Shown in pieces: positions 1 to 64,000 of a stretch of 64,000 nucleotides of DNA. Position 1 is the stretch's first letter. Each line of letters starts with the position of its first letter. Made by a program: the position numbers and the translations under genes. The notes under the pieces were generated by a model, which made no database searches, was not told the DNA's origin, and worked only from the letters and a program-made list of their open reading frames with translations. This DNA comes from Nitratifractor sp. (GTDB taxonomy: Bacteria > Campylobacterota > Campylobacteria > Campylobacterales > Sulfurovaceae): NCBI GenBank assembly GCA_015488535.1, contig WFNP01000074.1, positions 1-64,000 on the forward strand, given 5' to 3'.

Positions 1-10
1 CAATAATAAT

Positions 11-86
11 GCCCAATGCCCAATGCCCAATGCCCAATGCCCAATGCCCAATGCCCAATGCCCAATGCCCAATGCCCAATGCCCAA
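11..86. repeat. Heptanucleotide tandem repeat (GCCCAAT), 10 perfect copies plus a partial one
   Basis: Direct reading: GCCCAAT units start at 11,18,25,32,39,46,53,60,67,74, and a partial unit (GCCCAA) at 81. Confidence 0.97.
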
Positions 87-191
87 CTTGTTACTTATAG
101 TTATATCAAATAAGCTACTTTATGTATAATTCCGTTACAAAAATTCACACTATGCTCTATATGTGTGAAATAGTGACATAAAATTATAATA

Positions 192-1337
192 ATGAAGGCA
201 TATTATTTGATGAACGATACTACATTGATACTACTTTCAGCAGGCTCATCGAGTAGATTTGCACTGCCGGTAAAAAAGCAGTGGCTTTTTCAGGGAGATA
301 CTCCACTGTGGCAAAAGACTGCTGAAAAATTTGGCTCACTGTCAAACTTTAAAGATATAATCATCGTATCTTCTCCAACAGATATAGAGTATATGAAACT
401 CTTTGCAGACTACAAATTTGTAGCAGGAGGTAACAGCAGACAGGAGTCTTTATCCAATGCTCTTGATATTGTGGATACTCCTTTTGTTTTGGTAAATGAT
501 ATAGCAAGATGCTGTATAGATGAAGATATGATAAAAAGAGTCATCTCCCAAAAAGGAGAAGCTGATTGTATCGTACCTGCTCTCAGTGCCGTGGATACAA
601 TGTATGAAGGAGACAGACTGCTTGAACGCTCCATGGTCAAAAGCATACAGACACCCCAACTCAGTAAAACAGAAGTTTTAAAAGATGCTCTTAAAAACGG
701 TGAATTTACCGATGAGAGTGGAGCCATATCTTCAATAGGCGGTTCTGTCAAATTTGTAGAGGGTTCATATATAGCCAGAAAACTCACAACTGTAGATGAT
801 ATCAAACTGCTTCCCTGTCTAAAAAAACCATCAAGTAGCAGATTTACAGGATTTGGGATAGATACACATCAATTTGAAATGAATAAAAAGATGTATCTGT
901 GTGGAGTAGAGATAGAAAGTAGCTATGGATTTAAAGCTCACAGTGATGGAGATGTCGCTATTCATGCTATGATAGATGCTATTCTTGGAGCAGCAGGTAT
1001 GGGGGATATTGGAGAGCATTTTCCTGATACAGATGAGAGATACAAAGATGCCGATTCCACTTTACTTCTCAAAGATACAATCAGACTAATAAAGAGTCTG
1101 GGTCTAGATATAGAGCAGTGCGATATCACAATCATTGCCCAAAAACCAAAAATTTCCCCATATAAAACAGATATGAGAAAAAACCTGGCAAAGATAATGA
1201 ATATATTACCAAGATATATGAATATAAAAGCGACTACTTCAGAAGAATTGGGCTTTATCGGCAGAGAAGAGGGTATAACAGTACACGCTGTAGCTACACT
1301 AAAATATTATGACTGGTCAGAAGGAATTGAAAAATGA
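192..1337 (+). CDS. ispDF: Bifunctional 2-C-methyl-D-erythritol 4-phosphate cytidylyltransferase / 2-C-methyl-D-erythritol 2,4-cyclodiphosphate synthase (start may be the ATG at 210)
   Basis: IspD nucleotidyltransferase N-terminus (LILLSAGSSSRF) fused to IspF (GFGIDTHQF, SDGDVAIHAMIDAILGAAGMGDIGEHFPDTD). Confidence 0.95.
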   Translation: MKAYYLMNDTTLILLSAGSSSRFALPVKKQWLFQGDTPLWQKTAEKFGSLSNFKDIIIVSSPTDIEYMKLFADYKFVAGGNSRQESLSNALDIVDTPFVLVNDIARCCIDEDMIKRVISQKGEADCIVPALSAVDTMYEGDRLLERSMVKSIQTPQLSKTEVLKDALKNGEFTDESGAISSIGGSVKFVEGSYIARKLTTVDDIKLLPCLKKPSSSRFTGFGIDTHQFEMNKKMYLCGVEIESSYGFKAHSDGDVAIHAMIDAILGAAGMGDIGEHFPDTDERYKDADSTLLLKDTIRLIKSLGLDIEQCDITIIAQKPKISPYKTDMRKNLAKIMNILPRYMNIKATTSEELGFIGREEGITVHAVATLKYYDWSEGIEK

Positions 1338-2212
1338 GAGTAATTATTGTAGAAAATGAGCTATATTTAGCCCAAAGTATAGCATCAAAATTGAGTGAAT
1401 ATCACTTTGAGACAGAGATATTCAGCTCAGTAAAAGAGGCTATGAACAGTAACGGAGATGTATATCTCATATCAACCAATCTGCCAGGACAGAACTTTAT
1501 GCCACTCATTGAGAAATTTGCAGACAGAGATATTATATTGATGGTCAATTATATCAACAATGATACTGTAGGAGAGCCTCTAAAAAGAGGAGCCAAAGAT
1601 TATATAGTAAAACCATTTATTATAGAAGAGTTGGTAAGGAAAATAGAGCATTATCATAAATTTAGACAGCTTCAGGAGAAAAACAACTTTTATGAAGATT
1701 ATATCTCTATGCTGTTTGCTGAACTAAATTGTGATATTGACCCTCTCAAACTGCCAATTCCTGTAGTAATTCGCACAAACTATCTGAGAATGGCAGACAA
1801 GATAGCATTGACACTAAACAGCAAATATGCACTCACATATATATCTTTGCAAAGAGATGATTGGCAAAAAAAGATAAGCAAACTCTCAAACAAAAAGATA
1901 GCATATATAGTCCATCTGGAAAAACTGAAAAAGGGTGAGATAGAAAAACTTTTTGAAATGCTCAAAGATAAAAAATTTATCTTGACAGATGCATCATGCT
2001 CCATAGAGACTCCATTTAAAACTATCACTATAGAATCTGAAAACAAACTGTATGACCAAAATGAAATTTTGACTATTGATGAGTATGTCAAATATATAGT
2101 AAAAAATTTCCAATACAAATTTCCAGATACAGAATTGAGCAAAAGACTTGGAATATCCCGCAAAAGTCTATGGGAAAAAAGGAAAAAATATGACCTCTTC
2201 AAGAAAAAATAA
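1334..2212 (+). CDS. Orphan, phosphorylation-atypical response regulator, HP1021/CemR-like
   Basis: Receiver-like N-terminus with Fis-type HTH at the C-terminus (LSKRLGISRKSLWEKRKKY); located directly after ispDF as in Helicobacter/Campylobacter. Confidence 0.8.
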   Translation: MRVIIVENELYLAQSIASKLSEYHFETEIFSSVKEAMNSNGDVYLISTNLPGQNFMPLIEKFADRDIILMVNYINNDTVGEPLKRGAKDYIVKPFIIEELVRKIEHYHKFRQLQEKNNFYEDYISMLFAELNCDIDPLKLPIPVVIRTNYLRMADKIALTLNSKYALTYISLQRDDWQKKISKLSNKKIAYIVHLEKLKKGEIEKLFEMLKDKKFILTDASCSIETPFKTITIESENKLYDQNEILTIDEYVKYIVKNFQYKFPDTELSKRLGISRKSLWEKRKKYDLFKKK

Positions 2213-3380
2213 AGCTCTCTTTATAGATACAGAAGCTCTCTCAACACTTGCTCTTGTCCAAGAGGGTCTGCTCTCTCCGGTAGATGCTCTTATGGACAAA
2301 GAAACAGCCCAAAAGGTAGATAAAGAAAAACACTACAAAGGTGTTCCATTTCCGTTTTCATTTATACTGGCTCCCACAGGAAAGAGAAACAGTGAAGTAA
2401 TAAAGTCACTAAAAATTGGTGAAACTGTAGATTTGATATCTCAAAACAGACTCGTAGGTGAATTAAAAGTAGAAGATATATTTACTGTAGATCCACATGA
2501 GAGACTACTAAATATCTACGGCACCGCTGACCCATCACACCCCGGTGTCAGAAATACACTGCCAAGACTCGGAGAGTGGGCAGTCAGTGGTCCATACAGA
2601 GTTGAATATCCACTCATTAAAGATACTGTAAACAGAGTCAAAGAGATGATTAGGCGAACAGGTGCCAAAAAGATATCATCTATGATGTTGGCTGCAAATC
2701 CTATAAACAGAGCTCATGAAAGAATGATTAGACAAAGTATCAGTGAAGCTGATTTGATGGTGCTTTTTCTTAGAAAACCTTTTACAGAAGAGGGATTGAG
2801 ATATGATATCAGACTCAATGCACTCAATCTGTTTATAGATAATTTTTTACCCAGAAACAAAGTGGTAGTGATACCATTTGAAAACAGTTATATATTTGCC
2901 GGATATAATGAGATGGTATTAGATGCAATACTTGCCAAAAATTACGGGTGCAGTGAATTGGTAATAGGCAAAAATCACGCAGGACTCGGACTCTATTATG
3001 ACCAAAACAGACTAAATACAATATTTGATACACTCAGTGGAATAGATATCAAAATTACTACAGTAGATGAGTATGTATATTGTGATACATGCCGGACACT
3101 AGTCAGTACCCAGACATGTCCACATGGGCAACACCACCATATACACTACCACTCCCAATCTATAATGACACTGATTCAAAACGGTCTGTTGCCTCCTACA
3201 ATTTTGGTACGCAAAGAGATATCTGCCAATATAATATCAGCTCTCTTTCCAAACAGATTTGAAAATCTACAAGAGCTATACTACTCTCTGATGCCAAGCT
3301 CCGGACTGTTGGAGACAAAAAGCGATGAGCAGTTTTATGAAAAATTGATGAAACTCTATCAGACAAGTTCACTCACATAA
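2190..3380 (+). CDS. Sulfate adenylyltransferase (ATP sulfurylase)-family protein with divergent active-site motifs
   Basis: Full-length Sat-like fold by eye (ADPSHPGV, NPINRAHE, GKNHAGLGLYYD, zinc motif CDTC...CPHG). The ORF track starts at 2148; the internal Met at 2190 is the likelier start. Confidence 0.8.
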   Translation: MTSSRKNKALFIDTEALSTLALVQEGLLSPVDALMDKETAQKVDKEKHYKGVPFPFSFILAPTGKRNSEVIKSLKIGETVDLISQNRLVGELKVEDIFTVDPHERLLNIYGTADPSHPGVRNTLPRLGEWAVSGPYRVEYPLIKDTVNRVKEMIRRTGAKKISSMMLAANPINRAHERMIRQSISEADLMVLFLRKPFTEEGLRYDIRLNALNLFIDNFLPRNKVVVIPFENSYIFAGYNEMVLDAILAKNYGCSELVIGKNHAGLGLYYDQNRLNTIFDTLSGIDIKITTVDEYVYCDTCRTLVSTQTCPHGQHHHIHYHSQSIMTLIQNGLLPPTILVRKEISANIISALFPNRFENLQELYYSLMPSSGLLETKSDEQFYEKLMKLYQTSSLT

Positions 3381-3389
3381 AGGATATAT

Positions 3390-3896
3390 ATGAACAAATT
3401 TTCTGTGCAAATGCTGTTTTTGAGTTTTTTTGGCAGTGGATATGCACCAAAAGCACCAGGCACGGTAGGAACACTGGCATCTATGCCATTGGGCATATTG
3501 ATAATATACTATTTGGGACTACAAAGCCTGTTTATGCTGACATTTGCTATTACAATTATAGGTATCATAGAGGTAAACAAGTATGAAAACAAAAATAACT
3601 CACATGATGAATCATGGATAGTGATAGATGAGACAGCAGGTATCTGGCTGACAATGGTAATATCACTCTATGGTTTGACACATTACAATATACCATATGG
3701 AGAAGTTATAGCATTGACAGGAAGTTTTATATTTTTCAGACTCTTTGATATATGGAAACCCTCCACTATCGGTTGGATAGACAAAAATCTCAAAGGTGGA
3801 TTGGGTGTAATGTTAGATGATATCTTGGCGGGATTTGCAGCAGGGTTGTTAAACCTGCTGTTATTTAAGATATTTGCAGAGTTTGGTCTGATTTAG
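3390..3896 (+). CDS. pgpA: Phosphatidylglycerophosphatase A
   Basis: GSGYAPKAPGTVGTLASMPLG and DIWKPSTIGWIDKNLKGGLGVMLDDILAG motifs. Confidence 0.93.
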   Translation: MNKFSVQMLFLSFFGSGYAPKAPGTVGTLASMPLGILIIYYLGLQSLFMLTFAITIIGIIEVNKYENKNNSHDESWIVIDETAGIWLTMVISLYGLTHYNIPYGEVIALTGSFIFFRLFDIWKPSTIGWIDKNLKGGLGVMLDDILAGFAAGLLNLLLFKIFAEFGLI

Positions 3897-4813
3897 ACAA
3901 GTCCGAACTCTCCACTATCTACCCATTCCATTCTTATCATTGACCAGCAATCTTTGGCAAAACCATATAGAAAATAGTCATATGGTATCCATCCATATCC
4001 ATGCTCTCCCCATCTACTGCCGTAAGAGTTTTTAAACAAAAAGGCTCCACGGCTTGTCCTCTTGCAACTCTTTAGATTTTTTATCACTTTGTCATCATCA
4101 TATCCTACTGCCATTACAGCATGAGCCCAGCTGTAACTCTCATTTTGACAAGGCATTGGAATATGACCTGGTGCATCTCCGTAATGAAAAGACGGAAAAC
4201 CGTAAAATCCAAACATAAACGGAATTTGATGTGCAATATAGTTTTTCAGACTCTGAACCAATTGACTCTTTGGAACATTTGCTCCAAGTGGGTCATGACA
4301 AAAATATTTGAGTGCCTCATAATTCTGGGCTACTGCATATACAAATGCCGGAGGCTCTTCATTGACTTTGGAGACATCATAAGGCCAATACTTTTCATGT
4401 GCCACGCCAGTCAGAGCCAATGCTCCCATAGTCGTCCTCAATTTGGCTCCTGTATCTCCGGTAACCTGCATCAGATTTCTTGTAGCTTTATATATGAAGA
4501 GTCTTGAAGCATCTATATATTTGTTAAAAGCTTTTCTCTCATAATACTCTACAATACCGGCAGCGGCATTAGCACTACAAGAATTTATAGAGCCTTGACT
4601 CTCTACAGGTGAACACCATCTTCTCAAATCCACTCTTCTTGGAATATTTCCAGGAAGTGGCTCTCCTGGATTGATACCTATCTCTTTGAGCATAGGTTTT
4701 ATATCTTCATGCTCAGCTGTATAATCTCTCAAATCAGGTGCAGGTGGTATCCAACCTGTCCCAAATACTTCTCCTGTCTCCTCTATTGTTACTTTACCTT
4801 GAAAACACTCCAT
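3893..4813 (-). CDS. C1 (papain-like) family cysteine peptidase
   Basis: QGSINSCSANAAAG (Cys), WAHAVMAVGYDDD (His), FKNSYGSRWGEHGYGWIPYDYF (Asn) in the canonical order; no obvious signal peptide from MECFQGK. ORF track extends to 4864. Confidence 0.85.
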   Translation of the reverse strand: MECFQGKVTIEETGEVFGTGWIPPAPDLRDYTAEHEDIKPMLKEIGINPGEPLPGNIPRRVDLRRWCSPVESQGSINSCSANAAAGIVEYYERKAFNKYIDASRLFIYKATRNLMQVTGDTGAKLRTTMGALALTGVAHEKYWPYDVSKVNEEPPAFVYAVAQNYEALKYFCHDPLGANVPKSQLVQSLKNYIAHQIPFMFGFYGFPSFHYGDAPGHIPMPCQNESYSWAHAVMAVGYDDDKVIKNLKSCKRTSRGAFLFKNSYGSRWGEHGYGWIPYDYFLYGFAKDCWSMIRMEWVDSGEFGLV

Positions 4814-4929
4814 AATTCTACTCCTTTTGTATTGTTGATAAATTATAGCAAAATGAAGTTGCAATATCAGTTATTGGTATTAATAGCTTTTTTGAATGTA
4901 GTTTAATGTGAAAAAAGGAACGATATTTA

Positions 4930-4944
4930 CGGGGTTTAACCCCG
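4930..4944. repeat. Palindrome CGGGGTTTAACCCCG (member of dispersed hairpin family)
   Basis: Perfect inverted repeat followed by CCTACTATG; matches the copy near 51100. Confidence 0.85.
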
Positions 4945-4964
4945 CCTACTATGAAATAATAGAA

Positions 4965-6542
4965 TTAATGAAGGAAGTGTCTGACACCTGTAAAGTAGAG
5001 TGAAATTCCATGCTCGTTTGCAGCTTCTATCACCTCATCATCTCTTATACTGCCCCCTGGCTCTATTATAGCTTTGACTCCGGCTGACGCTGCTGCATCT
5101 ATAGAGTCTCTAAATGGGAAAAATGCTTCACTAGCCATTGCTGAACCGCTTACATCCAATCCCATCTCTTCAGCTTTTTTCAAGGCACATCTTGCCGCAT
5201 CTACACGGGAAGTCATACCCATACCCACAGCTACCATAGCTGAATCTTTAACATATACCACACAGTTGGATTTTGTCATTCCTGCTACCTTCCAGGCAAT
5301 TTCAAGGTCTTTCATCTCCTGATTTGTAGCCTCTCTTTGACTCATAAGCTTGGCATTTTTTACTTCATTATCACATATACAGTCAGCATTTTGATAAACA
5401 AAACCACCTTCAATATGCTTGAAGTCAGCTTTATCTCCGGCAGTAGTTAGATAGTCACTACCTTGAGTAAAGAGTTTGAGTCTCTTTTTGGATGAAAATA
5501 TTTCAAGTGCTTCATTACTAAAGCCTCCGGCAATAATCACCTCTAAAAATATCTCATTCATCTTTTTTGCCAACTCTTCATCTACCACACCATTTACGGC
5601 TACTACACCACCAAAAGCAGAAACCGGGTCACATTTGAGAGCTTCGGTATATGACTCTAAAAGATTGGATTTTATGGCAAAACCACATGGATTGCCATGT
5701 TTTACGATACAAACAGCAGGCTCTTTGCCAAATGCAGTAGCAATCTTGACAGCACCGTTTAGGTCTGTCATATTGTTAAAACTTGCTTCACCTTTAATCT
5801 GCTTGAAGTTATCACTGAAAAATCTGTCAAATTCATACAAAGCACCATCTTGATGAGGATTCTCTCCGTATCTGGTCTTAAAGACTCTCTTACCGCTGAT
5901 AAATTGATACTCTCCAAATCCTCCATTAAATCTGCCATTCATATAATTGGCTATAAGAGAGTCATAATTTGCAGTATGCTCAAAAGCTTTTATCATCAAA
6001 TCTCTTCTAAATTCATAACTGTCTTGACCACTTTTCAATGCTTCTAGCACTCTGTCATAATCACCGCTGTCTGTGACTATGATTACATCTTTGAAATTTT
6101 TTGCGGCTGAACGCACCATAGTGGGACCACCGATATCAATATTTTCTATAATCTCATCAAAATCATCAGTCCTCTCTATTGTCTCTTTAAAAGGATAGAG
6201 ATTTACACATACCAAATCTATCCCCTCAATTCCCAACTCTTTTGCCTCTTTAAGATGTGCTTCATCATCTCTTTTATGTAAAATACCACCATGCACATAG
6301 GGATTGAGTGTCTTTACTCTGCCCTCAAAACACTCTGGGAATTTTGTAACTTCATCTATTTCAGTCACTTCCAAACCTGCATCTTTGAGTTTTTTGTATG
6401 TCCCTCCTGTGGATATAATCTCCCAGCCTATACTCTTCAGTCCGGAAGCAAACTCTACAACACCACTCTTGTCACTCACACTAATTAGAGCTCTCATCAA
6501 TACACCTTTAATATATGATTTTGAATGTGAGATTATATCCAA
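4965..6542 (-). CDS. purH: Bifunctional AICAR formyltransferase / IMP cyclohydrolase
   Basis: [37 protein letters not shown], ending [12 protein letters not shown]. Confidence 0.96.
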
Positions 6543-6637
6543 TTAGCCTCTATTTCGATAAAATAATAAATATTTTAATAATAAGGCACTAATCAATAAT
6601 ATTAAAATGCCCAATTTCCAAATGAAAAAGGATTATA

Positions 6638-7828
6638 ATGAAAATAGCCATCGCCGGAACCGGGTATGTAGGTATATCAAACGGTTTACTTTTGGCTCAA
6701 CACAATGAAGTAGTAGCACTCGATATCATACCTGAAAAGGTGGATATGCTAAATAATGGCATATCTCCTATAGAGGATAAAGAAGTAGAACTCTTTTTAA
6801 GAGAAAAAGAGTTAAATTTCAGAGCTACAATTGACAAAAATGAAGCATATAAAGGTGCCGATTTTGTAATCATAGCTACCCCTACAGATTATGACCCTGA
6901 TACAAACTATTTCAATACCAAATCGATAGAGAGCGTAATCAGTGATGTTTTGAGCATAAATCCAAATGCAGTAATGGTAATTAAATCTACTGTGCCTGTC
7001 GGATATACCAAAAAGGTCAAAAAAGAGTTTGATACTGACAATATTATTTTTTCACCTGAATTTCTAAGAGAAGGAAAAGCACTCTATGATAATCTCTATC
7101 CATCTCGTATCATTGTCGGTGAGCGTAGCCAAAGAGCCAAGAGCTTTGCAAATCTGCTCAAAGAAGGAGCCTTAAAAGAGGATATTCCGGTTCTATTCAC
7201 AGACTCTACAGAGGCTGAAGCGATTAAACTGTTTGCCAATACCTATCTGGCAATGAGAGTGGCTTTTTTCAATGAACTTGACAGTTATTGCGAAACTCAC
7301 GGCTTAAACAGCAAACAGGTGATAGAGGGAGTAGGACTTGACCCAAGAATTGGTATGCACTATAATAATCCAAGCTTTGGATATGGAGGATACTGTCTGC
7401 CAAAAGATACCAAACAGTTACTGGCAAATTATGCGAATGTGCCAAGCAATCTAATAAGAGCTATTGTCGATGCAAACAGAACCAGAAAAGATTTTATAGC
7501 TGAGCAAATCATATCCAAACTGCCAAAAGATGAGCATGGATTTCCTGCCGGAAGAGTAGGAATATATCGGCTGGTGATGAAGAGTGGCTCTGATAATTTC
7601 CGCTCATCTGCCATACAGGGAGTGATGAAACGACTCAAAGCCAAAGGTATAGAGGTCATAGTTTATGAGCCTGTATTAAAAGAGGAGCAATTCTTTCACT
7701 CCAAAGTATATAGAGACTTGGAAGCATTTAAAAATGATAGTGATGTAATAGTATGTAACAGATTGACTGATGAAATTACAGATGTAAAAGATAAAGTATA
7801 TACCAGAGATATCTTTGGAAATGATTGA
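6638..7828 (+). CDS. ugd: UDP-glucose/nucleotide-sugar 6-dehydrogenase
   Basis: [17 protein letters not shown] (NAD-binding), [15 protein letters not shown] catalytic Cys motif. Confidence 0.92.
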
Positions 7829-7897
7829 TTTTTATTTAAGAGTCATTTTATCCTATTTCCGTATAATCGGCAAAACCCCTTATTAAAGGAATGAAAA

Positions 7898-8320
7898 ATG
7901 AGTATGATGGATACACTCCAAAGATACAAAGAGGATTTTGAACTCTTTGAAACAGGTAATGAAAAATTAGAGTATATATTTGAGCTTGGCAAAAAACATA
8001 CAACACTCTCTGAAGAAGAGAAAAACGATGATACATTTATCCACGGATGTGCCTCTCCTGCATGGTTGGTAGCAGAATGCAAAGATGGTAAATTGATTCT
8101 CAGAGGCGAAGGGACATCAGAGATGGCAAAAGGTATGCTCACTCTTTTATTAGATATTTTTAGTAACAGAGATGCCGATGAGATACTCTCTTTTGACCCA
8201 AAAGAGTTGGGACAACTTGGTATAGTAGAGCTTCTATCACCTGTCAGACAGCAGAGTATGGAAGCATTTTTAAACAAAGTATATAGTTATGCAAAAGCTT
8301 GTAAGGAAGGAAAACTATGA
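7898..8320 (+). CDS. SufE family Fe-S cluster/cysteine desulfuration protein
   Basis: HGCASPAWLVAE motif and SufE-like length. Confidence 0.88.
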   Translation: MSMMDTLQRYKEDFELFETGNEKLEYIFELGKKHTTLSEEEKNDDTFIHGCASPAWLVAECKDGKLILRGEGTSEMAKGMLTLLLDIFSNRDADEILSFDPKELGQLGIVELLSPVRQQSMEAFLNKVYSYAKACKEGKL

Positions 8321-8670
8321 GTAATGACCCAAGAGTTGTAACACCCCAAGAGTCTGAAAAGAGAATGGTAGAAGAGCTTCAAAAGATATATGACCCTGAA
8401 ATTCCGGTAGATATATACAATCTTGGACTCATTTATGATGTAAAGTGTCATAAAGATGAAGTAAGCAAATTAAACAGATGTAAAGTAACTATGACACTCA
8501 CTTCAGCTACCTGCTCAATGTCAGAGATATTGGTAGATTTGGTTCGCTCTATTCCATCAAGAGTAGAAGACCACTCAATCGAAGAGGTAGATGTAGAGTT
8601 GGTATTTGACCCGCCGTGGGATCAGAGTAAAATGAGTGATGAAGCAAAGTTACAACTTGGATTACTTTAA
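8317..8670 (+). CDS. MIP18/SufT-like Fe-S cluster assembly protein (DUF59)
   Basis: KIYDPEIPVDIYNLGLIYDV, TLTSATCSMSEIL, VDVELVFDPPWDQSKMS; overlaps the SufE stop. Confidence 0.9.
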   Translation: MSNDPRVVTPQESEKRMVEELQKIYDPEIPVDIYNLGLIYDVKCHKDEVSKLNRCKVTMTLTSATCSMSEILVDLVRSIPSRVEDHSIEEVDVELVFDPPWDQSKMSDEAKLQLGLL

Positions 8671-8672
8671 GA

Positions 8673-8697
8673 AGATGCGGAATTTAATTCCGCATCT
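8673..8697. terminator. Strong hairpin, probable bidirectional terminator
   Basis: AGATGCGGAAT-TTA-ATTCCGCATCT, 11-bp perfect stem between convergent genes. Confidence 0.8.
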
Positions 8698-8712
8698 AAG
8701 TAATTAGATATT

Positions 8713-10362
8713 TTATTTATGAGTAGGTATCTTAATGCCACACTTTTTAGCATGTTCTACTACACACTCAAATATTTTAAACTTTTTATTTTTTATCATC
8801 TTCTCTAGATAATTACAACCGCTCTTACTACCTGCTGTGCATGCTCTAGAGAAGTATTCAGATGCCATACATGCATCTTTTTCTACACCTTTGCCATAGT
8901 AGTAAATTCTACCATAACTTGTACACCCATAAGCATCACCATTTTCACATGCATAATCATACAAATCAGGTAATTTAGAGTAGTCTTTATCTCCACATTT
9001 ACCATACTCATATACTAAACCTAACCTAGTATGTGCATAAGCACTACCGTTTTCTACTCCATAATTAAATAGTTCTATTGCTTTATCACAATCCTTATCT
9101 ACAACAAAACCTTTATAGTAGAATGTTCCAAGCTTTGCACAACCAAATGGGCTTTTACCTTCACAACTTCTATTATAGTAATCATATGCCAAGTTTAAAT
9201 CTTTGGCTACACATATTTTACCAGACTCATATACCAATCCTGCTCTAGCACATCCGTATGCATAACCCAAATCACAACCCTTTTTATACATCTCTAAAGA
9301 GATACAATTATCAGCAGCTGATAAGAATCCTTTTTCATATAGCATACCCAATCTTGTACATCCTCTTGCACTACCCATTTCACAAGCTTTAGAGTAATAC
9401 TCTTTAGCTCTTAAATAGTTATGCATCAGGCATTGACTACTCTCATACATAGTTCCTACCCATGAGCAACCATATGCACTACCCATCTGACAAGACTTAT
9501 TTAGATAATCAAAAGCATCTTTGTTACTTACAGATACGAATATACCATTTCTATACATCAATCCCAATCTGGCACATCCATAACCGCTACCATTATCGCA
9601 TGCACTCTTATATAGATTATAAGCTTTTTCTGTATCTTGAGCTACACCCCTGCCATACTCATAGAGTGTGCCAAGTCTTGCACAGCCATAATTACTGCCA
9701 TTATCACAGGCTCTTTTATAGTTTTCAGCTGCACTCTCATAGCTTTGACCTACACCATAACCTTTTTCATACATGTAACCAAGCCATGTGCAACCATAGT
9801 TACTACCATTATCACAGGCTTTACTAAATAGAGAGTAAGCCATATCATAATCTCTGTTTACAGAGATACCCTTTTCGTAAAATACTCCAAGTTTTGCACA
9901 TCCATAAGCACTACCCTCATCACATGCTTTTTGATAATAATCTATACTTTTTGTCTTTGTATCGCCACCTATATTTGCAGGAAGATCATTCTCCAATACA
10001 TAACCTGCCCATGCACAGGCATTTGCATCTCCATTATCACATCCCATATGGAAGTGATTATAAGCATTTTTGAAATCATTTTCTGATTTGGCATCAGTAT
10101 GCTCTATAATTCCTACTTTTGTGCAATCCTCGCCTTTGCCATTCATACAGTTTTGACTATAAACAGGCTTTTGTGATAAATCTACCGTAACTGTTTGGGA
10201 GTCACCATTTCTGTTTTTATGACCAATGACATTGACTCCACATGGAGCTATTTTGCTATCAGGGGCAACAGTAACATCTTGAAGAAAATCACCCATTTCT
10301 TTGGCATATGAGATACTGCTTACAAGCAAAGCACTCATAGCCACTGCATATTTTACCTTCAT
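8713..10362 (-). CDS. Secreted Sel1-like repeat, cysteine-rich (Hcp-like) protein
   Basis: Signal peptide MKVKYAVAMSALLVSSISYA; about 12 x ~36-aa repeats (ACDNGSNYGCARLGxxYExGxGV) with Cys pairs. Confidence 0.9.
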   Translation of the reverse strand: MKVKYAVAMSALLVSSISYAKEMGDFLQDVTVAPDSKIAPCGVNVIGHKNRNGDSQTVTVDLSQKPVYSQNCMNGKGEDCTKVGIIEHTDAKSENDFKNAYNHFHMGCDNGDANACAWAGYVLENDLPANIGGDTKTKSIDYYQKACDEGSAYGCAKLGVFYEKGISVNRDYDMAYSLFSKACDNGSNYGCTWLGYMYEKGYGVGQSYESAAENYKRACDNGSNYGCARLGTLYEYGRGVAQDTEKAYNLYKSACDNGSGYGCARLGLMYRNGIFVSVSNKDAFDYLNKSCQMGSAYGCSWVGTMYESSQCLMHNYLRAKEYYSKACEMGSARGCTRLGMLYEKGFLSAADNCISLEMYKKGCDLGYAYGCARAGLVYESGKICVAKDLNLAYDYYNRSCEGKSPFGCAKLGTFYYKGFVVDKDCDKAIELFNYGVENGSAYAHTRLGLVYEYGKCGDKDYSKLPDLYDYACENGDAYGCTSYGRIYYYGKGVEKDACMASEYFSRACTAGSKSGCNYLEKMIKNKKFKIFECVVEHAKKCGIKIPTHK

Positions 10363-10444
10363 TTTTTCCTCCGTTTTAAGTTGGATTTAAATGATTATAA
10401 ATAATCATTTATATTTAAATTATATCAAAATATGCTCATATTAT

Positions 10445-11149
10445 CTATCTGTATATTCCATTTTTCTCTTCTTTGTCTATTACCTTTTGCATCTCTTCTT
10501 TTACTCTGTCATACCACTGTTTATCACTCTCATCTATATCAAAAGCCGGAAGATAAATTACTTTGACTACTCCAGAGTGTCCTGTGCGGTTATGCTCATT
10601 CAATACATATTTACTACCTACTATTACAACCGGTTGGACTCTGAGTTTGAGTTTTTGGGCTACAAATTTGGCACCTGGTTTAAATGGCAAGAGTTTTTGT
10701 CCTTTTGCTCTTGTGCCTTCTGGAAAAATTGCTACAGCTCTGTTTTTTTCAATGATTGATTTTTTGACATCTTTAAAGAGTTTTACAAGTCCGGCTTTGT
10801 TCTCTCTATCTACTGATATCATATCTCCTTGCTTGAGAAGTCTTCCAAACCATGGTGCTTCAAACAACTCTTTTTTTGCCACCCAGCTCATATGGGTATT
10901 TTCTATCGCTTCAAGTGTGATAATATCGATAATACCTTGATGATTCATCAAAAAGAGATTAGCCTTAGAGTCTCTGTGTCCAACTTTTTCAATTTTGGCA
11001 CCCATCAACAAAAGAATTACCCTGTTTAATTTGTGCATAATTACACCTTTGTATCTAGGGAATAGATATATCAAAGGTATCATCAATCCGGCAACTATCA
11101 CAGATATTACAAAAGCCCCCCAATAAAATCTAATTTTCGCAAACATCAC
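10445..11149 (-). CDS. plsC: 1-acyl-sn-glycerol-3-phosphate acyltransferase
   Basis: MNHQGIIDI (NHx4D-like), FPEGTRAKG motifs. Confidence 0.9.
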   Translation of the reverse strand: MMFAKIRFYWGAFVISVIVAGLMIPLIYLFPRYKGVIMHKLNRVILLLMGAKIEKVGHRDSKANLFLMNHQGIIDIITLEAIENTHMSWVAKKELFEAPWFGRLLKQGDMISVDRENKAGLVKLFKDVKKSIIEKNRAVAIFPEGTRAKGQKLLPFKPGAKFVAQKLKLRVQPVVIVGSKYVLNEHNRTGHSGVVKVIYLPAFDIDESDKQWYDRVKEEMQKVIDKEEKNGIYR

Positions 11150-12182
11150 TATCCTTTATCCACCCTATCAAACCGGGTCTGTATTCAATTTTGTAATAAT
11201 CTCCATATCTGTATAGAATAGGAAACTCTTTTCTGTCACTGATAACAGTGCCGACTGTACTTTGAGGTATAGGCAGTATATATAGTTTGGCACCTTCGCT
11301 TACACATACTTTTTCATGAGGCATAAAAAATTTAATCAATGCATATATGGTAACAGCAAAGATTATCAGATAAAATATATCTCTTTTGACTATCAGCATA
11401 ATAAAGAAAAAAACAGCCAACAGTATCAAAAGATATTTTTTAAGCTTTGTAAAACCACTGTCTTTGGGATTGAGATCAACCTCCTGTGCTGCTGTAGTTT
11501 TCATTTTATATGAGGTAGATATATCAATACTCTCCAACTCCCCTCGAATACTGTTAAAATAACTAAACTTTATTTTTTCTGTTTTTGCCGGAATTACAAA
11601 ATAATATTCAGATACACTCTCTGAAAAATTTCTCTCAATCTTTTCCAATCCCTGCTCTGAAATACCGGGAATATGCATATCTTCAAGATTGGCTTCATGA
11701 GCTTCTATTATGATATATACAAGGTTGTTATTCTCATCAAAGTTGGATACCTGTGAAGTTCTTATTTTGAAATCAGAAGCTATCACACCACACCACTTTT
11801 TTTCAGGAGGGAAATCAAGTTGGGCTACAGGAATATAGACTCCTTTTATCATACCCTTTCTCTCTCCGTCATCTATATACAGATTTGGCAGTGTAAAATC
11901 TTCTTTACCTGCTTTGAAATAAAATGTATAAAAAAGACTACTGCCACCATCATTTTTTTGAATCAATGGTTTGTCAAAAAGGGGTCTTATATCAGAGCGT
12001 GGGTCATAAAATATCTTGATATGCTGTTTTTTATTGACATGTGTAGCCAAAAGAGTAACAGGAAATACCTGATTTGCATATACCTGTCTGGGTATATAAC
12101 TGTAATGGTATCTCGCTGCTGATAACATTGATGACAACAGTATTATCATCAATACCAAAAGGGCGGGAAATCCCCGTCGCAT
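11130..12182 (-). CDS. Membrane protein with BatD-like extracytoplasmic region and C-terminal SH3-like domain
   Basis: Signal/TM at N-term (MRRGFPALLVLMIILLSSMLSA), YANQVFPVTL, TM pair, then SH3b-like GAKLYILPIPQSTVGTVI...GDYYKIEYRPGLIGWIKDSDV. Start Met at 12182 abuts purQ. Confidence 0.65.
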   Translation of the reverse strand: MRRGFPALLVLMIILLSSMLSAARYHYSYIPRQVYANQVFPVTLLATHVNKKQHIKIFYDPRSDIRPLFDKPLIQKNDGGSSLFYTFYFKAGKEDFTLPNLYIDDGERKGMIKGVYIPVAQLDFPPEKKWCGVIASDFKIRTSQVSNFDENNNLVYIIIEAHEANLEDMHIPGISEQGLEKIERNFSESVSEYYFVIPAKTEKIKFSYFNSIRGELESIDISTSYKMKTTAAQEVDLNPKDSGFTKLKKYLLILLAVFFFIMLIVKRDIFYLIIFAVTIYALIKFFMPHEKVCVSEGAKLYILPIPQSTVGTVISDRKEFPILYRYGDYYKIEYRPGLIGWIKDSDVCEN

Positions 12183-12862
12183 CAGATACCAAATCCTTCC
12201 AGCATCCTGATACCATCTTTGGAGCCTAATATGCTCTCCATGGCTCTTTCTGGATGAGGCATCAAACCAAAGACATTCTTGTCTTTGTTGCATACACCCG
12301 CAATCTGCTCAACTGAGCCATTTACCACCATTGGGTTACCCTCGCTATCGCAATACTTTAAAAGCACCTGTGCATTGTCATACATATCGCTCAGTGTCTC
12401 ATCATCTACAAAGTAGTTACCGTCATGGTGAGCTATAGGGATATATAGCACTTCACCCTCTTTGCACTTTTTCAAAAAATCATTATTGCTATTTACAACT
12501 TTGAGATGCTGATGTCTTGATATGAAATGCAAATTATCATTTCTTTTCAAAGCTCCGGGTAAAAGACCTGCTTCTGTGAGTATCTGAAATCCGTTACAGA
12601 TTCCAAGCACTCTACCGCCGTCATTGGCATATGCAATAACACTCTTCATAACCGGAGAAAATTTTGCAATAGAACCACATCTCAGATAGTCACCGTAACT
12701 GAAACCTCCTGGCACTACCACCAAATCTGTATCTGCTGGAATACTCTCCTCTTTGTGCCAAATCACATTGGTATTGTGTCCCAACCTCTTGAATGCATAT
12801 ACTGTATCATATTCACAATTTGTCCCCGGAAACTGGAGAATGGATACATTTAGGCTCTTCAT
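12182..12862 (-). CDS. purQ: Phosphoribosylformylglycinamidine synthase, glutaminase subunit
   Basis: QFPGTNCEYDT, GGFSYGDYLRCGSIA, GICNGFQILTEAGLLPG, GLMPHPERA. Confidence 0.96.
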   Translation of the reverse strand: MKSLNVSILQFPGTNCEYDTVYAFKRLGHNTNVIWHKEESIPADTDLVVVPGGFSYGDYLRCGSIAKFSPVMKSVIAYANDGGRVLGICNGFQILTEAGLLPGALKRNDNLHFISRHQHLKVVNSNNDFLKKCKEGEVLYIPIAHHDGNYFVDDETLSDMYDNAQVLLKYCDSEGNPMVVNGSVEQIAGVCNKDKNVFGLMPHPERAMESILGSKDGIRMLEGFGI

Positions 12863-13101
12863 TCTACTATCTCTATATCATAATCTTCTATTACAGTATT
12901 TGCCAGAAGTGTTTCACTCATCTGCTTCACCTCTTTTTCTATCTCTTCTTTGTTTTTGGCATCCAAATCCAATACAATCTGTTTGCCTACTCTGACATCT
13001 TTTACACTGTCAAATCCTAAAGAGTCCAATGCATGATGAACTGCTTTGCCCTGAGGGTCCAAAACACCCTCTTTGAGATATATGTTTACTATAGCTTTCA
13101 T
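12859..13101 (-). CDS. purS: Phosphoribosylformylglycinamidine synthase subunit PurS
   Basis: YLKEGVLDPQGKAVHHALDSLGFDSVKDVRVGK; between purQ and purC. Confidence 0.95.
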   Translation of the reverse strand: MKAIVNIYLKEGVLDPQGKAVHHALDSLGFDSVKDVRVGKQIVLDLDAKNKEEIEKEVKQMSETLLANTVIEDYDIEIVE

Positions 13102-13827
13102 TTAATTTGTTTCCTTCCTGTTTTCAATTCTGTTAAATACCTCTTGATATGCCTCTACCACACTGCCAAGCCCCTGTCTGAATCTGTCTTTGTCCATCTT
13201 CTCGTTGGTTTTGGCATCCCAAAGTCTAAAATTATCCGGCGACAACTCATCAATTAATATGATATTTCCATATCTGTCTCTGCCAAACTCAAGCTTGAAA
13301 TCTACCAATTTCAATCCAAGCTCTGCATAAAATTGATTTAAAAATTTGTTTATTTTTCTAGCCATGTAACGAATATAATCCAACTCCGACTCATCTTCTA
13401 CAAGATTAAGTATCAAGCAGTGCTGGTCATTGAGTTTAGGGTCTCCAAGCTCATCATTTTTGTAATCAAACTCTACTAGAGTAAAAGGTAAAACTTTGCC
13501 ATCTTCAATTCCAAGATTTCTGCTTAGACTTCCTGTAGCAATATTTCTGACAATAACTTCTATCAATATAACATCTGCTCTTTTGTGAAGCATATGATTA
13601 TCATCAATCATTTTGACATAGTGGGTAGGAATACCTCTACTTTCCAAATACTCAAACAGCTTTGCTGATATCATATTGTTTAATGCACCCTTACCCTCTT
13701 CGCTCGATTTTTTTTCTCCGTTGAATGCAGTAAGAGAGTCTTTAAATTCAGATATCAACAGATTTGGATCATCAGTTGTCCATATCTTTTTAGCTTTTCC
13801 TTCATATAACAATTCTCTTTTTTCCAT
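13102..13827 (-). CDS. purC: SAICAR synthase
   Basis: [51 protein letters not shown]. Confidence 0.96.
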
Positions 13828-15218
13828 TATTTTACGCCTTTTACCTTATTTTCGATAATCAATGTTTTTAGTATATCAAGTGCTGATTTTAACTGTATAT
13901 CACCCATTATCTGCTTTTTGGTAATAATTTTCTTTGTATTATTACTGTCACTGATATTGCTCTCATTACTATCAGATACTTTGGTAGTATTATTGTCTTT
14001 TTTAGATGATGAATCTATCTTTTTCAATTCAGCTTTTAAATGCTCTTTTAAATCTCTCTCTTTGATGGATATAGTGTCTTTGTTTGCAGTAGGCACTTTG
14101 CCAGGGTGGACAATGATATCTGGCACTACACCTTTATTTTGTATAGTTCTGCCACTTGGCAGATAGTATCTTGCTACAGTCAATTTTAGAGCCTCTTTGT
14201 CATTTTTGCCTATAGGAACCACAACCTGAACACTACCTTTGCCAAAAGTCTTCTCTCCTACGATTATCGCTCTTCTGTCATCTTGCATAGCTCCACTTAC
14301 AATTTCACTGGCACTTGCACTGCCTCCATTTACAAGTATCACTATAGGAGTCTTGATATCAGTGCCTTTTTTATGAGCCTTGTACTCTACATTCTCTTCA
14401 GGATTTCTACCCTTTTGACTGACAAGTACTCCCTTGTCTATAAACATATCAAGTAATCCTACCGCTTCATCAAGTAATCCGCCTGGATTGTTTCTGAGGT
14501 CTATCAGATAACCTTTTACATTAGGATATTTGGCAATAGCTTTTTTTACCTCATCTACTACATGAGAATCAAAAGATGTAATATGAAGATATAATATTTT
14601 ATCTTTGTTATCAAGTGTGACAATTTTAGGTTTTACAGACTCTATTTTGATAATATCTCTGATAATCTTCACTCTTATAGGCTTGTTTTCACCTTTTCTT
14701 ATCAAAGTAAGCTCAATAGGAGTTTTAGGCTTTCCTCTCATTAGAGAGACAGCTTCATCTATTGTCATACCAAGTGTAGCTTTGTCATTTATTTTAAGTA
14801 TTATATCTCCTGCTTTTACACCTGCTCTATATGCAGGAGTATCATCAATTGGAGCTACTACTGTCAAAGCACCATTTTTCATACTTACAACAATGCCAAG
14901 CCCACCAAATTCACCTTTGGTCTGAATAGTGAGGTCTTTATACTCTTTTGAATCCATAAAAGCTGAATGAGCATCGAGATTACTCATCAATCCTTTGAGT
15001 GCTTTGTTTATCAAAGTAGTAGTATTTACTTCATCTACATATTGATTCTCTATCAAATTCAGAATTTGAGTAAACTTTATATAAGCTTCCAATTTACTCT
15101 CTTGGGATACAGCTACATTCTCTTTTGCATTCAACAGAGGTGTATCGCTCAGCACCATACCCGCTATGGTCAATGCAAAACCGGTCAATATGATTTTTTT
15201 ACTTTTTTTAAATATCAA
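13827..15218 (-). CDS. ctpA: S41 family C-terminal processing peptidase with PDZ domain
   Basis: PDZ ([37 protein letters not shown]), catalytic [32 protein letters not shown] start at 15218 has a good upstream RBS (GGGAAGAGAGA); ORF track extends to 15263. Confidence 0.92.
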
Positions 15219-15364
15219 TCTCTCTTCCCTTTTTTGGTATATATAATAGTATATCCTTATCATCTAAGGCTATTATTTTATTTGATTATCTCTTAAAGGT
15301 GAATTATCTCTAAAAAACTATAATGGAAAAGTAATAAATTGAAGTAAATATTCTTTGAAGAATA

Positions 15365-15380
15365 CGGGATAAAAATCCCG
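15365..15380. terminator. Hairpin CGGGAT-AAAA-ATCCCG downstream of clpB
   Basis: 6-bp perfect stem 18 bp past the clpB stop. Confidence 0.55.
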
Positions 15381-15397
15381 CATATTAATTTGTGAAG

Positions 15398-17974
15398 TTA
15401 TTGAACTCTGGCTACTATCTCTTCACCATTGGCATCAAATACTACTTTATCGCCTTCATTTACTCTGCCCTCTAAAATCATCTCAGCCAATTTATCTTCT
15501 ACTATCTCAGCCAAGGCTCTTTTTAGAGGTCTGGCTCCATATACTGGGTCAAATCCGGCTTTGGCTATAAGCTGTTTTGCACTATCAGTTAGTGAAATTT
15601 CAATATCTCTTTCTTTAAGCTTCTGCTCAATGCCTCTAAACAGGACATCTACAATCTTAACTATCTGCTCAGCTCCAAGCGGATTGAATATTATCAAATC
15701 ATCCAATCTATTGATAAACTCTGGTCTAAAATAGTGTTTAAGCTCATCACGAACCGCTTTTTCTCTATCTTGTGGGTCTTTAAACTCCATAATCTTATCT
15801 GATGCGATATTAGATGTCAGAATAATTATAGTATTTTTAAAATCTACTGTAACCCCTTTATTATCTGTAAGTCTTCCATCATCTAATACCTGCAACAAGA
15901 TATTAAATACATCCGGATGAGCCTTTTCTACCTCATCAAACAATACTACACTGTATGGCTTTCTTCTAACAGCCTCTGTTAGCTGACCACCCTCTTCATA
16001 TCCTACATACCCCGGAGCTGCTCCTACAAGTCTGCTGACTGAGTGTTTTTCCATATATTCAGTCATATCTATTCTAATCAATGCTCTTTCACTATCAAAC
16101 AAGAACTTAGCCAAAGCTTTTGCTGTTTGAGTTTTACCAACTCCGGTTGGTCCAAGGAAGAGAAAGCTTCCTATTGGTCTATTTAAATCACTAAGACCTG
16201 CTTTATTTCTCTTAATTGCTCTTGCTACTGCTTTGAGTGCTTCATCTTGACCAACTACCTCTTCTCTTAAATGCTCTTCGATATGAAGCACCTTTTCTCT
16301 ATCGCTTTGGAGCATCTTATTTACCGGAATGCCTGTCCATTTACTTACAATTGAAGCAATCATCTCTTCATCAACTGCATTTTTAAGCAGTGTGCCTTGC
16401 TCTTGCATAGCATTCCACTTATTATTCAACTCCTCAAGCTGCTTTTCAAGAGCTGGAATTTCACCATACTCAATCTCTGCTGCTTTATTAAAGTCGGCAT
16501 TTCTCTTGGCAAGTTCAGCCTCTCTTCTTTTCTCTTCAATTTTTGCTTTAATATCAGCGATTGAATTAAATATCTCTTTTTCTGTCTCAAATTGGCTCTC
16601 AAGCTGTCTCTTTTTCTCTTCAAGGTCAGCTAACTCTTTTTCTATCTCTTTAATTCTCTCTTCATTTTTGGCTGTTAGCTCCATATTCAAAGCTTCAATT
16701 TCAACTTGGAGTCTTTGAATATCTCTTTTTACCTTCGCAAGTTCAAAAGGCTCACTCTCAATCTGCATTTTAAGCTCAGCTGCTGCTTCGTCAATTAGGT
16801 CAATGGCTTTATCTGGTAAAAATCTATCTGTAATATACCTATCAGATAGTTTTGCAGCCGCAACCAATGCACTATCTAAAATCTGAACATTATGGTGTGT
16901 CTCAAGTCTCTCTCTAATTCCTCTTAGTATCTGCAATGCTTCATCCAAACTTGGCTCATCTACTTTTACCGGCTGGAATCTTCTTTGCATTGCTGCATCT
17001 TTTTCAAAATACTTTCTATACTCTTTTAGAGTTGTTGCACCAATAGTATGAAGCTCACCTCTAGCTAACATTGGCTTTAAAATATTTGCTGCATCCATAC
17101 TACCTTCACTTGCACCTGCTCCAATGATAGTATGAATCTCATCTATAAAGAGGATTATATTTCCATCTTGTTTTACCTCTTCAATTACAGCTTTTAATCT
17201 ATCTTCAAACTCTCCTCTATATTTGGCTCCAGCAATTAGTGAGCTCATCTCAAGCTGAATAAGCTTTTTATTTTGCAAACTTACAGGCACCTCTTTATTT
17301 ACTATTCTTTGAGCTAAGCCTTCTACAATTGCTGTTTTACCAACTCCTGGCTCACCCAATAAAATAGGGTTGTTTTTAGTCTTTCTAATTAGTATCTGCA
17401 TAGTTCTTTGAATCTCTTCATCTCTTCCAATTACAGGGTCAAGCTCACCATTTCTTGCCTTTTGAGTCAAATCTACCCCATACTTTTCAAGAGATTCAAG
17501 CTTCTCATCATCTGTTTGGCTCTCTATGCTTCTGCCACCTCTCATAGCCTCAAGGTTTTTCTTCATCTCAATTAAATCTACATATTGACCGATTGTATCT
17601 TTGATAAATGGCTCATTCATATTGGCAATTAACCAAGTATCAACAGATAGATACTTATCTCCATTTGCTGCCATTACCCCTTCGGCATTTTGCAAAGAGC
17701 GAACTGCATTTGCTCCAATTTTAATTGTCTCTTTTGTTACACTACTTGCACTAGGAAGCTTTTTGGCTCTACTTGTAACATCAAGTTCAATGGCACTCTT
17801 ATCAACTCCCATTTTATTTAAGACTTGATTTAATACTGAGCCACTGTTTGTAAGCAATGCCCATACAATATGCAATGGATCAACTTCCGGATTTTTATTA
17901 TGCAGTGCCAGTGATACAGCTGACTCTAAAGTCTCTGTCATTTGATGTGTTAATTTTTCTAAAATATTACTCAT
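15398..17974 (-). CDS. clpB: ATP-dependent chaperone ClpB
   Basis: Two AAA modules ([32 protein letters not shown]), Clp N-domain and coiled-coil middle domain. Confidence 0.97.
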
Positions 17975-18193
17975 TATATCCTCCTCGTTTTGCTCAAATT
18001 TTCTAAGCTGTTTAAAATACTGTTGTAACTATACCTAAAAAAAAATATAAGTAAATGCTACTTATATAGCATCTTTATAATAAAAGTAAAAATATTTTAG
18101 TGAAGATTTGATAAGAGTATATCGGCAAAATAAGACTACTGCCGATATAGAGTGAAAATATATCCCGATAAAATATCGGGATATAAGAGTATA

Positions 18194-20275
18194 TTAATTA
18201 GAGCTACTGCTACTTAGAGATTTTTTCTTGATACATCTTACTGAGTAACCATTTACTCTATATTGAGAATCATAACTCAAATTATCATTATTATCATAAT
18301 ACAATGCCCATGAACCAACCAGATTCTGACTGTCATTTGAGATACTGCTACTCCACAAGAAAGTTGCAGTTCCATTTTCCAATACTGCATCCCCCTGTCT
18401 ATATCCAGCAAGAGGAAGTATAAGTTTCTCTCTTATATCATCTTTGCTTAATTTCTGCAGTTCACCTATGGTAGGAACATACCAACCTCTTGGACATACG
18501 CTGTTTAGATTTGTATATGTCTTTTTACCTTGCCAGAAATCTGCTCTATCCTGAACATATGCTCCATTTCCATTACTATCAGTTAACCAATCATGGTCTC
18601 CTGTAGATGAAGTAATAAACTCTTCAGATGCAAATGGCCAAGTATGAGCTGTCTCATTTGTAGTAGAACTCTCTTGTTTCTCATGACCATCTCTGCTTCT
18701 ACCCCACTCATATCTGTCACCATAACAATCCGGGTCAGATATACTCGCACAGGCTCTGTCAGAACCAAGATTTCTATCCAACCATACTCTGCCGTCGCTT
18801 GCATCTACTTCACAATACTTTTGATTGACAAACACAAAGCATCTCTTCGTCGGATCATAAGGATCACTCAAATAGTGGTCATCTCCCATAGATACATTAT
18901 CCTCTGTTCCATTTAAGTATGTATCTTTGTCGCAATCAGCTGCTTGCCAAATTGGATTCTTATAATCATACTCTCTATATCCAGCTTGTTGTTCAGGCAG
19001 ACATGGCTCGAGTCCTGTAAATTTATTATCTACAAAATCATCACCATCTTTTACCCCATCACCATCAGTATCTGGCTTGAGTGGATCAGATTTGTCTTTC
19101 ACTTCATCACCATCTTTTAATCCATCATCATCTGTATCAGGATTTTTAGGATCAGTTTTATATTTATTTACCTCATCACCATCTTTTAGACCATCTTTGT
19201 CTGTATCATTATCAAGTGGATCAGTCTCATATTTATTTACTTCATCGCCATCATTCAATCCGTCTCTGTCAGTATCGGCTTTTTCAGGGTCAGTTTTATA
19301 ATCTAAAACTTCCTCTCCATCACTAAGCCCATCATCATCACAATCAGCATTTGTAGGACATGGATCATCTTTATTTATCAATTCATCATTATCCTGGTCA
19401 CATGTTGGTGCATTCTTGTTTGGAATACATGGATCATTATAATCTGGGTCCTGTCCGTCTACAACTTCATCTTTGTCATGGTCAGGGTCTGTAGGATACT
19501 CATCATCTTTATTTATCAATCCATCATTATCCTGGTCACATGTTGGTGCATTCTTGTTTGGAATACATGGATCTTTTGGTGCAGGATCATCACCATCTTT
19601 TACACCATCTTTATCACAGTCTGGATCTTTTGGACATGGATCTTCAGAGTTTGGTAATCCGTCTTTATCCTGATCACATGTAGGTGAATCTATATTTGGA
19701 ATACATGGGTCATTTGGTGCAGGATCGTCAGCATCTATCACACCATCACCATCTTTATCCTTATCAGGATTACCAGGATTTGGATCATCCTCATTTGGAA
19801 TACCATCTCCATCTTTGTCACAGGTAGGTGCATTTACATCAGGTACACATGGATCTTTTGGTGCAGGATCATCACCATCTAAATAACCGTCACCATCACA
19901 ATCAGCATTTGTAGGACATGGATCATCTTTATTTATAATACCATCTCCATCTTGATCACATGTAGGGGCTGTTTTGTTAGGAATACACGGATCATTTGGT
20001 GCAGGATCATTTGCATCTGCTACACCATCTCCATCATCATCAGCATCATCCTGGTTTGGAATACCATCTCCGTCCTGATCACAGGTAGGGGCGTTAATGT
20101 CAGGAATACAAGGATCATTTGGTGCCGTATCATTAGCATCAGCTATACCATCTCCATCAGAATCTTTTATTCCACTGCCAGGTTTGTCATTACTGGCAGG
20201 TCTGTCACCACAACCACTTAAAAGTAACATACCCGCAAGCATACCGCTTAATACTATTTTAAATTTGTAATTCAT
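18194..20275 (-). CDS. Lipoprotein with thrombospondin type-3-like Ca-binding repeats and C-terminal FISUMP/DUF1566-like domain
   Basis: Lipobox (MLLLSGCG), many DxDxDG repeats with DPCIPNxxAPTCDQD spacers, C-term VWLDRNLGS...CPRGWYVPTIGEL...YSVRCIKK. Confidence 0.85.
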   Translation of the reverse strand: MNYKFKIVLSGMLAGMLLLSGCGDRPASNDKPGSGIKDSDGDGIADANDTAPNDPCIPDINAPTCDQDGDGIPNQDDADDDGDGVADANDPAPNDPCIPNKTAPTCDQDGDGIINKDDPCPTNADCDGDGYLDGDDPAPKDPCVPDVNAPTCDKDGDGIPNEDDPNPGNPDKDKDGDGVIDADDPAPNDPCIPNIDSPTCDQDKDGLPNSEDPCPKDPDCDKDGVKDGDDPAPKDPCIPNKNAPTCDQDNDGLINKDDEYPTDPDHDKDEVVDGQDPDYNDPCIPNKNAPTCDQDNDELINKDDPCPTNADCDDDGLSDGEEVLDYKTDPEKADTDRDGLNDGDEVNKYETDPLDNDTDKDGLKDGDEVNKYKTDPKNPDTDDDGLKDGDEVKDKSDPLKPDTDGDGVKDGDDFVDNKFTGLEPCLPEQQAGYREYDYKNPIWQAADCDKDTYLNGTEDNVSMGDDHYLSDPYDPTKRCFVFVNQKYCEVDASDGRVWLDRNLGSDRACASISDPDCYGDRYEWGRSRDGHEKQESSTTNETAHTWPFASEEFITSSTGDHDWLTDSNGNGAYVQDRADFWQGKKTYTNLNSVCPRGWYVPTIGELQKLSKDDIREKLILPLAGYRQGDAVLENGTATFLWSSSISNDSQNLVGSWALYYDNNDNLSYDSQYRVNGYSVRCIKKKSLSSSSSN
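19366..19435. repeat. 70-bp direct repeat, copy 1, inside TSP3 repeat lipoprotein gene
   Basis: CATCTTTATTTATCAATTCATC...TGGAATACATGGATC; differs from 19504-19573 at one base. Confidence 0.9.
19504..19573. repeat. 70-bp direct repeat, copy 2, inside TSP3 repeat lipoprotein gene
   Basis: Offset 138 bp (46 codons) from copy 1, same reading frame. Confidence 0.9.
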
Positions 20276-20287
20276 TACTTTCTCCTC

Positions 20288-21280
20288 TTAGTTGTTATGA
20301 TTTTGATCATCATAAGTCAATTTAGCTTCTATTCTTCTGTTTAGAGCTCTACCTTCGGCAGTAGCATTACTGGCTACCGGCTCATCTTCTCCTCTGCCTT
20401 CTGCTGTCAATCTGGCAGGACTTACACCAAACTCAACCAACTTTTGCAATACACTGTTTGCTCTCTTTTCAGATAACCACTGATTATAAGCTCTGCTTCC
20501 TATACTGTCTGTATGCCCTACAATCTTGACATGTGTGCCTGGATGAGATTTGAGATAATCTGCAAATCTTACTACCTTTGGCATAGATTCAGGTTTGATA
20601 TTCCATTTGTTGAAATCAAAATGCAATCTCAATGTAGCTTTGACAGGACAACCATACTGATCAACGCTAAAGTAACATGGAGTACCTGGACACTGATCTA
20701 CAGAATCCAATACACCGTCTCTGTCTTCATCCGGTCCATCAATTTTTTTGGGACACTCATCTCCATCCAATGATAAAGGCACAGATACACCTGCTGTAAG
20801 AGAGTATTCATTATTTTGACCCTCTGCACCCAAAATCTGAAGTGCTTTACCCTCGACATTAACTTTTCCTATATTTTTAGTCTTGTAGCTGACACCAAGA
20901 CCTCCATGAGCAAAAGCATTACTGTCAAATACATCTTTGATCTCTCCGTCAACCTTCTCATACCCTACACCAAATACAGCATATGGCTGAAATTTACCCT
21001 CCTTAGAATCAGTAAATTCATATACACCATTTATAGAGCCTTTATACAGAGCTTTTACATTCTTATAGTCAGATATATTTACATAATCAAAATCAACTCT
21101 GGGCTTGATACCATTAAATCCCTCATTTCTTTTGTAATTTACACCTACTGTATAATTATTCATATTGGCACTGTGGATTGATGTACCACCCATATTGATA
21201 CCGATTTCATCATCTTCGGCATATACTGCACCACCTGCAAGTAAAATACCGGCAGTTACTGCTCCTACCACTCTCTTCAT
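20288..21280 (-). CDS. OmpA family outer-membrane protein (beta-barrel, TSP3-like linker, OmpA C-terminal domain)
   Basis: Signal peptide, barrel-like N-term, DEDRDGVLDSVDQCPGTP linker, OmpA motif VKIVGHTDSIGSRAYNQWLSEKRANSV. Confidence 0.92.
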   Translation of the reverse strand: MKRVVGAVTAGILLAGGAVYAEDDEIGINMGGTSIHSANMNNYTVGVNYKRNEGFNGIKPRVDFDYVNISDYKNVKALYKGSINGVYEFTDSKEGKFQPYAVFGVGYEKVDGEIKDVFDSNAFAHGGLGVSYKTKNIGKVNVEGKALQILGAEGQNNEYSLTAGVSVPLSLDGDECPKKIDGPDEDRDGVLDSVDQCPGTPCYFSVDQYGCPVKATLRLHFDFNKWNIKPESMPKVVRFADYLKSHPGTHVKIVGHTDSIGSRAYNQWLSEKRANSVLQKLVEFGVSPARLTAEGRGEDEPVASNATAEGRALNRRIEAKLTYDDQNHNN

Positions 21281-21337
21281 AAACTATCCCCTTTCTGACA
21301 CCTTGTAGAGATATCATATTAGACTTTGGCATATTTT

Positions 21338-21372
21338 AGACTAATTAATATTAAAAAGATATTAATTAATCT
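21338..21372. repeat. AT-rich inverted repeat upstream of the OmpA-family gene
   Basis: AGACTAATTAATAT / ATATTAATTAATCT arms, 13 of 14 matching, 7-nt loop. Confidence 0.7.
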
Positions 21373-21460
21373 GAAAATCATATTTACTCTAAAAAGATTG
21401 TAGTTTTAATATATGATTAAGGGAAATATTTAAGAGGTATTTGTTATATAGTAGTAGAGA

Positions 21461-22432
21461 TTAGTATATATACCCAATCTCCAAAACTCTTTTTCGTATT
21501 ATGTTTATGATCTTGTTTTTGCTGTATCCACACCATTTTGGTGCAAGAAGTGTATCATCTTCTATACCTGCTGTAACTCTCTGTATAGATATATATTCTG
21601 GTTTCATAGATATTGCATCTGTCAAGACATCAAGATACTCATCTATTGTAATAGGTGTAAAATCGCCTCTTTTATACTCATTTGCAAGTAGTGTATTTTT
21701 TACTACATACAAAGGATGGTATTTTACAGAATCTATACCCCAATCATACGCTGCTTTTGCAGAAGAGAGCATCATCTCTTTGTTTTCACCAGGTAGACCA
21801 AAGATTAAGTGTCCACATACATTCAGACCATAATCTTTGGCTTTTTTGATGGCTTTTTCTACATTAAGAGTATCATGACCTCTGTTTATTTTTTTGAGAG
21901 TCTCATCATATATCGATTGTATGCCAAACTCTATCCATATCTCTTTTTCTTTGGATAATTCAAGCAGATACTCAAGTGTCTCATCTGTCACACTGTCACT
22001 GCGGGTACCTATACTGAGTCCTATGACATTGGGATAATCCAGGGCTTTATCATATAGCTTTTTAAGAGTATCAAAAGGAGCATATGTATTGGTAAATGAC
22101 TGAAAATATATTATATACTTGTTATACCCCTCTTTTTTCATAAGAGGTATAGTCTCATTTATCTGCTCATCCAACTCTTTAAGCTGCTTGTTCAAAAGAG
22201 GATTATCACTACTGTTTAGATTTAGAAAAAATTTATCTTTGTTGCTTCCCAAATTTGGACTAAACGATTCATTCAAACAAAATGTGCATCCGCCTTTTGC
22301 AACTGTGCCATCAATATTTGGACAGGTAAAACCACTCAATCCTACAGGAACTTTGGCAACTCTCTCTCCATATTTTTCTTTGAGATATCTTCCAAATGTC
22401 CATAAACTTTTCAGTTTTTTATTTTGGCTCAA
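21461..22432 (-). CDS. TIGR01212/YhcC-like radical SAM protein
   Basis: GFTCPNIDGTVAKGGCTFC radical SAM cluster variant, YFQSFTNTYAP, GTRSDSV. Confidence 0.88.
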   Translation of the reverse strand: MSQNKKLKSLWTFGRYLKEKYGERVAKVPVGLSGFTCPNIDGTVAKGGCTFCLNESFSPNLGSNKDKFFLNLNSSDNPLLNKQLKELDEQINETIPLMKKEGYNKYIIYFQSFTNTYAPFDTLKKLYDKALDYPNVIGLSIGTRSDSVTDETLEYLLELSKEKEIWIEFGIQSIYDETLKKINRGHDTLNVEKAIKKAKDYGLNVCGHLIFGLPGENKEMMLSSAKAAYDWGIDSVKYHPLYVVKNTLLANEYKRGDFTPITIDEYLDVLTDAISMKPEYISIQRVTAGIEDDTLLAPKWCGYSKNKIINIIRKRVLEIGYIY

Positions 22433-23802
22433 CTATTACCTCCACAGCTTGGAGACTCGGCACAACCTCCGGCAAAATACTCACCTGTAAAACTTACAAG
22501 AGAATATTTTCTGTCTGTGCCTATAGAATCTACAAGACCATCTATAGATAAAAACCCAACACTGTCAGCACCTATCATCTGTGCTATCTCTTCAGGAGAC
22601 TTTTTGTTTGATATAAGCTCATCCATTGTAGGTGTGTCTATACCATATCTACATGGATATTTTATCTCAGGAGCTGCTATTCTCATATGCACCTCTTTGG
22701 CTCCTGCGTTTCTGAGCATTCTGACAATTCTGCCTGATGTTGTTCCTCTCACAAGCGAATCATCAACAATAGCTACCCTTTTACCCTCTATGAGATATTT
22801 GATAGGAGAGAGTTTCAACTTCACTTTTAAATCTCTTATCTGCTGAGTAGGCTCAATAAATGTCCTTCCTACATAATGATTTCTTACAATACCCATCTCA
22901 AATCTTGCACCCAATCCCTCAGCAAATCCCAAGGCTGCTGCTACTCCACTGTCTGGAACAGGTAAAACAATATCTACATCAGCTGGTTTCTCCTGAGCCA
23001 ATCTTTTACCCATTTTGACTCTGGTCTCATAGACATTTTTACCATCTATAATAGAGTCAGGTCTGGCAAAATATATATATTCAAATGCACACGGTCTGTA
23101 ATCAGGCTCAAATATTTGATAAGATACCGGCTCTTTCCCAGGCTCTTCAAATACCAACATCTCACCTGGTTTTACATCTCTGATAAACTCAGCATCTACC
23201 AAATCAAAGGCACAGGTTTCACTAGCTACTATATATCCACCGTCTTGAAGTCTGCCTAGACTCAGCGGTCTGATACCAAATCTGTCTCTCATTACAAACA
23301 TTTTGGAACGACTCTGAATAATCAGACAATATGCACCCTCTATTTTGCCAAGCATATCTTTGATTCTGTCAATGAGATTGTCTTGCTGACTTTTGGCTAT
23401 AAGATGAACAATATTTTCAGTATCCATATCTGTCTGAAAAATCGCACCTCTTTCTATGAGTCTCTCTCTGACTTCCATCTTATTAATAAGATTTCCGTTA
23501 TGCACTACTGATATCTCACCAAGTTTGTATCTTGCAAATACCGGCTGAGCATCTAAAACAGAGTCTTTACCGGCAGTAGAGTATCTGTTATGTCCTATTG
23601 CACAGTTACCATTCAAAATAGAGAGTTTGTCTTCATCAAATACTTCTGTAACAAGCCCTCTATCTTTAATCATAGTTATATGTTTGCCGTCAGCGGCACT
23701 AATTCCAGTGGACTCCTGCCCTCTATGTTGCATAGCAAACAGAGAGTAATATGCTACTTTAGAAGCATTTTCACTACCATATACACCAACTACGGCACAC
23801 AT
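22429..23802 (-). CDS. purF: Amidophosphoribosyltransferase
   Basis: MCAVVGVYG N-terminal Cys, MQHRGQESTGI, VAIVDDSLVRGTTSG PRPP loop. Confidence 0.96.
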   Translation of the reverse strand: MCAVVGVYGSENASKVAYYSLFAMQHRGQESTGISAADGKHITMIKDRGLVTEVFDEDKLSILNGNCAIGHNRYSTAGKDSVLDAQPVFARYKLGEISVVHNGNLINKMEVRERLIERGAIFQTDMDTENIVHLIAKSQQDNLIDRIKDMLGKIEGAYCLIIQSRSKMFVMRDRFGIRPLSLGRLQDGGYIVASETCAFDLVDAEFIRDVKPGEMLVFEEPGKEPVSYQIFEPDYRPCAFEYIYFARPDSIIDGKNVYETRVKMGKRLAQEKPADVDIVLPVPDSGVAAALGFAEGLGARFEMGIVRNHYVGRTFIEPTQQIRDLKVKLKLSPIKYLIEGKRVAIVDDSLVRGTTSGRIVRMLRNAGAKEVHMRIAAPEIKYPCRYGIDTPTMDELISNKKSPEEIAQMIGADSVGFLSIDGLVDSIGTDRKYSLVSFTGEYFAGGCAESPSCGGNS

Positions 23803-23842
23803 TATAAACTCCGATTAATTTTATTATTATATTTCAATTTGT

Positions 23843-24610
23843 TTACAGACCCAAGGCGTCATTGATACTGTATAAGCCCGGTTTCTGAGTAGCCAACCAT
23901 TTTGCCGCTCTTAATGCACCTTTTGAGAATGTCTCTCTGCTTGTAGCAGTATGATTGAGCTCCAGATATTCACCATCTCCGTAAAATCCTACTGTATGAC
24001 GACCTACTATATCGCCACCTCTGAGTGCCATTACTGCAATTTCATCTTTGCTTCTTGGACCAATTTGCCCATCTCTACCGCTAACTCTAACTTCATCTAA
24101 ATTTAAATCCCTACCCTTTGCGGCAAACTCTGCCAAAGTCAAAGCTGTGCCACTTGGAGCATCCACTTTGTGTCTATGGTGCATCTCTACAATCTCTATA
24201 TCATAATCTCTTAATGTAGCCGATACACTCTCTACGAGCTTTTTAAGTATAGCAATTCCTGCTGACATATTGGATGAATACAATACAGGCATCTCCATAG
24301 AGACTTCATCTATAAGATTTTGCTGATGCACACTCAAACCTGTAGTAGCTATTACCAATGCTCTTGGTATCTTCATGGCATTTTCACACAACTCCTGAGT
24401 AGCAGAAGGTGCCGAAAAATCTATTATAACATCACTGTTTTCAAGAAGCTCTTCCATACTGTTTGTAATAATTACACCTTTGGGAACATCAATCTTGAGC
24501 TCATCATATACATGCAAAACAGAGAGATTTAAATCTGAATCCTGCATAGTGTTTTTGATAAGAAACTCTCCCATTCTTCCGGTTGAGCCTAATATTCCTA
24601 TATTTATCAT
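23843..24610 (-). CDS. dapB: 4-hydroxy-tetrahydrodipicolinate reductase
   Basis: GILGSTGRMG, VEMHHRHKVDAPSGTAL. Confidence 0.95.
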   Translation of the reverse strand: MINIGILGSTGRMGEFLIKNTMQDSDLNLSVLHVYDELKIDVPKGVIITNSMEELLENSDVIIDFSAPSATQELCENAMKIPRALVIATTGLSVHQQNLIDEVSMEMPVLYSSNMSAGIAILKKLVESVSATLRDYDIEIVEMHHRHKVDAPSGTALTLAEFAAKGRDLNLDEVRVSGRDGQIGPRSKDEIAVMALRGGDIVGRHTVGFYGDGEYLELNHTATSRETFSKGALRAAKWLATQKPGLYSINDALGL

Positions 24611-24612
24611 AT

Positions 24613-25563
24613 CTATTCATTCTCCTGTACAAAATTTAATGCCTGCATACCGGCTACTGCACCATCTGCAGCCGCACACACCACCTGCTTGGCAGCTTCT
24701 ATTCTGATATCACCTGCTGCAAAAAGTCCAGGCACAGAAGTATGCATATTCAAATCGACTACTACCTGCCCCCTGTCATTCAATTCACAAAGAGCTTCAC
24801 CGTTTTCCTGTATCAAAACGGCATTGTTTACATTACTACCTACAAATACAAACAATCCGTTTACATTTAGCTTCATATTATCTCTGCCATCACTAAATCT
24901 CAACTCTACACCTCTAAGCCCTGTCATATCACCATATGCCTCTTCTATGACGGCATTGGTAATAATCTCTATATTATCACTCTTTTTCACTCTCTCTACA
25001 GTAGGAGGAGCAGCACGAAAACTCTCTCTTCTGTGTATTATATATACTTTGGAGCAGATATTAGACAGATACAGAGCCTCTTCCAGTGCAGTATCACCAC
25101 CTCCTAGTACTGCTACTTCCTGCCCTTTGTAAAAAAACCCGTCACATGTGGCACATGTGCTTACACCCTTGCCAAAAAATTCATCTTCACCTTTGAAACC
25201 GGCTCTTTTTGGAGTACTTCCTGTACAAACCACGACAGTTTTGGCTTTTACCTTTTCACTGCCCAAATCCACTTCAAATATATCACCCTCTTTTGATACT
25301 CTTTTGACCTCTTTCATCTCATGAACCATACCAAAATGGGTACACTGCTGTGGCCAAGGCTCCATCAAATCCATACCTGTAACAGGAGGGTTTTCTCTAA
25401 ATACTCCGGGATAATTTTCTATCTCCGAGCTTTGGGTAATCTGACCCCCTGGCATACCCATCTCATACATTACCACTCTTTTTAGTCCACCTCTGCTTGC
25501 ATAAAGCCCGGCAGTCAATCCCGCAGGACCGCCTCCGATAATGGCACAATCTAATATATCCAT
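24613..25563 (-). CDS. trxB: Thioredoxin-disulfide reductase
   Basis: AIIGGGPAGLTAGLYASRGG, CATCDGFFYKG, FAAGDIRIE. Confidence 0.95.
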   Translation of the reverse strand: MDILDCAIIGGGPAGLTAGLYASRGGLKRVVMYEMGMPGGQITQSSEIENYPGVFRENPPVTGMDLMEPWPQQCTHFGMVHEMKEVKRVSKEGDIFEVDLGSEKVKAKTVVVCTGSTPKRAGFKGEDEFFGKGVSTCATCDGFFYKGQEVAVLGGGDTALEEALYLSNICSKVYIIHRRESFRAAPPTVERVKKSDNIEIITNAVIEEAYGDMTGLRGVELRFSDGRDNMKLNVNGLFVFVGSNVNNAVLIQENGEALCELNDRGQVVVDLNMHTSVPGLFAAGDIRIEAAKQVVCAAADGAVAGMQALNFVQENE

Positions 25564-25646
25564 CTAAAAATCCTTAAATAAATTTATATATCTCTTCACG
25601 CTTCTTTAAAACAGCGTTTAAAAAACCGTGCAAAGATATTAAAGCA

Positions 25647-25665
25647 AGGTGGTTTAAAACCACCT
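25647..25665. terminator. Perfect hairpin between trxA and trxB
   Basis: AGGTGGTTT-A-AAACCACCT, 9-bp perfect stem. Confidence 0.6.
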
Positions 25666-25678
25666 CTAAAGTAAAATT

Positions 25679-25999
25679 TTACTTCAACAGTGCATCTATC
25701 TTCTGTGCAAATACATCTTTGCCCGCAGCACCTACCATCTGATCTACAAGCTCACCATCTTTGAAAAATAAAATAGTAGGAATAGAACGAATACCAAATT
25801 TTACAGCAATCTCCTGCTCCTCATCTGTATTTACTTTACAGATTTTTGCTTTGCCATCATAATCTTGGGCAAGCTCTTCAATTACTGGTGCAATCATTCT
25901 ACAAGGTCCACACCATGGAGCCCAGAAGTCCACTACTGCTACACCCTCTTTGATTGTCTCTTCAAAGTTATCTTTTGTCAATTCTATATATTTACCCAT
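25679..25999 (-). CDS. trxA: Thioredoxin
   Basis: VVDFWAPWCGPCRMIAPVIEEL. Likely start MGKYIELTKDNF; ORF track extends to 26044. Confidence 0.96.
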   Translation of the reverse strand: MGKYIELTKDNFEETIKEGVAVVDFWAPWCGPCRMIAPVIEELAQDYDGKAKICKVNTDEEQEIAVKFGIRSIPTILFFKDGELVDQMVGAAGKDVFAQKIDALLK

Positions 26000-26151
26000 T
26001 ACAATCCTTTTGTTTGAAATTTTTGGTAATGTGATTATACACACTTTTAGCTACAAATCTAAATAATTACAAAACACCAACCAAATTTAATGAAATAAAT
26101 ATATAATAATCCATAATATAGTAGTTTATATTTATCTGAAAGAAGAGTAAC

Positions 26152-27894
26152 ATGTTTGGAATATTTGGGAACAAAAAGATAGCAGATATAGATAAAGAGA
26201 GTGAATCTCTACTCTTTAAACCAACTATCAACTCATCGCATGATGCAGTCATTATTATAAGAGACAGAAAGAGTATAATATTTTCAAATCATCTGATGAA
26301 AAAATTAAAAATGATAAAAACAGGAACTCTAGTCGATGATTTAGAGGATATTATACTCTTTTATACTCCGGTTATGAAAGACTGGTCATCACTAGATGAT
26401 TTACTTGATTATCACGATAAAGTGAATGCTCCGGAGACTACTATGTTTGTAGGTTCAAAAATAAAATTTGACAAAAAAGAGATAGATGGTTTAAGCATAC
26501 AAATCTCAACAGTTACATCAGAAGATAATGATACTATATTTCATATAGTGCTAATCCACTGCCCTCTTGAAAAAATAAATGATGCAAGAGATATTTATCA
26601 CAATGCTCTCACAGGATTGCCAAATCAAAACAGAGCTTATGCTGATATATCTATATTGACAGCAAATACATCTCCTGAAAATTCATTTGCCGTAATTATT
26701 ATGGAGATGGATAATTTTGCAAAAATCCGCTCAATGGCAGGATACAAAGAGATGAATGATTTGATTATCCTGATAGCAAACAGACTTAAAGAGTTGTCAA
26801 AAGATGAGAGATTTAAAGTTTATCAACTCTTGCATGAAAACTTTTTGATAGTAGTCAAAGATACACAAACAATCAATGATATATATGAAGCAACTGATAA
26901 AATAAATGCTATCATAGAATCCTTAAAGGGTATGAATCCTGTATATAAACATATAGGCTTTTCAATGGGAGTAAGTCGTTATCCTCAGGAACTTACTCTT
27001 GATGAGCTTTTAAACGGAGCATATAATGCTCTAAGCAGAGCAAAAGAGAGTGGTGAAGGTCAAATTGTTATCTCATCTGCTGAAAAAACAGAGAAGAAAA
27101 AACTTCAACTCAAAGATATGATTACAGCAAGTGATATCAAAGATGCTTTAGAAAATGAGCAGTTCTTACTATATTTTCAACCAATTATCAATCAACCTCA
27201 CTTTAATATTGCCGGAGCAGAGGTATTAATCAGATGGAAACACCCGGAAAAAGGTATGATTTTTCCAGACAGCTTTATACCGTTGGCAGAGAGAAATGGT
27301 ATGATAGTGGATATTACTACCTATATGCTCTCCAAAGCACTCAAACAGATGAAAAACTGGAAAACATTTGGATTTAAACCTATTGAATTATCTGTAAATC
27401 TCTCAGCCAAAGATTTGGACAGTGATGAATTTTTACCAAACTTACAGGCTCTTTTAAATAAATATGATATTGAGCCGTTTAGATTGAAATGTGAAGTTAC
27501 AGAAACTGCTTCTATGATAAATCCTACTTTGACTCACAAAAAACTACAGGCTATGAAAAATATGGGTATAAAAATATCATTGGATGATTTTGGAACTGGA
27601 TACTCATCATTTGCATATTTAGCCGATTTTCCAATAGATTCACTAAAAATAGACAAAAGTTTTATTCAGGATATGAATACAAACGAAAAGCATAAAAACA
27701 TAGTATCAAGTATGGTAAAACTTGCCCATACACTGGGTATGAATGTCATAGCCGAAGGGGTAGAGCGAAAGAGTGATGTAAAGACACTGATGGAGTATGG
27801 CACAGACTTTTTCCAGGGATACTTCTTCTCAAAACCCATACCTCTTCTGGAATTTCAACACTTGTTGAAAAACGGTATAGATGTGAAAATATAG
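26152..27894 (+). CDS. Degenerate GGDEF / intact EAL domain protein (probable c-di-GMP phosphodiesterase)
   Basis: GLPNQNRAYAD with LLHENF in place of GGDEF; EVLIRW, EVTE, DDFGTGYSS, LKIDKSFI, AEGVE present. Confidence 0.9.
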   Translation: MFGIFGNKKIADIDKESESLLFKPTINSSHDAVIIIRDRKSIIFSNHLMKKLKMIKTGTLVDDLEDIILFYTPVMKDWSSLDDLLDYHDKVNAPETTMFVGSKIKFDKKEIDGLSIQISTVTSEDNDTIFHIVLIHCPLEKINDARDIYHNALTGLPNQNRAYADISILTANTSPENSFAVIIMEMDNFAKIRSMAGYKEMNDLIILIANRLKELSKDERFKVYQLLHENFLIVVKDTQTINDIYEATDKINAIIESLKGMNPVYKHIGFSMGVSRYPQELTLDELLNGAYNALSRAKESGEGQIVISSAEKTEKKKLQLKDMITASDIKDALENEQFLLYFQPIINQPHFNIAGAEVLIRWKHPEKGMIFPDSFIPLAERNGMIVDITTYMLSKALKQMKNWKTFGFKPIELSVNLSAKDLDSDEFLPNLQALLNKYDIEPFRLKCEVTETASMINPTLTHKKLQAMKNMGIKISLDDFGTGYSSFAYLADFPIDSLKIDKSFIQDMNTNEKHKNIVSSMVKLAHTLGMNVIAEGVERKSDVKTLMEYGTDFFQGYFFSKPIPLLEFQHLLKNGIDVKI

Positions 27895-27895
27895 T

Positions 27896-28231
27896 TCACA
27901 TTGTTATATTTTCTATAAACTCTATACTGTTTTTTTTCACTATAACGGCATCTATACAGTATGGAGTATCCAGTTTTTTTACATTCATATAGTATTGTGC
28001 CGATTTTATTATTTTGTGAAGTTTTGATGTAGTTATATTATATACAGGCTCAAAACTCCCCTGTGAACTCTTGACTTCTATAAAGTGCAACACTCCATCT
28101 TTTACAGCAACAATATCTATCTCTCCAAGTTTTTTGGCATAATAGTTCCTATCTGTCACTCTAAAGCCTCTGTTTTCAAGATATTTTACTGCTTTGTCTT
28201 CGGATTTGTTACCATACTCTCTATTACTCAC
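27896..28231 (-). CDS. UPF0102 (YraN-like) family protein
   Basis: GNKSEDKAVKYLENRGF, KLGEIDIVAVKDGVLHFIEVKSS. Confidence 0.9.
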   Translation of the reverse strand: MSNREYGNKSEDKAVKYLENRGFRVTDRNYYAKKLGEIDIVAVKDGVLHFIEVKSSQGSFEPVYNITTSKLHKIIKSAQYYMNVKKLDTPYCIDAVIVKKNSIEFIENITM

Positions 28232-28247
28232 TTGTCATATCCTATCA

Positions 28248-30344
28248 TCAACTGCCACTTATACCATATCCAAGTGGGACAACTTCGACTCTCAAAGATT
28301 TGAAACAGGCTGTCAAAGTATATCTGTCACTCTCATCACCAAAGAGTCTATTTATACCGCTTTTTGCATGGTGAAAAGTAGTAAATAGTGTCCCTTTTTT
28401 GATAGTATCACTATATTTTACACTCAATGCTTCACTCTCACCGTTTTTTGTTTTGAGCATAATCTTTTCTCCAAATACCTCTTCGTCATCAGGATTTGCC
28501 CATACGATATCTTCACTGTATTTGCTGTTTAATTTATCACTGTGTCTGGTTTGGGCTGAATTATTGTAATGAGCCAGTATTCTGCCTGTAGTGAGATACC
28601 TTTTCATTCCTGCTTTTTCAAAAGAGCCATCCAAAATATCAGATACCATTCCTCTCATTTCCCACTTGTGATATCTAAATTTGCCAAGTCCATCTTCTGT
28701 GCGAAAATCAAGCAGATGCAATATGGGAGTATCTTCATGATGTATAGGCCACTGCATACCCCTTTTTCTATGCCTTTTGAGTCTATAATATTGAGCTTTG
28801 GAAAATCTCTCATGAGCCACTTCTCTCACCTCATCCCATACATCTTCGCTACTCTTGTATCCAAAACCGTTATCAAGTTTTTCGGACAATATATTCAATA
28901 CTTCCCAGTCATCAGGCAAATCACTTTTCACAAGAGGCTGAGATAGATGAAGTCTTCTCATGGCATTTATATATACTCCTGTCTTTTCATAAGCAGATTT
29001 TACACCTATGACAATATCGGCTCTTTTTGCAACCTCTGTCATAAAAAGCTCTTGCACCATTAAAAAATCCAGATTGTCTATGGCTTTGGATATCTTATTG
29101 ATATTTGGATGAATATGGAGTATATCCTCACCCATATTGAGCATGGATTTAATCTCACCATCTATCATGGCATCAATTAACTGTGGAGTCATCTTGCCTA
29201 TTTTATTGGGTATTTTATAATCTGGTGCATAATATGGCAGACATCCCATATCACAGGCTCCCTGCACATTGTTTTGACCTCTCAGAGGCATCAATCCGGC
29301 TCCTCTTTTGCCTACATTTCCGGTAAGAAGTGCAAGATGAGCTATGGCCATGACTGACGCTGAACCGTCTGTATGCTCTGTCACACCAAGCCCCCACAGT
29401 ATCATAGAGCGTTTTATAGCATACTCTCTGGCAATATTGGGTATCATTTTTGACAGATACTCATAACCTTTTATCTGTTTGAAAAAAGACGGATTTGAAT
29501 AAGGGTCTGACAAAATAGACTCTTTGTACTCCTCAAACCCAGTAGTCCGCTGAGATACAAACTCTTTATCATAGAGTTCTTCATCCAGTATTACATACGC
29601 CATCATATTAAGTATCAAAAGATTTGACTCAAAAGGAATAATACAGTTGTATTTTGCCCTTTTTGAGAGTCTGGTATCTCTTACATCTATCAGTGCTAGA
29701 TTGTCATTTTTACTGACTGTATCTATGATACGATTGGCAATAATTGGATGGGCTTCGGCAGTATTTGAACCAATAATTATCAAAAATTCGGCATCATATA
29801 TATCATCATACGGATTAGTCGCAGCCCCCTCCCCTATTGTCTCCTTGAGTCCTTTTAGACTGGGAGAGTGGCATACTCTGGCACAGTTATCCACATGAGG
29901 AGAGCCTATTGTTTGCCTACAAAATTTTTGAAAGGCAAAGGCACTTTCACAGCTTGTCCTTGCTCCTCCTATTGCACAAAAGCTTTCATTGCCATACTTT
30001 TCTACACTGCTTTTTAGCTTTTTAGATGCAATATCCAAAGCCGTATCCAAATCTGTTGTATATGTATTGGCATCTCTTTCTATAAGTTTTGGGATATATT
30101 CAGCCAAAAGTTCACTATTTGCCTCTATAAAAGAGCGTTTTATCACAGGCTCTTTTATTCTCTCCCTGCTATCTATAAAATCAAAACCGTATTTACCTTT
30201 GATACAGAGTCTGCCCTGACTCACTACGCCATCTTTTTGGGCAAAGATTTTGACAATTTTATTATCTGATACTTCACCTACGATATCACACCCCACCCCG
30301 CAATATGTACATACGCTCTCTATCTCTTGTGTATCTCTTTTCAA
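28248..30344 (-). CDS. Molybdopterin oxidoreductase, formate dehydrogenase alpha (FdhF-like, Cys-containing)
   Basis: 4Fe-4S motif CTYCGVGCDI...GRLCIKGKYG, CARVCHSPSLKGL, LTGNVGKRGAGLMPLRGQNNVQGACDMG. Confidence 0.88.
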   Translation of the reverse strand: MKRDTQEIESVCTYCGVGCDIVGEVSDNKIVKIFAQKDGVVSQGRLCIKGKYGFDFIDSRERIKEPVIKRSFIEANSELLAEYIPKLIERDANTYTTDLDTALDIASKKLKSSVEKYGNESFCAIGGARTSCESAFAFQKFCRQTIGSPHVDNCARVCHSPSLKGLKETIGEGAATNPYDDIYDAEFLIIIGSNTAEAHPIIANRIIDTVSKNDNLALIDVRDTRLSKRAKYNCIIPFESNLLILNMMAYVILDEELYDKEFVSQRTTGFEEYKESILSDPYSNPSFFKQIKGYEYLSKMIPNIAREYAIKRSMILWGLGVTEHTDGSASVMAIAHLALLTGNVGKRGAGLMPLRGQNNVQGACDMGCLPYYAPDYKIPNKIGKMTPQLIDAMIDGEIKSMLNMGEDILHIHPNINKISKAIDNLDFLMVQELFMTEVAKRADIVIGVKSAYEKTGVYINAMRRLHLSQPLVKSDLPDDWEVLNILSEKLDNGFGYKSSEDVWDEVREVAHERFSKAQYYRLKRHRKRGMQWPIHHEDTPILHLLDFRTEDGLGKFRYHKWEMRGMVSDILDGSFEKAGMKRYLTTGRILAHYNNSAQTRHSDKLNSKYSEDIVWANPDDEEVFGEKIMLKTKNGESEALSVKYSDTIKKGTLFTTFHHAKSGINRLFGDESDRYTLTACFKSLRVEVVPLGYGISGS

Positions 30345-30542
30345 TTTGATATCCTTGATTATATTTAGATGTATAATAATAAATGAAGCTTAACTATAGA
30401 TTTAAAATTTGCTTATAGAGGTAAAAGGACAGAGCAGATGGAGCATCCCTTACAGTTAGATATACAAGGATCTATTTTGCACCAATTTTTAGCTATCAAA
30501 ACGAAATGTGCCAAGAGATACAAAAAATCGCTAAAGAGAAAA

Positions 30543-30554
30543 TTGACTTGTCAA
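30543..30554. promoter_or_regulatory. Palindrome TTGAC-TT-GTCAA upstream of TA module
   Basis: 5-bp arms; centre 30548.5, exactly 30 bp from the second palindrome. Confidence 0.6.
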
Positions 30555-30570
30555 AAAATTTCAGATAAAA

Positions 30571-30586
30571 TGACAATATATTGTCA
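30571..30586. promoter_or_regulatory. Perfect 16-bp palindrome TGACAATATATTGTCA, putative YefM/YoeB operator
   Basis: Perfect dyad ending 11 bp before the antitoxin ATG at 30598. Confidence 0.75.
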
Positions 30587-30597
30587 AAGGAGTCTTT

Positions 30598-30849
30598 ATG
30601 CAAGCAGTTTTTTACTCTCAAGCCAGAAATAATCTAAGAGAGATTATCAATAAAGTTTGTGATGATTTTGATGAATACATTGTCACGACAAAAGATAACA
30701 AAACAGCAGTCATCTTATCATATGATGAATATAGTGCAATGAAAGAGACAATATATCTTCTCTCTTCAAAAGCCAATAGAGATAGATTAAACGAAGCAAT
30801 AGAGCAAATAGAAAATCTAAATTTTGTTAAAAAAGATATAGATGTATGA
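30598..30849 (+). CDS. YefM/Phd-family antitoxin
   Basis: Phd/YefM N-term (FYSQARNNLREIINKVCDD, SYDEYSAMKETIYLLSS) followed by overlapping YoeB. Confidence 0.92.
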   Translation: MQAVFYSQARNNLREIINKVCDDFDEYIVTTKDNKTAVILSYDEYSAMKETIYLLSSKANRDRLNEAIEQIENLNFVKKDIDV

Positions 30850-31106
30850 TAGTGGGATTTGCCGATAAAGGTTGGGAAGATTATCAGTATTGGGTGAAAA
30901 ATGATAAAAAGATAGTAAAAAGAATAAATCTTCTTCTACAAGATATAAAACGAAGCCCAAACGATATGAACGGACTTGGTAAGCCAGAAAGACTAAAAGA
31001 GAACTTTAGTGGATATTTCTCAAGAAGAATCACTGCCGAGCATAGATTGGTATATAAAATTATCGGCGATATAATCGTTGTTGCTCAATGTAGGTATCAT
31101 TATTGA
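30846..31106 (+). CDS. YoeB/Txe-family mRNA interferase toxin
   Basis: WEDYQYW, GLGKPERLKENFSGYFSRRITAEHRLVYKI...CRYHY, near-complete YoeB signature. Confidence 0.95.
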   Translation: MIVGFADKGWEDYQYWVKNDKKIVKRINLLLQDIKRSPNDMNGLGKPERLKENFSGYFSRRITAEHRLVYKIIGDIIVVAQCRYHY

Positions 31107-31147
31107 TAGTTAGATAGGCAAGAGGGTATATATACCCTCTTTGAAGA

Positions 31148-31375
31148 TTATGACTCTTTGGATTTTTTATACTCCAAAATCATATGGAGTGCTTCATCTT
31201 TTAATAGCAACTTCTCTTTTTTGAGTTGCTCCAACTCTACATCACTTAGATGTAATCTTCCCTCATCTACATCTTTGGCTTTTTGGTCAAGCTCATTGTG
31301 TTTCTCAAAAATTTTGGCAAAATGTGCATTTGTCTGTTTTAGCTCACTAATCTCTTCTCTGTATTCTGATAACAT
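31148..31375 (-). CDS. YdcH/DUF465 family small protein
   Basis: FEKHNELDQKAKDVDEG...LEQLKKEKLLLKDEALHMI. Confidence 0.85.
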   Translation of the reverse strand: MLSEYREEISELKQTNAHFAKIFEKHNELDQKAKDVDEGRLHLSDVELEQLKKEKLLLKDEALHMILEYKKSKES

Positions 31376-31433
31376 CGTATAATCTCCTGATTAATTTTTT
31401 TATATTCTATCCATAATTTTGTTAAGGTAGCTT

Positions 31434-32624
31434 TTAAGTTCTGTATTCAGCATTAATTTTGACATACTCATAGCTCAAATCACATCCATATGCTGTAAAT
31501 TTGCCTTCACCCAATCCCAAATCACATACTATTTTGAAGCTATCTTGTTTCATTACTTTATAAGCTTTCTCTTCTCTTTTGCTGTCAAGCTCTCTGTGCT
31601 TGGCATCATATATCAGCAAATCATCATAATATATGGATAGAGTCTCTTCATCACAATCTATACCACTAGCTCCTATTGTAGAGGCTATTCTACCCCAGTT
31701 TGGATCTTCTCCAAAGAGTGCAGTCTTTACCAGTAATGAGTTGCTCAAAGCTATTGCAGCTCTTTGGGCATCCTCATCACTTCTGGCTCCTGTCACCTCA
31801 AATGCCACCACCTTGTTGGAACCTTCTCCGTCTTTGAGTATCATCATCGCAAGTTCAAATGTAATTTTGTTGAGTGCTTCGCTAAAGGCATCTTTGTCAT
31901 ATACTCCGCTTTTGCCATTTGCCATCAACATAACCGTATCATTTGTAGATGTATCACCATCTACACTGATACGGTTAAAAGAGAGACTGACAGCATCTTC
32001 AAGAAGTGGCTCAATATCTTCTACAGGCACCTCAGCATCTGTTACTATAAAGCAAAGCATCGTCGCCATAGCCGGATTTATCATACCTGCACCTTTGGCA
32101 ATGGCAGCTATTTTGAAGCTATTACCATCAGGTAATACAACCTCAAAACATATCTCTTTTTTAAATTTATCTGTTGTCATGATAGAGTGAGCAGTTGCAT
32201 CTGAATTTTTGGCACTCCAATTGAGCTTATCAAATGCTGAGATTATCTTATCTTTGGGTAATCTATACCCAATCACTCCAGTAGAACTCATAACTGGATT
32301 TACTAAATTTAACTCTTTTGGTAACTTTGACAATATCTCTTCAATATCCTCTATCCCTTTTTGTCCTGTCATAGCATTGGCATTTTTTGCATTCATCAAG
32401 ATAAAATTACTCTCAAACACCTTGCCATATCTAAGAGCATGTTTAATTGGAGCTGCCTGAAATCTATTGGTAGTATAGACTGCTCCGATTTTGGCTACAG
32501 TGTCACTTCTGATAAATGCCACATCACCTTGAGTGATATTAGGTCTAAGCCCTGCATTTACACCATCACAGTAAATCCCCTCTACATTTGCCAATCCATT
32601 TTTGAGTGATATAAATTTATACAT
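31434..32624 (-). CDS. argJ: Bifunctional glutamate N-acetyltransferase / ornithine acetyltransferase
   Basis: NAKNANAMTGQKG, AKGAGMINPAMATMLCF, DGEGSNKVV, EDPNWGRIASTIGASG. Confidence 0.95.
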   Translation of the reverse strand: MYKFISLKNGLANVEGIYCDGVNAGLRPNITQGDVAFIRSDTVAKIGAVYTTNRFQAAPIKHALRYGKVFESNFILMNAKNANAMTGQKGIEDIEEILSKLPKELNLVNPVMSSTGVIGYRLPKDKIISAFDKLNWSAKNSDATAHSIMTTDKFKKEICFEVVLPDGNSFKIAAIAKGAGMINPAMATMLCFIVTDAEVPVEDIEPLLEDAVSLSFNRISVDGDTSTNDTVMLMANGKSGVYDKDAFSEALNKITFELAMMILKDGEGSNKVVAFEVTGARSDEDAQRAAIALSNSLLVKTALFGEDPNWGRIASTIGASGIDCDEETLSIYYDDLLIYDAKHRELDSKREEKAYKVMKQDSFKIVCDLGLGEGKFTAYGCDLSYEYVKINAEYRT

Positions 32625-32658
32625 CTTTTTCTATCCTCTTTTTTGAGTGTATTTTATC

Positions 32659-33219
32659 TTAAAGCTCTGCTTTGTATCTTTTAAAGATATTGTTAAAATC
32701 AAATCTCATCTTGCAACCATTTATATCAAATATATAACTCTCTTTGTCAAAATCCCCTACCTTTTGGTAACTATTGTCATCTCTTAATCTGTATAGCTTG
32801 GCTACAAGCATATCAGGATATACGATGGCATAATATTTGACTCCCTCTTTTGCATATATCTCAAACTTTATCTTTTCATCTTTTAATACACTGCTTTTGG
32901 ATACTACCTCAAAGATTATTGAGGGAGCTTTATTAAGATAATCATCAGGCTCATAACAAATCAGTGAGCAATCGGGTATCAAGATAGTTGATTTATTTAT
33001 TCTCCATTCAGCTTCTATGATGGCGATATATCCGTTATTACAATCTTCTATAGCTTCATCCAACTCTCTGGCTATTTCAGTATTGATAATTTGATGTTTT
33101 ATAACTGGAGTAGGAGAGATTGCATATGGTATTCCATCTATCAATTCCCACTTCCCCTCCCACTCTTCATAATCTTTCTGAGTATATCTTGGGATATATT
33201 CATATTTCAAAGCAGGCAT
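32659..33219 (-). CDS. Uma2 family (DUF820) PD-(D/E)XK nuclease-like protein
   Basis: WELIDGIPYAISPTP, PDCSLICYEPDD, IFEVVSKSS...DEKIKFEIYAKEGVKYYAIV. Confidence 0.88.
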   Translation of the reverse strand: MPALKYEYIPRYTQKDYEEWEGKWELIDGIPYAISPTPVIKHQIINTEIARELDEAIEDCNNGYIAIIEAEWRINKSTILIPDCSLICYEPDDYLNKAPSIIFEVVSKSSVLKDEKIKFEIYAKEGVKYYAIVYPDMLVAKLYRLRDDNSYQKVGDFDKESYIFDINGCKMRFDFNNIFKRYKAEL

Positions 33220-33286
33220 AGATAAATCCTTTTTTACAGATTATAACAGAAGATTGACTACTCACCGTTACAAGAATATAGCCAAA

Positions 33287-34342
33287 CTATTCTCCTAGAA
33301 TATATAAAACTGCTTCATCAGCTATGAAGTAATCATTACAGTAAAATACTCCATTTTCATATCTTAATATATTCTCTTCTCTCAAGATATCTGCTCTGCT
33401 TCTCATCTTTTCACTCAAAATAGACTCTTTTACACCAATAAAGCTTCTCAATCCCAAAAAGAGCTTTTCTATCAGTATAGACTCTTTATTTAACTCCTCT
33501 ATTCCCACTTCACAAGGCTTTGCTATATACTCATCTATAGCTGTATGAGGATAGTATCGTTTATCTCTTTTAAATCCCACTGCTCCGGCACCCACTCCCA
33601 TATAATCTTTGAGTTGCCAATATCCTACATTGTGACGGCACGGCTCTCCGTAGTTGGATACTTCATATCTTTTAAATCCTCTTTTTTGTATCTCATCAGA
33701 AACAAACCTTGCTAAGCTCTCATCATCTACTCTCATTTGGGGCTTGGATTCAAACGGGGTATTGGACTCTATAGTCAATTCATAAGCAGAAATATGAGTA
33801 ACAGGCAGAGAAAAAGCCGTTTTAATATCCTCTAACATAGACTCTTTTGTATCTCCTGCTACACTGTATATCAAATCTATGGATATCCTCTCAAATCCGA
33901 CATCTTTTGCATCTTCTACAGCTTTTATAGCATCTTTTTCACTGTGAGCCCTGTTTAAGAGCTTCAATTTACTATTTGAAAAACTCTGCACTCCGAAACT
34001 GACTCTATTTACTCCCAACTCTCTCATACCTTTTAGCCACTCTTTTTTGGCCGAGTTTGGATTGGCTTCGGTCGTAATCTCTGCATTTTCACTCAAATAC
34101 GGCTCAAAATGTTTAAATATATTTTCATACAGAGACGGTTTGACAGTGCTTGGAGTGCCTCCGCCTATAAACAGAGTCTTGATATCTCCTTTTTTGAGTT
34201 CAAATCTATCTATCTCATTTACGAGTTGTCTGCCCAGTGCCTCCATATATTTGACTCTTGTATCAAATCTGTCTGTATATGAGTTAAATGCACAGTAACT
34301 ACATTTACTGTCACAATATGGGATATGTATATATAGAAGCAT
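33287..34342 (-). CDS. hemW: HemW/HemN-like radical SAM protein
   Basis: YIHIPYCDSKCSYCAFNS, LFIGGGTPS, GVQSFSNSKLKLLNRAHS. Confidence 0.9.
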   Translation of the reverse strand: MLLYIHIPYCDSKCSYCAFNSYTDRFDTRVKYMEALGRQLVNEIDRFELKKGDIKTLFIGGGTPSTVKPSLYENIFKHFEPYLSENAEITTEANPNSAKKEWLKGMRELGVNRVSFGVQSFSNSKLKLLNRAHSEKDAIKAVEDAKDVGFERISIDLIYSVAGDTKESMLEDIKTAFSLPVTHISAYELTIESNTPFESKPQMRVDDESLARFVSDEIQKRGFKRYEVSNYGEPCRHNVGYWQLKDYMGVGAGAVGFKRDKRYYPHTAIDEYIAKPCEVGIEELNKESILIEKLFLGLRSFIGVKESILSEKMRSRADILREENILRYENGVFYCNDYFIADEAVLYILGE

Positions 34343-34461
34343 TATCTTTATCTCACTTTTTATAATTATTTTAAATCTCTGTAATCTCTTTTTGGATAGA
34401 ATAATATCAGATTATCTAATTAACAGATATATTATCAATTATTAAAATCAAAGAAGTAACA

Positions 34462-34938
34462 ATGGCAAAATTTACCAAATATCGCCCAAATGTGGCGGCC
34501 GTTGTACTCTCGAATGAATATCCGGAGAAGTGTGAATTTCTGATAGCCAGACGCAAAGGTATGCGAAGAGGCTGGCAATTCCCCCAGGGGGGTATAGATG
34601 GAGATGAAACTGAACATGAAGCTCTGATGCGAGAGCTAAAGGAAGAGATAGGGACCAATGATGTAGATATCATAGCCGAATATCCGGAATGGATTAGTTA
34701 TGATTTTCCCAAAAATACAAAAAATCCTCGAATGTATCCATTCAAGGGGCAAAGACAGAAGTATTTTTTGGTCAGATTGAGGGAAAATGCTGAAATTAAA
34801 CTCGATACACATATATCACCGGAGTTCGAAGAGTATAAATTTGTAAACGGCGAAGAGTTATTTAAACAGGTGGCTTTCTTTAAAAGAAAAGTCTATAGAA
34901 GAGTAATAGAATATTTTACAAAAGAGGGATTGTTATAG
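34462..34938 (+). CDS. rppH: RNA pyrophosphohydrolase (Nudix)
   Basis: Nudix box GGIDGDETEHEALMRELKEEIG and PNVAAVVLS...WQFPQGG. Confidence 0.93.
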   Translation: MAKFTKYRPNVAAVVLSNEYPEKCEFLIARRKGMRRGWQFPQGGIDGDETEHEALMRELKEEIGTNDVDIIAEYPEWISYDFPKNTKNPRMYPFKGQRQKYFLVRLRENAEIKLDTHISPEFEEYKFVNGEELFKQVAFFKRKVYRRVIEYFTKEGLL

Positions 34939-36144
34939 ATGTTGATTGTCCAAAAATACGGAGGCACCAGCGTAGGTAGCCTTGAGAGAATAGAAAATGT
35001 AGCCAAAAGAGTAGCAAAAGCCAGAGATGAGGGTAATGACCTTGTAGTAGTCGTATCAGCTATGAGCGGAGAGACAAATAAGCTAATAGAGTATGCACAC
35101 CACTTCTCAAAAACTCCATCCAAAAGAGAGATGGATATACTGCTCAGCTCAGGAGAAAGAGTAACTGCTTCGCTCCTTGCCATTGCTTTGCAGGAGATGG
35201 GATACAAAGCTATAGCAATGACAGGACGACAAGCAGGAATCAAGACAGATGACAGCCATACTTATGCAAGAATATCATCAATAGATACCCAAAATATTGA
35301 AAATGCCATTAAAGATGGAAACATTGTAATCGTTGCAGGTTTTCAAGGGATCAATGAGCATGGCAATGTTACAACACTAGGAAGAGGTGGCAGTGATTTG
35401 AGTGCTGTTGCATTAGCAGGTGCCTTGAAGGCTGATGCATGTGAGATATACAGTGATGTGGACGGTATATATACAACAGACCCAAGAATTGAGCCAAAAG
35501 CAAAAAAGCTTGATTTTATATCATATGATGAGATGCTTGAACTCTCTAGTTTAGGAGCAAAAGTATTACAAAACCGCTCAGTAGAGTTGGCAAAAAAGAT
35601 GGGTGTCAAAATCATAGCAAAAAGCAGTTTTACAGATGGCAAAGGCACAATAATAGCACAGGAGGATAAAAATATGGAAGAGGTATTGGTAAGCGGTATA
35701 GCACTGGATAAAAATCAAGCCAGAGTTTCACTCAGAGATATTCCGGACAGACCGGGAATTGCTGCAGATATATTCAAAAAATTGGCCAATGAGCAGATAA
35801 ATGTGGATATGATTATCCAAAATGCCAGTAAAGAGGGCATGACAAATCTCGGATTTACAGTCCCTCAAAGTGAAATAGAAAGAGCCAAAAAGGTAATAGC
35901 GAGTGTTTCTGATGAAATCGGAGGCAGTGATTATGATGAAAATGTCTGCAAAGTATCTATAGTGGGTGTAGGTATGAAATCTCACAGCGGAATAGCTGCA
36001 AAAGCTTTTGAATCATTGGCAGATAACAGCATAAATATAGAGATGATATCTACAAGTGAAATCAAAATATCTATGATTATAGATGAAAAATTTGGAGAGT
36101 TGGCAGTAAGAGTACTGCACGAAACTTACGAATTGGATAAATAA
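34939..36144 (+). CDS. lysC: Aspartate kinase
   Basis: [28 protein letters not shown], tandem ACT domains. Confidence 0.97.
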
Positions 36145-36692
36145 TGCGTCAATTACTGGATTGGACTCTTGAGACAATTCGTTCTGAAAATTCAGATTTC
36201 AGTTGGATGGAAGAGTTCAGATTTGAATGGACACCATTGGTAAAGAGTGTAGTATCTAGACTGATAGATGGTCAGACTATGCTCGTAATGAGTGACAATA
36301 AAAGAAGATGGTTTAAAAATTATGTCCTTTCCCGTATAAATGATACTACAAGAGACAGACCTTTTTTCCCGGTATTTGATATGAAAGGAATATATCCAAA
36401 TATCGATACACTCAATCGCACAGAAGATATGGATATCTTAAATGATATGCTATCCATATCATTTCCTGAAGGGTATTTTATATGGTATATCGGAGATGGT
36501 GATCACAGTAGCTCCAAATTTGCTTTCAGCAAAGATGACAGTTATCTGTGGCTCATAGACAAAGAGTTACCCGAAAGTTTTATACTGTCAGGAAGTGACC
36601 CTCTGCTTGATATCAAGTTGATACAGTTGTATAAACTGCTTGACAAGACTATCGAAGCCATACTGTTTGGAGAAGTAGATATATATTCATGA
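36144..36692 (+). CDS. hobA: HobA, DnaA-binding replication initiation factor
   Basis: Campylobacterota-specific family; sequence character and lysC-hobA-holB context. Confidence 0.88.
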   Translation: MRQLLDWTLETIRSENSDFSWMEEFRFEWTPLVKSVVSRLIDGQTMLVMSDNKRRWFKNYVLSRINDTTRDRPFFPVFDMKGIYPNIDTLNRTEDMDILNDMLSISFPEGYFIWYIGDGDHSSSKFAFSKDDSYLWLIDKELPESFILSGSDPLLDIKLIQLYKLLDKTIEAILFGEVDIYS

Positions 36693-37312
36693 TTATTCAA
36701 AGTCAAGTCATCATATCCACAGATACAGAGAGTGTAATATCAAAACTGCAAGATATTTCTAAAGATGATGACAGATTTATAGTCATAGCCAAAGATGGCA
36801 GTTTTTTGATGGAAGATGCCTCTTTGGCGATAGAAAAAGCCTATCTTTCTTCCAAAGAGAGAGTAATTATAGTACTGTCGGCAAAACAGTTTTCAAAAGA
36901 GGTACAGAGCAAACTGCTCAAGATACTCGAAGAGCCTCCAAGAAACAAAGAGTTTATACTGATAATGCCTTCCAAATCTATGGTGCTGCCAACTATACGC
37001 TCCCGTCTGCCTGTAATAAAACCAGACAAAGATGAATCAGACAATATAGAAACAGAAGTAGATGTAAACACTTTAGAGAGCAAAATGATATTTGAATTTA
37101 TAAAAAACAACAGATATACATCATCAGCTCAATTATCTGTAAAACTTCAAAAGATATTTGCTGATGCGATGAAGAGTCCTCTTTACAATATAGATGAGAA
37201 TACTCTAAATCTGTTTTCAAATATTATCAAACTACTTGACAAAGGCTCACCTGTAGATTTTGTTGCATCTACAGCACTCTTGAAACTGCTCTCAATCAAA
37301 AAGAGAAGATAG
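36689..37312 (+). CDS. holB: DNA polymerase III delta prime subunit
   Basis: QSKLLKILEEPPRNKEFILIMPSKSMVLPTIRSR; context after hobA. Confidence 0.88.
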   Translation: MIIQSQVIISTDTESVISKLQDISKDDDRFIVIAKDGSFLMEDASLAIEKAYLSSKERVIIVLSAKQFSKEVQSKLLKILEEPPRNKEFILIMPSKSMVLPTIRSRLPVIKPDKDESDNIETEVDVNTLESKMIFEFIKNNRYTSSAQLSVKLQKIFADAMKSPLYNIDENTLNLFSNIIKLLDKGSPVDFVASTALLKLLSIKKRR

Positions 37313-37315
37313 ATA

Positions 37316-38128
37316 TCAGTTTATAAGTTTTTGATACCACTCTTTTACACTCTCTCCCGTTATTTGAGAGAGTAGTTTTGATTTTGCTTTGGGAGGGATA
37401 TCTGCTTTTAGTATCTCATCTATACTGATAGATGATTTCTCTTCCGTTTTGGCTGAGACAATGACTGCCCATTCGCCCTTTATATCTCCACTTTTGGAAA
37501 TATCGGCAAATATTTGAGATGCTTTTCCTCTGAAAAAAGCCTGATGCAGTTTGCTTATCTCTTTGGCACAGAATATCTCTCTGTCACCATCATAAGAGCT
37601 TATCTCTTCAAGCAGTTTCAGCAGTCTGTGTGGAGATTCATACAAAACAGTATCCCATCCGGAATTTATTATTAGATGAAACGCCTCTTCCCTGTCTCTG
37701 CCTTTATGTGGCAAAAATCCATAAAACAGAAATTTTCCACTCTCAAATCCACTGGCAGCATAAGCTGTCACTACAGCACTGGCTCCGGGAAATACATCAT
37801 AATCTATAGAGTGTTTTTGACAACTCTCAACCAAAAGCTGTCCAGGGTCAGAAATTGCAGGCATACCAGCATCACTCATATATACACAGTTTTTCTCTCT
37901 CAGTGTATTTAAAAGAGATTCTATCTTTTTGTCGCCATTATGCTCATTGAAAGAGACAAAATCTTTTTGGGCAAAAGATATCCCCAATCTTTCATGCAGT
38001 AAAAACAGTAATCTTTTAGTTACTCTGGTATCTTCAGAGAGTATCAAATCAGCTTTTTTTATAGCCTCAATTGTGCGATAAGTGATATCTTCAAGATTTC
38101 CTATAGGGGTGGGAAGAAGTGTCAGCAT
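37316..38128 (-). CDS. rsmI: 16S rRNA (cytidine1402-2'-O)-methyltransferase
   Basis: LLPTPIGNLEDITYRTI, LILSEDTRVTKRLL, SDAGMPAISDPG. Confidence 0.95.
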   Translation of the reverse strand: MLTLLPTPIGNLEDITYRTIEAIKKADLILSEDTRVTKRLLFLLHERLGISFAQKDFVSFNEHNGDKKIESLLNTLREKNCVYMSDAGMPAISDPGQLLVESCQKHSIDYDVFPGASAVVTAYAASGFESGKFLFYGFLPHKGRDREEAFHLIINSGWDTVLYESPHRLLKLLEEISSYDGDREIFCAKEISKLHQAFFRGKASQIFADISKSGDIKGEWAVIVSAKTEEKSSISIDEILKADIPPKAKSKLLSQITGESVKEWYQKLIN

Positions 38129-38161
38129 AGTATTTTACCCGCACAGAGGCGGGATAAGTCA

Positions 38162-38362
38162 TTAGGATAGTTTATATTTTTTCTTAAACTTATCTACTCT
38201 ACCTGTAGCATCTACAATCTTCTCAGAACCTGTGAAGAAAGGATGGCACTCGTTGCAGATATCAATAGACATCTCAGGCTTGTTACTTCTTACTACAAAC
38301 TCATTGCCACAAGCACAAGTCACTTTACAATCCATATACTCTGGATGAATACCTTTTCTCAT
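38162..38362 (-). CDS. rpmE: 50S ribosomal protein L31 (bL31, Zn-type)
   Basis: [26 protein letters not shown]...[12 protein letters not shown]. Start Met at 38362; upstream ORF extension (to 38479) is leader. Confidence 0.95.
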
Positions 38363-38393
38363 CTTAGTTTCCTCTTTTAGTTTTATTTTGTCG

Positions 38394-38461
38394 ATGGGCA
38401 ACCAACCCATTCCGGTATAATATATACCCTTCCGCTGTAATATAACAGGGGTCGCTGCGAC
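38394..38461 (-). promoter_or_regulatory. Structured 5' leader of rpmE with four consecutive hairpins
   Basis: On + strand: ATGGG(caaccaa)CCCAT 38394-38410; GGTATA(ata)TATACC 38414-38428; CTGT(aatata)ACAG 38435-38448; GTCGC(t)GCGAC 38451-38461. Confidence 0.55.
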
Positions 38462-38524
38462 GCTCTGTAGGCGAGACAACTATTTTTTGAGGATGGGATT
38501 ATATCCAAAAAATATTAAAAACTT

Positions 38525-39772
38525 TTACTTTATTTTAGATGAATTTGGCATTTTGATAATAAAACAGACTCTGTCATCTTCATATTTATACTCCAAAGTC
38601 ATATTATGGACATCCAAAATGCTTTTGACTATATAAAGTCCCAATCCCAGTCCACTCCTGGATTCGTGAAAAGGTGTATAGTATCTGTCTATATCCTCTT
38701 TTAGAGGCTCTCCCAAATTGGATATCTCCATATAATTTTCATCAAGCAGTACATTGACCTTACGGTCTTTGGAGTATTTGATACCATTATCTATCAGATT
38801 TTTTATGGCAAGTGTCAATAGCTCAAAATCGGCATTTACCGTAATATCCCTTTTCAATACCAAATGTATATATTTTTTGGGATTATCCAGCATCAAAATA
38901 TCTATACTTCCATCTATAATATCACTCATTTTATATGGCTTCATATCTGCATTAAAATTCTTGGAGCTGACCTGCTCCACTTTGGCAAACTCATCTATAA
39001 GCAGATTAAGTCTTTCAAATATTGCTTTAAATCTATCCTTTTTACACTTTTCATCCATCATCTCTATCAAAAACCTGCCCTTGGCAATAGGTGTTTTGAG
39101 CTCATGCATTACTGCTCTTAGCATCAACTGTCTTGCTCTTAAAAGCTCTCTGATTTTATTTACAGCATCATCAAAGGCATTGGCTACAGCGGCTATTTCA
39201 TCTTCTTTATCACTTTTGCAGTCTATATTCAAATCACCTTCAGAAAATTTTATTATTTTAGATTTGAGTTCAAAAAGAGGTCTGATAGAGCGTATAATCC
39301 ATATATAAAGAATAATCAACAACATAAAAGCACCGGCAAAAGCCACTGCCAATTCAAACGGAAAGCGTGGATGATTCATATTCTCAAGCAACAGTTTGAA
39401 TCTGTCATTATTGATAAGTATATATCTGTGAAATTTTATATTGACAACAGCAAACTTTTTTTTGCCTGTTTTACTCTCTATCTCTTTTGTGAGTCTAAGA
39501 TGTTTGCCACCGGCATCTACAATTCTGATATTTTGCGACAGAAGATAATCTTTGTCTATCTTGCCATATTTCAGAAAATAGAGATAAAGATAGTGCATAT
39601 TTTGCCTCTCCTGTATCTGCAACTCTTTAACCGCACTTTTCATACTGCTTTGCCAAAGAGCTACAAACAGCATTATCAGCAAGATATACGCTATTGTGAA
39701 AATCAGGTTTATCTTGCCTTTGAGAGAGTCGATACTAAAAAGTGATAAAAACTTGTGATATCTTTTACTCAT
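38525..39772 (-). CDS. Sensor histidine kinase, ArsS-like
   Basis: Two TM, HAMP-like region, VMHELKTPIAKGRFLIEMM H-box, SGLGLGLYIVKSI G-box. Confidence 0.88.
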   Translation of the reverse strand: MSKRYHKFLSLFSIDSLKGKINLIFTIAYILLIMLFVALWQSSMKSAVKELQIQERQNMHYLYLYFLKYGKIDKDYLLSQNIRIVDAGGKHLRLTKEIESKTGKKKFAVVNIKFHRYILINNDRFKLLLENMNHPRFPFELAVAFAGAFMLLIILYIWIIRSIRPLFELKSKIIKFSEGDLNIDCKSDKEDEIAAVANAFDDAVNKIRELLRARQLMLRAVMHELKTPIAKGRFLIEMMDEKCKKDRFKAIFERLNLLIDEFAKVEQVSSKNFNADMKPYKMSDIIDGSIDILMLDNPKKYIHLVLKRDITVNADFELLTLAIKNLIDNGIKYSKDRKVNVLLDENYMEISNLGEPLKEDIDRYYTPFHESRSGLGLGLYIVKSILDVHNMTLEYKYEDDRVCFIIKMPNSSKIK

Positions 39773-40440
39773 ATCAATTTATAGCCTACTCCCCTGACAG
39801 CCTGTATAGCTTTGGGATTACCAAGTTTGGAGCGTATTTTACTGATAATGACATCCAGACTTTTTTGAGAAGAGTCACTCATTACCGTTGATTCATTAAT
39901 TAACTGCTCTCTAGAGAGTGTAATTCCCTGCTTTTTGATGAGCTGACTGAGTATATCAAACTCGGCAGGAGTCAAATGAAGTGCTTCACCCTTGTAGTAA
40001 ATAGTATCTCCTCTTATCTCATAATCACTCTCTGGTATCTGTTTATTTTCATTTTTATTGTATCTGCGAAGCAAAGATATAATCCTGGCATGTAACTCTT
40101 TTGGGTCATAAGGCTTGGGAAGATAATCATCAGCTCCAAGTTTGAAACTCTCTAACTTGTCTGATATATCACTTCTTGCTGATGATATGATAATTGGAAT
40201 ATCATATTTTCTTACAACCTCTTCACACACCTCCAAGCCGTCCATTCCAGGAAGTGTCAAATCCAAAAGAAGCAAATCATAATTGTTCACACCCGCACTC
40301 ACCCCCAAAAACGGGTCTTCATAATTGGTCACTTCAATATTGAACTGCTTTAGATACTCACTTAGGAGTTCTGCAAACTCCCAATCATCTTCTATCATCA
40401 AAATTTTTATCGGTTTGTTTTCATCTTTTATCTTTTTCAT
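39769..40440 (-). CDS. OmpR-family response regulator, ArsR-like
   Basis: MIEDDWEFAELL, LLLDLTLPGMDGLEVC, winged-helix C-term SRIRSKLG-like VIISKIRSKLGNPKAIQAVRGVGYKL. Confidence 0.92.
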   Translation of the reverse strand: MKKIKDENKPIKILMIEDDWEFAELLSEYLKQFNIEVTNYEDPFLGVSAGVNNYDLLLLDLTLPGMDGLEVCEEVVRKYDIPIIISSARSDISDKLESFKLGADDYLPKPYDPKELHARIISLLRRYNKNENKQIPESDYEIRGDTIYYKGEALHLTPAEFDILSQLIKKQGITLSREQLINESTVMSDSSQKSLDVIISKIRSKLGNPKAIQAVRGVGYKLI

Positions 40441-40557
40441 ACTGTTATTCTATCACTATGGAGATTAACATCTCTTAACCGATACTTCAAGCTAAAGCAG
40501 TTAATGGGTAAAATATCCGATAAATTAAAATATTTGACGAAGGAGAACTTCTGTATT

Positions 40558-41607
40558 ATGATTGTCCCTATCAAACTGGAAAAAAATGAACCTGTAACCT
40601 ATGATATCATGATAGACTCACTGCCTACATTGGATTTTGATACAAAAGTAGCAATAGTTACCAATCCTACCGTATCCAATCTGCATCTACAAAAACTTTT
40701 GGATTCAATCAAAGGTGTAAAACCTCTGGTAATTGAAGTACCTGACGGAGAAGAGTATAAAACAATGGATACGGTATTGTATATACTAGATAGATTATTT
40801 GAAAACAGATTTGACAGAAAATCTGTTCTTTTGGCATTTGGAGGAGGAGTTATAGGCGATATGACAGGATTTTCTGCAAGTCTGTTCCAAAGAGGTATAG
40901 ATTTCATTCAGATACCCACTACTCTTTTGAGTCAGGTAGATGCCAGTGTAGGAGGCAAGACAGGAGTAAATAACAAATTTGGCAAAAATTTGATAGGAAG
41001 TTTCTATCAGCCAAAAGCCGTATATATAGACCCTGATTTTTTAAAAACACTTCCAGACAGAGAATATTCAGCAGGAGTGGCAGAAGTAGTAAAGATGGCG
41101 GTAATGTTTGACAAAGAGTTTTTTGAATTTCTTCAAAAGAGTGATTTGAAAAGCAGAGAAAATATAGAGAAGATGATAGCACACTCTGTATCTATCAAAG
41201 CCAGGGTAGTAAATATGGATGAGAAAGAAAGCGGTATCAGAGCAGTTTTGAATTATGGTCATACATTCGCTCATGTCATTGAAAATGAAACTAAATACTC
41301 AAAATATCTACATGGAGAAGCTGTCTCTATAGGGATGGTTATGGCAAACAGATTGGCTGTGAGACTGGGTTTGATGAGTGAAGAAGAAGCTGTTAAAGTA
41401 AAAAATCTGCTTGAAAAAAACGGATTGCCTGTAGATTATCATATATCTGATACAGACAGTTTTTATGAGCATTTTTTCCTGGATAAAAAAAGTAACAAAG
41501 GTAAAATAAGTTTCATTTTACCAAAAAACGGCATAGGTACCCATATCATCAAAAATGATATAGATGTATCAGATATAAAAGCAACTCTTCAAGAGTTTGG
41601 AGGATAA
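40558..41607 (+). CDS. aroB: 3-dehydroquinate synthase
   Basis: GGGVIGDMTGFSASLFQRGIDFIQIPTTLLSQVDASVGGKTGVN. Likely start MIVPIKL at 40558; ORF track 40504. Confidence 0.96.
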   Translation: MIVPIKLEKNEPVTYDIMIDSLPTLDFDTKVAIVTNPTVSNLHLQKLLDSIKGVKPLVIEVPDGEEYKTMDTVLYILDRLFENRFDRKSVLLAFGGGVIGDMTGFSASLFQRGIDFIQIPTTLLSQVDASVGGKTGVNNKFGKNLIGSFYQPKAVYIDPDFLKTLPDREYSAGVAEVVKMAVMFDKEFFEFLQKSDLKSRENIEKMIAHSVSIKARVVNMDEKESGIRAVLNYGHTFAHVIENETKYSKYLHGEAVSIGMVMANRLAVRLGLMSEEEAVKVKNLLEKNGLPVDYHISDTDSFYEHFFLDKKSNKGKISFILPKNGIGTHIIKNDIDVSDIKATLQEFGG

Positions 41608-41613
41608 AACGGT

Positions 41614-43296
41614 ATGTCCTTTAGAGTCTTGATAATTTTTATACTGACAGTAAATCTCTGGGCAATAAACATATCTTCAGCAGAGCATAACAAGAGTAAC
41701 CAAAGCACAACTGTAAAGAAAACAAAAAATATAAACAGTTCAAATTCAATTACAAACAAAAATATAGAAGAGATTAGCAAAAAGCTCGAAGAGCTGGAAG
41801 CTTCTGTAGAAAAAGGTAATGTCTGGACAAAAGTTTACAGTAACTACAAAACATATAAAGAGCTTCAGGCAAGACAGAATAAGCTCAGAGCCAAAATATT
41901 TATGTTGCAGAGTTTGAAAGAGCCAACAAAAAAACAGAAAAGAGAGTTGGAAAATTATCAAGTAGAACTACATACAAATGAAGGCAAACTTCAACTGCTC
42001 AAAGAGTTTCAAAATGACCCATTTAAAAAGATGTTCAAACCTCCAATAATAAAAGAACCACCCAAAATAGGCAATCCTATAGCAATCATTTCAGCCCTCT
42101 CATATCTTGAACAGCTGAAAAATGACCAACTAATTTATCAGGAAAACTTTGACACGCTAAAACAGACTATTGCCAGATTGGAAAGAGAGTACTATTTGCT
42201 AAATGTTCTGCTCAAATATCAACCACACTCACAAAAGCTGAAACAAAAAGCTATAGCCATCAGAGAAGAGCTTGATACGCTAAAACCTGCTATCGAAATA
42301 TTCAAAACAAGCAAAAAAGTGTATGACAAAAAAGTTGAAGAGATAATTCTTGATATAAATACACAAATCAGAAGAGAGGTGCAAAAAGCCGCAACGATAG
42401 GCGGAGTCATACTGTTTTTGTTTATTCTGTTTTTGATATTCAGATATCTCATTCGCAGATATATGTCAGATAAAGAGAGCTTTTATACAATCAACAAAGT
42501 CAGCAGTATTATGTTTGTAACGATAGTAATATTGATAATACTCTTTGCATATATAGAAAATGTCAGCTATCTTGTTACTATTATGGGATTTGCCTCTGCC
42601 GGTATAGCTATTGCAATGAAAGACTGGTTTATGTCTTTGATGGGCTGGTTTACTATCGTTTTGGGAGGCACAATACATGTAGGAGACAGAGTAAAATTTG
42701 TCAGAAACGGCACTGAATATGTAGGAGATATTGTAGATATCTCAATGCTGAGAATGACAATGCAAGAAGATATCACACTTACTACTTATATGCATAACAG
42801 GCGTGCCGGAAGAATGATATTTATACCTAACAATTATATATTTACTGATATGTTGGCAAACTATTCACACTCCGGACTAAAAACAGTATGGGATGGAATA
42901 GATTTTATGATTACATTTGATTCAAATGTCCAAAAAGCCACATCTATAGCCAAAGAGGTAACAAAAAAATACTCCAAAGGTTATACTGACATTACACGAA
43001 AACAGTTAAACAGACTAAGAAGCAGTTATCATTTGAAAAATACAAATGTAGAACCAAGAGTATACTCATTTATAGAGACATACGGAATAAAAGTAAGTGC
43101 ATGGTATCTGACTAATGCTTATGCCACTTTGACACTCAGGAGTACAATATCTATGGAGATAATAAGCCGTATCCAGGAAGAAGATGATATAACAATCGCA
43201 TACCCTACACAACACTTGTATATGGAGAGAGGCTCAAAAACAGCACCAAACACTCCTGCACAAACAGAAGATACAAATCAGGAGGAGTCTGAATGA
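41614..43296 (+). CDS. Large MscS-family mechanosensitive ion channel
   Basis: Signal peptide, long coiled coil, TM region, GFASAGIAIAMKDWFMSLMGWFTIVLGGTIHVGDRVKF. Confidence 0.9.
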   Translation: MSFRVLIIFILTVNLWAINISSAEHNKSNQSTTVKKTKNINSSNSITNKNIEEISKKLEELEASVEKGNVWTKVYSNYKTYKELQARQNKLRAKIFMLQSLKEPTKKQKRELENYQVELHTNEGKLQLLKEFQNDPFKKMFKPPIIKEPPKIGNPIAIISALSYLEQLKNDQLIYQENFDTLKQTIARLEREYYLLNVLLKYQPHSQKLKQKAIAIREELDTLKPAIEIFKTSKKVYDKKVEEIILDINTQIRREVQKAATIGGVILFLFILFLIFRYLIRRYMSDKESFYTINKVSSIMFVTIVILIILFAYIENVSYLVTIMGFASAGIAIAMKDWFMSLMGWFTIVLGGTIHVGDRVKFVRNGTEYVGDIVDISMLRMTMQEDITLTTYMHNRRAGRMIFIPNNYIFTDMLANYSHSGLKTVWDGIDFMITFDSNVQKATSIAKEVTKKYSKGYTDITRKQLNRLRSSYHLKNTNVEPRVYSFIETYGIKVSAWYLTNAYATLTLRSTISMEIISRIQEEDDITIAYPTQHLYMERGSKTAPNTPAQTEDTNQEESE

Positions 43297-44555
43297 GTGT
43301 AAAAAAAGTATATTTCAAAACATTTGGATGCAGAACCAACCAGTTTGATACACAGGTAATGATGAGTAAAATCAAAGATTATCAACTCTGTTTTGATGAA
43401 AAAGATGCAGATATTGTAGTAGTAAACTCCTGCACTGTTACAAATGGTGCAGACTCCAGTGTCAGAGGATATATAAACAAGCTAAACAGAGAGACTCCCT
43501 CAGCAAGAGTTATACTTGCAGGGTGTGGTTCTCACTCCAAGGGTGAAGAGATATTCAATTCAGGCAAAGTATTTGGTGTAATGGGACACTCTGAAAAAGA
43601 GAAGATAAATGAGCTACTAAACAAAGAGAGCAGATTTTATGAAATAGGCGATTTGAAACATATAGATGAGACTATTGTCGAAGAGTTTGTAGGAAAGACA
43701 AGAGCCTTTATCAAGATACAGGAGGGGTGTAATTTCAGATGCAATTACTGTATCATACCTTTTGTCAGAGGAGATGCCAGAAGCCACGATGAGGATAGAA
43801 TACTCCAACAGATTCGCAAACTTGCAGGTAACGGATTTGGTGAATTTATCCTCACAGGGACCAATGTGGGAAGCTATGGCAAAGACAAAGGCTCTTCCAT
43901 GGCAAAACTTCTCAAAAAAATATCCGCTATCAGAGGAGTAAGGAGGATAAGAATAGGCTCCATAGAACCTATACAGATAGATGATGAATTCAAAGAGATA
44001 CTCCACGAAAGCTGGATGGCAAAACATCTGCATATAGCACTGCAACACACATCTGACAAGATGCTTGAGATTATGAACAGAAGAAACAGATTTGCCGAAG
44101 ATTTGGAGCTTTTTCAAGAGCTTTATGAAGCAGGATATGCTTTGGGAACAGATTTTATCGTAGGACACCCCGGAGAGGGTGAAAAGCAGTGGCAAGAGGC
44201 TATGAGAAGGATAGAGCTGTTGCCACTTACCCATATTCACGCATTTACATACTCCAAAAGAGACGGAACTCTCTCAGCAAACATGAAAGAGCCTGTAGTC
44301 AGAGGTGATATAGCAAAGAAAAGACATCTACAACTACGAGAAGCCATAGCCCAAAAAAATTATATTTTTAGAAAATTTCATAATAAAAATCTGGAAGTGC
44401 TTGTAGAAAACGGTAAAGATGGCATATATCACGGATATGACCAATACTACAACAAAATAGAGATAAAAAGTAATATGGATATTAGACACAACTGGATATT
44501 TATAGAAAATGCGGAGGTAGGCAATGAAAAAAACAGTGCAAAATTTTACGGATAA
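43293..44555 (+). CDS. mtaB: MtaB-type methylthiotransferase (tRNA t6A37 methylthiolation)
   Basis: FKTFGCRTNQFDTQ, VVNSCTVTN, KIQEGCNFRCNYCIIPFVRG. Confidence 0.92.
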   Translation: MSVKKVYFKTFGCRTNQFDTQVMMSKIKDYQLCFDEKDADIVVVNSCTVTNGADSSVRGYINKLNRETPSARVILAGCGSHSKGEEIFNSGKVFGVMGHSEKEKINELLNKESRFYEIGDLKHIDETIVEEFVGKTRAFIKIQEGCNFRCNYCIIPFVRGDARSHDEDRILQQIRKLAGNGFGEFILTGTNVGSYGKDKGSSMAKLLKKISAIRGVRRIRIGSIEPIQIDDEFKEILHESWMAKHLHIALQHTSDKMLEIMNRRNRFAEDLELFQELYEAGYALGTDFIVGHPGEGEKQWQEAMRRIELLPLTHIHAFTYSKRDGTLSANMKEPVVRGDIAKKRHLQLREAIAQKNYIFRKFHNKNLEVLVENGKDGIYHGYDQYYNKIEIKSNMDIRHNWIFIENAEVGNEKNSAKFYG

Positions 44556-46203
44556 AAGACTGCTTACAGTAGCAGTAGTAACCGTAATAACAATACTGCT
44601 GTTTTTATTTGCAATATTTAGAGACAACAGTCGAACAATCACTACAAAGCAGTTGGATATTTTGGTAAAAAAGGACCTCATTAGAGAGAGTATGCTCAAA
44701 GATGGATATCTATATGTAAAAACATCAAAACATATATACAAAATACCCAAACAGGCAGTAGATATACCAAGATTTGCATCTATATATCCTCTGGAGTATT
44801 CAAAAAACTATATATATATTTTCTCCATTCTAGGCATATTCTCAATTTTGATTTTAGTAATCATATATTTTATATTTTTTCACAAAAAGCATAATGAAGA
44901 GTTGATTGTATTGAAAAACTCTGCAAACAGTATCTCATCTTCAAAGAGTCATGAGACAAAAGAAGATAATAAAATAAAACCTATCATATCAGATATTACA
45001 TTCAAAGATGTAGCCGGTATGAAAGATACAAAAGTGGAGTTGCAGGAGTTGGTTGATTTTTTGAAAAACCCTTCCAAATATACCAAAATAGATATTCGTC
45101 TGCCAAAAGGCGTATTACTTGCAGGAGCTCCTGGTGTAGGCAAGACACATATAGCCAAAGCAGTAGCCGGAGAGGTCGGTGTGCCGTTTTTTTATCAAAG
45201 CGGTGCAAGTATAGTAGAGATATATGTAGGAATGGGAGCTAAAAGAGTGCATGAGCTTTTTGAAGAAGCCAGAAAAAATGCTCCTTCTGTAATCTTTATA
45301 GATGAGATAGATGCCATAGGCAAAGCAAGAGGCTCGATGGGAAATGATGAAAGAGAAGCCACCCTAAATCAACTGCTAACAGAGATGGATGGATTTGACA
45401 GTGATTCAGCAGTGCTTGTCATAGCGGCTACAAACAGAGTAGAGATTTTAGATGAAGCTCTGCTTAGACCCGGCAGATTTGATAGAAGAATACATATTCC
45501 CCTGCCTGACAGAGAAGACAGAAAAGAGATACTACAACTCTATCTCCAAAACAAAAGACACCATGCAGATATAGAAAAACTGGCAATAATGACAGTAGGA
45601 TTCAGCTCTGCGGCACTATCAACACTGGTCAATGAAGCAGCACTTCACGCAATGAGAGACGGTAGAAAAGAGATATTTATGACCGATTTTGTATCTGTCA
45701 TAGAAAATATAGTATCAGGCAAACGAAAAATACTAAATCTCAGTGATGAAGAGAGACAAATTCAGGCAGTTTATCAATCAGGCAAAGCTCTTGTGGCTAC
45801 ATGGGTAGATATACCCTATGAGATGATAGGATTGAGTAATACGATATTTTCAGATGAAGAAAGAAGTATCCAGTCAAAGAGTGACTATTTCAATATGATG
45901 ATGGTATATCTTGCCGGAACTGCTTCAACAGAAGCTATCTACTCGCAAAGATACAGTATAGCTTCAGAAGATTTGAAAAAAGCCAAGGAGTTGGCATTTA
46001 AAATGATAGAAGAGTACTCAATGGGAGAGAGTATATTTCCTGATAAGAAAGAGGCCGAAGATATTATGATAAAAGCACTCGAAGAGGTCTCGGCAATGTT
46101 GGCAAAACTTGAGAGTGTCAGAAAAAATATTTCAAACTATCTGCTGGTAAATGAAAATATCCGACAGGAAGAGGCAAGGGAGCTTTTGCGTGAAATTTTT
46201 TAG
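44524..46203 (+). CDS. FtsH-like membrane AAA ATPase lacking the zinc-protease motif
   Basis: Two N-terminal TM, Walker [14 protein letters not shown], Walker [26 protein letters not shown]; peptidase HEAGH replaced by YQSGK. Confidence 0.9.
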
Positions 46204-46705
46204 TGGTTTTGGTTTCAAAAATGAAAAAGAGTTGTTTGATGATTTCATCATTGAGAGTGATTTTACTGTAGCAGGATTCAGCAAAGGAGCCATAGAGGCA
46301 TTTGAATATGCCTACTCCTCAAAAGATAGAGTCGATAGATTGATACTACTGTCTCCTGCATTTTTTCAAAATGAAAAAGAGTCATTTAAAAGGCTGCAAC
46401 TAAGAGCTTTTGAAAGTGATGAGCAGAGATATTTTAATAATTTTTATAACTTATGCTCAGATAATACAGATATATCCCAATACAAAACAGAGGGTAATAT
46501 AGAAGAGTTAAAAAAGCTACTGTATTACAAATGGAGTGAAGAGAAGATATCAGAGCTGAAAAACAGAGGAGTCATTATAGAAGTGTTTATAGGCTCTGAT
46601 GACAGAATAGTTGACAGTAGTAAAAGTTTGGATTTTTTTCAAAATTTCATCTCATGTTGGTATCTTAAAGGAGCTAATCACATACTAAAAAGAAACAGTA
46701 ATTAA
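46190..46705 (+). CDS. BioV-like (pimelyl-ACP methyl esterase family) alpha/beta hydrolase
   Basis: Starts GTG at 46190 overlapping previous [14 protein letters not shown], nucleophile elbow GFSKGA, SPAFF, late Asp/His (GSDDRIVD, GANHIL). ORF track 46151. Confidence 0.7.
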   Translation: MKFFSGFGFKNEKELFDDFIIESDFTVAGFSKGAIEAFEYAYSSKDRVDRLILLSPAFFQNEKESFKRLQLRAFESDEQRYFNNFYNLCSDNTDISQYKTEGNIEELKKLLYYKWSEEKISELKNRGVIIEVFIGSDDRIVDSSKSLDFFQNFISCWYLKGANHILKRNSN

Positions 46706-46794
46706 ATTTTTTATTTTTTTTAGTTTTTCAAAACTATACAATAACCTTACAGTTGTATAATACAGATATAATCATTTCTGAAGGCTGCTAAAAA

Positions 46795-48216
46795 ATGAAA
46801 CATCTGATTGAATACTCTTCTATACTTCTTAGTGTCATAAAATGGATTATCTTATCTATGATTATAGGTATCATAATAGGTGGTGCTGTTACACTCTTTT
46901 TGAATCTACTGGCATATGGAGAGAGCCACAGTAAACTTTTGCCTTTTCATTACTATTATCTGCTGCCGATAGGTCTTGTATTCAGTGTATGGCTGACTAG
47001 AAAATTTGCACCCGAAGCAGAAGGTCACGGCACAGAAAAGGTCATAGAAGCTGTCCATAAAAGAAATGGAAAAATAGATGTAAAGGTAATACCCGTCAAA
47101 CTTGTAACTACCATAATCACACTTGTTACCGGAGGTTCAGCCGGTAAAGAGGGTCCTGGAGCACAAATCGGTGGTGGTATAGCCTCTTATATATCTGAGT
47201 TATTGCGATTTTCTCCCGAAGATAGAAGAAAGCTGGTCGTATGTGGTATCAGTTCGGGTTTTGCCACAGTATTTGGCACACCCATAGCAGGTGCAATTTT
47301 TGGTATAGAAGTGCTTATTGTAGGCTCTATCCAGTATGATATGTTACTTGCCTCATTTATTGCCGGATTGAGCGGTTTTTATACTGCCCAATATTTTGGT
47401 GCCCAATATACATATTTTGATATAAGTTATTTTCAACACTATTTCATCGATGGTATGCTGATACTAAAAGTAATACTGGGAGGCATATTTTTTGGATTTG
47501 TAGCTTTGATGATAAGTGCCACTCTCAAGCAGACAGAAAAAATGGTGGAAAAAATTTCACTAAACGGATATGCAAAAGCATTTTTGGGGGGTGTTTTGCT
47601 GGTACTTCTATCCTTTGTTGTAGGAGATAAATATTTCGGATTGGGATTGGATACCATCGCTCAGACAATGCAGATAAATGTAGATCATACAACTTCCATG
47701 CCATGGTATGCATTTTTGGTCAAGATATTTTATACCGCAGTTACACTGGGTTCTGGAGGAAGTGGCGGAATAATCACTCCCATATTCTACATAGGTGCCA
47801 CAAGTGGTCACTGGTATGGTGGACTCTTTGGCAGTGAGCATCAACTTGCCCTCTTTTCTGCACTGGGATTTGTCAGCGTTTTGGCAGGTGCTACAAATAC
47901 ACCAATATCGGCTATAGTCATGGCTATTGAGCTGTTTGGTCTTGATGTGGGACACTATGCTGCCATATCCATAGTCATAAGTTTTTTGATATCCGGACAC
48001 AAAAGTGTATTTCCATCACAGAAACTTTATATGAAAAAATCTGACCTTTTGGATATAAAATATGGAGAAGATATTGACCACAGTGAAGTGACAGTAGATG
48101 ACAAACATATCAAACAAATCAACAATATATATAAAAATATACAGATGAAACGAATGAAACACAGGAATAAAAAAAGAAAAAATACGGCTAATCAGACAAT
48201 AGATAAAGAGAGTTAA
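46795..48216 (+). CDS. ClC-family chloride channel/antiporter (voltage-gated chloride channel protein)
   Basis: GGSAGKEGPGAQIGGGIAS, GTPIAGAIFGIEVL, GSGGSGGIITPIFYIGA. Confidence 0.93.
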   Translation: MKHLIEYSSILLSVIKWIILSMIIGIIIGGAVTLFLNLLAYGESHSKLLPFHYYYLLPIGLVFSVWLTRKFAPEAEGHGTEKVIEAVHKRNGKIDVKVIPVKLVTTIITLVTGGSAGKEGPGAQIGGGIASYISELLRFSPEDRRKLVVCGISSGFATVFGTPIAGAIFGIEVLIVGSIQYDMLLASFIAGLSGFYTAQYFGAQYTYFDISYFQHYFIDGMLILKVILGGIFFGFVALMISATLKQTEKMVEKISLNGYAKAFLGGVLLVLLSFVVGDKYFGLGLDTIAQTMQINVDHTTSMPWYAFLVKIFYTAVTLGSGGSGGIITPIFYIGATSGHWYGGLFGSEHQLALFSALGFVSVLAGATNTPISAIVMAIELFGLDVGHYAAISIVISFLISGHKSVFPSQKLYMKKSDLLDIKYGEDIDHSEVTVDDKHIKQINNIYKNIQMKRMKHRNKKRKNTANQTIDKES

Positions 48217-48280
48217 TCGATGATTTATCAACTCACGATATACTTAATTAAATCAAATTTTTGAATACAAAGGAAGAAAA

Positions 48281-49117
48281 GTGAAAAAAGAGGTAAAACT
48301 GTTACTGAGTGCATGTATTTTAAGTATGAGTACACTGTATGCTTCTGATATTATTGCAACTGTAGATAATGTAAAGATAACCAAAGATGATGCCAATAGA
48401 TTTATACAGGCATCTCAACCTACTATGAATTATGATATGCTAAAAAGCAAACAGAAAAAGCAGGTAATTGAAAGATTAATAGAAAGAGAACTCTTTTCAC
48501 AGGAGGCAAAAAGAGCAGGTATAGAAAATGATGCTGAGTTTAAAAAGCTTCTTGCACAACAAAAAAAAGATTTGATGGTAGCTCAGTGGATGAAAAATGA
48601 CTTTGAAAAGACAATAGTCAGTGATGGTGAGGTCAAAGAGTTTTACAATAAAAACAAAAAGAAATTTGAAGTACCGGCACAGGTACACGCTAGACATATA
48701 CTGGTAAAGAGTGAAAAAAAAGCCCAGCAGATAATAGATTCTCTAAAGGGTCTAAAGGGTGAAAAATTAAAATCCAAATTTATTGAATTGGCAAAAAAAG
48801 AGTCGCAGGGACCTACAGGTGTAAAGGGGGGAGATTTGGGCTATTTCACTGCCTCTCAGATGGTTTTGCCATTTAGCAAAGCAGCATTTGGTCTAAAAAA
48901 AGGTGAAATTACACTCAAACCTGTAAAAACACAGTTTGGTTATCATGTAATCTATGTAGAAGATAAAAAACCTGCACAGATACTGCCTTTTGATTTGGTC
49001 AAAGACAAAATCAGACAGAGTCTGAAAGAAAAAGAGTTCAAAGAGAAGATGCAGTTAAAAGCTTCCGAACTCAAAAAAAGAGCAAAAATCACAACTGAAT
49101 TGGATTCTTCCAAATAA
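48281..49117 (+). CDS. SurA/PrsA-like periplasmic peptidyl-prolyl isomerase (PEB4/CBF2-like)
   Basis: GTG start, signal peptide, SurA N-domain, parvulin HARHILVKSEKKAQQII...GGDLGYF...PVKTQFGYHVIYVED. Confidence 0.92.
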   Translation: MKKEVKLLLSACILSMSTLYASDIIATVDNVKITKDDANRFIQASQPTMNYDMLKSKQKKQVIERLIERELFSQEAKRAGIENDAEFKKLLAQQKKDLMVAQWMKNDFEKTIVSDGEVKEFYNKNKKKFEVPAQVHARHILVKSEKKAQQIIDSLKGLKGEKLKSKFIELAKKESQGPTGVKGGDLGYFTASQMVLPFSKAAFGLKKGEITLKPVKTQFGYHVIYVEDKKPAQILPFDLVKDKIRQSLKEKEFKEKMQLKASELKKRAKITTELDSSK

Positions 49118-49146
49118 GTAATTTAATGAATGAAAGGATATTAAAT

Positions 49147-49740
49147 ATGAAAAACTGGAGCAAAAATATTATTCTGGGGCTTATTTTGGCAGGTAGTATG
49201 GGATATGCCAAGGTTATAGCTACTGTAAACGGTTATCCGATTACTTCATCTGAAGCAAATGCATATATCAAAATGGTAAGTCATGGAAAAGTAACAAACT
49301 ACACCAAACTCTCACCAAAAGACAGAAAAAGATTGATAAATGCTTTGGCAACAGACAAATTTGTCATGAAAGAGGCAAACAGAGAAGTAAAAAAGAATCA
49401 AAAGAAACTGCTTTATGTTGACTATTATGTCAAAAAGCATTTTAAAGAGTTGATGAAAAAAGCCAACAAAGAGCTGAGCAAAAAAGAGAAAGAAGCAGCC
49501 GTTGCTGATGCGTGGGTTAGAAAAAAATCTGCAAGATACAAAGTATCTGAAGATGAGATGAAAAAAGTATATAGAAAAAACAAGAAACTCTTTGTAAATA
49601 AAAAAACTGGCAAAGTAGTCCCATACAGCAGAATCAAACCTATAATAAAAATGCAACTTCAGCAGAAAAAATTTGTAGATAATCTAATGAAACACGCAAA
49701 GATAAACTATAATCCATCAACCGCCAAAAAGAAAAAATAA
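49147..49740 (+). CDS. SurA N-domain-like periplasmic chaperone without PPIase domain
   Basis: Signal peptide, KVIATVNGYPITSSEANAYIK resembling the upstream gene's IIATVDNVKITKDDANRFIQ; no parvulin signature. Confidence 0.75.
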   Translation: MKNWSKNIILGLILAGSMGYAKVIATVNGYPITSSEANAYIKMVSHGKVTNYTKLSPKDRKRLINALATDKFVMKEANREVKKNQKKLLYVDYYVKKHFKELMKKANKELSKKEKEAAVADAWVRKKSARYKVSEDEMKKVYRKNKKLFVNKKTGKVVPYSRIKPIIKMQLQQKKFVDNLMKHAKINYNPSTAKKKK

Positions 49741-49765
49741 AATATTGCGATAAAGGAGTCAAATA

Positions 49766-50839
49766 ATGGGAATATCTGAATTTGTAAAAGCAGGTGTAGC
49801 AACCGGAGATGATCTGCAAAAGATTTTTGAAATAGCCAAAAAAAATCAGTTTGCTTTACCTGCTGTCAATGTCGTAGGAACAGATTCTATCAATGCCGTA
49901 ATGGAGGCTGCAAAAAGTGTCAATTCTCCTGTAATTATCCAGTTTAGTAACGGAGGGGCTTCCTTTTATGCAGGAAAAGGTTTGAGTAATGAGAATGAAA
50001 AAGCAGCAATAGCAGGAGCTGTAAGTGGAGCAAAACATGTCCATACTCTTGCCCAGCTATATGGCATACCCGTTATTTTGCATACAGACCATGCTGCCAG
50101 AAAACTATTGCCATGGATAGATGGATTACTTGAAGCGAGTGAAAAACACTATAAAGAGTATGGCAAACCTCTATTTTCATCTCATATGATAGATTTGTCA
50201 GAAGAGAGTTTGGAGGATAATCTATCCACCTGTGAAGAGTATCTAAAGAGAATGAGTGCCATAGATATGACACTTGAGATTGAGCTTGGTATCACAGGCG
50301 GAGAAGAAGATGGTGTAGATAATACAGATGTGGATAACGCAGCACTATATACACAACCTGAAGAGGTATGTGAAGCATATGAGAGATTGAGTGCTATAAG
50401 TGACAGATTTACAATAGCTGCATCTTTTGGTAATGTTCACGGTGTATATAAGCCAGGTAATGTTCATCTAGAGCCTAAAATTCTGGACAATTCGCAAAAA
50501 TATATCGAGCAGAAGTTAAAAACTGCTCCAAAACCTGTAAATTTTGTATTCCATGGTGGCAGTGGCTCCAGTGCTGAGGAGATAAAAGAGGCTATCAGTT
50601 ATGGTGTAATCAAGATGAATATAGACACTGATACCCAATGGGCATTTTGGGAAGGGGCAAAAGAGTATATAGAAAAATATCATGACTATCTACAATCTCA
50701 AATAGGCAATCCTGAAGGTGAAGACAAACCAAATAAAAAGTATTATGACCCAAGAAAGTGGCTCAGATCTGCTGAAGAGTCAATGAGAGACAGAGTTATC
50801 AAGGCATTTGAAGAGCTAAACTGTATTGACAGATTTTAG
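49766..50839 (+). CDS. fba: Class II fructose-bisphosphate aldolase
   Basis: FALPAVNVVGTDSINAVMEAA, VILHTDHAA, FVFHGGSGSS, MNIDTDTQWAFWEG. Confidence 0.96.
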   Translation: MGISEFVKAGVATGDDLQKIFEIAKKNQFALPAVNVVGTDSINAVMEAAKSVNSPVIIQFSNGGASFYAGKGLSNENEKAAIAGAVSGAKHVHTLAQLYGIPVILHTDHAARKLLPWIDGLLEASEKHYKEYGKPLFSSHMIDLSEESLEDNLSTCEEYLKRMSAIDMTLEIELGITGGEEDGVDNTDVDNAALYTQPEEVCEAYERLSAISDRFTIAASFGNVHGVYKPGNVHLEPKILDNSQKYIEQKLKTAPKPVNFVFHGGSGSSAEEIKEAISYGVIKMNIDTDTQWAFWEGAKEYIEKYHDYLQSQIGNPEGEDKPNKKYYDPRKWLRSAEESMRDRVIKAFEELNCIDRF

Positions 50840-50863
50840 AATTACTCCATATTCTACAGGAGC

Positions 50864-50879
50864 TGGGGTTTCAACCCCA
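50864..50879. repeat. Palindrome TGGGGTT-TC-AACCCCA (dispersed hairpin family)
   Basis: 7-bp perfect stem 25 bp after the fba stop. Confidence 0.8.
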
Positions 50880-50953
50880 CAACACAGAGTATTCAAATCT
50901 GTATTTTTTATATCTCAATAAAAATAAAATCAACACGAGTCTTATTTAAGTCT

Positions 50954-50983
50954 AACGCGAGTCTCGGATAAGAGATAACTATA
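50954..50983 (+). repeat. Left arm of a 30-bp inverted repeat
   Basis: AACGCGAGTCTCGGATAAGAGATAACTATA; 27/30 identical to the reverse complement of 51268-51297. Confidence 0.9.
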
Positions 50984-51076
50984 ATACTTATCCATCAAAT
51001 TGCTATAGATATTAACTTTAAAACTGATGTTACGCATAATTCTCAAAATAACTATAATTTAATGAAATTTATGAAG

Positions 51077-51094
51077 GCAGGACTTCAGTCCTGC
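51077..51094. repeat. Palindrome GCAGGACT-TC-AGTCCTGC
   Basis: 8-bp perfect stem inside the inverted-repeat-bounded region. Confidence 0.85.
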
Positions 51095-51099
51095 ACAAT

Positions 51100-51117
51100 G
51101 CGGGGTTGAAATCCCGC
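51100..51117. repeat. Palindrome GCGGGGTT-GA-AATCCCGC (dispersed hairpin family)
   Basis: 8-bp stem with one G-T pair; followed by CTCCTATG, matching flank of the 4930 copy. Confidence 0.85.
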
Positions 51118-51192
51118 CTCCTATGCTATATTGTTCAATATAATTTTATCTGCGTAAGGTCAGTTAAAAATTTAGCTTCAACTTTTTATTTT

Positions 51193-51210
51193 GTGGGGCT
51201 GAAGCCCCAC
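51193..51210. repeat. Palindrome GTGGGGCT-GA-AGCCCCAC (dispersed hairpin family)
   Basis: 8-bp perfect stem. Confidence 0.85.
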
Positions 51211-51267
51211 TCCCAAAGTAAATTGAACTTAAACAAGTGAGTCATCAAAGAAATTTGATAGAATATC

Positions 51268-51297
51268 TATATTTATCTCTTATCCTAGACTTGCGTT
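51268..51297 (-). repeat. Right arm of a 30-bp inverted repeat
   Basis: Reverse complement AACGCAAGTCTAGGATAAGAGATAAATATA. Confidence 0.9.
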
Positions 51298-51305
51298 ATA
51301 GTTAT

Positions 51306-51695
51306 CTAATCACTAAATGCCACATATAACAGCCACGGGTATGTCATAGGACCTATCAGTGCCAACCAAAAAGGAACTGACATATTCAAAGATTCCAGTA
51401 ATGACTGTTCAGGCTCTTTGGTGATATACAATCTTTTTATCATCTCTATTTTTGTAAAGATATCAAATGTTTTTAATCCTATAATAAATATCATTACCAA
51501 ATTCAACATATCATACTTCAATGCCACAAATAGTATATAGATATATCCTGTATGTATCGACAAAAACAGAAAAACAGAGCGACGATAGTAATTGTAAAGC
51601 CTTTGTAATACACCTCCCAAAGTAGGAGCATACTGGAATGACAACTCTATCATCTCAGCTACAAAAGATAAAATAACTATATTTGCAACTGTCAT
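51306..51695 (-). CDS. Small multi-pass membrane protein of unknown function
   Basis: 129 aa, three to four hydrophobic segments, abuts dapE on the same strand. Confidence 0.65.
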   Translation of the reverse strand: MTVANIVILSFVAEMIELSFQYAPTLGGVLQRLYNYYRRSVFLFLSIHTGYIYILFVALKYDMLNLVMIFIIGLKTFDIFTKIEMIKRLYITKEPEQSLLESLNMSVPFWLALIGPMTYPWLLYVAFSD

Positions 51696-52789
51696 TAAAA
51701 ACTCTTTATTACTTGACTAAATACATCAAACAATCCCTCCACCTCATCGATGGATACTCTCTCATTAGGTGCATGTATTGTGTCATTTCTTGTGCCAAAC
51801 TCTATAGTCTTGATACCATACTCAGCCATAAATCTGGCATCACTTGTGCCTCCGGCAGTAGAGTGTTTTGCTTCCCCTTTACATACATCTTTGATGGCAT
51901 TGTCAAGAACTTTTACTACTTTGCTATCCGGAGATGTTACAAACGGTTTGGCTGATTGTGAGAGTTGCAATTCATAATCCAAGCCTTTGAATTTGGATTC
52001 GATAAATGCTTTGATATCTTCAATATCTGTTTTTGTAGAATTTCTGACATTAAACATCATTTTTAAAACTCCCGGAGTTACATTAGTTACCTCCATACCT
52101 GCTCTGATATCAGTAATCACAAAACGACTCGGCTCAAAATAATCATCTCCCTCATCAAGATTTACTCCGGCTATTGATGGCAAAATTGGAGCTATCATAT
52201 CTATTGGATTTTTAGCCTTTTGTGGGTATGCTGCGTGTCCTTGCACACCATAGAGTTTCAATACACCGTTTATAGAGCCTCTTCTGCCTATTTTTATAGC
52301 ATCTCCAAATCTATCTTCACAGGTCGGTTCAGCAACAATTGCATAATCTGGTAACATACCTATATCTTTTAAATGCTCTAGCATAATTTTGGTGCCGTAT
52401 TTGGCTTCTCCTTCTTCATCTGATGTCAAAAGGATAGAGAGTGTGCCATTGAAATTTTCAGCTCTTTTTACAGCTTCTAAAAATGCAGCTACTCCACTCT
52501 TCATATCCTGAGCCCCTCTGGCATATATCTTATTATCTTTGATTAGAGGAGTAAAAGGCTCACTTCTCCAACCGTCACCAGGAGGAACCACATCTATATG
52601 CCCAGCAAAACAGAGATGCTCACCTTCAGAAAATTTTTTATACAAAAAGAGATTTTTTACTCCACCCTCATCTACTCTGAGAGCTTCAAAATCTGAAAGA
52701 TACTCTTCTATAAACTCCATCAAACCGGCATCATCAGGAGTCACAGAGGGAGCAGACAATATTTTTATAAACAAATCTATCACATTCAT
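51695..52789 (-). CDS. dapE: Succinyl-diaminopimelate desuccinylase
   Basis: CFAGHIDVVPPGDGW, GAQDMKSGVAAF, TSDEEGEAKYGT, STAGGTSDARF. Confidence 0.95.
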   Translation of the reverse strand: MNVIDLFIKILSAPSVTPDDAGLMEFIEEYLSDFEALRVDEGGVKNLFLYKKFSEGEHLCFAGHIDVVPPGDGWRSEPFTPLIKDNKIYARGAQDMKSGVAAFLEAVKRAENFNGTLSILLTSDEEGEAKYGTKIMLEHLKDIGMLPDYAIVAEPTCEDRFGDAIKIGRRGSINGVLKLYGVQGHAAYPQKAKNPIDMIAPILPSIAGVNLDEGDDYFEPSRFVITDIRAGMEVTNVTPGVLKMMFNVRNSTKTDIEDIKAFIESKFKGLDYELQLSQSAKPFVTSPDSKVVKVLDNAIKDVCKGEAKHSTAGGTSDARFMAEYGIKTIEFGTRNDTIHAPNERVSIDEVEGLFDVFSQVIKSF

Positions 52790-52957
52790 ATATAATACCT
52801 CAATATATTTTTATCATGTATTGTATCAATAGATTGAATATTTTAACTGATATAAGACTAATTGCCAATCAACAGCACTCAATATTAAAAAAGTGATATA
52901 CTAATTATAATAATTTTTCAATATAATATACTCCACTAAAGCCTTTGGAGGATTATT

Positions 52958-53248
52958 TTGCATATAGATGAAGAGATTTTAAAAAAACTTGAAAAACTGT
53001 CTCATTTGAGGATAGATGAATCCAAAAAAGAGGAAGTTATAGGACAACTGTCTGAGATATTAGAGTATGTGGAGAATCTCAAGGAGCTTGATACTGAGCA
53101 TTTAGACAGTTTCTTCTCTACATTGCCGGGCAATACTCCCGTCAGAGAAGATATACCATCCAATGACCCCTCTATACCAAAAGAGATACTTGAAAATGCT
53201 CCGCAGAGTGAAGATGATTTCTTCATAGTTCCTGCTATCATAGAGTAA
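52958..53248 (+). CDS. gatC: Aspartyl/glutamyl-tRNA amidotransferase subunit C
   Basis: LEKLSHLRIDESKKEEVIGQLSEILEYVENLKELD...VREDIP; TTG start. Confidence 0.92.
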   Translation: MHIDEEILKKLEKLSHLRIDESKKEEVIGQLSEILEYVENLKELDTEHLDSFFSTLPGNTPVREDIPSNDPSIPKEILENAPQSEDDFFIVPAIIE

Positions 53249-53266
53249 AACAGAGGAGAAGATACC

Positions 53267-54325
53267 ATGTCAGCCAGTGCTATAAAAAAACTGTTACAGA
53301 GTGTAGTAGTACACAAAGGTTCAGACTTGCACCTTATCAGAAACAGCGAACCGATGATAAGAGTGGGAGGGAGACTAAAAGCTATCAATATGCCAAAATT
53401 AGATGGCAAAAAGATAGAAGATATGTGTTATGCACTACTCACAGAAAAACAGAAAAAAGAGTTTGAAGAGACTTGGGAATTAGACTTTGCTATCGAATTG
53501 GAAAATGTAGGGAGATTCAGGGCAAACTACTATAGAACCATGGGTGATATAGCAGCTGCATTTCGTATCATTCCTATTGAGATACCTAGTCTTGATGATT
53601 TGAAATCTCCTGAGATATTGAAACGAATTGTCAAAAGAGAAAAAGGACTGATTCTGGTAACAGGACCTACAGGCTCTGGTAAATCTACCACTATGGCGGC
53701 TATGCTCAATGAGATTAATATTACAGAAAACAAACACATATTGACAGTAGAAGACCCTGTCGAATTTGTGCATAAAAACAAAGGTTGTGTATTTTCACAA
53801 AGAAATGTCGGCTCTGATACCAAAAGTTTTGCCAACTCTTTGAAGTATGCTCTAAGACAGGACCCAGATATTATCCTAGTCGGTGAGATGAGGGACAAAG
53901 TAACAATATCGGCAGCTCTGACTGCAGCAGAGACAGGACACCTGGTATTTGGAACTTTGCACACCAACTCAGCTCCTAGTACAATCAACCGTATTATTGA
54001 TGTTTTCTCCGGTGATGAGCAACCACAGGTCCGCTCTATGGTAGCAGGTTCACTGGTAGCTGTTATTTCACAGATGCTTTTGCCAAAAATCGGCGGAGGC
54101 AGGGTAGCAGCACAGGAGATACTGGTTACAAACAACGCTATTGCCAACCTCATCAGAGAAGACAAAATACACCAAATCTATTCAGCTATGCAGCTTGGAC
54201 AGGATAAAACAGGTATGCAGACTCAAACACAGGTACTCAAGAAATTTGTAGATGATGGTCTGGTGGCAAGAGATATCGCTATACAGTTCTCCAACAAACC
54301 TGATGAGTTGAAAAACCTAATATAA
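53267..54325 (+). CDS. pilT: PilT-like retraction ATPase
   Basis: GLILVTGPTGSGKSTTMAAMLNEIN, LTVEDPVEFVH, RQDPDIILVGEMRD, TAAETGHLVFGTLHTNSA. Confidence 0.94.
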   Translation: MSASAIKKLLQSVVVHKGSDLHLIRNSEPMIRVGGRLKAINMPKLDGKKIEDMCYALLTEKQKKEFEETWELDFAIELENVGRFRANYYRTMGDIAAAFRIIPIEIPSLDDLKSPEILKRIVKREKGLILVTGPTGSGKSTTMAAMLNEINITENKHILTVEDPVEFVHKNKGCVFSQRNVGSDTKSFANSLKYALRQDPDIILVGEMRDKVTISAALTAAETGHLVFGTLHTNSAPSTINRIIDVFSGDEQPQVRSMVAGSLVAVISQMLLPKIGGGRVAAQEILVTNNAIANLIREDKIHQIYSAMQLGQDKTGMQTQTQVLKKFVDDGLVARDIAIQFSNKPDELKNLI

Positions 54326-54326
54326 A

Positions 54327-54863
54327 GTGAATAGTTTTATGGGATTTACGACAGCTGATATTATTATTACAATAATTATTCTGTTTCTGGCACTCAAAGG
54401 TGTAATAGCAGGATTTACAAAAGAGTTTTTCTCCACAGCAGGTATTGTAGGCGGTATATTTACCGCTTCGCACTTTGCCGGAAGTGTCGCCAAATTGATA
54501 CAGAGTAATTTAGTGCAAAACAGTTCATATACTACCCTTAGATTTATAGCATTTATAGCTATACTGGCGATAGTATGGTGGTCTATATCAACAATAGGCA
54601 AATTTATAGATAATAAAAGTAGTTACAAAATCTCAACAGTATCTATGGCAGGGGGATATCTTGTTGGAGCATTAAAATATTTTATAGTCATCTCTTTGAT
54701 TTTGTTTGTAATTTTGCAAACACCATCAATCAGAGCCAAAAATTTCGGCAAGAGTATAAGCTCATCAAAAATATATCCTCTGATGACAAAGTGTGCAGTA
54801 TGGCTCTTAAACGGAGATGCTCTCACTGTAAAAAAGAGTAGTAACAATAATGGAAAACATTAA
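54327..54863 (+). CDS. CvpA family membrane protein
   Basis: DIIITIIILFLALKGVIAGFTKEFFSTAGIVGGI; GTG start; four TM. Confidence 0.87.
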   Translation: MNSFMGFTTADIIITIIILFLALKGVIAGFTKEFFSTAGIVGGIFTASHFAGSVAKLIQSNLVQNSSYTTLRFIAFIAILAIVWWSISTIGKFIDNKSSYKISTVSMAGGYLVGALKYFIVISLILFVILQTPSIRAKNFGKSISSSKIYPLMTKCAVWLLNGDALTVKKSSNNNGKH

Positions 54864-55316
54864 ATGGTAGATTATGATTTTATGCTTTCTGAATTGAAGC
54901 GAATACTCAAAGACAAAGGTCTCAAATTTACTAGTCAAAGAGAATTGATTTTAAAAACACTCTATGAAAATGACGGTCATTTTTCTCCTGAAGATATCTA
55001 TATGATTATCCAAAGGGAAAATCCCGATATCAAAATCGGTATAGCTACAATTTACCGAACACTCGCTCTGCTTGAAGAGGAGGGATTGGCTGACTCTTTG
55101 AGTATAGACAATGGCGGTAAACGATATGAACTGGGACTAAAAAAGCATCATGACCATTTTATCTGCACAGAGTGTGGCAAAATTACAGAGTTTTATGATG
55201 ATGTGATTGAAAAGAGACAAGAAGAGGTAGCCAAAGAGCATGGCTTCAAGATGAAAAGCCACAGTATGAAAATTGTAGGTATTTGTAAAGAGTGCCAAGA
55301 TAAAAACAAACAATAA
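54864..55316 (+). CDS. fur: Ferric uptake regulator family transcriptional regulator
   Basis: GLKFTSQRELILKTLYENDGHFSPEDIY, KHHDHFICTECGKITEF, C-terminal CKEC. Confidence 0.93.
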   Translation: MVDYDFMLSELKRILKDKGLKFTSQRELILKTLYENDGHFSPEDIYMIIQRENPDIKIGIATIYRTLALLEEEGLADSLSIDNGGKRYELGLKKHHDHFICTECGKITEFYDDVIEKRQEEVAKEHGFKMKSHSMKIVGICKECQDKNKQ

Positions 55317-55329
55317 ATAAGGAGCAATA

Positions 55330-56856
55330 TTGATATTTGACAACCAGTATATTCAAGAAAGAATCAAAAAAGCTGATACACTCAGAGCTGAAGGGATAAA
55401 TCCATATCCGGCAGGTATCACAAAAGGGACACTCTCCAAGGATTTTCTGAAAGAGAATGAAGATTTAGTTAATTTAGATAGTGATGAAAAAAAAGATGAA
55501 AATCGTCATTACAAATTAACAGGCAGACTGAAATTTATCAGAATTATGGGTAAAGCCGCATTTGCCAAACTTGAAGATGAAGCAGGATTGGTTCAAATAT
55601 ATTACAATAGAGATGATTTACCGGAAGGGTATTACAATAAAATCAAAAAATTGATTGAAGTTGGAGATATCGTAGAGGCTGAAGGATATCCCTTTGTTAC
55701 AAGAACGGGAGAGATTACGCTATATTGCAAATCACTTAGAATTGTTTCAAAAGCCATTATTCCTTTGCCGGAAAAATTCCACGGATTACAGGATCAAGAG
55801 TTAAAATACAGACAGAGATATCTTGATATGATAATGAATCCGGAAGTCAAAGATACATTTGTAATGAGAAGTAAAATAGTATCTTTGGTCAGAAGATTTT
55901 TTGAAGATCAGGGATTTTTAGAGGTGGAAACCCCTATGATGCACCCAATTCCCGGAGGTGCAAATGCCAGACCTTTTGTAACTCATCATAATGCTTTGGA
56001 TGTGGATAGATATCTAAGAATTGCTCCGGAACTTTATCTCAAAAGACTTGTAGTTGGTGGTATGGGAGCAGTATTTGAGATAAATAGAAATTTCCGTAAT
56101 GAGGGTATGGACCATACTCACAATCCGGAATTTACAATGATAGAGTATTACTGGGCATACCATACATATCATGATTTGATGGATTTGACAGAGAAACTTT
56201 TCTCTTATCTATTTGAAAATATTGGATTACCTACCGTTTTAAAATATGGTGATATGGAGATAGATTTCTCTACTCCATTTGCAAGAGTGCCATATCTTGA
56301 AGCGATTGAAAAGATTGGCGGTGTGCCAAGAGATGTGATATATGACAAAGACAAAGCCAGAGCTTATCTCAAAGAAAATGGTGTAGATACTGATGAAAAT
56401 CTGACACTGGGATATATTCAGGCAGAGATGTTTGATGCTTTTGTAGAGGATAAATTAATCAATCCGACATTTATTATAGATTTTCCGGTAGAGATATCTC
56501 CACTTGCCAGAAGAAGTGATGAAAATCCGGACATTGCCGAAAGATTTGAGCTCTTTATTGCAGGTAAAGAGATAGCAAACGGATTTAATGAGTTAAATGA
56601 TCCACTTGACCAGTATAACAGATTTAAGATGCAGGTTGAAGCCAAAGAGGTAACAGGTGATGATGAAGCTATGCATATGGATTTGGATTTTGTCAGAGCA
56701 TTAGGCTATGGTATGACTCCAACAGCCGGAGAGGGTATAGGAATAGACAGACTTGTAATGTTGCTAACCAATCAACACTCAATTAGAGATGTATTGTTAT
56801 TCCCTGCTATGAGACCAGAAAAGAGCTTAGAAACAAAAGAAGATACACAAGAGTAA
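55330..56856 (+). CDS. lysS: Lysyl-tRNA synthetase
   Basis: [67 protein letters not shown] start. Confidence 0.97.
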
Positions 56857-56882
56857 AAAATAATAAATAAGAAAGGATAAAA

Positions 56883-58133
56883 ATGTCATATTTTATAGAA
56901 GAGTTTGACCCGGAAGTTTATGAAGCAATTGAAGCAGAATTAGAAAGACAAACAAACCATTTGGAGATGATTGCAAGTGAAAACTTTACATTTCCAGATG
57001 TAATGGAGGCTATGGGTTCTGTATTTACAAACAAGTATGCTGAAGGTTATCCAAATAAAAGATATTACGGTGGTTGCGAATATGCTGACAGAGTGGAGCA
57101 GTTGGCAATAGATAGATGTAAAGAGTTGTTTGGTTGTGAATATGCAAATGTGCAACCACACTCCGGCTCTCAGGCAAACGGTGCAGTATATGCAGCACTC
57201 ATTAAAGCAGGAGACAAAATTTTAGGAATGGATCTAAGCCACGGCGGACACCTTACACACGGCTCAAAACCAAGCTTCTCAGGTAAAAATTACCACAGTT
57301 TTACATACGGCGTAGAGCTTGACGGTAGAATAAATTATGACAAGGTTATGGAGATAGCCAAAATTGTGCAACCTAAAATTATAGTATGTGGAGCTTCTGC
57401 ATATCCAAGAGAGATAGATTTTGCCAAATTCAGAGAGATAGCTGATGAAGTCGGAGCTTATCTATTTGCTGATATTGCTCATATTGCCGGACTTGTGGTA
57501 GCTGGAGAACACCCTAGCCCATTTCCGTATGCTGATGTAGTAACTACCACTACACACAAAACTCTAGCAGGTCCTAGAGGTGGTGCTATTATGACAAACA
57601 GCGAAGAGATAGCCAAAAAGATAAACTCTGCCATTTTCCCGGGGCTTCAGGGTGGTCCTTTAGTGCATGTAGTAGCTGCCAAAGCCGTAGGATTTAAGCA
57701 TAATTTGAGTGCTGAATGGAAAGAGTATGCAAAGCAGGTGAAGAAAAATGCATCTGTATTGGCTGATGTTTTGATGAAAAGAGGCTATGATGTAGTATCA
57801 GGTGGCACAGATAACCATCTGGTATTGGTATCATTCCTCAATAAAGATTTTAGCGGAAAAGATGCTGATGCTGCACTTGGAAATGCCGGAATTACAGTCA
57901 ATAAAAATACAGTTCCGGGAGAAACAAGAAGCCCATTTGTAACTTCTGGTATCAGAATAGGCTCACCGGCACTTACAAGAAGAGGAATGAAAGAGGCTGA
58001 GTTTGAAATAATAGCCAATAAGATAGCTGATGTTTTGGATAATATCTCAGATAGTGAGCTTCATGCCAAAATCAAAGAAGAGATGAAAGAGTTGGCTAAT
58101 AAATTTGTAATCTATGACAGACCAATCTACTAA
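56883..58133 (+). CDS. glyA: Serine hydroxymethyltransferase
   Basis: [53 protein letters not shown]. Confidence 0.97.
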
Positions 58134-58635
58134 TCAAAAGAGAGAAGATATCTTCTCTCTTGCTCTATCCTCTCCTTTTTACTATATCAGATGCGATACT
58201 ATTGTAGGCGTTATAACTCATGGCAACAGAAAATTTTATACCAAATTCAGACGAATAGACAATTCCCCTACCCTACAATCTGTTTCGGAGCATATCAGAA
58301 AAAGAAACAATATATATCTGCCGGTATATACAGCACAAAAATCAGACAGAGTAATATTTATACATGGCATAGACGGCTCAGAGATATTTATAAATACTGT
58401 AAAACATCTGCTCTCATATATCGGTAATGATTACAAAATATATAAAAGCAACAGTGATATACAGATTCATATTTTTACCAATATGCAGAGTATAGAGTCT
58501 CTCCATAGATTTGGAAGAGAGATTTCAAAAATGTTAGAGAGCAAAATACAAAAGAGTTGGCAAATATACCCTGATACAGATATACCATTTGAGAAAAATA
58601 TCTATCCACTTCCCATAGATGAATATATTAGTTAA
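58114..58635 (+). CDS. DUF1882-type Campylobacterota protein of unknown function
   Basis: Position directly after glyA (20-bp overlap) as in Campylobacter; 173 aa. Confidence 0.65.
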
Positions 58636-58693
58636 TATAATGCTAATCTTCGATTGGTTATAATTGAAATAATTAGATATGGGAGAAGTATAG

Positions 58694-59479
58694 ATGAACA
58701 GATATGATATGCAAGATTTGATAATAGAAGATGATAACAACAAAAGTAAAAAGCCAAAAAGAGTTTTGGCAATTATTGCTCTAATTATCATTATATTGGT
58801 TGCAGGAATGACAATAATGCGTTCGGTAGTAGGCGGAAGCGAAAATAACAGCACTGAAAAAACCTCCTCAAAGAGTGAAACTATAGATAAGGAGTTACAG
58901 CCTGTAAAAAATCCTATAACGATGACAGATAAAAACAAAGATGACAATCCAGATGAATTAAAACCTATATCAGATGATGAATTACCCACAATACCTCTAC
59001 CTGCACCAAAAGTAGAAAAAGAAGAAAAACCTGTTGTAACAGAGACAAAAGAGGAAAAACATGCAGAGCCTGTCAAAGCACAGGAGCATAAAAAAGAGGT
59101 GAATAAAAGAGAGTCAGCTCCTGTTCACAAAGCACCAAAACCAACTCACAAGAGTAGTAAAAAAGTAAAAAAAGAGACTAAAACAAAATCCAAACCATCT
59201 AAGCCAAGTGAACTATTTAAAAAACATTCTACTACCAAACATACAAATAGTGTTTCCGGAAAAATTTACTATATTCAGGTAGGCTCTTTCAGCAAAACAC
59301 CAAATCACAAATATATTGAGAATATCAAATCAAAAGGTTACCATTACAAGCTTTTCAAAAGTGGAAACCTGATAAAAGTCAGAGTAGGACCATACAGCAG
59401 TTATGAAGAGGCAAAGAGTAATCTTGCAAATATCAAGAGTTCTCTTGGTATAAGCGGTTTTGTAGTGAGGGCAAAATAA
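58694..59479 (+). CDS. SPOR domain-containing membrane protein
   Basis: One N-terminal TM, Lys/Pro-rich linker, C-term YYIQVGSFSKTPNHKYIENIKSKGYHYKLF...KVRVGPYSSYEEA. Confidence 0.9.
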   Translation: MNRYDMQDLIIEDDNNKSKKPKRVLAIIALIIIILVAGMTIMRSVVGGSENNSTEKTSSKSETIDKELQPVKNPITMTDKNKDDNPDELKPISDDELPTIPLPAPKVEKEEKPVVTETKEEKHAEPVKAQEHKKEVNKRESAPVHKAPKPTHKSSKKVKKETKTKSKPSKPSELFKKHSTTKHTNSVSGKIYYIQVGSFSKTPNHKYIENIKSKGYHYKLFKSGNLIKVRVGPYSSYEEAKSNLANIKSSLGISGFVVRAK

Positions 59480-60922
59480 ATGATAAAAAAGTATCTGTTT
59501 GACCAATTATCCCCTGTGGCTCTGTATGGAGAGATTAAAGAGATTTTTAATGATGAAATTACAATGCTTTTTGAGAGTGTTGTTACTACCGAAGAGGGTA
59601 ATTTCAGCTTCATAACAATAGGAGCAAGAGAGAGGATTATATATAAAGATAATATAGTCAGCTACTTTATAGGCAAAAAGAAACAAGATATTGATATAGA
59701 TGACCCGTTTGTTTTTATGCAGGAGTATTACAAAAAGATAGACAAACAAAAGTATCAAGATATAGCCAAAAAAGCCGGATTTTCATTTGTAGATGGATTT
59801 ATCGGATTTATAGCTTATGATATGGTCAAAGTCTTTGAGCCTGTATTAAAAGAGAGTATGGATAATCTAAAAGATACACTAAATACTCCAGATTTGGATA
59901 TGGTGCGTCCAGAAATCATAATCAGCTTTTCGCACAAAAGCTCAGAGCTTACAATCATAGATACATCAGATAGTGCCAAAGATATGATAAAAGAGCTTGA
60001 AGAGTTATTGCAAAAAGCCCACACTCCAAAGCCTTTCAAACCCGCCAAACTGGAGGGTGAGGGTGAATTTGCAATATCTGCTGATAGATTTATGCAAATA
60101 GTTAAGAAGGCTAAAGAGCATATAAGAGCCGGTGATGTATTTCAGATGCTACCATCAAACAGATATACCCAAAAAGGAGTTATAGACCCACTAAGTTTTT
60201 ATCGACTCCTTCGCTCCAAAAACCCATCTCCATATCTGTTTTTGCTTGATTATGAAGATTTTTCAATTTGTGGCTCATCTCCAGAGGTAATGGTGAGGCT
60301 TACTATGGGAGAGATTTTGCTTAGACCAATAGCAGGGACGAGAAAAAGAGGCAATACTCCACAAAGAGACCATGAGCTAGAACTTGAGATGCTAAATGAC
60401 CCAAAAGAGTGTGCAGAGCATCTGATGCTTGTAGATTTGGGTAGAAATGATGTAGGCAGGGTAGCAAAAACCGGCACAGTTAAAGTGCCTGAGATGATGA
60501 GAGTAGAGAAGTATTCACATGTGATGCATATGGTTAGCGATGTAGTAGCCCAAATAGATGATGACAAAGATATGTTTGATCTATTTAGAGCCACCTTTAC
60601 AGCTGGGACTATGACAGGAGCCCCTAAGATAAAAGCTATGGAGTTGATAGCCAAATTTGAGGGCTTAAAGAGAGGCTTTTACAGTGGTAGTGTAGGATAT
60701 TTTTCATTTACCGGAGATATGGATTCAGCTATAGCAATTCGCACTGCTTTAATCCAACCAGATAAAATCACCCTACAAGCAGGTGCCGGAGTAGTGGCTG
60801 ATTCAAAACCTGAGCTTGAAGAGCTGGAAGTGAGAAATAAACTGATGGCATTGATGGCTACTCTCAAGGAGTTGGCTCAGTTTGATGAGAGTGCAGTGCC
60901 TCTACTGTTTACATATCATTAA
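59480..60922 (+). CDS. trpE: Anthranilate synthase component I
   Basis: RPIAGTRKRGNTPQRD, LMLVDLGRNDVGRV, FRATFTAGTMTGAPKIKAMELI, LQAGAGVVADS. Confidence 0.93.
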   Translation: MIKKYLFDQLSPVALYGEIKEIFNDEITMLFESVVTTEEGNFSFITIGARERIIYKDNIVSYFIGKKKQDIDIDDPFVFMQEYYKKIDKQKYQDIAKKAGFSFVDGFIGFIAYDMVKVFEPVLKESMDNLKDTLNTPDLDMVRPEIIISFSHKSSELTIIDTSDSAKDMIKELEELLQKAHTPKPFKPAKLEGEGEFAISADRFMQIVKKAKEHIRAGDVFQMLPSNRYTQKGVIDPLSFYRLLRSKNPSPYLFLLDYEDFSICGSSPEVMVRLTMGEILLRPIAGTRKRGNTPQRDHELELEMLNDPKECAEHLMLVDLGRNDVGRVAKTGTVKVPEMMRVEKYSHVMHMVSDVVAQIDDDKDMFDLFRATFTAGTMTGAPKIKAMELIAKFEGLKRGFYSGSVGYFSFTGDMDSAIAIRTALIQPDKITLQAGAGVVADSKPELEELEVRNKLMALMATLKELAQFDESAVPLLFTYH

Positions 60923-60970
60923 ACTTGAGTCTATACACTTCAACTTGAAAAATATACAAAGGAGTGTATA

Positions 60971-61516
60971 ATGAAAAAATTTATAGCAGGATTATCTATT
61001 GTAGCTATCACATCTGTCTCAGCAATGGCACAAAATGACCCGTTTGCAGAGATGGAAAAGTTTATGCAGGCTCAAATTCAGCAGATGAGAATGATGCATG
61101 AACAGATGAGCAAATATTTCAACTCTTTAAACAGTGCAGGTGTGGCAAATATACCTGTATCATTCAACAGTGGCAGTATTATGAGTAGTGGTTTTGAGGA
61201 CAAAGGAGACCATTATGAGCTTAAAATCAAAGTAAATGACCTCAAAAACTCAAAAGTGCAGATGAGTGTAAGCGGTAATATTCTCACAATCAATGTGCAA
61301 GAGCATAAAAAAGAGGAGAAAAAAGATAAAAATGTGCAGTATGTAAGCTACAATAATCAAAGCTATTCACAAAGCTTCACATTGCCACCAAATACAGATG
61401 CAGATAAAATTGATGCAGCTCAAAAGGGAGATATGATAATAGTATCCATCCCAAAAAAGAACCCTCCAAAAGAGATAAAAATCAAAAAGCTAGACAGTAA
61501 CTCTACAAGCAAATAA
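60971..61516 (+). CDS. Exported Hsp20/alpha-crystallin-type small heat shock protein
   Basis: Signal peptide MKKFIAGLSIVAITSVSAMA; ACD-like FEDKGDHYELKIKVNDLKNSKVQMSVSGNILTINVQE...SFTLPPNTDADKIDAAQKGDMIIVSIPK. Confidence 0.85.
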   Translation: MKKFIAGLSIVAITSVSAMAQNDPFAEMEKFMQAQIQQMRMMHEQMSKYFNSLNSAGVANIPVSFNSGSIMSSGFEDKGDHYELKIKVNDLKNSKVQMSVSGNILTINVQEHKKEEKKDKNVQYVSYNNQSYSQSFTLPPNTDADKIDAAQKGDMIIVSIPKKNPPKEIKIKKLDSNSTSK

Positions 61517-61574
61517 CACTATCAAGAAGCCTCTTTAGGGCTTCTATAAAATTACGGGGCTAAACTCCTGTCCG

Positions 61575-61889
61575 TTAGTTAAAATCTTCATCTTTTAAAG
61601 CATTTTTCAATTCCATTTTGCATTCACCCTGAAATTCAAAGGAGCTATTTTTAAATGTGCCACCTCTTTTGAGTCTTTTTTTGAGTCTTTTTAGTATCTC
61701 CTTGGCAGAAGCAGGAGATATCTCTATACCATTAGCTATAGTTACAGTTTTGCCTCTTCTTTTTTCTGTAAATATTTTGACTCTGCACTCATTGGGGTTT
61801 TTATACTCTTTTTTTAACTCTTTTGAGCTTTTGTTATCACTACTCCATCCATCATCTATCTTTGCACCTATCTCAAATACTCTCTTCAC
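61575..61889 (-). CDS. SUI1/YciH-like translation initiation factor homolog
   Basis: CRVKIFTEKRRGKTVTIANGIEI...ILKRLKKRLKRGGTFKNSSFEFQGE. Confidence 0.85.
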   Translation of the reverse strand: MKRVFEIGAKIDDGWSSDNKSSKELKKEYKNPNECRVKIFTEKRRGKTVTIANGIEISPASAKEILKRLKKRLKRGGTFKNSSFEFQGECKMELKNALKDEDFN

Positions 61890-62635
61890 TACTTATCCTC
61901 TATCTCATAAATATATTCTATTTTATTTCTTTTTTGTTGAATTTCAATTAGTCTCAACCCTTCCATTGGCATCTGTTCAAACTCCTCAAGACTCTTAACA
62001 GCGTTAATTGAGATATATCTTAAGACCAAGCCTCTGTATGCTTTTGCCCAGTGGCTTACTACTTTGCCATTTTTTAGAAATTTTAGCGTTGCGTAGGGAA
62101 TTTTGGGTTTATAAAATTTATCATAAAATCCGGCTCTGATATCTAAGATATCTTCACCCTCAAATCTGATATCCAACTCTTTCATAAGAGGTGCATATAC
62201 TTTTTCCGGTGAATATTCACCTATTTTTGAGCCTTGCTTTACTCTGTAATCAGGTATCATATCTGATGATTTTAATATGCCAAACAGATTTGAAAAAATA
62301 TACAGATGCTTGGATATATACTCTTTGGCTTCATTTGGCAAAGTAGCATAATCCAAATAATCAAACGCTACACCATCATATCTTTCGATTGCAGGAAGTA
62401 GAGGTGAATTCAAAATATCCAGCTTTTTATAATGCTCTATGATATTCTCTTTTTTGATACCTAATAACTCTACTATCTTGTTTTTGTCACTTGAAAATAA
62501 TATATCTGTATATCTATCAATGAGCTTTAGTCTCAAATCACTCAAAATATCACTAAATACCAAAGATTCTAAATTAAGTTTAGACTCTACTCCTCCACTT
62601 CTTTTACCTTCGCTGGGTGCCAAAAGTATAATCAT
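61889..62635 (-). CDS. yaaA: YaaA (DUF328/UPF0246) peroxide-stress family protein
   Basis: MIILLAPSEGKRSGG, AIERYDGVAFDYLDY, IFSNLFGILKSSDMIPDYRVKQGSKI. Confidence 0.9.
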   Translation of the reverse strand: MIILLAPSEGKRSGGVESKLNLESLVFSDILSDLRLKLIDRYTDILFSSDKNKIVELLGIKKENIIEHYKKLDILNSPLLPAIERYDGVAFDYLDYATLPNEAKEYISKHLYIFSNLFGILKSSDMIPDYRVKQGSKIGEYSPEKVYAPLMKELDIRFEGEDILDIRAGFYDKFYKPKIPYATLKFLKNGKVVSHWAKAYRGLVLRYISINAVKSLEEFEQMPMEGLRLIEIQQKRNKIEYIYEIEDK

Positions 62636-62744
62636 TACATATCCTAATATTTAAAAGTTGTGTAATTTTAGTTAGATATATTGAAAGTATATTAAAAATT
62701 GATATGAATTGTAGTCAAAGGGGTGGGAGAAGACTCCCGAAAGA

Positions 62745-62951
62745 TTAAGCTACAGTAGCTTCGTTAGCTTTTTTCTTCATTGTTCTAAGAGTAGAAGCAG
62801 CTACTTTAATCTTCTTTCTTGTTCCATCTTCAAGAGTAACTCTTACTACTCTCAAGTTTGGAAGCTGTCTCTTTTTTGTTTTGTTGTGAGCGTGAGATAC
62901 ATTGTATCCTACCAATGGTCCTTTTCCTGTTACTTGACATCTTCTTGCCAT
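62745..62951 (-). CDS. rpmB: 50S ribosomal protein L28 (bL28)
   Basis: [34 protein letters not shown]; true start Met at 62951, ORF track extends to 63023. Confidence 0.95.
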
Positions 62952-62989
62952 TTTGATACCTTTATAATATTGGTCTGATTTATTCATTT

Positions 62990-63021
62990 GGTCTAAACAG
63001 GAGTAATTACTCTGTCCAACC
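62990..63021 (-). promoter_or_regulatory. Hairpin in the rpmB 5' leader
   Basis: 12-bp perfect palindrome GAGTAATTACTC (63001-63012) inside a longer imperfect stem; TATAAT (- strand) at 63040-63045. Confidence 0.5.
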
Positions 63022-63078
63022 ATAGAAAAAAGTTTTGCGATTATACAACAAAACTCTTAAAAGTTGATTATATTATAC

Positions 63079-63345
63079 CTATTGATGATTACTGGGGTTA
63101 CATTTGCTTCTACCTGCAAACCAGCCGTTTTTATAATCTTCATTAGAGTTGAATAAATCAGAATTTTTTGTATATTCACCTGTGGCTGTCAGGCATCCAT
63201 CTTCCATCCCTTTTTTAAAACTCTCACTCATATTATCCGGTATCTTCATACTGTTTGGCTTTTGAGGGCTTGGTAATACTCCGCATCCGCTAAATATTGC
63301 AAAAATTATTGCAATACATCCTAAGCTTAATACTTTTTTATACAT
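63079..63345 (-). CDS. Small putative lipoprotein
   Basis: Signal peptide with lipobox-like IFSGCG; 88 aa; no recognised family. Confidence 0.7.
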   Translation of the reverse strand: MYKKVLSLGCIAIIFAIFSGCGVLPSPQKPNSMKIPDNMSESFKKGMEDGCLTATGEYTKNSDLFNSNEDYKNGWFAGRSKCNPSNHQ

Positions 63346-63403
63346 ACTGATACTCCCTTATTTTGATATTATTTGACTATTCTATCCCAAAAAGGAGCAA
63401 AGT

Positions 63404-64000
63404 ATGAAAAAAGATATATTCTTTGTATCAACATTACTGATATCTGTATCGTTGCTAAACGGATATACAGGTATGATAGAAGGTCATGTCAAACCACTAT
63501 CAAAGACAAAGTTTGCCGTATTGGAAAACAATAGCTCAAAGAAGCATATAGTAGATTTTAAAGGTAAAGATTTCATCGTCGTATCAGTCAGAGAAAAAGG
63601 AGCCGACGGTTTAGCCTATGCTATAGACAGAGACGGTGTAGTATGGTGGGGTGCTTCTATCTCATCAGGAGCCAAAGGGCATGAGACTCCATCTGGTATC
63701 TACAGAGTCATCAGAAAAGAGAGATACCATATGTCCAAACAGCACCCAGACCCAAAGGGTAAAAACAATATGGATTTTTCACTCTTTTTCACAAACAGAG
63801 GTCATGCACTTCATATGGGTAATACAAATGCCATGTCACACGGGTGCATACATGTAGGAGAAAAAGGAGCCAATGCTATGTTTAAATGGGCAACTTACAA
63901 AACCAATATAGTAGTAACAAGAGAGCATTATCTGCCGTTTGTATATCATGACCTTATAAAAAGCGGATACAGAGTCAATAAAAATACTCCTGCTTACATA
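63404..64000 (+). CDS. L,D-transpeptidase (YkuD) family protein, truncated by the window end
   Basis: ATG at 63404, signal peptide, ALHMGNTNAMSHGCIHV catalytic motif; open to the last base. Confidence 0.85.
   Translation, partial: MKKDIFFVSTLLISVSLLNGYTGMIEGHVKPLSKTKFAVLENNSSKKHIVDFKGKDFIVVSVREKGADGLAYAIDRDGVVWWGASISSGAKGHETPSGIYRVIRKERYHMSKQHPDPKGKNNMDFSLFFTNRGHALHMGNTNAMSHGCIHVGEKGANAMFKWATYKTNIVVTREHYLPFVYHDLIKSGYRVNKNTPAYI

Follow-up and report, generated by a model that had tools for sequence, protein, structure and literature searches.

SatL, a divergent protein of the ATP-sulfurylase fold encoded beside the regulator CemR, retains its zinc site and has altered nucleotide-binding signatures in most Campylobacteria

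Analysis of a 64,000-nucleotide stretch of Nitratifractor sp. DNA (contig WFNP01000074.1; hereafter the window) identified a 396-residue protein, SatL, that adopts the predicted fold of ATP sulfurylases (Sats) and that, judging from its sequence, is not expected to make APS. The gene, satL (elsewhere annotated as sat), lies on the forward strand, as do its subregions and its neighbors ispDF, cemR and pgpA described below, and extends from an ATG at position 2190 to a stop codon ending at 3380. SatL would be an old branch of the ATP-sulfurylase family, fixed in the Campylobacteria class, in which APS production has been lost. The loss of its catalytic parts, the retention of the zinc site, the appearance of new invariant residues and the strong conservation of the protein imply that it performs some other job. 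We infer an absence of catalysis and the location of a functional face, and consider it somewhat probable that SatL is a pseudoenzyme-like zinc protein, rather than a sulfurylase, acting through a face made up of the zinc site, the HHH cluster and the C-terminus.

Profile searches delimited two regions in the window protein: a PUA-like N-terminal domain at residues 5-136 (positions 2202 to 2597; Pfam PF14306, PUA_2, 64 bits) and an ATP-sulfurylase catalytic-fold region at residues 145-349 (2622 to 3236; PF01747, 188 bits). Scores against the NCBIfam Sat models fall far below their cut-offs (185.6 bits for a cut-off of 387, and 120.3 bits for a cut-off of 322.95). SatL is the sole PF01747 protein found by profile search in its own genome, and its sequence matches in the PDB are sulfurylases without exception. 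The AlphaFold model of the protein (mean pLDDT 87, pTM 0.84) contains the PUA-like and HUP domains that define the Sat fold, and its top Foldseek matches were all Sats (8a8d, TMt 0.79; 1v47, TMt 0.85), with NMNAT and phosphopantetheine adenylyltransferases (PPAT) as secondary matches at a TMq of about 0.3. Together with the zinc ligands described below, these results bear out the initial annotation of this DNA, which had described the protein as a full-length relative of homodimeric Sats that includes their zinc site.

Motifs were read in an alignment with 13 to 14 genuine Sats, of which 13 (eight from plasmids and five from the Campylobacteria class) were counted, and SatL residues were tallied over 155 distinct relatives. 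The window protein reads L167-A-A-N-P-I-N-R-A-H-E177 (2688 to 2720) at the QTRNPxHRAHE site and G260-K-N-H-A-G265 (2967 to 2984) at the GRDHAG site, letter for letter as initially described. The concern raised at that time, that the motifs might merely be shifted, was addressed by alignment, and misalignment is ruled out because the SatL positions fall in the same columns as those of genuine Sats. Neither the Gln nor the Arg of QTRN occurs in any relative (0/155 for both; 12/13 and 13/13, respectively, in Sats), and their loss can thus be ascribed neither to chance nor to one bad gene. At GRD, Arg is found in 15/155 and Asp in 1/155 relatives, both residues being present in 13/13 Sats. The initial list of altered signatures, correct as far as it went, missed a third loss: the SGTxxR phosphate loop of Sats reads HSQSIM in the window protein (3150 to 3167), no Thr appears among the letters listed for the 155 relatives at the SGT position (13/13 in Sats), and the MRYAGPREA segment of Sats is also replaced in SatL.

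All that remains of the QTRN-containing motif is Arg174 and His176-Glu177, which are near-invariant across SatL; among relatives, Asn170 is free to vary, as are the two phosphate-binding loops. The first His of HxxH had been grouped with the lost Gln and Arg. It is indeed missing from the window protein, but is kept in 64/155 relatives (Asn in 89 and Thr in 2; the second His is present in 154/155), and both tree and alignment place its loss in separate lineages (f1 and f3g10, which have Asn, and f2g9 and f3g56, which have Thr; f1 to f13 are numbered families standing for taxa within the class). Its loss here is therefore lineage-specific, whereas those of Gln, Arg, GRD and SGT are family-wide. 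The Cys3His zinc ligands of Thermus-type Sats, in contrast to these lost motifs, are present by sequence in 155/155 relatives, forming in the window protein a knuckle (C298-x2-C301-x8-C310-P-H312, followed by Gly; 3081 to 3125) for which zinc is the predicted metal.

Conservation was examined in a sample of one or more SatL sequences per genus (55 sequences, 13 families). Near-invariant positions comprise the zinc knuckle, the family-specific stretch CPHGxHHHxxY (residues 310-320; 3117 to 3149), G332, P335-P336, R341, S345 and R356, together with G372, F382 and Y383 in a conserved C-terminal extension that Sats lack (residues 353-396; 3246 to 3377; ...GLLE...FYxxLMxLYQTSSLT). Those specific to the SatL family include P311, G313, H315-H317, Y320, P336, R356, G372, F382 and Y383. 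From Sat to SatL, mean conservation falls in the QTRN loop (0.90 to 0.71) and in the GRD loop (0.94 to 0.66) and rises in the zinc/His region (0.55 to 0.79), indicating that constraint has shifted away from the nucleotide pocket. Median dN/dS is 0.033 for satL (25 close pairs), 0.043 for cemR and 0.117 for pgpA; such strong purifying selection is not that of a decaying gene and rules out a pseudogene.

These observations are consistent with a protein in which Sat-type adenylyl transfer is probably absent and the Sat fold would serve as a scaffold, with function residing on the zinc knuckle, the adjacent invariant HHHxxY cluster and the new C-terminal extension, a face to which a partner, a ligand or a second metal may bind. 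Counting against a pseudoenzyme, the near-invariance of Arg174, His176 and Glu177 means that some pocket chemistry could survive. The main rival, that SatL is an enzyme with a new reaction, either transferring nucleotidyl groups to another acceptor or acting through its His cluster and His176 as a metal-dependent hydrolase or transferase, builds on these three residues, on the first HxxH His where it is kept, on the strong purifying selection and on the HHHxxY cluster, which lies beside the zinc knuckle and could form a second metal site; we regard it as quite possible, though less probable than a pseudoenzyme. The secondary matches to NMNAT and PPAT also point in this direction, but at their low TMq they reflect a shared superfamily fold only, and neither the first His nor Asn170 nor either phosphate loop is fixed. 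Of the two roles put forward by the initial annotation, nucleotidyl transfer is on these grounds the less likely, and a regulatory or scaffolding role appears to fit better.

Binding of nucleic acids through the PUA-like domain and the zinc knuckle is improbable. The domain itself and a basic SSRKN N-terminus would suit such a function, but Sats, which carry the PUA-like domain, are not known to bind RNA, and in SatL it is poorly conserved in genus g23 and absent from three genomes of genus g57, which retain the zinc/C-terminal half. The g57 form, at 275 residues, still yields a confident model (pLDDT 83), and residues 140-396 are therefore probably the functional core of the protein. N-terminal variation of other kinds was also observed: two loci (L149:7877-9727 and L161:6989-8794) encode a SatL extended, at or near its N-terminus, by about 200 residues of low complexity, and in L144 (genome G048) the N-terminal part is frame-disrupted, with three TGA codons within the profile match.

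Of 397 genomes of the class, 307 gave a PF01747 match. Approximately 305 of the 397, counted by scores (motifs having been read in the 155 sequences), carry SatL in one copy; G121 has a genuine Sat only, and the match in G376 is noise. Genuine Sats, scoring 248-281 bits to PF01747, occur in six genomes of the class, five of which also carry SatL. In a phylum sample, a SatL profile separated the two cleanly: SatL proteins of full or nearly full length scored 343-665 bits, and a genuine Sat 175 bits. A tree of Sat homologs with motifs mapped onto it, as had been suggested, sets SatL and all Sats on two sides of one long branch (SH-aLRT 100), with the motif losses family-wide on the SatL side, and rules out a recent copy of a genuine Sat. 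SatL lineages largely track families, and the sequence evidence fits a history of one divergence, vertical inheritance and repeated losses. Genera without SatL belong mostly to f2, f5 and f6, and Helicobacter-like lineages live without it. A species-level genome collection gave 443 matches to SatL, and the 80 best, the only ones listed by name, all came from Campylobacterota; SatL may thus also occur beyond the phylum. No SatL was found on viral contigs.

Sulfate activation in the class is carried out by CysDN or, rarely, by a true Sat beside an APS kinase. The genuine Sats of the class (L191, L192, L193, L194 and L172) adjoin a pyruvate-kinase-like gene in capsule-type loci, in most cases with an APS kinase gene just upstream. 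No gene for APS kinase or reductase accompanies satL in this way; its neighbors are ispDF, cemR and pgpA or, in f6, other genes. Among 68 genomes surveyed, CysH was present in 17, every one of them with CysD (17/17); 33 of the 58 SatL genomes have neither, and SatL and CysH show no association (Fisher p 0.25, uncorrected for phylogeny). The initial claim that no other sulfate gene lies nearby holds for the neighborhood but not for the genome, which carries cysD-cysN-kinase-cysC-cysQ on another contig (C42; L236:7507-12189, with a membrane/kinase gene between cysN and cysC). No CysH (APS/PAPS reductase) scored above cut-off in this genome, and the cluster probably supplies PAPS for sulfation rather than for sulfate assimilation. 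That SatL is a sulfurylase of sulfate assimilation, whether ordinary or slightly altered, as its fold, its RefSeq annotation (sulfate adenylyltransferase) and two published readings would have it (a lone sat called 'conspicuous' in a sulfate-activation reconstruction, PMC4674564; a Sat-type ATPS counted in Sulfurimonas, PMC4584964), is very unlikely given the loss of substrate motifs across 155 relatives, the sub-threshold NCBIfam scores, the 33 genomes above and the performance of this reaction by CysDN with CysH or by a true Sat with CysC.

In the window, satL is preceded by ispDF (192 to 1337; profile matches) and by cemR, encoding an HP1021-type orphan response regulator (1334 to 2212), and is followed by pgpA (3390 to 3896; Pfam), encoding phosphatidylglycerophosphatase A. 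As initially noted, the block is conserved: the order ispDF-cemR-satL-pgpA recurs in nearly all loci and genera examined across the class. In most loci satL begins within cemR, overlapping its end by about 22 bases (23 bases, 2190-2212, in the window), which suggests that the two genes are translationally coupled. No Rfam element was detected in the operon at the gathering threshold. About 105 bases upstream of ispDF, the intergenic segment 8-86 of the window consists of a perfect heptamer tandem repeat (AATGCCC, 11.3 copies), a possible slippage-prone site.

In three f6 genera satL is found outside the cemR block. A small lipoprotein gene adjoins it in all three loci, and was rejected as the source of a SatL partner since its family occurs in 69/74 genomes whether or not SatL is present. 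Nearly all tested genomes that lack SatL retain an intact CemR, which rules out an obligate dependence of CemR on SatL. Together with the relocated f6 genes, this indicates that CemR needs no SatL and that their link may be operonic only; the operon structure gives a weak indication of a functional one. No visible substitute for satL was found in most SatL-lacking genomes examined, where cemR is followed directly by pgpA and the gene order is usually ispDF-cemR-pgpA; in one satL-less genome (L230:6040-6962), the cemR-pgpA gap holds fragments resembling a broken kdsB. At the position of the CemR redox cysteine, DD+19 (PMC12632262), Cys is conserved in nearly every genus tested, but each of the six genera in the family to which the window belongs has Thr or Ile instead, and a Cys redox switch is thus probably absent there, to judge by these residues.

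The same place in the locus is occupied in Campylobacter jejuni by Cj1609, annotated as a sulfate adenylyltransferase and matched to satL by locus order, which follows IspDF (Cj1607) and CemR (Cj1608) (PMC4435418, PMC11334517). TraDIS calls for this gene differed between species: essential in both C. jejuni and C. coli, but not essential in the tested strains of C. lari and C. hyointestinalis (PMC10077673); the essentiality could reflect polarity on pgpA. Our literature searches found no functional study of Cj1609 and no work joining pseudoenzymes with ATP sulfurylase. If translationally coupled with the redox regulator CemR, SatL might act as an adaptor or sensor for the operon's control of stress and energy. 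A more far-reaching proposal, doubtful at present, is that a class-wide metalloprotein, essential in C. jejuni and derived from a gutted sulfurylase, supplies the CemR/HP1021 energy-redox regulator with its missing partner or signal input, or else performs a reaction new to this fold. The database name of SatL is very probably wrong, for a gene that is present in most Campylobacteria and that TraDIS scores as essential in two major human pathogens. Published reconstructions of sulfate activation use satL, and its correction alters inferences on the sulfur cycle. The correction also opens a neglected essential gene to direct testing, the question being the role, beside CemR, of a sulfurylase that is strongly conserved yet catalytically stripped.

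Among the known systems closest to SatL is the homodimeric zinc ATP sulfurylase (Thermus thermophilus 1v47, Methanothermococcus 8a8d; PF01747), with which it shares the whole fold, the PUA-like domain and the Cys3His site. SatL differs from it in lacking QTRN, GRD, SGTxxR and MRYAGPREA, in adding CPHGxHHHxxY and a 44-residue C-terminal extension, and in its gene neighbors. The Sat of Campylobacter capsule loci, where its neighbors are genes for an APS kinase and a pyruvate-kinase-like protein (PMC2993937), belongs to the same superfamily and sometimes to the same genome, but unlike SatL it has all Sat motifs, measures about 350 residues, is sporadic in distribution and scores 248-281 bits to PF01747. 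The CysDN heterodimer, the usual sulfate-activating enzyme of the class, adjoins cysH where cysH exists; its fold is unrelated to that of SatL, and the two have only their annotated reaction in common.
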